Source: Romanomermis culicivorax
Taxonomy: Eukaryota > Nematoda > Enoplea > Mermithida > Mermithidae
DNA length: 64,000 nt
Direction of reading: 5' to 3'
Assembly: GCA_963922205.1 (NCBI GenBank)
Contig: CAWUHX010000089.1
Coordinates: 62,001-126,000 of the forward strand
Under the pieces are notes generated by a model. That model was not told the DNA's origin. It ran no database searches and saw only the letters and a program-made list of their open reading frames with translations. Positions 1 to 64,000 of the stretch are shown here, piece after piece. Each line of letters starts with the position of its first letter. Within the stretch, counting starts at the first letter, position 1. A program made the position numbers and the translations under genes.

Positions 1-2640
1 AGTATTTCAGGCTCATATAAAAAACTTGTCCGCGACTATTGCGGTATTGAAACAATTCGTAAATCGGTAGTTCTACTCTAGAAGTCTACTCAACGATCTA
101 TTTATATGACTAGTGAATCACCGGATCTTTTGTGCCGATTACACCAACATGAATAGTTCACTGTATCCCATTTAATTAAAATAACAGACGAAGCAAAAAA
201 ATAGTTCAATTTGGTACGCAGTTTTCACTTGTGGAAAACTTAATATAGCAGAAAAACGCTAAGTCTCTTCATGAGAATGGGAGAGGCCAATATCAATGAA
301 AAGCATCACGCTTATTCACTGTTGATTTGGACAGAACGACGTCAGTGCCTGAGTGCTACTCGAGAGTTTTTAAACACTTAACATGCTTATTGGAGGAAAT
401 TTTCATCTGTTCTGTTTGCCGCTCATTGACGAAAATTTTTCTCACTGATTACAGTAATAAGCTTGCTAGTTTTTTCCTTTGACTTACTTTCATTTAATCG
501 CTACATCTATCGTTTCAAAATGAATGAAATATAGTTCTGTATTCAGGGTTTTTCGGTCTTAAGAATTGATACGAATTATCTATCCCAATTGATACCATTT
601 GTGCAGCATTTAAAGTTTTTCGGTTCTTTGTTTTCTACTTCTGACTTATTAATCTCAACTTCAGATTGTGATTTGGCTTCCGATGCTATCCTATTTTCCA
701 GTGTTGTCGGACGGCCCAATCAGTGCGTCGGATCACCCAACCTCATCGAAAGCAGCTTTCGCCGTTTCAGCCGATTTTAGAATGCTGAGAAATTTTGAGG
801 AAAGTTATCGCTCAAAACGTCACATTAAATTCCCTTCAGGTTAGTATAGTAATATATGTTCATAGAACGAATTATGCGTCTGTTTTTTTCAAATGCTGGC
901 AACGCAAAAATGCTGGAAGTAATTACGCATGCAGAATTTCGTGCCGAGGTAATATCGTTGATGACTGTATGCTAGGAATCGATTAACCGGCGGCGGTAAA
1001 CTGTGACTAAACTCTGAACAAAACTCGATAATTCTTTTAAAAATAATTTCCGTCCAGTGCGACAAATATAAATTAAAAAAATTTCGCACGGCTAAAAAAA
1101 TGTTCGCTCTACGCAGAAAAAGTTAAGCAAATGACCATGCGCTCCGGTGCGATTTTGAGATTTCAACTTTCCACAGCACACTTATTGTATCACGATCTTG
1201 ACTCCCAAATTTTTTTCATTAGTTGAGAACCATGTACAAAAATTTGTCCTTTATTTCCAATTTTTTTCCTAGCAAATAGCCTTCAATTCTGTCAACCTTC
1301 AGTTGCCGCGTTTCTTCCTGTAATACAGTATAGTGTGCGCACACGCGGTAATTAAACAGTGTATACTTTATTTCATCTTTTTTCGGTTACAAGCATTTAA
1401 AAAAAACAGACTATAAGAAGGTAAGATTAATTATATTTACCTGATCTATGTGTCTCTGAAACTAGCGAGTTGCTCAGAAAATTGGAAACTCTATAAAAAT
1501 TGTCGGCCTGTGATTCAACGAATTCGAAGTTTAGAAATTGTGAGTAAAAAAGTGTAATAGAAATGATTTCCCATTAAAACTTATTTTTCTCAAAAAATTG
1601 TTCTTCCACAATTTCCTTGCAAATTTTTGTAAGGTAAAAAGGCAAACGGCTACTTTTCGGGTCAGGATTTCCAAGACTCTGCTTCGTTGCCCCTACGTGC
1701 ATGTATGACTTAAAATTCTTCCAAAGTTCAAATGAAACGAGTATCTTCGACTACGTGAAATCTTTTCCAATAGGAGATTAAGACCTTTGCTATTTTCCTC
1801 TTTATTTATAGTTTGACCAAAGCTCCAGCTACTCAAGGTTCAATTGAGCCCTGTTAGTCTCTAACCTTACGAGAGTCACTATTATGTTAATTTATTGATT
1901 TATGGAGTATCATAGTTCATGATTTAGGCATGGGCAACATCTTAATCATATCCCTCTCAACTATGGAATACCGATACTGTGCAAATGGAAATGTCACACA
2001 GAACTCTTATGGTCTTAAGAAGTTTTGTTGTCAACCTGGCTTCTGGTCGATGTGTAAGCTAATTATGAGGTCTCCATTGCCCAGGATGCGCGAATGAGAA
2101 ATACTAATGGTCCACTCAAACTTGAATGCCTGTAACTCAGTAAAAAATCGTGATTAAATTTTTTGAATGTAATAAATGGATAAGATCTCAAATGGTCAAA
2201 TACGGAACGTACTTCCGATCCTTTGAACGCTTTCGCTTCTTTCCATGGGGAAGGTCCCTCCTTAAAATTTTCAATCGTGCAGGCGGTTGTCAACGAATGC
2301 CTTCCCCAACTTTCAGTTGTCGACAGCTACCCACAGCCAGAGCCGGAAATTGACGAAAAATACCTAATTTTGTGTTGGAAATAACCTTTTTGGAGCTGAA
2401 GTCGGTCAAAAAGTTAAATATAAATATAAAAATATAAAATAATGCCCAGTATTAGATTTAAAGCAAAAATTTAACGACCACGTTAGTGTTTTGTTCATTT
2501 TTGGTCGACAACACGCATTTTTTGAGCACTTGCTGACCCCCTCCACCAAAACCTTGCAAATTTGGCTACTCCTTTCCCTTAAAACTGGCTTTTATTGTGT
2601 ACTCAACTGGTCGGACCTCTTACAGGTATGCCTCTTTCAG
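1..2640. other. Upstream region, no gene recognised apart from a repeat copy
   Basis: I see no convincing coding exon here. A dispersed repeat copy lies at about 200-535. Short open frames exist but lack recognisable motifs. The 5' exons of the Trunk-like gene ending at 3005 should lie here or outside the window, but I could not identify them. Confidence 0.4.
200..535 (+). repeat. Dispersed repeat family R1, copy A
   Basis: About 330 bp shared with copies near 22365-22690 and 24595-24915 and a shorter match near 29185-29330. All begin with a TTCAAT.TGGTACGCA-like stretch, continue through a gaaaaacgc block, and end with a conserved core CTGTTCTGTTTGCCGCTCA followed by tgacgaaaatttttct and a TTACAGTAATAAGCTT-like stretch. 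Copies have drifted and no long frame is shared by all. The nature of the element is unknown. Confidence 0.6.
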
Positions 2641-3005
2641 GCCGAAAACTCCACGCCGATGCGCCCGGTTTCGCACAGCCCGTTAAGCCCCATCTTCCTT
2701 GGACATGCAGCCAAGAAATTCGCTGGGTCGACTTGGGCGCCGATTATTTTCCGCGCTATTTACGGGCCGTTCATTGCACCAGCGACCGGTGTTTCTACGG
2801 GCATTATTTTTGCCGACCGAAGGCTTTCACAGTTACAGTTTTAAAACGATCGAAAACAAGAAAAGTCGGTTGCTTGGACATTCGAGGACCTCTGAATTTT
2901 GGAGATTCTAGAATCAACAGCAGGAATGAAATGCCCAGTTTTCAAGAATCGTGGGCTTTCGAAGAAGTGGCGGTGAATTTTTGTTGCGAATGTACAACCT
3001 TTTGA
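2641..3005 (+). CDS. Trunk/PTTH-like secreted cystine-knot ligand, last exon (partial gene)
   Basis: Predicted C-terminal exon of a secreted cystine-knot growth factor resembling insect Trunk, a ligand of the Torso receptor tyrosine kinase. A clean acceptor (cctctttcag) precedes base 2641, and translation starts with two bases of a split codon. The exon encodes about 121 residues to a TGA. Visible family features are a PW-C start (LPWTCSQEIRWVDLG), DYFPRYLR, a C-x5-C-x5-C block (HC...RC...FC), the motif FTVTVLKR and a terminal WAFEEVAVNFCCEC. There are eight cysteines in all, in knot-like spacing. The segment between LKRSKTR and ESWAFEE is a loop I cannot align. The signal peptide and upstream exons were not found. 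The family call is from remembered Trunk motifs; other Trunk/noggin-related knots are possible. Confidence 0.62.
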
Positions 3006-4200
3006 GCGGTTTAGCTTTTTTCACACAGACACCTGAATCTGAAACTTGAGTCTGAATCATGTTCATTTACGAAACTAATTATAGCAATTTCCGGAACACT
3101 TCCCTTATAATAGTGTGAATCAAGTGTATTTTTCAACGAGTGTTTCAGGTATGGAAATTGAGACATTTTAATGTGGTCGAATCTTGAGATCCTGATCTTA
3201 CTACGCTCTTTTGTTTTGACTGCTTGTGTGCTTGTGGTCCGAAAAATTCCATTGCATACACATCTTTCAACATGTCTCCAGTTAGTTCAGTACTTTGCAC
3301 ATTCAAAGTCACTATCTCTTTTCTGCCAAAACATATCTTAGACTCCACAGACTACATAACTCCAAATGAATTTTAACATTTTAAATTTATCCTACCTGAA
3401 CCATATTTATTTCTAGAATATAAGAATTTGGAATATCAGTTGTTAATAATCATTCATTATTTCATCAATGTGTAGAATTTTAAGAAATTTTTATAGACAT
3501 TCGAAATCCGGTGTTTTCTTGTTTGTTCACTGTTCTCTTTTTCGTGATTGATGCTTTTTCTCTCCGCTACTCATTGTTTCAACGGGAATAAATGTTTTTT
3601 GGCTATTTTCAGTCGTTTCTTTGTTTTTATTGTAGTTTCAAAGCTCTAAATGTCTATATTCTTTATTATCGTTATAGCTTTTTCTATTTTTTGAGAAAAT
3701 CCGGTTGACATTCAATTTTAAGATTCGAATTAAATGTTTTTTGTTGCACAAATTTTGCTTGCCTGAACCAGTTTTGGGGCGTTGTATTTTCAAACCAAAC
3801 TTCATCAAAGTTCAATTGGCGCAACAACGATCATTTATTTATGGACCGTTAATTTCCGTCCAAAATTTTTACCAGTTTCAAGATACCCTGTCGCAAAGTT
3901 TTATGATTCGTTGCTAACTTCCGCTTTTTCGACTAGTCTTGAAAACGAAACATTTCCTAGCCCGGCCCATTTTTATTTCGTAGTTAACGGCGTAGACTTG
4001 TTTTTGCATTCATATTTGAGTTTCTAGGAAGAAGAGAAACGAGTTTTCTCTCTTTCGAGAATCGTGTGCAATTTCAAAATTTATTTTTTTGACATTGCGC
4101 CAAATTTACTGATTGATTTTCTCAACAATTTTTCTATGAGGTTATATTAGCACGATTTTTTTTCAGGGTGCTGCTTAATTTGAATATTTTAAAAATAAGT
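3006..4200. other. Intergenic, AT-rich; probable 3'UTR then 5' region of carboxypeptidase
   Basis: No coding exon recognised. A strong acceptor-like site (tttttttcag) ends at 4166, 34 bases before the carboxypeptidase ATG. It could end a 5'UTR intron or be a trans-splice acceptor. Confidence 0.4.
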
Positions 4201-7200
4201 ATGGTATATTTTTCGTTTATACTCTCGCTTATATTCGTGTTGTCACAACTTTCGAGCTCAATTTATTCCCTCGGACCGTTCAATGATGATAAAACTGATG
4301 GGTAAGGCAATGGGTGCGACAGAAGAATTATGGATGAGTAAGACAGAAGAATTCTGATCATCAAGTACAGTGATCAAGGCATTCCGGTTTTTACATACAA
4401 CAGTTACAGTAAGCTGGAGAACGGGAAATTTTGATTGTCATTTTTGTTCTTGCTCTTCACGACATAAACAGTCCGCGTTTCTACTGATGCGTATCTTGTG
4501 ACTTGATCATTATCTCACAATGAGAATAATTTCCAAACGCGTGACGTTTTTGATAATAAAAATTTCCCCAGTCGTTTATTCCGAATTTTTACTGAAGATC
4601 GACTCTTTATCAAAAATATTCACGACGACCTGTCGCATATTGCTGAAATTGTATTCATTTTTTCTAACTTTCAGACCATTTCGAGTTTTACGCTTGATTC
4701 CTCAAAGTGAAGATCAACTGGACATTCTGCTTAGTTTATGGAAAAACGCATCTTTCTACAATGTACGAAATATTTTTTTTGCGTTTAAAAATATACGAAT
4801 TTTTTACATTCAACTTTTTTAGCTGAACTTTTGGCAAGAACCACGCAAAATCAATGCCAACGTAGACGTTATGGTCAACTCCAAAGCATTCACTTATTTA
4901 ACGAAAATGTTCAACGATACTGGTCTAGGATACAATGTCACAATCGGCAACGTAAAAAAGTAATACATAGGTTTTTGGTTTTTAATGTTAATGATGATTT
5001 TGCTTATTTTTAGACTAATTCTAGAAAATAACGCCAAAAATGAACGATTTAGGAAATGGAGTAGAAGATTCAAAGATGAGTCTTCCAATTCCCCATCGTC
5101 ATCTTTTAATTTGGCTAGCTACAATTCTTACGACGATGTAAGAATGTCTTTTCTATTCAAAAAATCTGTGGCGAAATAACAATACTTCCAAAGCCATGAA
5201 AATTTTATAAAATAATTAAGTAATCAACACAATGAAAATTTTCTGATCAGCGCAAACTTATAGATTTCAATATATTCGATGCAGAGTTTAATTCTAACTT
5301 GGAATATTATAGGGGTCATAAATATCACTTTAGTTTGTTGTGAAAATTCTTCTATGATTTGAAATGTGGATACTTTGACATGGATCGTGTGAAATAGTAA
5401 AACCAACGATCAACAATCTATTTTTTGTTAATTTTGGAATTAGAATTTGTTATCTGAGAAACAATTTTATCGATAATGTTTGGCACTGTTAAGTGTGCTT
5501 TATGCTTCATAACCAAAAAATGGGTGTGAACAGGATTTTTTATTCAGTTGTATTTCGCTCATTACAAGGAAAATTCATGCTTACAGGGAATTGTACTTTC
5601 ACAAGATAAAAAGTGTCATTCAGAAGCCACAGATTGTTCAAAATTGTTTCCTTAGTTGGCTGAAACTCAAAACGAAATTCATGTTTATTGCTTTCCTTAT
5701 CGAAAAAAACATTTCAGACGGTTTTCCTTCGAAATTTGCTTTTTTCTCATAACTTGTCCGGAAGTCGATGCAAAAAAGGTGAAATTAGTGTTCCAATTCA
5801 GCCTGAAAAAATGCTCAAGTGCGTGACACTATGGTAAATTTGGAATGGCATTCCGTAAACCTCAAATTGATGACCAAGATGACCACTGTAGCGGCCACTT
5901 TTGAGATTTGATCATTCACATTGTTGTCAATTTTTGTATGAATGCGCTGCAAAATATGATGCACTTATTCTAAAGTTCCTGCTTGAAACTAAAGTTCATG
6001 ATTCATCAAAATTTTCGAAGTTTTTGTCGAGCAACCAGTCATGTCGATCGAAATTCGGAAATTTGTGTTAAAGTCAATTCAGAAGTCTAAATCGTGGTAT
6101 TATCGTTTCTGGACCTATGAATCAAATCAATGAGTTCATGTCAAGCTCACATGATTACGCCAAAATTAATTCAAATGAAATTATATTCGCGAAAGCAAAA
6201 TTGTTTAATTTGGCATTAAATATAAAAAAATCGGAAATTTAATGCATTCAGGCTACTGTAATAAACAGTTTTTTTCAGAAGGAAGCGTACGAATTTCTTT
6301 ATATTTCTCCAGATTGTCAAATACCTCATGGCCATACAGAGCGAATTTCCGTTCATATCCCAAGTGATCAATATTGGCAAATCGCACGAAAATAGGCAAT
6401 TATTGGTTTTAAAAGTAAGTTTTCATAAAATCAATCTGTTGAAAATTGATACAGTTCAATCATTACGTTGAAATTCAAAACATTACTAATGGAGACATCA
6501 TATCGAATTCAGATTACAAAAACTTGTCTATTAATTCAATCCCTAGGAATGCTCCATGGGGTTGAAGTTTATTTGAGACTGAGGCCAAAATTTGACTCCA
6601 CGCTTCGATTTTCAGATCGGTAGACCGACCGGTAATTTCAAAAGATCCATTTGGATCGACGCCGGCATCCACGCCAGGGAGTGGATCACTCCTGCAACTG
6701 CCCTATATTTCATTAATCAAGTAATATTGTGCATGATTTGTGAATACAAGAGGGTTTGTGTTAAATAGAACCAGATCCAAAAATCTGCGGATAAAATTCG
6801 AAGAATCCGGAATCCAAAATTGTCTTAGCTTCGAATCCGGATCCGCGTTGTACCCCAGAAAATTTGATGTGCAAAGGATCCGGTTCCGAAATGTTTCTAG
6901 CCCCAACTCGATGAACGACCACTTTTTCAAAAGTCAGATGACCATATTTTTACAAGTCACCCATTTCTCTAGCTAGCTAGTTAAAAAATACGAAACTGAT
7001 CCCAAAATCAAAGCATACGTCGACCAATTGGACTGGTACATAATGCCTCTAGTCAATCCGGACGGGTACGAATATACGAGACAGAGCGTCGACCCTAAAG
7101 TAAAATTTATTCGTCACTTTTGCATCAATATACTAATTTGAAAATTTGACAAAAATTTTGAGGTGCGCTTATGGAGGAAGAACCGTTCGCCGCCCATTTG

Positions 7201-10200
7201 CCGGCAAAGTAGATGGGGCCAGGAATGTTGCCAAGGAGTCGATCTGGTATGAATATTCTAGACGGTTCCTGTGATTTCCTGATATTTTTACGTCCCTTTA
7301 CAGTTGTTTATTAATGAGGAATTCGTTTCCTTGCTGTACCTCTACTTTCCACTCGCATCTATTGCTTTGCTTTTCCACCTTCTATCGTTTTATTTTTCAA
7401 TTTCCGTGTCTCTTCTCTTCTCTTATCTCCATTCGTATCACGTATCCGTCTTTTCCTTTTTTATGCTGTCATGTTTGCTCTCGTGTTTGCCGTTTTTTCT
7501 AGTGGTATTCCGTTCCTTCCGCCGTTTTTGTTTTTAGTCTTTTTTGTATTTGCTTTTTCTTGTATTTTTCTTTCTATTACTGTTGCATCAATTGCATTTC
7601 TCTGCAATTTCTCTCTCTTCTTTCCTTTCAAATCTTTAATTATGATTTGAATATTATTTCGCCCGGTTTTTTCAACGCTTTCATCTGTTCTATGTATTTT
7701 TTCATCTTGTCTTTCCTTTTTTGTTTGTTTTTCCATTTACTTGTCTTTTTTACTTTTTTCTTGGCTATGTTCTTTCTACTGTTTCACTGCTTTTCTATTT
7801 CTCCCTCGCGACCTTTTTGCTTTTCTATTCTGCTTTAATATACTTTTTTATTCTTTCCTCATCTTGCTTTTCCTACCTATTTTTTCACGTCCTTCTCTCT
7901 TTCTTTTCTTTTCTCCGAATTCAGTTTACTTTTTTAATATTTTTCCTTACTCTCAATTTTTTCATCTCTTCATATCACGGTCCTCCTTTATTTTTCTCTT
8001 GTTTCTTTTATATTTTCTGGAAAAAATTTTCACTTTTTCCCTTTTGCTATGTTATTCACTGTTCCATTCGTTTTTACATCCCTCTATTACTTTATTCTCT
8101 GTTTACCTATTATTTTTTGTTTACTTTTGTTGTCTCTTTTGTTGTCTATTTATCAATTTTTTATCATTACATTTTTTGTCTTTTCTGTCTTCCATTTTTA
8201 AATTACCTTCCTCCGTTTCGTGCATATTTTAATTTTTTTGTTTTCATTTAATTTTTCATTTCGGTTATCGTTCTTTGGACTCTGACGTTCATCTCGAATT
8301 TTTTCCCATCTCAAGTTTAACTGAAAGCTCTTGCAAAAATTCCTCTCTTAAAGAACTGCCTCCTACTCTTTAGAATCGAAATTTCGACTTTCATTTCGGC
8401 GAAATTGGCGCCAGCACCAACCCTTGCGAAGAAATATTCTCTGGCAGTAACGCTTTCAGCGAACCGGAAACACGAGCAATCGCCGATTTCATTTTGCCCC
8501 GCCAATCGGCCTTCTACGCTTTCGTCACCCTGCATTCGTACAGTCAGATTTGGATGTACCCTTTCGGCCACCAAAAAAACACTTACCCAGACGATGTTCG
8601 TGATTTGGTAAGTTGTAAGCTGAGAATCAAAAAAGCAGGGGTCGTCTGGGAATCGAACCCAGGGCCTCTCGCACCCAAAGCGAGAATCATACCACTAGAC
8701 CAACGACCCTCTGAGGTATAAGGGAATTCTATACTTCTAGTTTCACTCAATGTGAACAATGATTTTATGGATAAATATGTATCACATCTATAAAATGAAT
8801 CCCACAGTTCTAACAAAATCAATACATCAGCTTTGATTCCATGCAGTGTTTTGAATTTTGAAGAGAGAGACTTGCGGAAAAGTAGCACTAAAAACTGAGT
8901 GAGAACAGGGCATCAAAAAATCGAATTGCCTGTTTACATCATTTCTTTTAAAGCTCATGTAATACCTCGGTCAGGCTAAAGGAGTGGAGTGGGATCTGGT
9001 CCTATGAGCTGAAAATTTTCTTCAGCCTTACATTTATTTTTCAAACATTCGAGCAGGTAAAACTGAAAGTTATGTTGGGAAACATCGCCCCTATTACATT
9101 TGCTGCATTCTTCCAAGTTAATCGCCAAAAATTTTCCGAGTAACATAGCCAACTTTAGTAAAGTGACCCATTTTCCTATCATATAATCCCATTTTCAGCA
9201 GATAATCGAGCCATACATTCAAAAAAGAGTTTTTAATTACCAAATAATGTAAGCATCGCTCGTTTTTTTGTAAAGTATATTTCACTCAATTGATTATCAT
9301 TAGCATTGAGCATAATATTTGCAGCTTTTGTAAGAAATAGTTTTTTACAGTATGACGATGTGTTATTTGGTCAAATGGAATATTTCGAGGCAGTGTTCGT
9401 GTAGTATGTACAATATACCTACTGCATCATATACTACGTTTTTTATAAAATGGTTATAAATTGAAAAATAACAAAAATCAAGAATCAGTTTCTGTAAGAG
9501 TCACCTGGATTTTGAACAAAGTGGATATGTCAGAATTTTGTTTTCGCTCGTTGAGACATATATTGTACGATTTTTGCGCTGATTTCGAATCTGATAAGCA
9601 GTTTACACAAAATTTTTTTCTTCGTTGAACTGTTTCTGGGTAAAGAGTCCAAAACTCGTATATGCAAATAATCCCGATGTACCACTTATATTTTTCGCAA
9701 TTTTTAATATTTATGACTACGGTTTTCCTTAATCGATAAAAGATTGAACGTTTAAAAAATATTAGCAATCACTTCTCCGGCAGTTAGTTCTAATACAAAC
9801 TGCGACGAAAGTCGAAAAAAATAAATTTTTACACTTGACAAATTTTTACTTTAAACATTACAACTAAGAATCGGTCATAAAAACTCGAACCCTAATTTTA
9901 CCACAACATGTACCATTCATATGTTTAACTGCATTCAAAAATTTAGAGCTACACAATAAAACTCCTTCGACCAATTTTAGCATATGTAAATCAAACCCCA
10001 GTTTTATATGTCATTTATAGATGTTTTCGCTTCAAAGTTTCATTGAAGTCTTAGTTGGACAATTTTCCATGCAATTTTTCGAATGTCAATATTTTAATGT
10101 GGCATTCAAATGGTTGGTCTAGTGTTTTCTGAACTTTCAGTTCCACTGCAACATGTGACGGAATTCAAAAAATTCAAAATTTTAAGCTTGAAAAATTTTC

Positions 10201-13200
10201 ACTTTAAACGTTTAAACTCGGCAATGGTCACATATTATCGAACCCTATTTCATCACAACATATGTCATCTATGTGTCTAACTGTATGCAAAAATTCAGGG
10301 TTGCACAATGAAAACCCTCTAACCAATTTCAGCATATGTGAATCGACCCCCAGTTTTACATGTTATGAATAAGACATTTTCGCTTCAAATTTTCGTTGAT
10401 GTCTCAGGCATTTTCGACAATTTTTCATGTAATTTTTTATTTATCCTCACTCAAGGACTTATCTACACTCAAGGACTTATCCACACTCAAAGTGGTCCTT
10501 ACAGAAATTAACTCTTAATACCTTCATGTATCAGAAACAGAAAGCCTCCCGTCAAGAATGTCATATCTTTTGTATATGTGTTATTTCAGGCGTAGACCTT
10601 ATTATTGATATTTTCTTCTCACTATTTTTCTTGAAGTTTAATTGGGAGTTGATTCATATCACATTCTTATATTGTTTATTTGCCATGTTAATTGATTTTG
10701 TTCAATATTCTTGATAAACCAGCTCTTATACTATTCCACTTTTGATTTTTGTTACTGAACATAAGTTATCGTTTACTTGGATCAGAAAAAAAGATGGATC
10801 AGAAAACTGTCTGAAACTAACTAAGTTTTGTTAACAATGATCGCATCAGGCTAAATATCTTTTCCAGTTACCCTACAACTGTATCTCTGGTCATCACGAT
10901 TCGAGAACCCTCAGATCTGTTTTGATTACCGAAATATGCAGCACTTTCAGTCGATGATTTTTTGCACCACTTTATAGATTTAAGATATTTTTGTGAATAA
11001 TGGAGATATTGATGTGATATAGACGTTGGGTGGTTGTGGAATAAAGCATTCAGAATTTGGCATGGAAAGCAGACAAGAAATAATAAACAATGGATATGGC
11101 TAATGACAATAAAATCAAGAAACAGGAACAAATACAAAACTGCAGGCGGTCGGCCAGGTGAGACGCTGTTGTCGCAATAAATTTTATTATCACGAGCGAA
11201 AAAATGGTCGAAAAAATAACATAAAGATGAAGAGAATGAACACTGATCAAAGTTGTCCAAAAAGACCCACGGGATGACAGCGAACACAACACAAATGGTT
11301 AAACCCTGTGATATACTTCCCTGTACCTAGCAAAAGTACGGTACATAAGTAGTACTTGTCTACTTACGTCCAGGGGCCGGTTTCTCAAAAAGTGTCTAAA
11401 GTTACACGGGTATAACTTTAGACGTGTCCAAGTAGACGGGTGAAATTGACGATATGTGTTTCTCGCCAATAAATTAGACGCGTGAAAGTTTCAGTAAAGA
11501 TTGATGTTTATGTATATGCATTTGTGTATATACTTTCCCAATGGGAAGTACGGACCGCCACGGGCCGCCCGGCCCAAGAGTGGAATGGGCTTCGGAACTT
11601 TTACCGAAAGTGAGAATTCGTAGCTTTAAGATTGTTTTTTATTGTTTCTTTGATGTGAAGATGACCAAATTTAGAACTTCAATGTGCTTCTATGAAGGTT
11701 TTCATGCATGGTTGAGGCCCACTAAAGTGGTGAACTAGTTTATTAGAAAATGCCCCGATGGGACAGAAAAAATAAGAATATATTTGCTTGGCTGGAAAAT
11801 TTGCCAAGCTAGAAAAAGTAGTGGACTAGATTTTTAAGAACATGGGTTAAAGTTGGAAAAAATTCACTTTTGTTATATTGGATTTTCATTCTTTCTCAAA
11901 AAAAATTTCTATGTCTGTGAAAAAGTATATTCTGCTGCTGGGTGCATCAACACACTTTCCTACCAAACATGTGCATCTCCGAAATTTTGAGGAGGGCACA
12001 AGGGTGGACCTTGGTTTTTTGGCGTTTTTTGTGACAAAATTTGAACAAAAAATTATTTTCCATAACAAATCTTCCAGCTTCAAAACCCTTGGGGTAGTTT
12101 GTACCATCCCATGTCCTCCCTCACACATGAATGCTTCTAACTGTTTGAGCTTTCTTTCTAAATTTACTGTCAATGAAACAGGAATCAACTCTGGGAAAGT
12201 AACACATGAAATCCCACTAGTTTTTTCAGAAAAGGCTACAGCACAAAGTCTTCTTAGAACTAAATCGATTGTGTAAGATATGTTTAATTCACTCATTCTA
12301 TATAACATATCGTATGGAATTCACTTCGTAAGTAACCAAGGCTCAGTTGTACTGAAAGGGTCTAAGCTCGAGCTCAAGATAGTCTCAAACAAAAAGACGA
12401 TTCGGTTTGATCTCGAGTTCCGTATAATTTGAATGTCATCAGGACTATAACGAGCTTAATGTCGAGATAATGACTATGATATGTCTTTCTCCCCATTTTT
12501 CTGATAGTGTGAGATGCAGAAGTTTTAAATCGATGGAGAGTTAGAATGCCATTGGTTTACCATTTTTTACATTTGAAGTCATGTGCATATAGATTTCATA
12601 TAGAAAAATTTCACTGTAGTTGATGCCAGGAGAAGGACAAAATGCACGATGCTGCAGAATATACTTTTTCACAGACATGGAAAATTTTTTAATGAGAAAG
12701 AATGAAAATTCAATATTACAAGAGTGAATTTTTTTCAACTTTAACCCAAGTTCTCAAAAATCTGGTCCACTCCTTTTTCTAGCTTTACAGGTATTCAAGC
12801 AAGTATATTCTTTTTTCTGCCCCATCCGGACATTTTCTAATAAACTAGTAAGTATGTGGATGAGACTATGTAACGCATAGAAAAGCTTCTACTTCAAAGC
12901 TAACTTTACTTCTACTTCGTGTCACATTAACTGAAATTGGGAGCCATGTCACATTAAGTAGAACTGTGGTCAGTCACATTGATGGGAAAACCCATGCCAT
13001 ATTGGTAAAATATGGCCGTGTCACTGTAAGTGACATGCTGTGACCCCGTTGGATGGCTCTGTTTATATTCAGTTCGGGAACCTAACCCAGCTGGTACTGA
13101 CTACAGGAAAACCTATAGTGTACCTCAGAACTGTCCTGGGTTCTGCTGTAGAATACTGGACAATGCCGCCGGGTCAGGGGTGGCAATCCCTAGTCCCCAT

Positions 13201-16167
13201 TCGCTGAGAATGGAGGACAATGCCATTCGTGGAATGGCTTACTGTAGGGGACCCGATTGTAAACCTAAATCCCCTATTTGGCCCTGACTCAAAGGGTTCA
13301 AGGGCTATTCTAACTGAGGGGATTCTCAAGGGGAAACCGGCTTAGGGAGGATTCCCACAAATATACCCTCAACAACAATAACCTCTGAGAAGACTCACCT
13401 AGTCCTCTTCTCAACTACTTGGTGTGGGAGTGACAGTTTCAAGGATGCGCGGATCCAGGGGACGAGGGGAGTGGGTGACAGCAATCCGATTCAGGTTCGG
13501 CACGGGGTGTGTACTGTACGCGGGTTGGTGAGTGATGCAAAACATTCCTCGAGGGGAGTGATGGGTGATTCCTAAGCAAAGGGCGATGGGGTAACTCCTA
13601 GGCATGGGATACCGTAATGTAAACGCAGTGAAGGCACTGAAGGAATATGCAAATTTATTAATATATCAGCGGCAGACGCAGTAATATATGTAAATTTATA
13701 AAATAAGTTTATGGACGTGGAGACGCAAGCTAAAAATGCAAGGGAACAATTAGGCCCAAAAATGAGTACAAAACTAATGAAACATGCCCTTTTAAAAGGC
13801 CCCGTAGACCTACAGTATGCCTTGGGTGGAGCTAACCACACCCAAGCTAACTTCTACAGCACAAATCACTGCAGAAGATGCCTATGGTCATATAGACATT
13901 TTCCAGTTCAAATACATTAAGCATTGGGGCGAGTTTCACTCTCCATGCTAAACATATGAACATCAATTAGAGAGAATCTCCAAACTAGTCATTTCACGTT
14001 GCGAAATGTTGCTAGTTTTTACTGATAAGAGGTGCACATTATGCTCCAATTATGGCCATAAGCTCGTAGAGCTTAGGTTACATACCATATTCTACATGCG
14101 CAATGGAAAAATAACAAAATGTAACGGAAATGAAAGCACAAAATGAAACAGAAACAAAATGCAAAAAGTACACAGAGAAAATTCATGTAAAAATATAATG
14201 AACAAAACACAAAATTAGGGGTAAGTAATTGTAAAACAGAAAGTGGCAAAGAGCATAAAGTAAAAACATGATGTGAATCACATGACGTTGGGCAAAATTC
14301 GTCGGCATGTGACAACAGTAAACATCACCGAAAATGTGTACATGTCCGAATACTTTTCAATTCTTTGACTTAGTCAGATATGTGAAATTCTTTGCTTAGA
14401 CAGCATTTTTTAAAGTTTTCATGTTACTTTTTTGGAATCAAGTTTGATTTGTTTAGAAAAATGGTCAAACTACAGCATCATTTCCATTTTTATGACGACT
14501 TTCTCTTCTCTCTTGCTCATTTTCCTTCATCATCTTCTCAATCATTGCTGGAAAAGTCAAATCTGCTGGGGGTCAGCCAGAATCTGCTGGGGGTCAACAA
14601 AAATCTGCTGGGTGTCAAACCCCCCCCCCCCAAACTCCCCAAAAACTTCTGAAAAATGCATGATTGACAAGTTTTGACCATGCACTCAGGAATTTTTCCA
14701 GTGAAGTTTTTCCTGTAATTTTATCACAGAGGTATTATTAATGACATTTTCGGAAATAGATTTTCAGGAGGATTGGAAATATCATGTATGGTCCGTTTTT
14801 ATGAAATGTTTGTAAATTGAAAATGGACAAAAAATGGACCGCCCTCAACGTCGTTTACACAAATCGTTTACTATAGGATTTTTGGCGTAAAAAATCATGA
14901 TGATCAGTTGAGCAGACTCTGTAAATTATAGAAATATAAAATGATACTTGCTTTCCAATTTCTTATTCACAAACATTTCCACAAAAAGAGACTATAGGTC
15001 CTGTTGTGATTACAATTTACAATGAAGATATGAATGTGGAAAAATTATTAATATGCAAAGAAGGTGTAAACACGTTTCGACGGCCTGATGTTGTCTTAGC
15101 AATAAGCTAAGTGCAATTAGCAGCTCCAAAAACGGTAAAAAACAAGAGTGCTCACAAATTTTTCAAGGAAGTTGTTATTCAGAGAGCAAAATTCGAAAGT
15201 AAAAAAGCGGCGTCGCGCGGTTAGGTACAACAAGGCACCGAAAAAAGCGGCGCCGCGCGGTACCGCGCAGTACCTCGCGGTGAAGTATTTCAGGGCCTTA
15301 AGTCATACTTGCATATGGACCTACCTACGTTTGCTTGAGGAGTACGTAGTACTTTTTGGAGGTACGTCAAGTACGTCAAGTGCCTCCAAAAAGTACAAGG
15401 AAATATATATTCGGCTTTATGCAAAATTTACGGGGATGGACAAAAAGATCAAACATATTTAATACAAGATTGGCTATTTAAGTAGGGTTTACTGTGGGAA
15501 AAAATTTGGAAAAAGGAGGTAGTACCAGTTTAGCTAAAATGTGGTCATTTTTAGAAATCAGTCGCCGAAAAAGCCGCCAGAGCCTTAAGGACGCTCTATA
15601 ATACAAAATATATTGTCGGAACTGGAGCCGATACCTTATGTAAGGAGAAGACAAATTTGTTACGTAAGCAAGACTGTAAATGAAGCATTCGTTTTTTATG
15701 TAATGCTTGTAAGCCGATGGAAAACGACAAAAATTAATTATGTCGTCAAAATCGTTTACATAAAGCCTTTACTGTAGAATTTTTCAATTAAAAACTTAGT
15801 TGGGTCTGTTTTAAAATTTTCGGTCATATGACCAGAAAATCGGAAAAATATGAAGCATTTCAAGAAAGACGGACTACAGACATTCAAATCAGATTTTTTC
15901 TCTTCAGATCCAGCTTCCGGTGGTTCTGACGATTGGGCTAAATTGAACGCCGGCATTAAATTCGTCTATTTGATTGAACTAAGGCCCGAGGATAACCGTT
16001 GGGACGGTTTTATTTTGACAGAAGATCAAATTTTGCCGACTGCTCGCGAAACGTGGGAGGGTATGAAATCGGTAGCCGACGCCGTCGTCAAATACGGTGT
16101 AGCTACTGATGAAAGTAAAATTTTAAACGACGATTTTGGCCAGTCTATTTTCGGCACAGTTGGATAG
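4201..16167 (+). CDS. Secreted M14A metallocarboxypeptidase (carboxypeptidase B-like), 11 exons
   Basis: Zinc carboxypeptidase that removes C-terminal residues from peptides; predicted as a secreted zymogen. Exons: 4201-4301, 4675-4762, 4823-4959, 5014-5137, 6313-6414, 6616-6720, 6977-7099, 7163-7246, 8374-8607, 15555-15639, 15908-16167. All phases join in frame to about 480 residues, normal for the family. Order: signal peptide (MVYFSFILSLIFVLS), propeptide (VLRLIPQSEDQLDIL), then the catalytic domain from FNLASYNSYDD. Zinc ligands are H and E of HAREW (exon 6) and H of TLHSY (exon 9). The general base is E of YLIELRP (exon 11). Substrate residues WRKNRS, NRNF and the Tyr before PASGGSDDW are present. 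D of GGSDDW corresponds to CPA residue 255, as in CPB. Intron 9 is 6.9 kb. The first ATG with a signal peptide was chosen. Confidence 0.9.
7304..8275 (+). repeat. 1 kb pyrimidine-rich tract in intron 8 of the carboxypeptidase
   Basis: For almost 1 kb the coding strand is dominated by T and C with few purines (runs such as ttttcttttctccg, ctcttctcttctctta). This creates long artefactual hydrophobic reading frames rich in Phe, Leu, Ser and Cys on the + strand and Lys/Glu/Arg-rich frames on the - strand. It is bounded by exon 8 (ends 7246) and exon 9 (starts 8374), so it is transcribed as intron. I interpret none of its frames as protein. Confidence 0.8.
8638..8709 (-). tRNA. tRNA-Pro (anticodon UGG)
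   Basis: A full cloverleaf reads on the minus strand. The acceptor stem is GGGTCGT with ACGACCC, the D-arm B-box A element is TGGTCTAGTGG, the anticodon stem-loop is CTCGCTTTGGGTGCGAG with anticodon TGG, and the T-arm is CCTGGGTTCGATTCCCAG-like. There is no intron. A T-run (Pol III terminator) follows just downstream at about 8630-8634 on the minus strand. The gene lies in intron 9 of the plus-strand carboxypeptidase, 30 bases after the exon 9 donor and antisense to it. Confidence 0.95.
9820..10440 (+). repeat. Two diverged direct repeats of about 220-260 bp
   Basis: The unit at about 9835-10080 and the unit at about 10190-10440 share ordered blocks: tcgaaccctaattt / tcgaaccctatttc, cacaacat..tgt, catatgtgaatc with aacccccagtttta-like text, tttcgcttcaaa, and caatttttcatgtaattttt. 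Spacing is about 355 bp. The array lies in intron 9 of the carboxypeptidase. A short tandem motif (actcaaggacttat, two copies) follows at 10447-10485. No coding content seen. Confidence 0.6.
10441..11730. other. Intron 9, mostly unassigned; one perfect hairpin
   Basis: No gene recognised. At about 11391-11422 an 11-bp perfect stem (gtctaaagtta / taactttagac) surrounds a short loop, next to a block starting ggggccggtttctcaaaaag that looks like a transposon end. The frames at 10868-11292 carry no motifs I know. Confidence 0.35.
11731..12850. mobile_element. Foldback-type element with about 215-bp inverted arms
   Basis: Bases 11731-11945 match the reverse complement of 12640-12850 over nearly the whole length: AACTAGTTTATTAGAAAATG at the outer end, then a ggcagaaaaaa..gaatat block, gggttaaagttg, gaattttcattctttctca, and catgtctgtgaaaaagtata at the inner end. 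The middle (about 11946-12640) holds a 140-codon minus-strand frame (11886-12308) overlapping a 132-codon plus-strand frame. Neither has a motif I recognise. Target duplication is unclear because the ends are themselves palindromic (actagt). The class is unknown; it is likely a non-autonomous DNA transposon in intron 9. Confidence 0.65.
12851..13990. other. GC-elevated block in intron 9, possible retroelement or transposon remnant
   Basis: Composition rises clearly between about 13030 and 13870 (runs such as ggggacgaggggagtgggtgac and gggttctgctgtag), unlike the AT-rich surroundings. A plus frame at 13030-13287 encodes 85 residues with several Cys and Pro but no family I know. No protease, RT, integrase or transposase motif was found, nor matching terminal repeats. 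I regard it as a foreign insertion of unknown type. Confidence 0.35.
14455..14645 (+). repeat. Dispersed repeat R2 with CTGCTGGGGGTCA tandem motif, copy 1
   Basis: Contains atggtcaaactacagcatca, then a ctctcttgctcattttcctt block, and three tandem copies of aaatCTGCTGGGGGTCA ending in a C-run. An inverted counterpart lies at about 32300-32475, including the same three-fold motif. A further single motif is at about 32745. It sits in intron 9. Confidence 0.65.
14646..15554. other. Intron 9, 3' part
   Basis: No exon recognised before 15555. A short high-GC patch at about 15205-15290 (gcggcgccgcgcggtaccgcg) stands out. A recurrent AT-rich motif (cgtttacac..aaatcgtttactatagga) near 14850-14885 recurs near 15740-15790, 18185-18260 and 46135-46180, suggesting a small dispersed element. 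Confidence 0.35.
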
Positions 16168-16214
16168 GTCCCGTCGATCACTTTTATTACTGTGTCTCAT
16201 TTCTTCGTCTAGTA

Positions 16215-16375
16215 AAGTCCCGTGTCTACGCATGCCCCACGTCACGGTTACGGTGGGCATGACCAATCAGATTGAGCCGTGAAATATCGATGTCAAATAT
16301 GATTGGTCACGTATTACGTTCATTTCATTGAAATATGATTGGTCACGTCTGCCGTCACCATGACATGGCGTAAGC
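16215..16375 (+). repeat. CCAAT-containing repeat just downstream of the carboxypeptidase
   Basis: It carries catgaccaatcagattg and two copies of aaatatgattggtcacgt within 150 bp. The reverse complement of the core of the foldback element at 63286-63692 shows the same ordered pieces (catgaccaatcagactg, then gaatatgattgg). The two are therefore copies of one family, here without the long inverted arms. Its position 50 bp after the stop codon places it in the likely 3'UTR. Confidence 0.55.
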
Positions 16376-19115
16376 GGTATTTATTGCGCCTGTAAATTCA
16401 GCCAACGTTCCTGATCCTAGTGGCCTGCACGTGCTGCAAGAACGCGGTCCGGTCCGTAAAAAGCCCGTTTTTAAACGTTTATGATGAAAAAATTACGATA
16501 ATACAAAGTATATGACTCCAAACGAAAGCGAATATTAGTCTATATATGAAAATATATCATAATATCATCAATTTTTCCAGAAGTGTTCATCTGCCATTAA
16601 TTTGTAATACTATGTCCTGCTGTGCTGAAACAACATTCACTCGGAGCACTGGAAGCTGCAATGATTATAATTTTCCATGTAATTTAATTTTACAGAATCT
16701 TTTTTGCAGTTCCAAATGCTTTTGAATTTTGCTGGCTTTTCTCATTTCGAAATGATTAAAACATCATTAGAATTGGACAAAGTCAGAAGATGTAGAAGAA
16801 TCTCCATTCTTTGTTGCCTGTCTGGAGATAGTTTCATCGAGGAGACCAATGCCCGGCTGAGCTGCAGTCTGCAGCTAAACTATAGTCTGTTTTTCTTAAA
16901 ATTCTTCCAAATAATGAATCTGGAAAGCAAGTACTATTATACATGTTCTGCATTCTCTGTCAAGTCTCACGTGATATGGAACTAAAAATTTGTGACAACG
17001 CTCCACAAACACTCAGAAATTTTTTGAATGAAAAACTATACAGTATATTCATGAAGAAGTTTTCAAGTGACCATACGTTTGTGTCATTTTTCATTTTAGA
17101 AGCATTTCATAAAAACGGACTATATAAACGTTATTCCCACTGTCCTTAAAAAGTTGCTCACCTGCAGCTCAAGTCGTACAACAAAACATATGAAGAAAGT
17201 TTGAGAAAAATATTGAGAGACTTTAAGAGCAATGTTATAACGCACATATTAAGCCATATCTCAGGTGCAGCTCAACTTTTCCAATTTATTTTGTGTGTAT
17301 GGTTTAAGCGGCATCTGTGCTGTACCTTAACGGTAATTTTTCAACATATAAAGTTGAGCTAAAGCATAAGCTGCAGGTTAGCTGTTACTCAAATGTCTCT
17401 GATGGAACCACCCTAGATTTTTGAATTCTGGTTGCATGTCTTCAATTTATTTTTGCATTTAACCCCTGCAAAATAATTGGATCGGCCGAAAAATTAATCT
17501 TTTATCCATGAAAGAGTGAAAAGATTAATGATTCAGTCTTCTAGAGTATCAAAATCTAAAATTTTTTGGCATTCTGCGCTAATATTAATAATTGCAAATC
17601 CAAGATGAGTTGTTTGCACCTAAATTTTTTGCAATCCTCTTTATGCTTTAGATAATTCGAAAATCGAAAAAATCGATATCTTTTTATGTAATATTACGAT
17701 TATCTAAACTAAAACTCAAAAAATTGATTTTTCTTAAGCTTTCGGTTCGCTCAAGAAATAAAATGTTCAACGACTTGGAGAAAATGACTGAAACAATTTT
17801 GACCTCCTTCTCCAAACAGCCAAAAGCTCCATTCGAAAATGTATGATCTCCATTTTCTGATGAACTAATCAGAAGAATTTGATCAGAAAAGACGCATTTT
17901 GGTAAGAAGAGTTTTCAGATCCGTCGCTGAAACAAAATGTGATGATGATAGCATTCAAATACTTGAACACACTTCGAATGTGATTGCAATAAAATTCTAG
18001 CAGATTTTAAATTAAGAAAACATGGATGTTTCTTGTATGTTCACTCGCAAACGTATATAGTTGTTTATGCTTTGTGGCTTTTGCCCGTGCAGGTCCCTGC
18101 CTAATGCCCTGATGTCATATGACTGATTTTTTGTTCCCACTTGTTAAAATTAAAGATTGTGAAAGTAGGCATACCTCACTCTGTTATTCTATACTCCGTT
18201 TTTTATAAAATGCTTGTCCATTTAAAAATTACAAAATCGTTTACAGGAAACTCTAACTGTAGGATTTTTATTGAGAAAGTTGGTACAGGTTAGAAGAATA
18301 ACCTGACAGATTACCAGTTCTATGTGACATGTGGTAGCAGAAAATCGTGGAAATATGAAGTACTTGTATTATTTGCTTCCTACAGTTTTCTTATTCAGAA
18401 ACAGCATTGTTTCAAATCGCTCTAAAGTTACTGTTGTTCATATATGTAACGGAGTTCGGAGGTCTGTAAGAAACGAGTGGGATCTGGTTGCCAAAATTCA
18501 GGGGTTCATTGATGTCAAAAAATCAACATTCTCGTCTCGAGTCGGGAAAATGATTCGAAAAATTTTGTTTGTAGTCTAAAAATCAATGAACCTCGACTCA
18601 TTACGCACAGATCCGAAAAATATACACATTGTTTGACCGTTTCTGTTCGAAAATGATCTTTTTCAACCCAAAGATATTTCTCAGATTTTCATTCCAAAGG
18701 GTTGAGGTCCTATTTCATAAACATGAGCACTGTTCATATAGACAAAAATTTTGTGACAAAAATGAACTCAAATGGGTTTCATGTTGGGGAACACCATGCA
18801 GTAAATCCTCAAATCATGCATTTCATGTTGCGTTTGATATCCCATATTATTGACCCAAGTAATTTATTTGCCTGCAGACTTCTTCGATGTGAAATTTGCA
18901 TGAATATATCAAACCATTGAAAGTTACTCTAAAATGTGGTCTAAAAATGGCCTGCCAAATACTGTTACTTCCCCTGAGATTCCAGTTCATTACGCGATAG
19001 AGAAACTAACTTTCTCTTTTAATTTTTAATCCAGCCATCTCTTGAATAAGCTGACTGATAGCTTCAATGCTTCTTGATGTTCACCGTTTATGACTGATAT
19101 TTTAATACTCATCAG
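16376..19115. other. Gap between main carboxypeptidase stop and ShKT exon
   Basis: No exon recognised on either strand. It contains a drifted inverted pair (cacctgcagctcaa near 17160 and caggtgcagctcaact near 17260, with an inverse ttgagctaaagcataagctgcag near 17350). If the ShKT exon is spliced from the carboxypeptidase, this is intron. Confidence 0.35.
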
Positions 19116-19291
19116 CCACGACAATTGCATCGACCGCTGATCCATCGGGTGCGAAGACACCCCGACAACAGTGTACCGACACCGAAGAACAGTGCCATTG
19201 GTGGATGAGCATTGGCGGTTGTACTATATGGCCCGACATGGACAAACGTTGCCCCCTATCATGCAAAGCATGCACCCCGTCAAGTAAATGA
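19116..19291 (+). CDS. ShKT-domain terminal exon (possible alternative last exon of the carboxypeptidase)
   Basis: After a good acceptor (ttttaatactcatcag) the exon encodes a Thr/Ser/Pro linker, then a complete six-cysteine ShKT domain and a TGA. Cys spacing is C-x6-C-x8-C-x9-C-x3-C-x2-C, with the domain's W after the second Cys, GGC, an M before the fourth Cys, and SCKAC. ShKT is a disulphide-rich interaction domain common in nematode secreted proteins, and known at the C-terminus of some M14 carboxypeptidases. The exon needs one base from the previous exon. A cryptic donor TACG|GTGTAG in carboxypeptidase exon 11 (after VADAVVKY) supplies exactly that phase, which would replace the normal C-terminal tail. 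It could instead belong to a separate gene whose 5' exons I cannot find. Confidence 0.7.
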
Positions 19292-22200
19292 TCTGAAGTG
19301 TTCCCTGTTTTTAATAACTTAATTTGTGTACAATGGCGAAAAACCGTGACTCACAGAGTAATAATTTTTGCCGTGTTTCTCACGTATTTTACGTTGTCTT
19401 TCTTCGTGTGTGTTCAGGGTGTTTCGAAGCATGCTTTTTCGTAGATGCTCGTTTGTGTGTACATTTTGAAGCGACTATTGATCGATGGTTGTGCATGTAT
19501 TTTTAGTCACATTGGTAGGCCGTTTTGTTTTTTTGAGTAAATTTTTGTACAATCATGTTTGTCCCACATGCACGAGCTGAATTTCTGGATCAGTTTATCT
19601 GCCGCTTCGTTTTAGAGCTTTTGGTGTTTACAGATTTTTCTGATTGGTGGAAAAATGTCACGAATCAGAAACTGTATGAATTGTCTTACAGATTCTTTCA
19701 CTTTTTTGTTTTTGTTTCTGTGAGTTTCCCTGAGCTCGGATTTCGAAAAATTCTAGTCAAGTGCAGGAAACAGTCTTTGCCATACATGTACACTACAGAA
19801 ATTTTTTAGGGAGTGTTAGACCCGATTTTTTTTTCAAAGGTACTCATAACTCAGTAAATTTTGATTAGACTACTTTAGGACACGATTTCAGAGGGATCCG
19901 ACCCTCTATTCCCTCAACCTATCATAAGTTAAAAATTAATGATATCTGAAAATGATATAGTTTGAGTAGTTTTACACGCTGATTATCGTGGCACCATTCA
20001 TTCCGCATAAAAAATAAATATACAATAAATATTCAAAACTCGCATAGCTACAGTACCCCAAAGTTTGTATTTTTTATCGTTTTTCAGTCTGTATACGTGT
20101 TTCGACATATTATCGTTCAGAAAAGACGTGGCTCTGTAGCCAATCTTTCATCACATGCAGAAGACAGAAGACCTAAATAGGCATGAAAACACTTTCTAAC
20201 CCCTTACTTTACACCTTTTATGCTATTTTAAAGTGTCAAAAAGGTAGTCGAAATGAAGCGAAAAAGTCATTCGCAGCTTCCACTAGGATGTCACGGATTT
20301 TTGTCTTTATTTCTTTAGCTAGTTATGTCGAACATATTGTTTTAAAATTTCAATCAGATTTACTTATCTTTTTGAGAGCTGCAGGTGTCCGCACATTCTG
20401 GAAGCTGATACAAAAATGCTGACTAATCCCACTAAAATTGTAATCAGTCAGATGCAGGAAGAATTGAAAACGGTTAGATTAGACCAATGGAAAGAAATAA
20501 TTTGAGTCGAATCAGTGGTAAAATTTCGTCGATCCATTTATAACGGTTTCGCGAGAAGAGGTGCAAAAACCCCTTTCTTCAGGAATTGAAGCTGCGAATT
20601 TTATGTCACAAAATAAGTGTCGGCTGTCTGACTCCCGCCTGGGTTTGTTGGGAAAATGTTTTACAATTGAAGGCATCCTGTTTCACGCTACGTGATGTTA
20701 GCCAGACAAAAATAGATTGAAACTTGAAAATGCAAAAAAAAGTCAATTGTCAAACTTTGGAAGAGCCGCGTGAATATTCTAGTTCAAGAAAAACAAATGA
20801 TACCATAAAAATCAGAGCACAAAACTGCCCAAAATATCTCATTTTGAGATATGATTAATTTTCAACTTATGAAGTTCTATCCTCTCAGAGATCGTCTTAA
20901 AACTTCATTTTTATATAATTCACAGTGTTCTCTTTTAGCTCCATAACAAAAAAATTAAACTTCTCTGATAATTTTCAACGTTTCTACGTAGTTTCCAAAT
21001 TTTATGATAATTAAAAATTTATATTTATTTTGCACTGAACTTTTTCAAAATTATATTTATTTTATGCTCAGTATATTTGTCTGTCACATTTATTTAGAAA
21101 AAAATCATTTCTTCATCTCGTGGTATAAAAACTTCAAAAAATGAAAACTCTGGGGGATCAGCCAGAGTTCTACCCCGTCAGGAACCCAAGCACACCTCAG
21201 AAGCATGTATGATCGTTGGGCACCTATATATAGTAACTATCTGAAAAACCATGCTGAAATTTATAAAAATCTTAGACGTAATACTGTTATCAGTAATTGC
21301 AACAGTCGAAGTTTCAGCAAACGCTGCCATACCAGAGATCACGAAATCAATTACGATAATCTTGAAATGATTGAAAAGAGTGATCATCAAGGAGTCTGCA
21401 TCATGAAGAACAAATCTGTTGAATGAAGTCAACGGGCCAGCCGTAATTTTCAACAGAAGTTTGGCTACGACATCGCTGTATCGATTATTTCAAAATAAGT
21501 CAAGTATAAGTCCCATTTGCTGAATTCGATGTGAATTGAGTTACTCTTCTTCAAAGTCAAAAGACTTAATATAAATGCATTTTTTCAAGGTTGTCTCATA
21601 AACTATTAATGACATGTCACATTTAAAAAGCACACAACGCTTTCGATGTGATAATGTTATAAAACAGATGAATAATCCAAAGTTCACAGAAATTTTCGTT
21701 ATGTTGATGAGGATTTCAATAATTCAATTTAAATTCTACAAGTTTTAACACCTGTTTTGAGTTTTCGTATTGATGTCCGAAAGATCTAACATACGCGGTT
21801 TGTGTGTTACACTTTCTTTAACATTGCACGACTAAAAAATCTGAATGGACGATAAAATTTTGACAGTTATTCTAGTTTTCGATACTCTAAATGTTCATGA
21901 CTGAATTAAAAAAATTCCATTTGATATTTTTCACCATTATTTTTACAATAAGGGGTTCATACTATTCTGAAAAAAAATTCTTGATCATTGTGCGGTATTT
22001 TCTACGTTTAGGCAAAAATTTGACGCCTCGCGTTTTGCATTTTTCTACTCAACACGTTTGTTTCCGAGAGAAATCATCGTGCGAAAATTGGCGTGTGAAC
22101 CACTGTCCGATCAGCAAGTTCAGATATTCCACACTTCCCCGATGCCGGTTCACGTGCAAACGTTGCTCATGAATTATATCCTCAAATTTGTTTTTCATCT

Positions 22201-22987
22201 GTTTTAATAGAACAAAATAAATGTCGATCCCGGAGCCGTTTTGGCCATAAAACTTGGCAAGCATGAAATATTTTCCAACCGTGAGTAGATCTCCACAGAA
22301 TCTACACGAAAGATCATTCAATTCAAAATGATAGATGCAGCGAAGACCGAAAATGTAGTTTCAATGTGGTACGCAATTTTCACCCAGTAAAAAACTTTGT
22401 ACTGTGGAAAAACGCAAGATTTTTTCATAGAAATGGGAGAGATTAACATCGTTGAAACAACATCATACTTATCCACTGCAAATTACGATAGAACTGTTTA
22501 GATACGGGAGTGCTACTTTAGAAATTTTGACCACCTAACCAGATTATCGAAGGAAATTTTCAGCTGTTCTATTTGCCGCTCACTGATGAACAAGTTCTTC
22601 AACTGATTACAGTAGCATGCGTACTTTTATTTCTGTGTTGAACTTACTTTCATGGATTGCTGCATCGATCACTCCAAAATAGGGGGAGATTAATCTCTCA
22701 TTCCTGTTTTATGAAAGCATACCTAGCTAATCTTAGCCAATTCGTTGAGTGAAAAATCTTACTCTTCCTCTTCAAAAGAATAACAAAGCGAACAATTTCG
22801 TTTGTAAGGTAAATCATGACATGGCGTCAAGTTGCGCAGGGGCCAACAACTGCTCTGCAAGAAATATTCTACCTTCTATAGTGTGTGAACTCGCTGAATT
22901 CGGCGCCTATTCTTGCATGCTCGTTTTTTACTCCAAAGAAACGTTAACCACCTCCAGTAAAATAATTTAATCGCCATTTCGCGAATT
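19292..22987. other. Convergent intergenic region, no gene recognised
   Basis: The region lies between the plus-strand ShKT exon and the minus-strand second carboxypeptidase. Small frames (for example 19555-19809 and 21178-21453) lack motifs. A tctgggggatcagccagagt sequence at about 21150 resembles the R2 motif. Repeat R1 copy B occupies about 22365-22690. I see nothing else that can be supported. Confidence 0.35.
22365..22690 (+). repeat. Dispersed repeat family R1, copy B
   Basis: Same ordered blocks as copies A and C: ggtacgcaattttcac, gaaaaacgca, tcatacttatccactg, cagctgttctatttgccgct and gattacagta. It is diverged by point changes and small indels. Confidence 0.6.
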
Positions 22988-25900
22988 TCACATGTACAAC
23001 TGGGATTTCGAGTTGAAAATGTTACTTGCTCCATCTATCGACCGACGTTCTTCCATTTTGGAGGCGTATTTTTCTATAATTTTATCGAAGACTTTCGTCA
23101 AACCTGGCCACAAATTTTCCGCCGTCGATTCAATGCGACTTTCGGGTAATAAAAATTCTTCCGGTTCGCTGTCCGTTGGCGGCAGCTCCAAACAAAAAAC
23201 GTATTCTACGCCCAAATGACCTTTGGCCCAGTCGTCAGAACCGCCCGACGAAGGATCTAGGGGGAAACATCTGACTAAACCGTTCGAAAAATAATAAAAC
23301 TTTGCTTATAGGATCTCCACAAAAAAGCTCCAGTCCGCAAGATGAAAAAATATTGGGAATTACAGACACTGCAGCAACTTTTTAAACGTGGTAGCATACT
23401 GTGAGATGTGCACTTTTTAAAATTTTCGGGGACTATGTTTAGAAGAGCTTTCTCATATCTCAGCTTTTCACTATTTTCGTTTTGTCCATCTGCTGGCGTC
23501 AAACTATTTTCCTCATATCGTATACGACTGATCTAGGAAAATAAATACCAACAAATTCGACTCACAAATCAAATTGGCTGCTCGACCCGTTTTATATAGC
23601 ACTGTATTTCTCGACATCTTGTAGATCGCCGTCGAAGCATCGTCGGCTAATTGTTTCTTAAAGAATCATGTGGTAAAATCTGACCATGAGAGTACAAAAT
23701 TCATCACTATTCCCTAAATTCTGGTAGCAAAACAGAGCTTAAGTGACGAAGTGAATCGCAAGATATCGGATAATGTCCGTTATTTTGATGTCCTATACAT
23801 TGGAATAAAATCCTTTTAGAAATTTATGTTATAATGGTGGAATCGCATTTTATGATTGCAGCTTTTCAATCCTTATTGAGAATGGGTTCATATTGGTTAA
23901 CATGGGTGAGAAGATATAGTATGATTTGTTGACTATAAGAGGTTCTAGTAAGATAAATGAGGCATTTTTGATCTAACTGCGAACTTTTGTCGAGTCTTTA
24001 CTGCAAAGAAACTCGGAGTAAACTTGTTGAGTGCAGAAGGCTTTTTACAAAATCTATATCATGTGATTTGAAAATTTGCACAATATTTGGAGAAAATTAC
24101 GCCTCAAGGAAAAATAATCAATTTAACGTGTTCTGTCTACTATGCTACAAATATATCGTTATTTCAGAATTCATGTTTGAGAAACTTTCCTTCGTCGGCG
24201 AGGTGGAATGAGGCTGTCATCCATAATTTTTGGTATGAGCTAAGGAGTCTGTTCGGAAACGATTGAACTGTTTTTCTATCTTGATTTTTTTTTCAAAATG
24301 CCACCCTGATTTTTTTCAAGACGTCATCTTGATTTTTTCAAGATTATCTTGAAAAAATTGCGATGCACTTGAAAAGAAAGTGTAACATCGAAAAACTATT
24401 ACACCTTGATTTTTCACGATGCATCTTGAAATTTTTGCGAAGCATCTTGAAATTTTTGCGATGCATTTTGAAAAAATGTCGTCCATCGTTTTCGAAGATA
24501 ACAATTTTTCAAGTAGTAACAAATTTTTTCAAAAGATAACGATTTTTTCAAGTGGCCCTTCTGGTATTCCGATGCAGCAAAAGCCAAAAATAGCACGTTC
24601 AATCTGATACGCAGTTTTCATTCACTGGAAAAGTTTACGCTCTAGAAAAAGCTAATTTTTTGTAAGGGAAACATCTAAAATCATTAGAAAACATCATGCT
24701 TATCCATTGTCGATTTGATCAGAAATGCGCCGATACCCGAGTGCTATTCGAGAAATTTAGAGCACTGAATCAGCTTGTTGAAGAAAATTCTCAGCTGTTC
24801 TGTTTGCCGCTCACGGACGAAAATTTTTCTCCGTTCATTACGGTAATAAGCTTACCGGTATTTTTATATCGAACGTACTTTCATGAGATCGCTGTATCGA
24901 TCATTTCAAAATGAATGGCGTACTTACCAAACGTTTTTGGACTGCCTTTCTGAACCAAAATTTAGTGGAATGACTTTTCAACAAACGAATGCGTTCGGTA
25001 CAAAAAAAAATTCTGGTTTCCCTAACAATAATCCTGTTACATACCAATTCTAGGAAATTGACGGGTAATTGGTCGTTCGTCAAAGACTTCTTATGTCCGT
25101 AGGGATAGAACCAAAATTGTCCATACGAATGCAGAGTAAGATAGGCTTTCAAGGAAAATCTGTTCACCAATTTAGTCAAAAATTTTTTTATGGATCGAGT
25201 TTCCGGTTCGCTGGCGGCTGACGGACCGCTGTTCAGTTCGGAGCATGGGTCGTGGGGCGAATCCGTGACGCCCCAATCGAAATCAAAATTTCTATTCTGA
25301 GATATGAAAGTTGAATGGTGATAGACATAAGTAAATAAAATTGAAACATGGATCGAAACAGTAAGCCGGATAAATTAGATTACTGTGTCATATTTTCTTT
25401 GTTTAGGATTGAACAGTGTCGTTGCAGTATTTCGTGCACGTTGGCACATTTACAACTGACGTTCATTTTCGGTATCTAACAACTCAAAAGGGCTTTCTTT
25501 TTGTTTGATGATGCTTTGATCTGACCCAAGTCAATTTTTTCTATTTTAAATTTAAAGACAAACTATAAATTTTAGAATATTGCCAATCGAAACGTCTGTA
25601 AATGATGCACCTATATGAAACGAACTTCTCCATTTTTGGTCAAAAATCACATTTTTGTGCTGATTTTGTGAAATGGAATCCGGTTAAAGTTGAGCTTGGA
25701 GCAAGTATTTCATTTTTACATACCAAATCCGTACCGCAACAATGATCAGAATCCGACGAACAATTTGATCGATTTTTTCTCCAATCGCGATTCTATGTGA
25801 TTGACATCAAGGTATAACTTTTTTCTCGAACATGCGAAAAGCTTACAATAGTCCTACTATACTCATACCCGTCCGGATTAGAGACTGGCAGAATGTAAAA

Positions 25901-28900
25901 ATTGACTAATTGGGTCAAAGTGTCATTCTTGATAATCTGAAAACAAAATTTTGTATTTTGGCTGACGATCATTACGAAAATCTCGCCTTATCTATGAAGT
26001 AAAGGGCTGTGGCTGTTGAAATCCATTCTCTGGAGTGGAGTCCTGCGTCGATCCATATAGACGGCTTTTTCCGACCGCGTTGACCAATCTGAAATGTTGA
26101 TGATTGAAAGTAGGAAAATAACATTGACTTAATTTTTAAAAATTTTTCGAGCGAAAAGTTTTACAGCAAGAACTCTACGTAAACGATTTTGACGACAGTA
26201 CTGATTTGTGTCACTTTTCTATTTGGAAGCATTTTATAAAACGAAACTTCATGTTTACTCTGCAAGTATGGGAAAAACGTGTAATGCTTATCATAGGCCA
26301 TTCGTTTTTCATTTGTCTGTATCATTTACTACTGTAAATGAGGATCACATTTCCTAGTTCGAAAAAAATATAAAATGACTTCTTGTGGTGCGAAGGGCCA
26401 AACATTTGACACTATTTTTGATAAAAATTGATCACTTCCAGTTCAAAAACGATTTTTTTCTAGATTAAGTCCTAAGAAGGATGTGAGTTCGAATACAGAA
26501 GTCTTATTAATCTGCTTTTCTTGAAATTTTTGTAAATAATAACAGTGAAAAGCAAGTACTATCAGGACTGACTGTGCGTGTATATTCAACTAACCTTTAA
26601 AAACTTTTCTATAAGATTCGTTGGTTTTGGGTAGATGACGTCGACGACAGTGCTAATTTCTGTTATTTTTTGATTTACAAGCGTTTTATAAAAACAGTAC
26701 GGAATACGAGAAGGGAAATCGTTACCACTTGAAAAAAATCGTTACCATCGAACATGATTTTTTCATGATGCATCACGAAAATTTCAAATCGCAAAAATTT
26801 TAAGATCAAATCAAGATGTAAGAGTTTGTCGATGTTCAACTTTCTTTTCAAGTGCATCGCAATTTTTTAATTTTTTTGAAGGCATCTTGAAAAAAAATCA
26901 AGATACGCGACACATCAGAGGATGAAAGTTTCTGAAACTAGTCAATCAATGGCGTCGCTCCACCTCCTGTGTTTATACATTTGGGGACCCTTCAAAGGAG
27001 ATTCCTGAGGTCAAGGCTTGCTGGCGGAGGGCGTCCTTGGTTTTTACGGTGGGGATTGCTCTATCTCTTATCGTGCACAGGAATTCGATGGACATATTGT
27101 TTTTTTCGCAATAATTTTGGAAAGTAAATGAAATTTTCGTTTCTTTTTTAGATTCCAGAGTGGGTAGAGAATGAAAATAGAACAACCGATGAGATTCAAA
27201 ATGTTGATTATTTTCCGAAATTATTACATTTTAGGTAAAAAACAAACATTAATGACGTTTTTTTTTAAATCTCGTAAGAAACTTTTTAATGAATAATCAA
27301 TATGTCCATCGGATTCTCCATGCAAAATAAACTTCCCCTTTTGCTACACCCAGTACAACCCAAAGACACCCTCTACCAGTAGCCATGAACTCAAAAATCC
27401 ACTTTGATGGCTTCTAGTATATATAAATAAAAGAGGCGGAGCAACGCCGTTGATTGGTTAGTTTGAGAAATGCTTATCCTCTGATGTGCCATCCATTCAA
27501 ATTTTTTTCAAAATAGCACCTTGATTTTATTTCAAGATGGAATCTTGATTTCTTTCAAGATGGAACCTGGATTTTTTTCAAGATGACGTTATGATTTTTT
27601 CAAGATGACATTTTGATTTTTTCAACATGACATCTTGATTTTTTTAAGATTATCTCGGAAAAAATGTTATGCACTTGAAAAAAATACGATGCACTTGAAA
27701 AGAAGGTTGAACAAAAAAAGCTCTTACATCTTGATTTGTTGCTATGCATCTTGAAATTTTTTACGAAATCCCATGAAAAAATCTTGAGCATCACGTGCGA
27801 AGATAACAATTTTATTCAAATGATATCAAATTTTTTCAAGTAATAACAAATTTTTTAGTGGTAACGATTTTTTTTCAAGTGATGGCATATCTGGTATCCA
27901 GTAATACTAGGTGGAGCCGCAGATCTGTAGTGTGTAATATCCTTGGCCAAGGAATGTTCATTTCACACCACCAATTGAATGTTTACGGATGGCTTCTGCA
28001 TGTGTCGACTGACAGTCAAAAGCAAGCGCAGCTGGTTCAAAAACACAGCCAATAATGACAAAGTTATTCGACACCGCATCAGAGGGTTTAAAGTAGTGAA
28101 ATACTGTAGAATCTCAAGCGATAATTATCTTTACATGAAAATATGGAACAATTTAAAAGCTATACGATTTTATCCTAAATTACATCATTTCTGCGATCTG
28201 GCGACAAATTCCTATGTTTCTCGGATCGTTTTGCTTCTAAAAAATTGAACCGGAAGGCAAATACTATTTTATATTTTTGTAGTGCTTTGTTATGTCGCAC
28301 ATGACATAGAGCAAGAAATTTGTAAATCAACTCAACTAAATTCAAAATAAAAATGTTACTGTAATCGAATTCCAAAATAAGAGGAGTTGTTTTACAACAA
28401 AATTTACAAGAAATACACTACCAGGCGAAACTAACCATCTATGCCGGTCGCGTCCAGGACGCGTCCGGAACGCGTCCGGGACGCACTCAGGACACGATCA
28501 GCACACTATACCGACAATAAAATTGACAGACCATATGCCTGTGTCACACAAAGCCAAAAAATTTTGCTGATGCTTCCTTCTTACCTCCCTATAGAAAGCA
28601 CACATTATTTACCAGATATAAACGAAAGGTCAATTGTTGTCATACTGTAGGTCAAAACAAAGTGCATATCCACTACACATTATGAAAAAACCATGATTGA
28701 CAGTTATTGTATGGATGTCAATTATTAAGAAATTCTTTGTGCTGCCGAAAAAGACGCGTTCCGGACGCGATCTGGACGCGTCCAGGATGCGAATTTTTGA
28801 GGGTTAGTTTCGCCTGGTAGTGTAATAAGAAACCGACTATACGTAAACAGATGCACGATAATACATACCTTACAAACTGTTAGTGTCCTATTTTGATAAG

Positions 28901-30494
28901 TTTTGAAACGCAAATCGATCAAAAGAACTTTCGATGGATGATTCTTCGACAGATGGCGCAAGAAATTTTGGATCTGAAGAATAAGATGGGCAAAGTAAAT
29001 GAATGCAAAAATAAGATGTGCACAAAAATAAAAATTTCCATATAATTGCATACTCCATTTTTTCAAATGAGCCGCGGAACGCAAAATAGTCCGTAGAATG
29101 TGCGGGCATATACTAAACCTGCATCGCATCCAAAACCTTTTTTCACACTTTGTTCTCCTTACAGCTGCGCAGTGACAACCAAAAAAGCAGGTTCAATTTG
29201 ATACACGATTTTCACGGAGGAAAAAACTTTATATTGTAGAAAAACTCAATTTCCCCGTGATAATTGGAACGTTGAAGTCTTAGTAAAACCATGATGCACA
29301 TCCACTTTTTATCGAAACTTGAAAAAATAAATCTTAATAAATACTATTTATGTGGTTGAAAATTGAGCTTAGAAAAACATAGTGTGCATGATGACGACAA
29401 TATATCGATTGTAGTCTATTTGAGGAGGAGGTATCAAGTTACGAAAAATATTCATGTCCTCGCGCGAAATTGAAATAAAAGTAGTGGAAATATCGATTAT
29501 GTACAATATGACTAATTATTGCACCCGAATTATGATAAAGCTCCTGGAGGAATTTTGAAAAATTGCAGTCTACTGAAGGGATGCGAGAATTGTTGACACG
29601 GAAAAGCACGGGTCTACTGTAAATATAACTGCTTAGTCGATTTTTTCCAAATTAGTCTCAGCGACGCAAAAAGATGTTTATGAAATTTGAATCGGAAGTG
29701 TATATATATTGTTTACAAGTTATCTGTAGGTCTTCTGATTTGTGCGCCATATGCCTTGGAACAGAATGCAGCACCAAAAATCTTTTTGAATGTGTCATGT
29801 TTTTAGGAGACATTAGGAGTAATAATCTAGCCACTGTGTGCCGTTTCAGTCAACAACTCCGAGTTCTCGCACAACCACTATTGCGTAATTCAGCTGAGGG
29901 CTTTAAAGGATTGACCAAATTCCGCCATCATCGTGCACTGATCAAATAATCAAAACCAAAACAAAGCGTGTTCTTATAATCTGTTTTTCTCAAAATGCTT
30001 ACAAAAAGGCAACTGTGTGGTTTTCTGCTGAATAATACGCAACACTAAGAGCTGCAAACTTGTGAGCTTCTACTCTGCTAATTCTCAAAGATTGCACGCA
30101 AATGATTTTGTAATCGGTTGTCATTTTTTAGTTCAGAAGCATTTTATAAGAAACATACTATAGAACTTCTATAGATTCGCAAATGAGCCTCTAAAAAAAC
30201 CTGCGTCGCGGCCGCCTTATTTTATCAGCATGACCGTGAAAAAAGAAATGTTGGCTTGCAATGCATGGTCATCACCGCCATGGATTTGTTTGCATTTTTT
30301 GCATTCCGAGTCTCGCTCGAAGGTGAACGGAGTATAGTGAATGAATTCCTTTATTTGGCGAAAAAGCGGTTGGATGAAATGAATAACGGTAACTGAATCT
30401 TTTAATGGCTATAATGACACGGTTACATAATGGTAACAGAACGAGACACACAATCCTTACTTCACTGAAACTGTGGTAGTGACGCAGATCGAAC
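22988..30494 (-). CDS. Second M14A metallocarboxypeptidase (carboxypeptidase B-like), 5' end missing
   Basis: Minus-strand zinc carboxypeptidase. Exons recognised, 5' to 3': 30461-30494 ([11 protein letters not shown]), 28869-28973 ([14 protein letters not shown]...), 25987-26088 (HSREWI), 25847-25936 ([10 protein letters not shown]), 25724-25792 (WRKNRS), 25045-25296 (NRNFDFDWG...TLHSYGQ), 23566-23656, and 22988-23256 (PSSGGSDDW...CLELPP). All junctions keep phase. Zinc ligands H/E of HSRE and H of TLHSY, the catalytic E of CLELPP and the Tyr split T|AT before PSSGG are present. D of GGSDDW predicts basic specificity. The usual Arg after the catalytic Glu (ELR) is Pro here. The junction after FIDK uses GC instead of GT. 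Signal-peptide and most propeptide exons were not found and should lie above 30494. Introns are full of repeats. Convergent with the first carboxypeptidase. Confidence 0.85.
24280..24560. repeat. CAAGATG/CATCTTG simple-inverted repeat R3, copy 1
   Basis: Many alternating short motifs of the form ttttttcaagat, catcttgattttttc, gatgcatcttgaaatttttgcg and gcacttgaaaagaaagt fill the stretch. They recur in the same order at about 26715-26905 and 27490-27880. Because the motif and its complement alternate, transcripts could form extended AT-rich stems. It lies in an intron of the second carboxypeptidase. Confidence 0.65.
24595..24915 (+). repeat. Dispersed repeat family R1, copy C
   Basis: The most open copy: bases 24696-24914 form a 72-codon frame spanning the conserved core (cagctgttctgtttgccgct). 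The other copies are interrupted at the same place, so this may be chance rather than coding. It ends abutting the intron sequence before the NRNFDF exon. Confidence 0.6.
26715..26905. repeat. R3 (CAAGATG) repeat, copy 2
   Basis: Same alternating motif set as at 24280-24560, here reaching the left end of the inverted-repeat element at 26911. With copy 3 on the other side, it suggests that the element inserted into a pre-existing R3 block. Confidence 0.6.
26911..27488. mobile_element. Inverted-repeat element (about 580 bp) nested in R3 repeat
   Basis: The ends match as inverted repeats of about 55-60 bp. The left reads CACATCAGAGGATGAAAG... with caatcaatggcgtcgctcc. The right, read in reverse complement, gives CACATCAGAGGATAAGC... 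with caatcaacggcgttgctcc. R3 sequence flanks it on both sides. No transposase frame was recognised and no clear target duplication was seen. Confidence 0.6.
27490..27880. repeat. R3 (CAAGATG) repeat, copy 3
   Basis: The longest copy: at least six ttttttcaagatg / catcttgatttt units in a row, then gcacttgaaaag, a tacatcttgatttg unit and gcatcttgaaatttttt. Confidence 0.65.
28416..28822. mobile_element. Tc1/mariner- or pogo-type MITE (407 bp)
   Basis: Perfect terminal inverted repeats CACTACCAGGCGAAACTAAC at both ends are flanked by TA dinucleotides (28414-28415 and 28823-28824), the target duplication of Tc1/mariner/pogo superfamily elements. Subterminal regions carry several near-palindromic GGACGCGTCC motifs, at 28448-28490 on the left and 28750-28795 on the right. 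There is no transposase. It ends 46 bp from the 28869-28973 exon of the second carboxypeptidase, in its intron. Confidence 0.85.
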
Positions 30495-33271
30495 CTAAAA
30501 TTACTGGAATCGCAGTTTAGCAAGTATTAATTTTTGAGAAAGTTTGAAGGCTCACTTTTCTGAACCAGTCGATTTGGTATGCACTGAAAGATCAAGAAAA
30601 AACAGCCACAAAAAGCTAAAAATGAAATGACGTCGAGCGACGAGGAAAAACATAATGATGTGAACTTCGAATAAAGTTTTCGAAAATTATCACATATAGT
30701 AGAAAAAAGGCTAAGCTAATGCTCGCCATAACGCTATGTGCGAGAACATGAAAAGACAGGTGATCAAATAGTCGATGATTTATGTGAATGACGGGACGAT
30801 AGCACAATTGATGGAGCAAAGAGAAAAAATTAACTAAAATTAAAAAACACTTTCGGCTTAAAAGCTATTCGAAATTTTATTTTATAGAGCCAGATGAAGA
30901 CAGAGGAGAAAATCTCACGTTGGCGTCATTTCTACGTAATTTTAAGTTGGTGCCGAAAAAATGACGAAGTTCGTGCGCTAAGAATGGAATGAAAGTCTTG
31001 AATACTGAATGGTATTCACAAAAAATTGAAAACTGCTATAAATTTCATCAAATTTTAAATGATTTTGCCAACTATGGTCACTACAAAAATGTTGGGGAAA
31101 TATTTTTAATTTGCTTGTTGACGTTAGTCTGTCTTTCTTGAAATTCCTGTAAATATTAACAAGATGGAAACTGTACTATTTCATGTTTTTGCCATTTTCT
31201 GCTATGTCACATAAGATTAAAGATTGTTAGCCTACTCAACTAAGTTTTACTATTTTTAAAATAGAAAATTTTCAAGTATGTAACGACCAGATTTTGTGAA
31301 GCATTTTACTTTAACCAATTGGACGTTATGGCGGAAAGGGCTATAATGGAGCGGGGGAACGGGAATATGGGCGATACACGGATAATAATAATCGACGGCT
31401 GCTTTGAGACGTCGACAACGATAAACGGGAAACGGGGCGAGTACAACAACGGCTTAACTGCTTCCGAATAAAAAGATGCTTGCTCGCAATACAAAAACGC
31501 TTGCAAATGAAATGGGCGCGGGTCGAAAAACAGAGAATTACAACAATAATAATAAAATCACGCTTTGCTTCTCCTTAAATAGGACGTTTTTGGCCACTCC
31601 CTGGGCGTCGCGGGAAGTCGTGCTTCTGTCCATCTTCTTCTGCCAATCGTCGCTTCCTGCTTTGCTTTTCATGCTTACTTAGTCACGCCTTTTAACGCTT
31701 TTCTAGTACGATATGCTTTTCGTGTATTGCTTGCTTCCTACGGTGGGCTTAGCCACACCTTTGTGCTTCTGTGCATGCTTCCTGTATCTGTTTCTCTGAA
31801 TACACATGTTTTGTGGGGCCGTCGCTACCGTTGCACTTGGGACTACTGTCTGGTGGGGCTTTTACTTATTTTACTGTGTGCAGGTGTTGTTTACGATTTT
31901 TACGGGGGATTACGGTAGCCGTGGAATGTGTGGTTTAGTGTAGGTTCTAGGGGACCAGTTGCCGTTTGTGCAAATTAATTGGGGCATCTTAATTGGGCTA
32001 CCGGGGTGTGAATGGATCAAAATAAAGTACTTCACATAATTTTATAGGAATGTTTGGGTGTGAATCCCAGACACCCTTGAGACGATAAAATAGGAAAATC
32101 AAATAATATTTAATAATTACTATCACATACAGTATGCTATATATTTACAGTACTGCGTTAGCAGGTACGTTACAAGTAAAAGCTTTGTGGGAGGGGGGGC
32201 TTATTTTCTTTCATATTTCAATTTATGAGGATTTTTTTTAAAGCAGGCTTTAGTTGCATCCCCTACTTCTGTGAAAACACCATACATGCACATGGGGGGC
32301 AGGGGTTTGGGGGGTTTTGACCCCCAGCAGATTTTTATTGACTCCTAGCAGATTCTTGCCAACCCCCAGCAGATTTAACTCCCCTAGAAATGATTGAGAA
32401 GTTGACGAAGGAAAATGATCAAGAGAGGAGAGAAAGTCGTCATGAAAATGGAAATGATGCCGTAGTTTAACAATTTTTCTAAAAAAACAATTTTTCAAAA
32501 AACAATTTTTCAAAAAAATAAAAAAATATTTAACAATTTTTCAAAAAAATTTAAATTAAACAAAGCATACTTGATTCCAAGAGAGTAACATTAAAACTGT
32601 AAAAAGTGCTTTCTGAGCAAATTATTTAATATATCTGACTAATATAGTTGTAAAAATATGCTGCTTGGATGTTAGAAAACCTTTCTTTTCATTATCAAGA
32701 ATGAAAAAAATTTTGTATTCCATCCCCCGTCCTGGCTGACCCCCAGCAGAATTTCTATGCTGTGCATGTATGGAAAACACCTTAGGAAATATCGCTGTAT
32801 TTGCTGTTAGAATTATATAGCCGTTTTGTCATAGCTTTTACGTATTTTTGCTGAATTCTAAAAACGTTTACACGAAACCTTTTCCAATTTTTTACTCAAC
32901 AAATTGTTAAGGGCTAAATGAGTACGATCACAAATTCGCTGTCCTAAAAATAGTTGTATAACAGCCAAAAAAATTTCTGATCCAATTTTTTGCGATCGAT
33001 TCCCTATTTTTGACTTTTCTGGATATTAACTGATAGCATGAGCATTCTAAATATTTTAGTTTTATTACCGTTTAGAATTAGAACAAATTAGAAAACAATA
33101 TATAAAACCACAACCGAAAAAATGAGCATTTGAAAAGTTACAATAAGGCTTCTGGTAAAAATATTCGAAAAATTTCGTGCCCACGTTGCTCGAAATTCGC
33201 ATAAAATGAAGGAATACAAATATCATCGAAAAATAAAAAATAGGAAAATGTCGGGATGGGAAAAAAGTTAA
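30495..33271. other. Region between second carboxypeptidase and melted; 5' exons of the former not found
   Basis: The missing signal-peptide and propeptide exons of the minus-strand carboxypeptidase would lie here. A hydrophobic minus frame (MASISLAFFLLYVIIF near 30731) is too close to the next exon to leave room for a propeptide. A GC-richer stretch at about 31560-31960 and R2 copy 2 at about 32290-32480 are present. No other gene recognised. Confidence 0.35.
32290..32480 (-). repeat. R2 (CTGCTGGGGGTCA) repeat, copy 2
   Basis: Reverse complement of the 14455-14645 repeat: gacccccagcagattttt, a diverged second unit, caacccccagcagattt, then tgattgagaag..gacgaaggaaaatga and agaaagtcgtcatgaaaatgg. 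A separate motif (ggctgacccccagcagaattt) follows at about 32743. Confidence 0.65.
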
Positions 33272-36200
33272 TTACAGTAACATTTTAACAGGAGAAATTC
33301 TATCTTTTTGCACTTGAGCCATGGCGATTTGAAGGCATTGGAACCATTCTTCGGCATCCTTGCGATCTCTAGCCTGAAAATACATATGAATAAAGAACAT
33401 TTTTTAGATTTGTAAATCAAATGAAGCATAAAGGATAGTGATACGAAATTTTGAAAACTCATTAAATGGTCGAAAGTTCGAATAACTTTGGTTGGTAAGG
33501 TAGCTTAATGGAATGGAAATTTGCAAGAACAAAGTTGTGTAATAAACAAAATTAATAATTAATAAAATAAATAAAACGAAAAAAACAAAACGTGAAAATA
33601 GGCCAAAAATTTTGTAAACCAGAAGTTACTATAAAGAATAAAAAATAACAAACAAGAAAACTGACCTTAAAAACGTAAGAATTATGATCGTCGACGAAAA
33701 TTTCGAACGCTTTCGGTATAGCTTGACGACGGTCTTTGTCGCGTTTCTTGCCGTTCAAAGACTTCACCGATCGCACAGTTCTTATATCGATAGCTGGACG
33801 CTTTTGATCGCCGGTTACTGACTCGGACGCGCGGAAAAATAATGTGGCGCCCGACAACGTGAAATAACGCGTACGCCAACGTTTAAAAAATTTCCAACGA
33901 CCTTTTTTCTCTTTCAGTTGACCCTGTAGAATCAACGAAAAGTTTATGAATCGTTCTGACCTGAGATAAACGTAAAAATTTGGCAAATACGAATGAAAAA
34001 CTTTGACAGGAAATTTAGTGATGATTCGTAATTTTCTTTTCGAATTGCAAGATCAAAAATTTATTTACGAAGTTGTCATTCTATATTAGAAACCATAATC
34101 TTTGTATAATTGTTCACAATGGAGACCATTATAAAATTTGAAACAAGTGATGTCCCGGTGCCGACCTTTTTGCCGGTGCCTTATACTTAATATTCTAAAC
34201 ATAGGATGAGTTTGAAAATATTTTCAAAAACAAATTTTTCAGGATAATGACATTATGGAGTACAGAATAAAGCAAGATCTGCAAGTAATGATCGTTATGG
34301 AATGTTATTAAATTTAAATTCAGGTACATCCAGTTGATTATAGCTAAAACTTAGCCGGAACGTTAAAGTAAAAAAAGCATCATCCAAAACTTCTCTTTTT
34401 GAAAAATATGTAAACATAAGATTGAATTATTATCATGTCGAGACAGTTACAAGGTTAGACGTGCCGATAAGCTGACCAGAAAATTCTTATCTGCAGAATC
34501 AATTGGTTGCTAGTGTGTAGTAAAACAAGTATTAGTCGTTTTCTGATACGAAATCAATTTGATCAATGCTCCGAAATTGTGATATATGGTTGCAAAATTG
34601 AAACTGATCATCAAACTTCTACTTTGAATATAAATTTTGCCTTTATTTGCATTATTATTCTCGCGCGGAGCACGTCTTTAGATTGCCGATTTCCGTTAAA
34701 AATTAAATTTTATATTGCAAAAAACAGGGCGGTAAAATCACTAGTGTCAAAATTCCTGGCACCGACCGGTAGTCTCTAATTACAACGGTATTTTTTATTC
34801 CATAACGAGATATAGAAATCTCCACTTTCTATGTATTACATGTGCATTAAAAAGTGAAATCGAAATTAAATCTGATATCAATTGACTTTTTTCAGATCAG
34901 CTTCTAGTGGGAAGCCAGAGTTTTATGAAATAAGCGATGACGGTTTAGAATTGCACGTATAACAGGGTTTTTTTCCGCACCGGTCCTTCCGCATCTTGCG
35001 GAAATCAGCTAGGAAAATTTCCGCACCACCGTTAAAAACCACTAAAAACATTAACAAGTTTTCGTTCCGTGCGGAAAACTCTCCGAAAATTTTCCGCACG
35101 ACCCCCAAAAAAATCCGCACTGTACAGAAAAAACCTTGTCATATAATGAAATTTTTTTTCAGTTAATTAAAATAGCTTTTATAGGATACCGAAATTCGTC
35201 GAAGAAAAAATATGCAATTTAGTCAGTAAATGACGTTTGACCGAACTTCGGCACTTTTTAATGCAGTAAAAAAGTTTAAATTCCTTCAGAGACATCACAA
35301 TTATGTGCGACTTTAATCAAAATCATCGAATTATTAACGAGAGAACGTTTCTTGGCGGACATTCTGAAACCACTTTGTTATAGTGTTATGGTGCGTTCGA
35401 CACACCAAAGACTGAGTAAAGTTGCACCAGTCATTCTTCCCATTTGATCTTAATTACACCGAAATTTGCATAAATTCTTTCAATAATGGTATGCCCACCT
35501 CTACCTGATCTCAGCAGCCAAAGAAGCATGTGAATACATTCAATCGAAAGATTTTCTGAGTCATGAAAGATCGTTCAATCGATTTTCCACTTCTAATATT
35601 CTCTGACATATGTGAGCTTAAACTTCAGAAAAGTTTGAATAGTTCTGGACGGGGATCGACATGAGATTCGTTGATGAAATTGTGAAATAATTTTCAGATC
35701 TCGGTGTGCTGTGTCAAATTTAATGTCCCACACGCTCGGGCGAACCAGGCGAAAAAATTTCAGGTTTTCACATTCTAAAAGGCTAGAAAATTAATCTTCA
35801 TAAGGATGAAAATAAATTGGGATAAAACTAATCGATCGTAATACCTCTCTTATTTTGGCGCGTAGAGCCCGAAAAATTTACGATTTTTGTGTTCCAGAAT
35901 GCTGGAAAATGAATGTTCGCAACAATTATTACTGGATAAAAGCTCTAAATTTGCAGTCTTAGAATGACGTTTTTATCGTTTTTCCATACGGATTGCGAAG
36001 GTTCAAGTTTCAAAATATTTGGAAAACTCTAAACGAAGCGAGAGAATAAAATTTTAGATGAAAAATCTTAATATCAGTAAAATAGTAATTTAACTAGCAA
36101 AAAAACGAAGTAAATTCAATTAATAGAAACTGTTGAAGGTTAATTAGTAAGTGGAAGTAGATGTGCTAACGGCCGTGCCTGATAGAAAACAGTGACTGTT

Positions 36201-39200
36201 ATATTGACCGACGTGAAGAGTCGGAAACTTTCGAGGTTTTGACCTTCTGAAGTTCACCAAAATGCATTTTTCGGTTTAGAACTCAAAAATTTTTTTTCAA
36301 AAAATAAAACTTTTTTTCTTCATTTCTAATTTTTTTCCTCAAAAGACCACACTTGAGGAAAAAAACCGTGCTCCAAGCAAGACAAGAGAAAAAAATTGTG
36401 AAGATTGATGGGCAATTTCATTTGTCGACAAAATACTGACTTGTAACTGTTTAAATAAGAGTTGATCGAAACCGTTGAAGGTTAATTAGTAAGTGGAAGT
36501 AGATACGCTAATAGCCGCGCCTGCCAGAAAACAATGACTGTTATACTAAGTGACCGACGTCACGCGCCGGAAAATTTTGATATTTTTCTCGCTGAAAAAC
36601 ACGAAATCGACATATTATGGCAAAGTCCCCCGCCCCTAAATACGGCCTTGCTCGTATTTGTAGTAGTTGCAGAGATTGTAAATTAGTTCTATTGGGAAGA
36701 ACGACTTATGTAACATTATTCAGCTCGCTTTTCAGTAGAAACGTCATTTTTTACCAATCAAGAATAGCTTTTATCTAAAATTAATGTCATCTTTAAGGCC
36801 AATAAATTTCTACCACAAATCCATGTCGGTATTTTAGACCATGTTTTGAAAGACCTCAAAAAAGTGCTGAATATCGTGGAACATTCCGTTAAAATGAAAG
36901 CACACCGGAAACAGCAGGAAAATATTAATTTTCCTTTATTTTAGTTAATGTTGACTCCATATAAGAATTTCAAATGGTATGGAATACTTTAATTTCAAAG
37001 ATTTGAAGAAATTAATAGGAAACTTTTTGAAGATTTGAATTGTACCAGTTTGGCTTCTTCGGAACAACTCATCACTCACTTCGATAACAGGGTCGTCGCC
37101 GCTTCTCAGGAAATGTTGCACCTTGGCCGGATTATTGCAAGGGAAACAGCACCACTTTTTGCTATGACTTGTCGAATTGTAAGAAAATTGATCGAAATAG
37201 GTAGCCGCTTGAAGCTCTTTGAAAATCAACTGTTGCCCCTCGAACAATTTGGAAAGGTAAATAATGTAAAAATAATATAACACAAATAGAAAGTATGGAA
37301 ATTAAGACATACTTTATTGCTCGGAAATGCTGAAGTTACTAAAGCAGTGAAAGATTTTGATTTCGTAAAATTTTTCGGCAACAAATTCCAACAAGATTTC
37401 AACTTTTGTACGGACTCGACGGACGAACTTAAAGCTGTAGGTGACCGCGCCTGCAAAGTTAATTTTTAAACATAATTCCCATACACAGCTTTCATTCCGA
37501 AATCTAAAAATTCTTGGATTTCTAGATTCCGAGAAACATGGGAAATAGTGTTCTTCAAATCGAAATATGAATCTTTAGTTGCAGGTAGGTGGTAATGTAT
37601 CTTGAATTGGTAAAGACTAAAAACACTTTTTAAACTAAAATTGTGCTGCGATGGCGAATACTTAAACATTTTAGAATCATTCCATCTTTAATCATGATTC
37701 TTCAAGAGTTAACATGATTGGCAATAGTGATGGACCGATGCATCGGCATCGGCCGATGCATCGGTCGATTGTTGCGTTTTTCTGCCATCGGCCATCGGCC
37801 GATGTTTTGCCAAATAATCGGCCGATGGCCGATTGTTTGTTACAATGAATGCAGTGCATATGCTTAAAAAACAGATTGTTCACATACATATTTTACAGTT
37901 ACTTTAGTAAATACATTTTTTTGTGAAAATGTTTGTTTCAATGTCTGGCATATTTGCCCTGTGTTGCCATTGATGAACTAGATAACAAGAATTTGACAAG
38001 CTATGAATGGGATATTTTAGTTGCGGCGGTAAGAATATACATGTATAATGTATTCACACCTTAGATAATTATGTTTTGGCAGCTTGTCAATTTGTTAAAA
38101 TCTTTTGCAGAAACTGTAAAAATCTATGAATCTAAAAACGCCTGTATTTGGGAGGAAATAGCTGAAGAAAAGTAAGCTAGATTTTGTGCCTAAATTTTTT
38201 TGAAAAACATAAATTAAAGAATCGTATGATTAAGATTTTTAGGCCACTCAATCCACAATTTCAACTTTCCTGGATTGGGTTTATCAAAGGAGGAATTGTC
38301 GAGGAAAATGAATCAATATTTTTATAGAAATGATAATCGAGCCCACTTTAAACCCATTGAAGACAATAGACTTCATGCTTTGGCATCTTTACTAGATCCT
38401 GGATCTAAAAAGGATGGATTGAAATTTGAAATATAACACATATTAAATATAACACACATAAAGCCCTTATTGTAAATTTTTCACTCGAAAAATTGTTAAG
38501 GGTTAGGTCAGTATGCTCACCAATTTCCATTACTATATAATATATTGTTTATCAAAAAATCGTGAAAATCTAAAATACTACTTACTTTCCACTTTCATTA
38601 TTTAGAATCATTTCAAGAAAAATCGACTATAGCTTTGGCTAGAATGGTTGTCGATCAAAAACAACGAAATCAACGCTTTTCTGAAAATATGGTTCAAAAA
38701 TTTGAATGATTCTTCAAACTCATTTTCCAAAATATCTCAGTAAGCCACAATTAATACTAATGTAAATAATTCAAGCATTTACACAAAACTGACCAATTTC
38801 AGGCACTATTTGAGCATTGCAAGTTTATCTGAAGATGAGCTGTAGCCCGAAAAATATGCAATGTCAACATTTGAGCAAGCAAAAGCCATTGTTTTGGAAT
38901 ACATTACTAGAATAATGGAAGTAAAATGCTGCAACAAAACCAGAATTAGCTAATGTGAGTCAAAATAGTGTGCAGTTGAAAATAAGTTTCATTATGAAAA
39001 AAATTTCTTTAGCTTTTCATGAAATTTTTATCAGCTCCAATTGGGTCAGTAGCTAGTGAATGATCATTTTAAAAAGCAAAAGATATTAGAAGTGGAAAAA
39101 GATCCCGTTTATTGCTGAGATTGGATTAGTGCAAACTGGAAAAACAAGCTGAAGTTGAAGAAGCTTCTAGTGAACTCAGCAATCAAAGTGAAGGTAGTAC

Positions 39201-42200
39201 AACAGATGCCATCGTTGATGACAAATTGGATGAATGAAATGTTGTTACTTATTGAATGTTGAAAATATCAGTAGAACTTTGTGAATAATTCATAATAATA
39301 ATTTTAAATTTATTACAGTGTAGCAACTTCAGGTTGCATTTAGTACATGTTACAGCCGATGCATCGGCAATCGGCCATCGGCCGATGCCATCGGTGACCC
39401 TGGCCGATGCATCGGCATCGGCCGATGGCAAATTTTCGGTCCATCACTAATTGGCAATATTCAGTCTTACAACGGATAATACGATAAAGTTTATTCACCT
39501 GTAAATGCAGGAACATCAAGTGCAACCAGGTAACTGGCTGCTTTGTCCGAAATGTGAACGGAGTAACTTTAAAGAGACAATATTCGCCCATGGCTTGACA
39601 ATAGAACTGAATCTTCAAGTAATTTCGGTGTCCCACATCTAAAGAACAATGAAGAGAAACAACTATGGACCCTGTTTCCTCAAATCTCACGTTACATAGA
39701 ATTCGAGAGGCTTTCCACTACTTTAAAGATAGCACTTCAAGAAGAGAAATCCTCCGAAAATTTCGAATGTCAAAAATTATAGAAAAAATACCGTCTCTAA
39801 ATTTGGGCGGGAAAAGCAACGTTCAACAGGAATAAATGATTGGTTCGACACTATATTATTCCATGAAAACTTTACCTTCGACAACACACTGACGAGGCGC
39901 TGGACATTTTTTGCTCCACTCATCAACATAAACTTTAATTTTGGGTAAATGTTTATCACAAAATTGTTGAATGGCGTCCGAACCTTTGAAAGTCCGCGAA
40001 CCCTGAAAAATTGAAAATATTCAACGAAAATAAAAAAACTGAGGTCGTGCTGAGAGTCGAACTCAGGTTGATGGATTCAAAGTCCATAGTGCTGCCACTA
40101 CACCACACAACCGACGGAACTCAAGCATATTTTTATCAGTATATACTGAAATTTTATACCAAGCTTTTACCGAGCAATACCAAGGTAATAGTTTCTGTCT
40201 GAAAGTCATGAGAACATGTATTCAAGGCGCGAAGCGCCTGAAAAATTGACATTTTTGACCATTTTTGTTCGGAAATGACCATACCTGTAAGACCTCCGAC
40301 CAGTTGGGGGGGGGGGGGGTAAATCCGAAATTTTGGGGGGGGGGGGGGGGGTAGGAAAAAGTCGAAATTTTTCCCAAAAAAGGCCAAAAAACATACACTT
40401 TTTGGCAAATTTTTTTTATTTTTTCCCAACTGGGGTGGGGGGTTTGGGGGGAGGGGTCCCCCCCAAGTACAGGTATGGAAATGACTATTTCTTCAAAAAA
40501 ATTCAGTTTTTTTCCGACCAATGTGATGGGGGTTACTATCACTAGCTCATTTCAGTTGTATGACTAGCCAATCTTGAGGGGGGTCACTATCTGCGAAAAT
40601 ACTCAATTTTTTCAAAGAATCAGAGTAACGCATTCTTCACAAAATGAATGTTCTGCTCAAGATTTATACTATCCCTCAGCTGAGATATCATCTATCCTGC
40701 ATACAGACCAAAAAAATTGAATAATCTCAAACTTTGAATTACAGTAAAAACCCGAATTTTAGTTCTAATGCAAAACGAGTGTGAAGCATCTAAGAGTCTC
40801 AGGAAGCTCACTGAATTATCAGGAACATTCACTTTATCGTTTTCTTTCGTCAACGTCATTTTTTCAGCATAATATTTATCAGCTGAGGCAGGCGATCCAC
40901 GGTATTGAATCGAATCTTCCGCATTCAATTTGGAAATAATGATGCTATTGTTGGCCGCTGATTTTTCGTCGTTATTATTTTCATCTGCAGCTGCAAAGCG
41001 AGATAGTCAATCAACGTCAATCAAGACAGCGAAAATACGCACATGGAAGTAGAAAAGAATGATAGAACAAGAAAATGAGATTGACAAAAAGAAAAAAAAC
41101 ATGGAGACACAAAAAGACGGAAAAACAATTTGACGAATAGTATGCAAGCAAATATGTCAAGAAAAGTTAAAAATTTCAGCTAACCCATTTTTATCATAGT
41201 CATAAGCACGTGTCCGCTGCCTGTTCGTCGGGCGCTGATCGATGCGTCGCGACTAAACGTCGTAACAACTCGGCTTTCTGTAGCATCGAAGGCGGTTGAC
41301 GCCGTAACCGGTACGGCGACGGCCGCCTCGCAAGACTTTCGAAGGCGATAAGTATCTAAAGGAGTCGGAATATTAATTTTCGCTTTGAAGAAAACCTCAA
41401 ACTAGATGAAAAAAACGCTCGGTGTAAATACGCACAACTGATCAACTTCCACAATAAGTTTAACAGCACAAAAATCATTCTCTCATGCCAAGATTTTATT
41501 TTTCAGTTCACAGAATAAGAATTTCCTTTCTCCTCAAAAATATTCACTATTACCCGATGACCCATCAGAAAATAAATCGGCCTTGATTGACGACCCAACG
41601 ACGGCGGAGCACATTTCCAATTGACACCTGAAACGAAATTAATTAAAAATAAAGAAAAAGATCGCCTTCGCAGGGGCTCGAACCCTGGACATTCAGGTTA
41701 AAAGCCTGACGCTCTACCGACTGAGCTACGAAGGCACGACGTTGATGCTTAAACCGCGATACAAGAAAAGTGCTAGCATATGGGCGGAGGGATCCAGATG
41801 AAATGATAATTTCGCGAAAAAATCGACTTTAAACTAGAAAACTTGAACTTCGAATGAAATCAAATACTCCGCACAACTTATGGTATTACTGCGCCTGGTT
41901 CACACTCATCTTATAACGTTATACACAATTTAACCAGGGTTGAGAAAAAACCCATTTTCAAAATTTCGAATTTGGGGTTTTTATGGGTTTTATCACGGTT
42001 TTTTAAATTTCACAATTGTAGATCTGAACCGAGTAAAAGAAAAGCAAATGCAACATCATCATAGTTTTATTCGTCATTTGAATATTATGAAGAGTAGTTT
42101 TTCGACCGACGCAGATGAAAATCGGACGCTTATGGGGTTTAGGAGGTACGGAATTTTTTCCAAAATTTTTCAAATTTGCATAAAGCCGACTAAAATGATG

Positions 42201-45200
42201 ACGCTGATTACGAATACATCAGTACTTTTCCGTAAAATCGAATATTTTGATTGAAAACAGAGTGTCCTATGACAAATTTTTTGTTGTTGCGAAATTTGCA
42301 TATTTGTGATTAATAGTAAATGGATGATGCTGATTACGAATATACAAGTAGTATTTCATGCAATCAGATACATTGATTAGAAAACACCAACTGGCATGCC
42401 TGCATTTTCATCAAGCTGCAGTACCTGATAAAAATCTTTGATAAAAAGTGACAACAGTAAAACAACGTATAAAACCATTAAATAGCGGCTTCAGGGTAAA
42501 CCACGCAAATATGGTTCAACAACATAATGAAACGGATAATTTGAGAAACGTTGGCGCTAAAGAAACTTGGCTAAGTAATTAGTTAGCATTGCACGATGTG
42601 TACTGAAACAACATTTATTTTTTCTTTAGCCTTTTGCCATATAGACTCAACATGGTTTGTAGTCGCATGCGTGATTGGATCAACAAAATTTATGGAATGT
42701 TTGACAGTTGAATGCTGGTAATCCATGTTGTTTAAGGTGTTATACACCCCCCACTTGTCAGAAATAGCAGTGGTTCCAGGCAAAATAAACTGCTGAATAA
42801 TTGGCAATAACGTTTGAGCATTTCTTCGGTCAAGAAGAACCATGAAACTTTGTTTTGTTTCTATGTCATAACCCCCAAATACTGACTGTTCACATACCAA
42901 ATGACCTTGATTATATTTTCGGTGCACAAAACAGCTTTCACCAATCCCTACAGTATGACCAACTCGACCTAGAGGAATGAGATTCAAGACAAAGTATTCA
43001 TGGCAAATATCTCTACAGAATTGTTTCCAATCTACGACTGTTTTATCACTTAACTGCAGCTCATGCATAAGAAACTTTTGTTCGTCAATTTCGTAAGCCC
43101 ATAAATACGATAAAATCCGAATATCCGAAATTCATAAATGACTGCCACTGAATTCTGAATTGAACATTTTTCTCTGCAATAATGGCCAATGGAACAACGC
43201 CAAATGACACCATCGATCCCTGGTTTATTTTCTAACTGTATTTCGCTATATCCCACTCAGTTTCCATCGCAAACCATGGCACGTTTCAATAGACTGTGGT
43301 CTTGTGCCCATCTAATAGCTTCAGGAATTGTTGCCGCGACTAAATATAAATTTTTGAGCCAAAAATCAGAAAAATCGGGAAGAGCACAAATAATATTGGC
43401 CATATTAAAAATTTAACAAGAAAAACGTCCAAATAATACACACTGTACTAACTCAAAGTTAATTATTGACATTGTGTATTGTGTAAAGTGTAAACTATTT
43501 TTTACGCAATAAACCGTGACGTTGATAAAAATGCAAACCTAAGCGTTAATCCTTTTTGATCAATATGTTTGATTGCATGCAGCACTACTAGCATATTCGT
43601 AATCAGTATCATCGATTTACTTATAACATAGTCACAAATATGCAAATTTCACAAAAAAAATTTTGTCAGAGGAAACCCTGTTTGCAGCTGAAATATTCAA
43701 TTTTAAAAACACTACTAACATATTTGTAATCCGTGTCATCGTTTTACTTGGAAATATACAAATTTTGAAAAATTTTGGAAAAAAATCCTGTACCCTCTTA
43801 ACACCAAAGTGCCGAAAAGCCGAAAATCGATTATGCAACTTGGTGTGAACAAAGCCAAATGCTGAAAAATTACGCTCCGATGACGCAGTGGACACCACCA
43901 TGGAAAACACCTGATTATAACATGACAGAATAAATTTCGCTTGTTACTCATTATTAGTCTAAAAAACGTACTCTCAAGGTAATTTTTTGGAACGAATGCC
44001 ACGTTTTGTCTTCCGTCAACCAATATTGCATAGCAGATTTTTGGCAGCTCTCTAGCATTTTGTAACGAAACGTATTCTTTCTTCATCTTCACTTGCCGAG
44101 ATTATATATTCTGTGAGTTGTTTGTAAGTTGTGACTTTGCAGGCTGAAAAAAGTTTGATGTTCTTTCTTCAACATTCATACCGCCTACAGCCATTCAACC
44201 AGCATACTTGGGGGCCCATTTTCAGCCCATTTTTGGACTCAAAAAGCCGCCAGATGCCTCTCTCTCCAGGGGGTGTACTGTCTCCCTCAAAATTTTAGGG
44301 CTGCTCAAGTCATCTCACGAACTGCTGATGACTGTGAGCAGAAGGTATAACAAAAACTTTAGCAGTTACAAGTAATGCTGTGTATTGCTCACTAGCACAG
44401 CTCATAAGCGCTCATGACTCATGAGCAAAATAATCTGCCTAATATTCAGATAAACTACCGAAGTGAATCAACTTCAGCCTAAAAAATTCAAACATAGATT
44501 AAATTTATTGAATATGAACCTTTAGCTTTTCGATTAGAATAACTCAACTCAACAGAACAGTCATACGAACCGAATCGAATAGAAAAACAAACATGCTCGG
44601 AGATACTCGGCGAGCACCTTGCTCGCCGAGCGCGCTTGGAGTTGGTTCATACTTCGCGAGCAAATTGTTCTCCTTGAATGCATACTTATTTCTTTCCATG
44701 TACGAACCATAAAATTAGTACCTTGAAAACATGGCGTTTTTCCTAACGTCCTTGTAATCAGGGGATCAAACGTATAACAGGAATTCTTTTTTACAAACAA
44801 GCTCAATACGTTCAAATTTTTCATCATCTGATAATTTTTTTCGAATAGACATTGCAAAACTTTACAACAAAAAAATGAAATCCTACAAATAAATCTAGGG
44901 ATTAGAGATGTATCGGAGCTTAGCTATGCTACCCGATCTTACACAATGTTTTCTGACCCGAAGGATGAAAAAAGACTTGACCTTAGCCGTTATCCAGGAT
45001 AACTCTGTGCCTTGAAGGTCACGCGTGTCAAAAAATTCAGTTGATCATTTTCACTGTTAGAAGAAAAAACAGCTAAAATTTTGTTCTACATGAGATTAAT
45101 TTAGTCATTATTACATATATTTCAAGAATAAAATTTTCTCGATAGTTTTCCAATGAAGGTAGGGAATGATCAATGTATTGGCATCGGCTGATAATTGACT

Positions 45201-48200
45201 TTTTTAAATATCGGCCGATGGTTTTTTGGGCGAGCTATGATCGATAATATCCTATTTTCTACGGCACTTTTTGCATTAATCAGCCCCGCATGTGATTACT
45301 TACTGGTCAAGTGTAAATCTTGGGTCACTTTTGGTTAATTGTGATAAGAAAAACGTTGAATGAAATGACAATGTGCTTTTTCCTTTCAATGCATTATGAC
45401 ACAATGGTTGTTGAATAATTTTCAACCTTCACCGTCTGAAAAAGTGTGCTTAAAAATCGTTCAATTTCCATAATTCACGAAGAATTATTCAACAATATCA
45501 TGTTGAAAGCAAAACTTTTCGAGGTGAAATAATGTTTCAAATTAAGTGTTCTATAAATTCTATTGTATTCAAAAAGTTCTGTAGTGAAACTTTTGTGTGA
45601 ACACCGATGTTGGTTATTCTTTAATTTACGTGCACTTAATAAAAAAGAGACAAAAATAAATCTTGTACCTGAGAGAAAATTTTCACGAAGCAGATTTTGA
45701 GATTAAGCACGCAATCTTTGGGCATGCCATCTTTGGCTATCATTTCAGATTTTTTTATCTATTTCCAATAATCGTAGACCGGATTGATTTTCATTTTTTG
45801 CCTTGAATAAGAGAAAGATTTTATTTATTTCTCATTTCCCTTGTCTCGTTTCATTTCTCGTTTCTCAAAGCAGCAATTACTATTTAAAAGCAATGGTCAT
45901 TTCTCATTTTCAATGTTTATTAACACTAAATAATAGACAAATATGTAACATGGCGAGTATATGCTTATGTTACACTTTATGAACTGAACATATTTTTTGA
46001 CCCTTGACCTCGTTTGCTATATGTCTCTGACCCGAGCAGCTTGCTCGACGCTGTGCTCGCCGAACATCTCCGACCACAGCTCCGAGCACGCTCGCCGAGC
46101 AACGAGCAGAAGTATGAACCGGGCTCAAGTACTGCTATCAAAGTCGTTTACATAAAACTTTTTATCGTAAAATTTTTATTGGAGAATAGTAAGGGCAAGT
46201 CGAGTGGGCTCATAAATTTGTACGGTCGGACATGTTAATTTTTATGCGCTTCGAACAAGTACATATATAAATTGATGGGTTTTTAGACAAAAAAAATTTT
46301 GAACCGTTTTTAACAATTTCTAGATAAAATATTAGAATTTTTGTTGCCTTCAATGACCCCATAAAATTTTTGGGTAATCCATGATGCCCAGACCCTGGAG
46401 CTCACTTATTTCAACAACTGACTTGTTCAGTGGCGTTTCACTTCGAGTTCATTCTAGAACCTATCAAAGGATAATGCTAAAAAATCCACTGAAATTTCAG
46501 GTTTTGCACCGAGCCATAACCAAACATCTGTGAATTTCGAATGTCCATAAAATTCTGGCGAGCGATGCAAGAGTCATTTCGTTATCAAATGTAAGAGATC
46601 AGAACTACAGTCAGAGAGCAGTAGTTACCTAATTTTCTCCAACTGTTTTTCTCTTTGAATCCTTGACGCTTTATTCGAAGACGACGATTTCGAACGAAAT
46701 GGCGAGGACAAATTGTTGACGCTACGGCTACGAAATCCATAGAAAATCGCCGAACCAGACGATCTATACGAACGACTATCGTTTGTCGTGCACCGATCGT
46801 TTTCGAAATTTTTATCCAACGATTCCTCATAATAATCTTCCATCTTGGGGTCTAAGTTTCGTGAAACATTCTGGTGTCTAAAATATTGCTCAATATTCTA
46901 GATGATGAAAAAGTTTATAAGACATATTTATTTTATGCAAACTTATGATGTATGTTTACGCCATCTAGATACATTTCGCTGCGAATATCTAATTAAGATT
47001 AATGCCTACAATTTTACCCGTAGACAGGATTGTCGATACTGCTTTCACATTTCATGTCCATTATTCTATAATTATTTCCATTGATCAGTAAGTTTGTATA
47101 TGAATCTGCGGTCGTCGCGCCAGATTTAAAAGACGACGAACTCTTCAAACTATTATTAGAAGAATCGACGAAATTCAGGTTTTTAGTAGAACTCTTCAAT
47201 TGATTATCCGAATGGTCAAATTTAGATTCTCCCGGTAGGCTTATCAACGTCGCTTGATTGACATTATCGGAAGCTGTCGGTAAATTAGACAATTCCACTG
47301 TTCTGAAAAATGCTTATTGCGAATTGGTAAGATCCAAAATTTATTCCGACTGCAGCGTGTGAAAAATACTCACTCGCAAAGTTCTTTCAGCTTTTTGACA
47401 CAAATCCTTGTCGCGTAGTAATTATTTAAATTATAATTTTGCAGGTATTTCGAAATTGCCACGTAATAGAGCTCGATGAGGGGTAATAGATCATAAGACA
47501 ATGAGTCGATCAAATTCTGATCGAATTTACACGACAAGGAGATCAAAAAATCAATCGCGTCTTTACACAAATGCTGAATTAAAATTTCAAATTCAAAAAT
47601 TATATATAGCCAAATTCCTATTTTCTGATAGAAATTTAAAAAAACGCAAAAATTTAATCAATTATACTTCATTCAATTTTCCGATGCCAATAAAAATTTT
47701 AAGTGATGTTAACAACATCGAATCAGTCGTCGCAAAATTCGCTGAGCTTTTTGATTTATCCATCAATGATAAAGCTAGTTGTTTAAAATTAGACCAGTTA
47801 TTACGAAGACAAAAAGCGTAGCCTGCATTGACCAATGCCAAGAAAATGCGTAAAACGGAGGAAACGTGAGATGAATTGCTAGAATATGACAATGAAGATT
47901 CGAACTTTTGCAGATGATCGATTAAAATCTGAAATTGAGTAAAATAATACAGGACATATGAAGACTTGGTTAATTTGCTTTATTTAATTATGAAAGATTA
48001 CTTTGCGTGTGCCGGGGGAGAATGAGAATTTTGAACGACAATATTTTGTAACTGACCGGATAACTATGAGCACAAAAATACAAATGCAGCGGAAAGGAGC
48101 GTTTCTATATTAGCCAAAAATAGTCAGTTTCAAAGTTGATTATGAACTGAAAAGAAGTTCTAGTCGTATTATGACTAAAATTTGATCGAATTGGAATGAA

Positions 48201-51200
48201 CATTATTTTTCAAACATTTTCATTTGATCACAAATCTTTCCAGTTTATTCTCGACTTCTAAAACTTCTCAAAAGTAATACTATATGAATTCAAAATATTC
48301 AAATATAGTCTTCATCACGCAAAGAGCAGTGTATATAATACATATTTCGGATAGGTGCATGATTTTTGAGGATTCCCGGTTTAAATTTTTCGTCTTCAGT
48401 TGGAAAATTTTAGGAATGTGTAAACTATTTTCTCGAATCTTTTATTATAAACTTTTAGATCACATATTGTGTAAAAACCAAAAAGTTTCCTCGATTCTCG
48501 ATCCAAGCAATCTACAACGATCGTGTAAATTACCTTAAGGTAATTTAAAAAGCTGTATTGTGTCCCGTTACCCCAAGTGCCCCATTGTCTTAAGTGTCCC
48601 GGTAGCTCAAGTGTCCGGTTATTTCAAGCGTCCCGTTACTCTAAGCAATGCGACAAAGCCTTTCACCCCAAGAAATTCAATTTTTCTGCAGAAAATCGTG
48701 TCCAGTTACTCCAACAATGCTATATGAATCTTTTAAAATTTCTCTTGGGTACTTTAACATAACAACTTGAACAAACACTTGAAGAAAAACACAAAAAAAC
48801 GAAAGAAAAAGAAAGATAAAGAACGAACAGCTTGAACATGAGACAAAACATAAACAAAGTCACAGAATACAGAAGAAAAAATGCAAAGCAAAATCATAGT
48901 TAAAAAAAGAAAAATACAGGAAATAAAGAACACTGAAGAAAAAACGAAAAGCAAAGCAATATGGCACCAAAACAGCCGGCGCCGAAGTGGCCGGCACTAA
49001 AATAATTGGCGCCGAAACGGCCAGTGCCAAACTGGCTGGCGCCCAGACGGTGGCTCCAAAGCGTACCTTTCCGTACTTTGCATGACTTTTACATTAGTCT
49101 GTCTTTAGGGAAATCGTTGTGCAATGATGAAAATCAAGAACCAAAAATATATGCGGGTCAGTAATTTGATTATATAACTTAACTTTTACACACTGCGTTC
49201 AAAAAATGAAGCACTTTCATGCAACTTGAGTGCAGGAGATTACCCATTTCCTGTGTAGCGCACTTTACAACAAAACTTTAAATATACACGATAGCCACTT
49301 TGATGGGCTATCAAACTATGCGTATTGTGTTTACGCCACATGCACACTATATTTACAGTATCATAGTGTAAACTGAAAAAAATCATTTTTGAGTATGGTT
49401 CCGAATATTGTCGAAATCTTTTGAACGATGTGCTCTGCAATCTTAAGGTTTAGTGCAAAGCATAGAGGAGTGTAAGATGTTGCGTAAAAGTCGGTGGGGA
49501 ACCAACGGATGCAAAATTCGTCGAAGTTTTGTGCAATAAAAACTTTCACAAAATTTATTTTGAAAAGATCAAATTATCTGCATTTTGACATAATTTTCTA
49601 AAGGAAGTTTTAGGATGGCAATGTATAAATTATTCCGACCAGTTATTGCACCATAGAGTCAAACTTTCACATTGAAATACTTTTAAAATGATTAGCTGCA
49701 CAAAAATGATCATTTCAATCTTATTACAGTTTAAAAAATTTATAGCATTCTTGGAGTAACGGGACACTTGGGGTAATGGGATACATGGAGTAATGGGAAT
49801 TTTAAAAATAGATTAATAGCATCTTGGAGTAAAGGGATACAGCAAAAAAACTGATCTGAATTCGTCAAAAAATGAACTACGGTATGATAAGCCCTACTTC
49901 TGGTTTAGTATCAGCAATTATTACGCACAAATTCAAAACGATCGTTTTCTCGCTAGAATCGAATAAATCGAAAAACTGCAAAATTTTTGGCATATTTGAA
50001 ACCATCGCTTCCTTGTTGTCGGCGTATAGTTGCGGTAGTAGTCTCACAAGCGATAGATTGCCTTTAAAAAACGCAGTAGACACGAACTATTATTTCATTA
50101 ACAATTTCATTAACTATGCTAACCATCAAGGATACTACTCAAAATGCAGTTGACAAACTTCGAAAATAGCTTTGGATTCTGTATGGCGGCCAGAACTAAA
50201 TAACTGCTCGTGCTACGGACTAAATCGCGATTGTTCTTTCGTAAAATTTTCATTGCCACCGGCACGGCGATGATCATTACGACTTTCTTATCGTAATGCT
50301 TCAAATAAAAATCCGCGAATTTCAAACGATAGTTGAAGGAAAAAACTAAAGGCTATACCCGTGCATTGCTAGTACGCCTGCGGGAAATAAACTAAGATTT
50401 TTTTGGGTAGTAAATCAGGGTGTTTTTAGCACGAGTCCTATTAACACTCGCGCTAATAAAAAGTATTTCATTAGCGCAGTTAGAACGGTTGACAAATGAT
50501 ATCTCATGGAACTGAAACTAATGTTCGAGTTTGTCGATTCTAATAATCTGCTTTAATTATATTATCGATTTATTAAATCATGCTTGATGTTGGTTACTTT
50601 TGAAAGGAATTTGAACGAAAAAGAAAGCATTTAGAATGAGTTTTTTATTTTGTGGTAGTTATGGAACAAATATTAGAAAGCGACGATTTTTGATTTTTTA
50701 CCACAATTTTTTTATCTTTTATCTAATTTTCTTGTCGAACTTTCCTTAAAAATTTCCAACTTTCAGTCATTGGCACGCGTGCTAACATCTAAAATTTCTA
50801 TTAGTACGACTCTGGTTTCACTAGCACCGTGATATAAAAAAAACCGTCCAGTAAATATATATTAACCGGTTTTGTCCAAGAAAACTCAAACAGAGAAACT
50901 TAAACGGTCAAAATACTTCAGTAGTAACTGAGCTCCCGGCGAAAAAGTGCAAGTAAAGCAGCTTCTAAGTTAAAAAGACTGGAAGCATAGCAACTCACAT
51001 ATGGTTTAAATAACCTAGGCAGTGAATGCTTACCTGCCCAAAATCCATGGGTAGTAAAAATTGAGCATCCGCCAGGCCTTACCAGGCATAATTGCAGTTT
51101 GGCGGACCCGTACTATCGACACACACGCTAAGTATAGCAGGGTCCGTCGACCATATTTTCTACAGGTAATGCAAAGTACGGCGCGACGTACTTTTTACAG

Positions 51201-54200
51201 TTTGCGCACGAAGTACGGCGAGGACCAGGGCTGAGACCAACCGTACTTTCTACATGTTCTAAAAATAGAATTCAATAAAAATTATCCAAAACTTCAGGCT
51301 GTGGTTTTATCGCTAATATTAATCGAATTTTCATGATTATTTTTTTAATCAGATACAGCTCAACAAGAGCTTTCGAAAAACATATGACATGTTATTGCCA
51401 CATAATTGGTTACCAATATGCAAATTAGATTCCAAATATGAATTGAATAGAAATGATCAAAAAATTGAGGCTGCAGTTTTGCAGCTAATATTTATCAGAT
51501 TTCAGCAATTATTTTTTCACTAGATACAGTTTGGCAACAGCTTTCAATTAGTATATAACACATCATATATAATCCAGTAATTTCTCCCAAATTTGCAAAT
51601 TAGATGTATATACAGTGTTAACCAACTAATTATCCTCAAGATTTTTTATTCCAAGTTTTTTACTAAGAACTTGAAAATAATAACACAATAATGCAGATGA
51701 GTACACACATTTTGAGGATGACATAATTTTTTGCATTTGGACCACATTTTTAGTTTCCTGTTTAGGTTAATAGCAATACTCTTATTTTTAATGCATAATA
51801 AGCTAGATGGGACACCCTGTCTCTTGTGCATTACTTTGAAGTCAAAAACGATTTTTACTTCAATATCAACTAATGAACCAAGTGCTCCTAACAGGGATTC
51901 CTCTCATCATTTTTGCTTTGAATATAATTTGCATATTTGTGACCAATTAAGTGCCAATGACATGTTACATGTTTTTCGAAAGCTCTTGTTGAGCTGTATC
52001 TGATAAAAAAATAATCATGAAAATTCGATAAATATTGGCCCTAAAACCATAGCCTAAAGTTTTGGATAATTTTTATTGACTTCTATTTTTAGAACATGTA
52101 GAAAGTACGGTTGGTCTCAGGGACCCTGGTCCTCACCGTACTTTGTCCACAAACGTGTAGAAAATACGCTGCGTCGTACTTTGTGCACGAACGTGTAGAA
52201 AGTACGCCGCGCCGTACTTTGCATTACCTGTAGAAAATATGGTCGGCGGACCTTAGTGTGCGTGTAAAAAGTACCGGTCCGCCAAACTGCAATTATGCCG
52301 CCTTACCATACCCCCAATGCACAGGTGTGATAAAGACTTTTACCAAAAATATGCAACTCAAAATATCGGACGCCAACTTAGCGTGCGGGGGATTTTCTTC
52401 GACATTATCGATACGGTTAACGTTGTATTTAATGCACTGATCCAGCATATTGATCAAATGTACCGCACAAATTTCGACGACATCACTTTCTCTAAAAAAA
52501 ATTGAATGATAAAGGTAGGGCAAGCCGACTCCAACTCCCCCAAAGTTGTTGATCATATGGTTAGTCAACAACCATAAAGGTTAAGAATAGGGAGGAAGGC
52601 TCCGGTTGGGCAACGGCCTCGCGGGCTATATTTAGACTACCAGGCCGGAGAAGCAACGAAAAGTGGCATACATAGGGGGTTCTTATTTTTTTCGGGCCAG
52701 GGTCTCAGGTAAGGGGGTTTACCCCCTATCCCCTATGTGCATGTATTGATTAGACGAATATTCATACATTTAACGAGGCTCGGTGATCTAAGGGGTGAAG
52801 TTGCATATCGCATAAAAAATAAAGAGGGTAATTGAAACGAAAAGATTCGAAAGCTTAGCTTCAAATGTTGGAAAAATGGAAAAAATACAATTTGCCACGG
52901 AGAAATATAAATTTTTGAGTTTTTTCATCTTTGAGAACAATAAGCAAGCCTTATGCAAGCCCTGCGATGGGAAAATTCAAAGGAACCACCATGATTAGCA
53001 ATATGATCAACAAAGGAGTGTTTACGGAGCGAAAAATTTCAAAAATAATAACTACTTCGCAGTAGGAAATGATCATTTTCGAACAAGCAACATTACAAAT
53101 TATTTTTCGACATTTGAAGTGAAAATTTTGAATTTTTACTTACGTACCTACTTTGTTTTTATATGAATTTAGTTTTTTCTTCAGCAACCTGTCATCCATA
53201 AATTTCGAACGATCGCTGATCATTAACCCAAGAAAAATACCACCGGCTCTCGCAAAATTAATAAAATCAAGGTTTGCCAAATATAATCACGTCGAAAGAA
53301 AAAGAATCAGCGGTCCCAAGCTCAGATTCTTAAGCGGATTTCCGGTTTGCGGTTGTTGAGTAGATCAAAAATAATATATTTTCTTGCAAATTTACGGCCC
53401 ACTAGCGAGTAAGTTTTACAGCCATGCTTTTTGAGAAAGTTGAAAACGAAGCGTAGCATGATTATTAGGGTTAGGGTACTCCTTATTATTCAAAAAGTAA
53501 TTATGATGAAAAAATATTTTGCTTCCGAAATTTATACATAAAATCGACTGTTGGCTAAATTTCAGTATTGCACAGAAACGGTTCATGACTCCAGAATTTA
53601 TACACCTAATATGTAATTGGGGAGAAAAGCCACAAGAACACCCCACAGAGATCGTCGTCCGGTGACTACACGCAAGATTTGACAATCATATGACCAGCCA
53701 TATGGTAGCCCCATACTTTTCGTTTGAAAACATTGAAAAATACTAATTTTTTGATCTAAAAATTCATTTTTGAGCAACAAACAGTTTAAATTTCAATTTC
53801 TTTCGGCGCTTCGCCCCATTACCTTCTTTATGGTTTTTAAACAAAAATAACAATTTTTAAACCGTTTCTGAACATTTTAGGCGAAAAAATCGAACTTTTT
53901 CGTGCAAATACCCTCCTCTAAAATTTTGGGCAATCGACGGCCCTTCGTCCCCAAAAAGTCGCTTGACCCCCCAGACGTCGGAGCTTTGTTACATATGATG
54001 TATGTACCTTATTGCAGCCGTTATCCTGGAGATCGAAATTTCTACTACGCTTTGACAATTGGCATCCGTAATATAAGAACGAGCGCTAAAAATTTCGGTT
54101 AATTTTTGGCATATTTGTTGAATGTCTTTTATTATGTGATCATGTTGGAGAGAAAATAGGTCGCGAGCTCTTGATAAGTCGCGTTGATCTAAAACGCGAC

Positions 54201-54216
54201 TGATCAAATCGTGCAT
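33272..54216 (-). CDS. Melted/VEPH1 orthologue, PH-domain protein, 17 exons, complete
   Basis: Cytoplasmic, membrane-binding adaptor; Drosophila Melted links Tsc1 and FOXO in insulin/TOR signalling. Exons: 54008-54216, 52344-52491, 50124-50298, 49898-50061, 47668-47928, 47374-47573, 47018-47302, 46629-46877, 41554-41627, 41185-41355, 40812-40990, 39876-40002, 39499-39638, 37313-37450, 37080-37238, 33666-33923, 33272-33373. All phases agree, giving about 1012 residues (Drosophila protein about 990, vertebrate about 830). The N-terminus has the family signature (MHDLISRVLDQRDLSRARDLFSL), then helical repeats (PHAKLASDILSCI, VVMIIAVPVAMKIL). Exons 7-11 encode a Ser/Asn-rich low-complexity middle. 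KKWCCFPCNNPAKVQHF precedes a C-terminal PH domain (GQLKEKKGRWKFFKRW to DAEEWFQCLQIA). Exon 11 has tandem acceptors six bases apart. The start ATG directly follows a splice-acceptor-like ttgttcag. Confidence 0.92.
36119..36600 (+). repeat. Dispersed repeat R4, one full and one partial tandem copy
   Basis: The full copy at 36119-36375 starts gaaactgttgaaggttaatt, continues with agtaagtggaagtagat and ctaacggccgtgcctgat, and ends cctcaaaagaccacacttgagg. A second partial copy starts about 36467. A third, complete copy in the same order lies at about 62740-63010. This stretch is intron 15 of melted. Confidence 0.65.
37724..39449. mobile_element. hAT transposon (1726 bp) with decayed transposase, in melted intron 13
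   Basis: Both ends start TAGTGATGGACCGA as inverted repeats, and an exact 8-bp target duplication ATTGGCAA flanks it (37716-37723, 39450-39457), diagnostic of hAT. Both ends are studded with CATCGGCCGATG-type palindromic subterminal motifs. Inside, on the plus strand, are broken transposase pieces typical of hAT/ZBED proteins, for example MNQYFYR and LHALASLLDPGSK near 38310-38410, separated by stops. Removing it would shrink melted intron 13 from 2048 to about 314 bp. A fragment of the same family (cggctgat..atcggccgatgg) is at about 45180-45225. Confidence 0.88.
40042..40112 (-). tRNA. tRNA-Gln (anticodon UUG)
   Basis: The cloverleaf on the minus strand has acceptor GGTTGTG with CACGACC, D-arm TGGTGTAGTGG, anticodon stem-loop TGGACTTTGAATCCA with anticodon TTG, and T-arm CTGAGTTCGACTCTCAG. 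There is no intron. A minus-strand T-run lies just downstream (about 40032-40038). It lies within intron 11 of melted, in the same orientation as that gene. Confidence 0.93.
40300..40475 (+). repeat. G-homopolymer-rich patch in melted intron 11
   Basis: Two long uninterrupted G runs (14 at about 40306-40319 and 17 at about 40335-40351) are followed by ggggtggggggtttggggggagggg near 40433-40458. On the transcribed strand of melted these are C runs. The non-template G runs fit G-quadruplex potential. Length may be unreliable because homopolymers are prone to assembly error. Confidence 0.7.
41663..41735 (-). tRNA. tRNA-Lys (anticodon UUU), copy 1
   Basis: The minus strand has acceptor GCCTTCG with CGAAGGC, D-arm TAGCTCAGTCGGTAGAGC, anticodon stem-loop CAGGCTTTTAACCTG with anticodon TTT, and T-arm CAGGGTTCGAGCCCCTG. 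The discriminator is G. A T-rich Pol III terminator follows. It is nested in intron 8 of melted, same strand, 36 bp upstream of exon 9. Confidence 0.96.
42137..43803 (-). mobile_element. Merlin-family DNA transposon with long compound inverted repeats
   Basis: Bases 42137-42371 match the reverse complement of 43566-43803 (for example catgcaatcaga, gatgatgctgattacgaatat, tgacaaattttttt, cgaaatttgcatatttgtga). Each arm consists of two tandem, diverged copies of a unit of about 130 bp carrying GATTACGAATA. Between the arms lies a minus-strand Merlin (IS1595/ISXO2-type) transposase pseudogene. Outer limits and target duplication could not be fixed. The element sits in melted intron 8. Confidence 0.78.
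42583..43403 (-). pseudogene. Merlin (ISXO2-like) transposase, broken
   Basis: DDE transposase of the eukaryotic Merlin superfamily, related to bacterial IS1595. It reads from an ATG at 43403 (MANIICALPDFSDFW) through DGVIWRC with a zinc-ribbon-like Cys pair. It then shows RKYNQGHLVCEQSVFGGYD, RRNAQTLLPIIQQFILPGTT, ISDKWGVY, HSINFVDP and TNHVESIWQKAK, all hallmark blocks. Defects: an in-frame TGA at 43257-43259 after VCDGN, a frameshift near 43130-43150 before YLWAYEIDEQ, and the first catalytic Asp (normally IDES) replaced by Gly (IGES). The second Asp and the Glu remain. It is not expected to be active. Confidence 0.88.
44590..46135. repeat. GCTCGCCGAGC palindrome clusters, possible ends of an unidentified element
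   Basis: A left cluster at about 44597-44660 (ctcggcgagcaccttgctcgccgagcg..ggttcatactt) and an inverted right cluster at about 46025-46130 (gctcgccgaaca, cacgctcgccgagcaacgagc, gtatgaaccg) face each other across 1.4 kb, both in melted intron 8 (exon 8 is at 46629-46877). The between-sequence has no transposase motif I recognise. Whether they are the two ends of one element or two fragments is open. Confidence 0.4.
48555..49846. mobile_element. DNA element with terminal tandem GTGTCCCGTTAC repeats, melted intron 4
   Basis: The left end (48555-48650) carries about five tandem units of a 17-bp motif like aGTGTCCCGTTACcccaa. The right end (about 49745-49846) carries the same units in inverse orientation (cttggagtaacgggacac, cttggggtaatgggatac). 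Both start from a GCTGTAT(TGT)..CCC-like tip, and both continue inward with aatgctat..aaattttttaaa-like sequence. There is no transposase; internal frames are A-rich and unconvincing. Confidence 0.6.
51085..52299. mobile_element. Mutator-like (MULE) non-autonomous element, 1215 bp, melted intron 2
   Basis: Ends GGCATAATTGCAGTTTGG / its complement are followed by about 345-bp, well-matched terminal inverted repeats (51085-51432 and about 51918-52299). It is flanked by an exact 9-bp duplication GCCTTACCA (51076-51084, 52300-52308). Long TIRs with a 9-bp duplication are the hallmark of Mutator-like elements. Subterminal zones carry repeated aaagtacg..cgtactttctac motifs. A diverged second copy of about 170 bp of the inner TIR follows at 51440-51600. 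No transposase. Its right duplication ends 36 bp from the exon 2 donor. Confidence 0.85.
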
Positions 54217-56573
54217 CTGAACAATGAAAGACTGAAAAATGTTGATTGGAAACGAAAATCAACAGTAATCAATAGTGATATTCGTCGGATATCCGGATGA
54301 TTTTTGGATACGGGAAAATATCCGGATAACCGGACATCCGAACCTCTGATGGAAAACTTTCAACACGAATAAAAATAGGAAAGTCAAGGCACTAAAAAGA
54401 TTCGTTGAAGAGGCGATAGTGATTTCATATCAAACTAATGTTTCGATAACATAAATGCGAAGTGATCAACAAAAAAATTGAGACCTAACGATAAACTTAT
54501 TACGCTTTTATTGACAAACTTGTAGTTTTTCTGCCTTTATGTTCAGTGTATAATCTCCTGTGCTTGACCTTTTTTGTGTATTTTTTAGGTATTTTATTCT
54601 GATTTCCCTCATCTGACTGCATTAACAGTACCATTTATTAGAAAAAATGAATTACCCACAGAATTAATACTAGTAAATTTTTTTAAATGCCTGTCTTTTA
54701 GGACTCTTCGGAATTTATCTGATCCCACTCGAACGTGAACGTAATAAATTTTCATTACATTCAGTTCAAAACGTAATTTCTTATTTATAATCCTTGGATT
54801 ATACTTCAAATTTGTCGATAAGAAACTGAGACGAACAAAAGGATCGGCGACTTCACGTTTACCCATCAGATTATACAAATTTCATCTGTAATGTACTCTG
54901 CATACTTTAGCAGATTTTTATGAACTTTCTGTAACTATATTCTGTTCCCTTCTTAGTTAATTTTTTTCATCGATCTAAACGTGGAATTTACTTTGAAATT
55001 TATAAATTAAGGCCCTGTCATACTTCACTGCGCGGTGCAATATACAATCGGCTGGTCGTACCAAACACAGGCATAATTTTTTAATATTTACACTTTTAGC
55101 ATACATGCACATAGGGAGGTAGCAGTGGCGGATCCAGAAATTTTTTTTGGGAGGGGGAGCGGTGCTCAAAATTAAGTATTTTTCCAAAAAAAATTCGAAA
55201 AATTTTCAGGTTTGCCTATAGGTATACAGAAAAAAATCGTATTTCAAAAGTCTGGGGGGTATTCCAAATATTTCAAAAGTCTCCGCCTAACCCCAGTATT
55301 TCAAAAATCTCTGTCGTGCGTGAAAAAATAGAAGTGACGACGGAACGCAAATGAAAATTAAGCTGTGTAGCTTGACGAGTTATCGCGTGTTTTTGAAGAG
55401 ACGTACGGAACGTAGTAGAGTGTGCGGAATGCTAGAAATGGAACACTGGGAGTGTTTGATGAAATCAACGCAACGATAATCGTACGCAGGAGATTGACGG
55501 GCTTGTAGAGAGCGCTGTGTCAATTATCCAGGGATCTTCACTCAGGTCGTCAAAGGTTTTCGGATGCCGAAACTCGGGCCGTGCTATCTTAACCGCTTCG
55601 GAGTTTCACCCGCTTACTCAAACTATTTTCCAAATAGTTTGACTCAACCTAGAACACACGCTCGGTTTTCGATTTACTAGAAATGCTCAGAGCCTCTCAC
55701 AAAACCGACTGCTCACTAAGACAAACAAAACAACAACTGACTTTATCACAAACTTGCTGCGAGTGTAATCTTTGGTGTTGTGAACCTTCGGACAACTTTG
55801 AACAACTTTGAGCTCCGAAACGATGCATTCTTGCGAATCACTTTGAAAAGCTGACGAGCTTACTGTAGTTGTTTGGCGCACCACAACATCTCCCCCTAAA
55901 TCCGCACTTGGGAGGTAGGGGGTAAACCCCAACACCTGAGACCCTGGCCACCCCCCTGGCACAAAAAATAGTCAAACACGCCCCTGAACCTTTTTCAACA
56001 CAGCTTTTTTGATGATTGTTGTGCATATTTTATATGAAAAACAAGCTTTCAGAATTTTTTTTTGCTCACCCGCCTCCATACCCCCTGGATAAAAGGTCTA
56101 AGGACCCTCCCCACTGGAAAATTCTTGCCGTGCATGTCTGACTTGTAACTTTTTCGAGCATTTTCCATAAACGTGGATGAAATAGTCGGCCGTCAAGAAC
56201 AAAACGGTGTCTTCTGATGCATTTTAGAAAAGCAGAATCTTTAAATTTTACAGTACTGCGCGCAGGGTTTAGACATAATTATCATTATTAATTTGAATTT
56301 ACGGCCCTCAGGAAGTCAAGTAACGATTTCAATCACTAACATAATCACAACCAATAATGTTCACTAACCAGTGATATTCACCGTTAAGTTTTTGATTTAA
56401 ATTTCGTGATGATTTTATTCTTATTGTTTAGAAGCTTAATTTTCATAGAATTTAAAAACGGTGAACACAAGTCGATTCTATCACATCCATATGATCAGAT
56501 ATTCGAGGACCATCATTGATAATCAAAAGTATTACGATCACAAAAAACACCAACGATATAAGGAAAAAATACA
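54217..56573. other. Intergenic 5' of melted, no gene recognised
   Basis: It contains a short block with ccggatatccggat palindromes (about 54283-54350) resembling a hAT-like end. A block at about 55120-55160 (agtggcggatccagaaatttt with a G-run) and one at about 55905-55975 (ggtagggggtaaacccc, gagaccctggccacc) resemble transposon ends; the latter matches 52675-52735. No coding exon supported. Confidence 0.35.
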
Positions 56574-56646
56574 CGCCTTCGCAGGGGCTCGAACCCTGGA
56601 CATTCAGGTTAAAAGCCTGACGCTCTACCGACTGAGCTACGAAGGC
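56574..56646 (-). tRNA. tRNA-Lys (anticodon UUU), copy 2
   Basis: Identical over all 73 bases to the tRNA-Lys at 41663-41735: same acceptor GCCTTCG/CGAAGGC, anticodon TTT and discriminator G. It lies in intergenic DNA upstream of melted. Flanks differ beyond a few bases (shared cacga 5' of the gene), which suggests an older duplication kept identical by selection or gene conversion. A minus-strand T-run (complement of ggaaaaaat) acts as terminator. Confidence 0.96.
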
Positions 56647-57089
56647 ACGAAGACGAGTAGGTTTTCTGTTATCACAAACTTTAAAGAATCGTGATCAAAC
56701 ACGAACACAAATTCTAATTCTGATTCTAATGCTTATGTTAATACTAAATTCTAATTTTAACACAATTTGAGCATTTTCAGAATCAACAAAGAATCGTCAA
56801 AACGTCACTTATCTGAGTTAGCCAAGACAAATGACGTATTGAGCATTATCTGGTGACTTTTAAAGTATTTTAGAAAAACCGATAAATATTCTCAAAAACT
56901 CGAGGAACAGTACGATTTTTTCGAGTTGGAGTTTTCAATTTTTCAAGTTTACAATTTTTGGAACTCTTACAAAAAGTCCAAAAAGGTTCCCGTACTCGTT
57001 GCATCATAAATAATTGAGAGTCAATTTAGTTGCAACAACAGCAGGACATTCATCTTTCTCGACTCTCGAATAATGTTTCATCAAATAAT

Positions 57090-58178
57090 AAGGACAGGCG
57101 GGGCATCCAGATTCGGATCAGCCAGACTTTTTTTAGTCATTTTAGGGGCCTAAAGTTTAAGGTCTAGGAGCCATTTTGGCTCCTAAAATTTTGACTTATT
57201 CATTTATATCATAGTGAATTGTAGTTATTTTCATTCAATTTGAGACTTAAAGTAAGTGTTTTGCGGGCTCTAAAATCATAAAACATCGAAACTTTTCCGG
57301 CGCTTCACGCCGGATCTCATTATATAATTTTTCAAATTAGTCTATTCACTGTTTTTCTACAAATCAAACTTTCTGGGAAAAAATTCTCGACAAAGGGAAA
57401 AAATATGGGGGTTCGATATGGAAAAGATGAATTTTGGTTCATTTAAAAGATAAAAATCTCAATTTTTCTATTTTGACACTATTATTTTATATATGGAGCC
57501 GAGTTTGAATTCATGATCAGAATGGAGGTAATTTTCATAAACTACAAGTTTAATTTGAATTTGTCAAATTTATGAAAGTATGAACATATTTTGCAGTTTG
57601 TAAAATGATATATACATGTTTTCGAACCATGTATGTTTATCGAATAAGTTATCCTTAAATCCTAAAAAAAAGTCTTAAAAAATTGTGTTGCCTAGCGCCA
57701 GAAAGATACAGGAAACAACAAAACAATAAGAACAGAAGCTGCATTTTTAAAACCCTATGCTTTCGAGTCAGAAGCAAATGAACTCAAATGCTATCTTGGA
57801 AGAAGGTTTGTGCAAAAAACAACGAAATATCGTGTTTTTTGCATAAAAAATTTTCTTCGCACAAAGATTTCACTGCCTATCTTTGTACATGTAGAAAGAA
57901 GCCTGTAAATAAAGACGCTGTTTGGAAATCAAATTTTGAACACTAATTTTTTTAACTCGTATCAACTGATTGAATATCTTTATAATTTATTTATATAGTA
58001 CATTCTACAGTATGCTCCTAGCCCGTTTTTCGATATTCTTCAATTAAAAATTTTTGGCTCCCAAAATTTCTATTTGGCCCCTGAAAATTTAGGCCTTAGA
58101 GCCATTTGGCTCCTGGTTTTCAAACCAAAAAAAGCCTGGGATCAGCTATCATCAAAAAAGTGGATTCGGCCTGTCCCT
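57090..58178. mobile_element. Probable hAT-type non-autonomous element (about 1.09 kb)
   Basis: The left end AAGGACAGGC...GATCAGCCAGACTTTTTTTAG and the right end, reverse-complemented, AGGGACAGGC...GATCCCAGGCTTTTTTTGG are inverted repeats with an indel. ATCAAATA occurs on both sides (57080-57087, with two extra bases before the left tip, and 58179-58186), close to an 8-bp hAT duplication. Inside each end are ggctcctaaaatttt-like motifs (gagccattttggctcct / gagccatttggctcctgg). No transposase seen. Confidence 0.55.
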
Positions 58179-58186
58179 ATCAAATA

Positions 58187-59101
58187 TTGAAACAAAATAT
58201 GGATAGAAGATTATTGATCAACAAATAAAAAATGAGATACGAATTGTAGACCTGGTCACGCCTGAGCTAAATTATAGCAAATAATGTCTATTTTATAATG
58301 TCGGAAAAATATGAGGTTCGAACCTAAGAAAATGCAGTTAAAATTTGGATTCCGTTCACTAATGAAAAGCATTATAAAAAAAGAACACACAAAACAAGCA
58401 TGGAAAACAGTCCAATCAAAAGTTAGGATGTCGTCACTCGAGTATCTTATCCCCTTAGACTAGTAAGTATGCAACTGATTTTGATGCAGGCTGCCAGAAA
58501 ATATAAAAAATTGACGTCGGCGATGAAGCGAAAAATTGCCGACAAATAAGCATAATTTGTATCATTTTGAAAAAAGGAGAGGAGCATAGGTGCACAAAGT
58601 CCAAGTTTTAGGCAGGGGATAAATTCCAAAGTCATGATATAGTAATTTTTTTTGGAAAATCAAAACTGTGATTTTATTTTTTCTTATTTTTCATGCTTTT
58701 ACTGGTTCTTTATGTTTGGCAGTCTTGTGGTCTATTAAACAAGCTTACTGGAAAGTTTTATCCAAATAAGTAACAGAAACATATGACGTCATAACCAAAC
58801 AAACATGGTAATAAATTTCCAGTTTTTTCTAAATAGTATGCTCTATTGCTCATTTATAGAGCATAATTGAAATAGTTTTCTATTTTTAACCAGAATACAA
58901 ACTGCTTTAACAACCTTTGACTACTTTCAATTACATTGGATGTATGTATTTGCTACCTGAGCATTGGTTTATTTTCGTTTTCCAATAAATTCTGATAAAA
59001 TTATTTGATCTCGAATAAAGTAAGAATTTAAAGTTATATATTTAATTAATCTTGACTTGTGATTATGGCACAACTTTTTGTATTCAGTTACGGTTTTTGT
59101 T
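58187..59101. other. Intergenic, nothing recognised
   Basis: AT-rich DNA without supported exons. It may include the promoter of the LTD-hAT pseudogene; no TATA or other element could be singled out from background AT content. Confidence 0.3.
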
Positions 59102-60522
59102 ATGGCTCATTTCTGGTTAATTTGGATTTTATCAGCAACAGCTTGTATTTTACTTTCCTGTGCTGTTGCGGTCATTAATGAAATTAATGCCGATGACCCA
59201 TCAAAGCCAGAAAAAAGGAATTTGTTGAGCTCGTCGCATTTGGTCACAAAAGAGCCGCTGACCAGGATAGCACACAACTCGAGGATTTTAGTCTGTGTGG
59301 TTACAAAATCATAGTGATTTCTGCCTACCAACAAGGTGCAAAAGGACCAACAATTGAACTTGTTGCTGACTTTTGGAACTCAAGAATTAAAAATTCATAT
59401 TTCGTTTTTGGTGGTACGGGAATTGACAATGCAACAACCCTTTGGTGACATACAGGCAAAAATTTACCCGGTAAACACCAATATTGTTTGGATTTATGGG
59501 AAATGCTAATGTTTATCCACACACCATAGCAGTGGTTTATGGTACAGATGGTCCCCCAGCACTGAAACTTTCGGAACAGGCCCATATTTGAAAATTACCC
59601 CAGAGTTGAAATCATTAATCAAACAATCACTTGTTGACATTGTGGTTTATGGAAGAAGAGCTTCAGCTGAGCAATGTGGTATATTTGAAGACTTGTACGA
59701 TGATTTTGCAGGTATTTAAAAATCAATTAATTGGCAATATCATTAATCTTTTGTTTTTCTGATAAAAATGCTCAAACATATGCATTTGCTTATTTTATTA
59801 AGCAAATGCTTGAGCATTTTATAATTTCATTGTATTTTATCAGCAACAACTTGTATTCAAGTGCTTATGTAATTTTCTTGTATGCAGGAAGAAACTACCT
59901 TCTTCGACAATACGATGTGCCAACAGATACTGCATGTGATTTTTCATTAAACCGTTGCACAGCTGAAACCAGTCCAATGCTACCGGAAAAAATTAAACTT
60001 GGCAAAACAACACCTGGTGCTTTGAATGATTGCACTGGATTACCCTTTGTGATTGAGACAAATATTGTCAAGCTGACAAACCCATTAACACATCATTACA
60101 GGACTTCAGAAGATGAACAAATGGAGATTCTTGCTGTTGGAGAAGAACCTCATTGCAGCAGCAGATTATCTCAGGATGAATACTGGAGCATTTTTAACAA
60201 TCTTGTCCACACTGCAATCCAAACTGATATTGACCTGAGCAAAATGAACTCAATATGCAATGCAAATGCAATGGGAAGTGATGACCTTACAGGAGCTGGA
60301 AATAATGCCCTAACCATAATGTCTGCTGATAGAGCCATTGGTACAATGACAGGATCACAGCCCCAAAGAAAGTGGGAGACAACTTCACTCTTTGACAACA
60401 GATGGTTGAAACAAATTGAAGCACTCCAAAAGTCACTTTTGCCCATAAGGACGATCCAAAAAAACAAAGTCTGGTTCGAATATTTGCCTAATGCACAGAA
60501 TCCAGCCCAATCTCATTATCGA
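59102..60522 (+). pseudogene. Secreted lamin-tail-domain (LTD) protein moiety of an LTD-hAT composite gene, decayed
   Basis: It begins with a signal peptide (MAHFWLIWILSATACILLSC), then VINEINADDPSKPEK and EFVELVAFG, the classic start of an LTD fold, followed by GNANVYPHTIAVVYG and LVDIVVYGRRAS. A second LTD-associated block is FSLNRC...TPGALNDC. An intron at 59712-59887 (GCAG|GTATTT...TATGCAG|GA) is in phase. Defects: a one-base frameshift in the A-run near 59212-59218, an in-frame TGA at 59446-59448, a further frameshift near 59480-59500, and a TGA at 59589-59591. The long frame 59888-60522 is intact and runs into ...NPAQSHYR, where an 853-bp hAT element is inserted. Deleting the insert continues the frame directly into the zinc finger at 61384. 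The LTD assignment rests on remembered motifs; function is unknown. Confidence 0.65.
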
Positions 60523-61375
60523 TAGTGCTTCACACCGGGTACCTGGGTATTTCGGGTACCCGGGTATACCCGGGTAAATTTTCTGAATGAAACGGGGGTG
60601 CTACCCGGGTACCCGGGTCTCAACAAGATATTGTATAAACGGAATATTTATATACTATTACTCGTATTTATGTGCAGTTACAGTGAATGAACCTATTTTC
60701 CTTAATTAATTCAGTGCATGTACCTACTCAACGTGTTAACAACGCCGCTTATGGCTCTCAAAAAGTCACTGTGGCATATTTTTAGCAACTAATGTGTTTT
60801 AACAATGGAGCACGAAACGGAAATATAAAAAAGTCTTCGAGAAATTATGCCTGTGTCAAATATTGGACTCGATGCAGTATAAGAAAACAATAAAAGTTGG
60901 AGAGATGCATTATGTATAAGATTGAAGAGGCATAAAAACTGATGATGATGAACCGGTGTAGAGATGGTTAAACCCAGACCTATTGGGATATATTGATGGT
61001 TAAACCCAGACCTAGTGGGATATCTGGCTTCATCAAATAGTTGTGATGCGTGACCAGGTCACCACAATTTGCTTAAACGTATAAAAAATTTTGAAATATT
61101 GATTTTCTCCAGACGAAAAGAAAATTTTTTTTTTGAAAAAAACTTTTGTTTGAAGAAAATGTGTTATTGGTTTCTCCTAATTTTTGTTTCTTAGCACTTT
61201 GCAAGGGTCATGCCTCAAAATTTATGAGTTTTCCGAAAATTTTCATGGAGTGTGTTCATTCACTGACTTTTTTAATACTTGCATATAGTACCCGGGTACC
61301 CGAAATACCCGCGTAACCCGGGTACCCTAAAGACCGGGTACCCAGGTCCTAAAATTTTGAAAGTGTAAAGCACTA
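60523..61375. mobile_element. Non-autonomous hAT element (853 bp) inserted in the LTD-hAT gene
   Basis: Starts TAGTGCTTCACAC and ends GTGTAAAGCACTA (inverted). The exact 8-bp duplication ATTATCGA lies at 60515-60522 and 61376-61383. Both ends carry arrays of GGGTACCCGGGTA palindromic motifs (60535-60625, 61288-61350). Inside is a 32-bp tandem duplication (gatggttaaacccagacct, at 60963 and 60995). No transposase frame. The first three bases (TAG) form the stop that ends the interrupted frame. Confidence 0.92.
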
Positions 61376-62651
61376 ATTATCGATGCAGGTTTTGCAGTAA
61401 ATATTTCAGTAAATTTAGCCTGGATGAGCAGAACAAACCTGCCTTAGCCGAGCAAGATGGTGTTTTACACCAAGATTATCAATCGAATTGGCAAGCAATA
61501 TCTGACCATCCGAAACATAACATCTGCAGGTCATTTCAAAGCTTGAAACTTTGGCCAAAGAAAGTCGCCACAGCAGTTTGCTACAACACAAGCTGAAAAT
61601 GACCAAGAAGACAATAAGTATTATGCAATGACCATGCGAATGATGAGAACAGTTTATGTAGAAATGAAGAACTTGCCATTCTTGTCACATCCCAAGATTG
61701 TTGAACTGCAAACCATGAATGGTGTGTACATGGGTTATCACCACTACGACAGAATGTCAGCAAGTCGCATTGCATCGGTCATCAGTGAAGAAATGCACAA
61801 AATGCTGATTCGACATCTAACATCTAAGCAATATCCACTGTCAATCATCATTGACAGTTCAAAAGGATTCCAGCGAAAATCACTACTTAATCGTATATTT
61901 TCAAGCTTTAGAAAATGGTGCACCAGTAGTCTACTCTTACAAATTGGTGCAGCTTGATGCGGATGAGACTGCTGCAGCATTGCTGAACAAATTAGTTGAA
62001 ACATGGAACAAAGAACCAGACGGATTTACCCAGCACCTGAAGAAAAATTTACGAGGCTATGCATCTGATGGTGCTGCAGTGATGATGGGGAAAAAAGGTG
62101 GACTGGTGAAATTATTGAACAACTGGACAGATTATGAACTTTACAGCATACACTGTATGGCTCATCGGCTTCATCTGGCAATACAAAATGCCTTCAAGTC
62201 TGTGGATTATTATAAAGATTTTGAAGATCATGTCAATGAAGTTCACAATGTCTACAACCGACACGGACACAAAAGAAAAGCCCATCTGAGAGCATTGGCT
62301 GAAGTCTTGAACACACGAATGTATGAAGTATCCTACATCTATGAAGCTCGTTGGATCAGTTCTGAATTCTGTTCACTGAAAACATTGAATGACACATGGT
62401 AATTGCTAATCACTGACCTTGTAGCCATCTTAACTGACACGAGTTTCAGTGGAGAAACACGAAGTTTCAGTTCAGAAACACGAAGCCAAGAAAAATATTT
62501 TAATATTCTAAAATGCTGGACAATAAATCTTTTCATCAGATATTCGAGAACAGAGGTTCTAAAATCACAGTCTAGAATGATGTCTTCAATTTCAATTTTC
62601 GATAAACACAAGAGTTCATCTTGCAAATGTTTGAAAAATTCCAAGCATTGA
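61376..62651 (+). pseudogene. hAT-type (KIAA1586-like) transposase moiety, decayed and 3'-truncated
   Basis: It begins with a zinc finger (CRFCSKYFSKF...DHPKH, BED/TTF-like C2H2). After a frameshift near 61562 it continues QQFATTQAENDQEDNKYYAM, then MTMRMMRTVYVEMKNLPF and a first catalytic-type Asp in SIIIDSS. A second frameshift lies near 61876. Next come YFQALENGAPVVYSYKL, the second acidic motif SDGAAVMMGKKGG and the hAT hallmark IHCMAHRLHLAIQNAF. A TAA at 62401 follows TLNDTW, after which the family pattern continues (LLITDLVAILTDTSFSGETR) and fades by about 62651. The C-terminal dimerisation region with the catalytic Glu is not recognisable. It forms one open frame with the LTD part once the hAT insert and its duplication are discounted. 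Confidence 0.8.
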
Positions 62652-62739
62652 GAGAAAAAATAGAGAGAATTGATGAAAAATCTACATTTTCGGCGACATA
62701 TACTGACTGTTAATCATTAGAAAATGAGACGAGCTAACT

Positions 62740-63010
62740 TGATTGATAGAAACTGTTGAGCATTAATTAAGTAAGTCGAAGTAGATATGCTAACAGCCGC
62801 GCCTGATAAAAAATAGCGATTATTATACCCATGACTAGCGCGAAGTGCCGGAAAATTGTGAGATTTCGACCTTTTTAAGTCCACCAAAACGCGTCTTTCC
62901 GGTTTTGAATTCCCCAAAAATTTTTCAACAGTGAGGACCATACCTAAAATTTTTTTGCTCATTCCCAAATTTTTTTCGTCAAAAGACCCCATTTGAGGAA
63001 AAAACAGTGG
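62740..63010 (+). repeat. Dispersed repeat R4, copy 3
   Basis: Same ordered blocks as 36119-36375: gaaactgttgagcattaatt, agtaagtcgaagtagatat, ctaacagccgcgcctgat, tttcgacctttttaagtccacc, and gtcaaaagaccccatttgagg. It lies directly after the LTD-hAT pseudogene. A block at 63043-63090 (caggcccgtatttagaggggg) follows and resembles a separate element end. Confidence 0.65.
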
Positions 63011-63285
63011 TCGCTAAAGCCGCATTTACACTTCACACCAGGCCCGTATTTAGAGGGGGAAGGGGGGAATTCCCCCTACATTTTTTTACATTTTTTCGGT
63101 TTATTAGATTTTTTGGTTTTTTCCAAAATCCATGCTGTATACGATTAAACTGACATCATACATCATAGATTAAACTTAAATCGTAAATTTTAGGTTAGAA
63201 TTTTCAGAAATATCATTGTACTTTACATCACAATTCCCAAATTAGATTATATTTACATACTTTTCGTGAAACATAGAATTTAGCC

Positions 63286-63692
63286 ACTAATCCAAACACA
63301 CATAAACTAACTGCAAATAAGTCGTCTTTACTGCAGAAATGATTTTCTTTTTATTCAGTAGATCCTGAACCTTTTTTGGAAATTCCCACCCCTCTTTTTA
63401 AAATTCCTTGATACGGGTATGCTTCACACGGCACGGCTACAGACAGGACAGCCGTGACCAATAGAATTTCAGTGCACGTGACGCGCAACCAATCATATTC
63501 GAGGTCAGTTTTTCGTGGCACAGTCTGATTGGTCATGACCCCCGTGGCTGAGACCCATACCCGTATCCAGGATTTTCAAAAAAGGGAGGAATTTTCCAAA
63601 TTTTTTTTAGAATTTACTGAATAAAAAGAAAATCATTTTCGCAGTAAAAACGACTTATTTTCAGTTAGTTTATGTGTGCTTGGATTCAGGTT
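63286..63692. mobile_element. Foldback MITE with about 140-bp arms
   Basis: 63286-63425 matches the reverse complement of 63552-63692: cacacataaactaactg, aataagtcgt.tttactgc, aatgattttctttttattcagt and gatacgggtatg. The 125-bp loop holds CCAAT-type sequence (gaccaatagaa, gcgcaaccaatcatattcg, ctgattggtcatgac) that also occurs at 16215-16375. There is no transposase, and the target duplication is unclear. Confidence 0.7.
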
Positions 63693-64000
63693 TTTTTGCA
63701 CAGATCAGCTTGCGATGTGCAACTTGGGGAAAAATTTTGGTTGCACAGATAGATTTTTGGTTGCTTGCTCTAAAATCAATAATTGTTATGTTAATCGGAA
63801 AAAAATCAGAAGCTAGCTTTCTCTTATTCGATTCGCGTCGGTTTTCAACTTCCAAAACCGAATTTTCTGAATTTTGGAGAGAAAATGAAAAAGTTTGATT
63901 ATAAATTAACTTGTTCGGCGCGTAGAGCCGGAAATTTTTTTTGATTTGGCTGAAACGTTGGGAAATGAATCTTTTCACTTTTTATTTCATAGACAGAAGG
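63693..64000. other. Window end, nothing recognised
   Basis: AT-rich sequence. The short frames on both strands (63670-63978) carry no motif I know. A gttcggcgcgtagagccggaaa phrase near 63913 resembles one near 35860 (ggcgcgtagagcccgaaaa), suggesting shared repeat sequence. Confidence 0.3.

Follow-up and report, generated by a model that had tools for sequence, protein, structure and literature searches.

A lamin-tail-like, secretion-like module at the head of a hAT transposon family in Romanomermis culicivorax

The locus

The window, the whole 64,000-nucleotide stretch of DNA that was analysed (G000:C89:62001-126000), comes from contig CAWUHX010000089.1 of the mermithid nematode Romanomermis culicivorax, within a 359.1-Mb assembly of 595 contigs. 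Close to its right-hand end lies a dead, decayed, 3'-truncated copy of a family of hAT-type cut-and-paste transposons that is abundant in the assembly. Its parts, in window positions and with LTD standing for lamin-tail-type domain, are as follows:

58585..~62490, + strand: LTD-hAT transposon copy, subfamily A; 5' end CATAGGTGCAC, 3' end missing, end coordinate approximate
59102..59711, + strand: exon 1, signal-like start and LTD-like domain, in at least three frames (reading frames and alignments)
59102..59167, + strand: hydrophobic, signal-peptide-like start MAHFWLIWILSATACILLSCAV (Kyte-Doolittle scan)
59712..59887, + strand: putative spliceosomal-type intron, GT...AG, phase 1 (read from the sequence)
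59888..60070, + strand: start of exon 2, a conserved Cys/TPG block (NRC...TPGALNDC) after the LTD (translation and alignment)
60071..60522, + strand: middle segment of unknown function, conserved across subfamilies (genome matches and pN/pS)
60523..61375, no strand assigned: later insertion, a short hAT-like non-autonomous element of 853 bp (8-bp duplication and end repeats)
61384..61591, + strand: zinc-finger-like stretch (CRFC...H) before the transposase, frame broken (motif by eye)
61592..62402, + strand: N-terminal and central part of a hAT transposase, spread over two frames; this copy lacks the C-terminal dimerisation region, which relatives have

A sequence-only reading of this DNA had proposed a composite gene running from 59102 to 62651. 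Its components are indeed there in translations and alignments: a signal-like beginning at 59102, motifs resembling those of an LTD, the TPGALNDC block, a middle segment of unassigned function and, following the insertion, hAT-type sequence. What must be given up is the single continuous reading frame that was to join them, as this copy is interrupted by frame breaks, an intron and the 853-bp insertion, and has lost its 3' end. Exon 1 gives three separate matches (C89:121194-121436, 121379-121606 and 121555-121716), the VINEIN motif lying together with the hydrophobic stretch in the ORF that opens at 59102; exon 2 is open up to 60522, and the hAT part shifts frame again within 61821-61957. Pfam and PDB sequence searches with single pieces of the window returned nothing useful, the zinc-finger-like stretch having no Pfam match. 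The intron holds, at 59830-59857, a 28-bp near-copy (93%) of part of the signal-like coding sequence (59122-59149). Elsewhere in the window two tRNA-Lys genes (41662-41736 and 56573-56647) lie 15 kb apart on the same strand, with equal Rfam scores.

The limits of the copy come from seven dispersed sisters (L002-L008), mostly 89-93% identical to it in DNA, with one 139-bp piece of L008 at 84%. The 5' boundary at 58585 is common to L003, L004, L005 and L007, and in the same four BLAST similarity stops at 62464; it stops earlier in L002 (62410), L006 (62204) and L008 (61862), while inspection by eye possibly extends it to ~62490. Since similarity to the sisters ends there, 62491-62651 is flank, outside the gene, and the boundaries first proposed have to be redrawn at both ends. 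That the insertion is secondary, as had been suspected, is clear: 8-bp duplications ATTATCGA flank it at 60515-60522 and 61376-61383, its ends TAGTGCTTCACA / TGTAAAGCACTA form 12-bp end repeats complementary at 11 of 12 bases, and L002, L003, L004, L006, L007 and L008 align across the empty site. The seventh sister, L005, is uninformative, its alignment stopping at 60489 and resuming at 62375. The inserted element is rich in CCCGGGTACCCGGG and sits ahead of the hAT part.

The family in the genome

The middle piece (211 aa) has at least 124 matches in the genome, window included (150 of 192 candidates scored; best other match E 8e-118), the LTD query at least 147 (150 of 185 candidates scored) and the hAT query at least 106 (98 of 282 candidates scored). 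The loci retrieved fall into groups: A (the window copy and L002-L008), B (L009-L021, L023, L026), C (L050, L059-L061, L064, L065), C2 (L062, L063), D (L022), E (L024), F (L051, L066-L069) and G (L052, L053), with L025 and L027-L030 outside named groups. Contigs C104, C145, C163, C306 and C363 carry repeated short forms that combine the start of exon 1 with parts of the middle segment and of the hAT region, and C171 has short forms made up of the beginning of exon 1 and some of the middle segment, without the hAT part; all look like internally deleted derivatives of the family.

The hAT label is borne out by PF05699, the hAT C-terminal dimerisation region, which exceeds its cut-off of 21.4 bits in L031 (22.4) and L051 (29.4) and falls below it in L052 (20.6) and L050 (14.0); for subfamily B the end of the transposase was read from one copy, in L031. 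The motifs GYASDGAAVM and IHCMAHRLHLA look like those of KIAA1586-like hAT proteins, the label given in the sequence-only reading and a candidate one here. The two halves mostly occur together. When the 106 hAT rows were set against the 147 LTD rows and 16 of the 82 rows of a further LTD search, an LTD was found upstream, on the same strand and within 7 kb, at 61 of 82 hAT places (chance ~0.1), and intact copies keep the same order. The sequence-only reading had held that its composite gene would fall if the halves were always separate elsewhere; they are not. The other 21 hAT places have no LTD match within 7 kb, many of them, to judge by length, probably being fragments. Conversely, 70 of 131 LTD places lack a hAT match, and among these are apparent short deletion derivatives and copies of a second element, TE2, described below.

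Fused gene or adjoining genes?

The junction between LTD and Cys/TPG block is occupied in subfamilies A and B by a putative phase-1 intron (the one listed above in the window, ~96 bp at the same position in L009), and an unspliced message would meet a stop just past the LTD. Other groups do without it. L050 of group C (384 aa), L066 of group F (334 aa), L053 of group G (701 aa) and L022 of group D (436 aa, with one stop upstream inside the LTD) have no intron at the junction and stay in frame from LTD to block. The strongest argument that the presumed spliced products of A and B are fused as well is this retention of a single frame by independent groups. The N-terminal module and the transposase would be parts of one polypeptide, made by splicing in the two subfamilies with the intron and by direct reading in groups C, D, F and G.

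An element bearing two adjoining but separate genes, one for a secreted LTD protein and one for a hAT transposase, is the alternative that fares best, although we think it unlikely; it amounts to a variant within the explanation preferred here. It would account for the in-frame stop in the retained intron of B, with an intron at the same place in A, for the signal-like start, and for a methionine that stands, by eye, ahead of the CSS(R/H)L motif (or of what corresponds to it) in groups A to E and G. This methionine is missing in group F, however, the intron phase preserves the frame in A and B, and in C, D, F and G the Cys/TPG block is reached from the LTD without a change of frame, over as many as 701 residues in L053. 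We consider it very probable that this is a hAT transposon that encodes N-terminal module, middle segment, zinc-finger-like stretch and transposase, and that the module is kept by selection.

Is the N-terminal domain a lamin tail?

Assignment of the N-terminal domain to the lamin-tail type is supported, not conclusive. With the standard profile, PF00932, nothing scores above the curated cut-off, two of 25 rows coming nearest with E 0.11, and a genome search in which two candidates were scored gives no match at E<=0.001; NCBIfam searched with the 25 rows of one alignment (A2) produced nothing useful, and PDB searched with another (A1) no match. The sequence-only reading had named failure in a lamin-tail profile search as a reason to drop its assignment, and the PF00932 result, taken alone, would be precisely that. 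Other comparisons agree with the assignment. A profile of 47 prokaryotic LTD-type domains, of which all nine scanned pass PF00932, matches 10 of the 25 rows with E<0.001, at 11.1-19.1 bits, when the best of 1000 shuffles reaches 5.3 bits with the same profile; the window's own fragment, at 1.0 bit, is outside the ten. Comparing profile with profile, hhalign scores the module against prokaryotic LTDs at 89% (P 2.3e-6), against 0.4% for the reversed control, with 30 column shuffles staying at or below 1.2%. In two predicted structures the lamin-B1 tail ranks first and second for both models, Foldseek alone giving no match at E<=0.001. Against this profile, alignment and model evidence, the proposal that the domain is another kind of beta-sandwich seems improbable.

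Age and constraint

The module is old in the family. It is found upstream in hAT relatives only 33-38% identical, on C117, C344, C306, C10, C365 and at three places on C5; a further relative, at C5:2968936 (35%), has no module within 7 kb and group F-like LTD matches ~8.4 kb upstream. It is also constrained about like the transposase. Between B and A, C and D in turn, pN/pS is 0.22, 0.35 and 0.36 for the LTD, 0.34, 0.38 and 0.43 for the middle segment, and 0.28, 0.34-0.42 and 0.33 for the hAT part, values that are rough because synonymous change is near saturation. In pairs that include F, G or TE2 the ratio is 0.49-0.82 in every part, the signal being hidden by saturation.

Gene-fragment capture by transposons is common, so that the LTD exon might be thought a neutral passenger, or merely a source of promoter and leader. 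This is very improbable: across all pairs from A to D the LTD (0.22-0.45) looks as constrained as the transposase (0.20-0.43), and it has been kept in hATs as distant as those just listed.

Mobility

Subfamily B shows what an intact element looks like. In L009 it spans 4331 bp, with CATACATGGCCAC at both ends as short terminal inverted repeats, and full-length matches to it are 98.9-99.7% identical; to judge from its sequences, group B is young, the youngest of the subfamilies. All 14 copies whose 5' end was examined begin at the same base and have differing flanks. The target-site duplications were looked for in 12 of the 15 group B copies, those whose 3' ends were fetched, and 11 of them have a perfect one of 8 bp, each a different 8-mer, L010 being the one without an identical pair. 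The search that the sequence-only reading had called for, that of intact copies with the same architecture and 8-bp duplications, finds such duplications at these eleven. Of 13 copies examined, 7 have no break in either exon within the sequence fetched for the locus. Near the 5' end (L009:277-623) lie ~115-bp tandem repeats. Outside subfamily B no 3' ends were found: a simple scan revealed no 3' end repeat in subfamily A, no firm ends could be assigned to group G, and the B end sequence does not occur in the window above chance (11 matches with at most 3 mismatches, 8.7 expected).

The signal-like start and LTD exon lie inside the ends of the subfamily B element and, together with the 8-bp duplications, this location means that the element carries the domain: the module is within the mobile unit and moves along with it. 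Asked whether a hAT had taken up host exons or a host gene encoding a secreted LTD protein had captured a transposase, as the sequence-only reading left it, we keep the placing of the LTD in the mobile unit and discard the second branch, which can hardly be credited: LTD and secretion do resemble host traits and the window copy has no 3' transposon end, but dispersed copies share ends, eleven of the twelve bear duplications, and many related copies exist in all stages of decay.

A second element with the module

LTD matches at 25-32% identity led to another element, TE2 (L047, L048, L049), the 5' ORF of which has a signal-like start, an LTD-like domain and a Cys/TPG block. One copy is listed here:

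~G000:C4:942297-950395: TE2 copy, containing L047 (G000:C4:943066-948065)

It spans ~8.1 kb between 1158-bp inverted repeats that are 95.8% identical, with ends TTTAAGAC; no target-site duplication was confirmed. The ORFs after the module have no Pfam match. A 467-aa TE2 protein has no PDB match, and BLASTP finds it dissimilar to the hAT part of L009; in the genome it has at least 101 matches (91 of 817 candidates scored); the large protein displays the motifs QVDWAMKW, WFGKRGIPWHIS and RSDNAACYHS. A match to the LTD or to the block lies within 7 kb upstream at 20 or more of 83 TE2 places (chance ~0.04), a floor, because the LTD queries derive from hAT elements and the 48 rows used were picked from two LTD searches; 28 of these 48 rows adjoin no scored TE2 match. 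An LTD tree (12 rows, arbitrary root, long branches flagged) separates the hAT-near, hAT-far and TE2 modules into three groups. Within the window, 28414-28824 and 31274-32174 are 81-87% identical to sequences in two truncated TE2 copies, L055 and L054; they are probably other repeats inserted in L055 and L054.

What the module may do

Each group scanned (A, B, C, C2, D, F, G and TE2) has a hydrophobic start by the Kyte-Doolittle measure, with differing letters. With 1000 shuffles of the protein concerned as the yardstick, this stretch stands out most in TE2 (3), C (11), B (21) and, from a short fragment, A (41); it is weakly marked in G (71), F (88), D (147) and C2 (174, from a row cut after the methionine). 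A signal peptide fits poorly with an enzyme that acts in the nucleus, as a normal one would send the transposase into the endoplasmic reticulum, where it would be unable to act. One way out is that the hydrophobic stretch serves as an anchor in the membrane of the endoplasmic reticulum and nuclear envelope, with the remainder of the protein on the cytosolic or nucleoplasmic side, that the LTD-like domain contacts chromatin or envelope partners, and that the transposase would then act from the nuclear periphery. This is our first choice, a tentative one. It is also possible, if rather unlikely, that two products are made, an LTD protein that is secreted or sits in a membrane and, begun at an internal methionine, a transposase that enters the nucleus, a scheme helped by the intron of A and B and by the methionine before the CSS(R/H)L equivalent (A to E and G, not F). 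That some other mechanism operates is about as probable as our first choice.

A cut-and-paste transposon is usually seen as a transposase flanked by two ends. Here a lamin-tail-type domain and a secretion-like signal appear to have been kept by selection through deep hAT divergence. It might even be, though we find it doubtful, that the LTD module, secretory or of the membrane, is a portable transposon accessory, maintained by selection and acquired at least twice by unrelated elements of this genome, that would route a transposase to the membrane of the endoplasmic reticulum and nuclear envelope or act there itself. To our knowledge, no compartment-targeting strategy has been recognized for cut-and-paste transposons. 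The literature, accessible in part, yielded no LTD-transposase fusion, which does not establish that none is in print. If the module has its role at the nuclear envelope or in the extracellular space, a trick of transposon targeting or spreading has been overlooked; if it yields a by-product only, the family is still a clear natural experiment, in many copies, on the capture of a domain by mobile DNA.

Relation to known systems

The 8-bp duplications, short end repeats and PF05699 region are those of the hAT superfamily, with which the present family contrasts in opening with a signal-like stretch, an LTD-like domain and a Cys/TPG block; its CATACATGGCCAC ends are not known to be the commonest among hAT elements. 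TE2 shares with LTD-hAT this arrangement at its 5' end and differs in the length and sequence of its terminal repeats and in a large downstream protein without BLASTP similarity to the hAT part of L009. With the PF00932 lamin tail, known from lamins and from secreted prokaryotic proteins, the module has in common the VINEIN...EFVEL...SL.GY motif, a predicted beta fold and a profile match, whereas it stays under the Pfam cut-off, is followed by a Cys/TPG block and is joined to a transposase.
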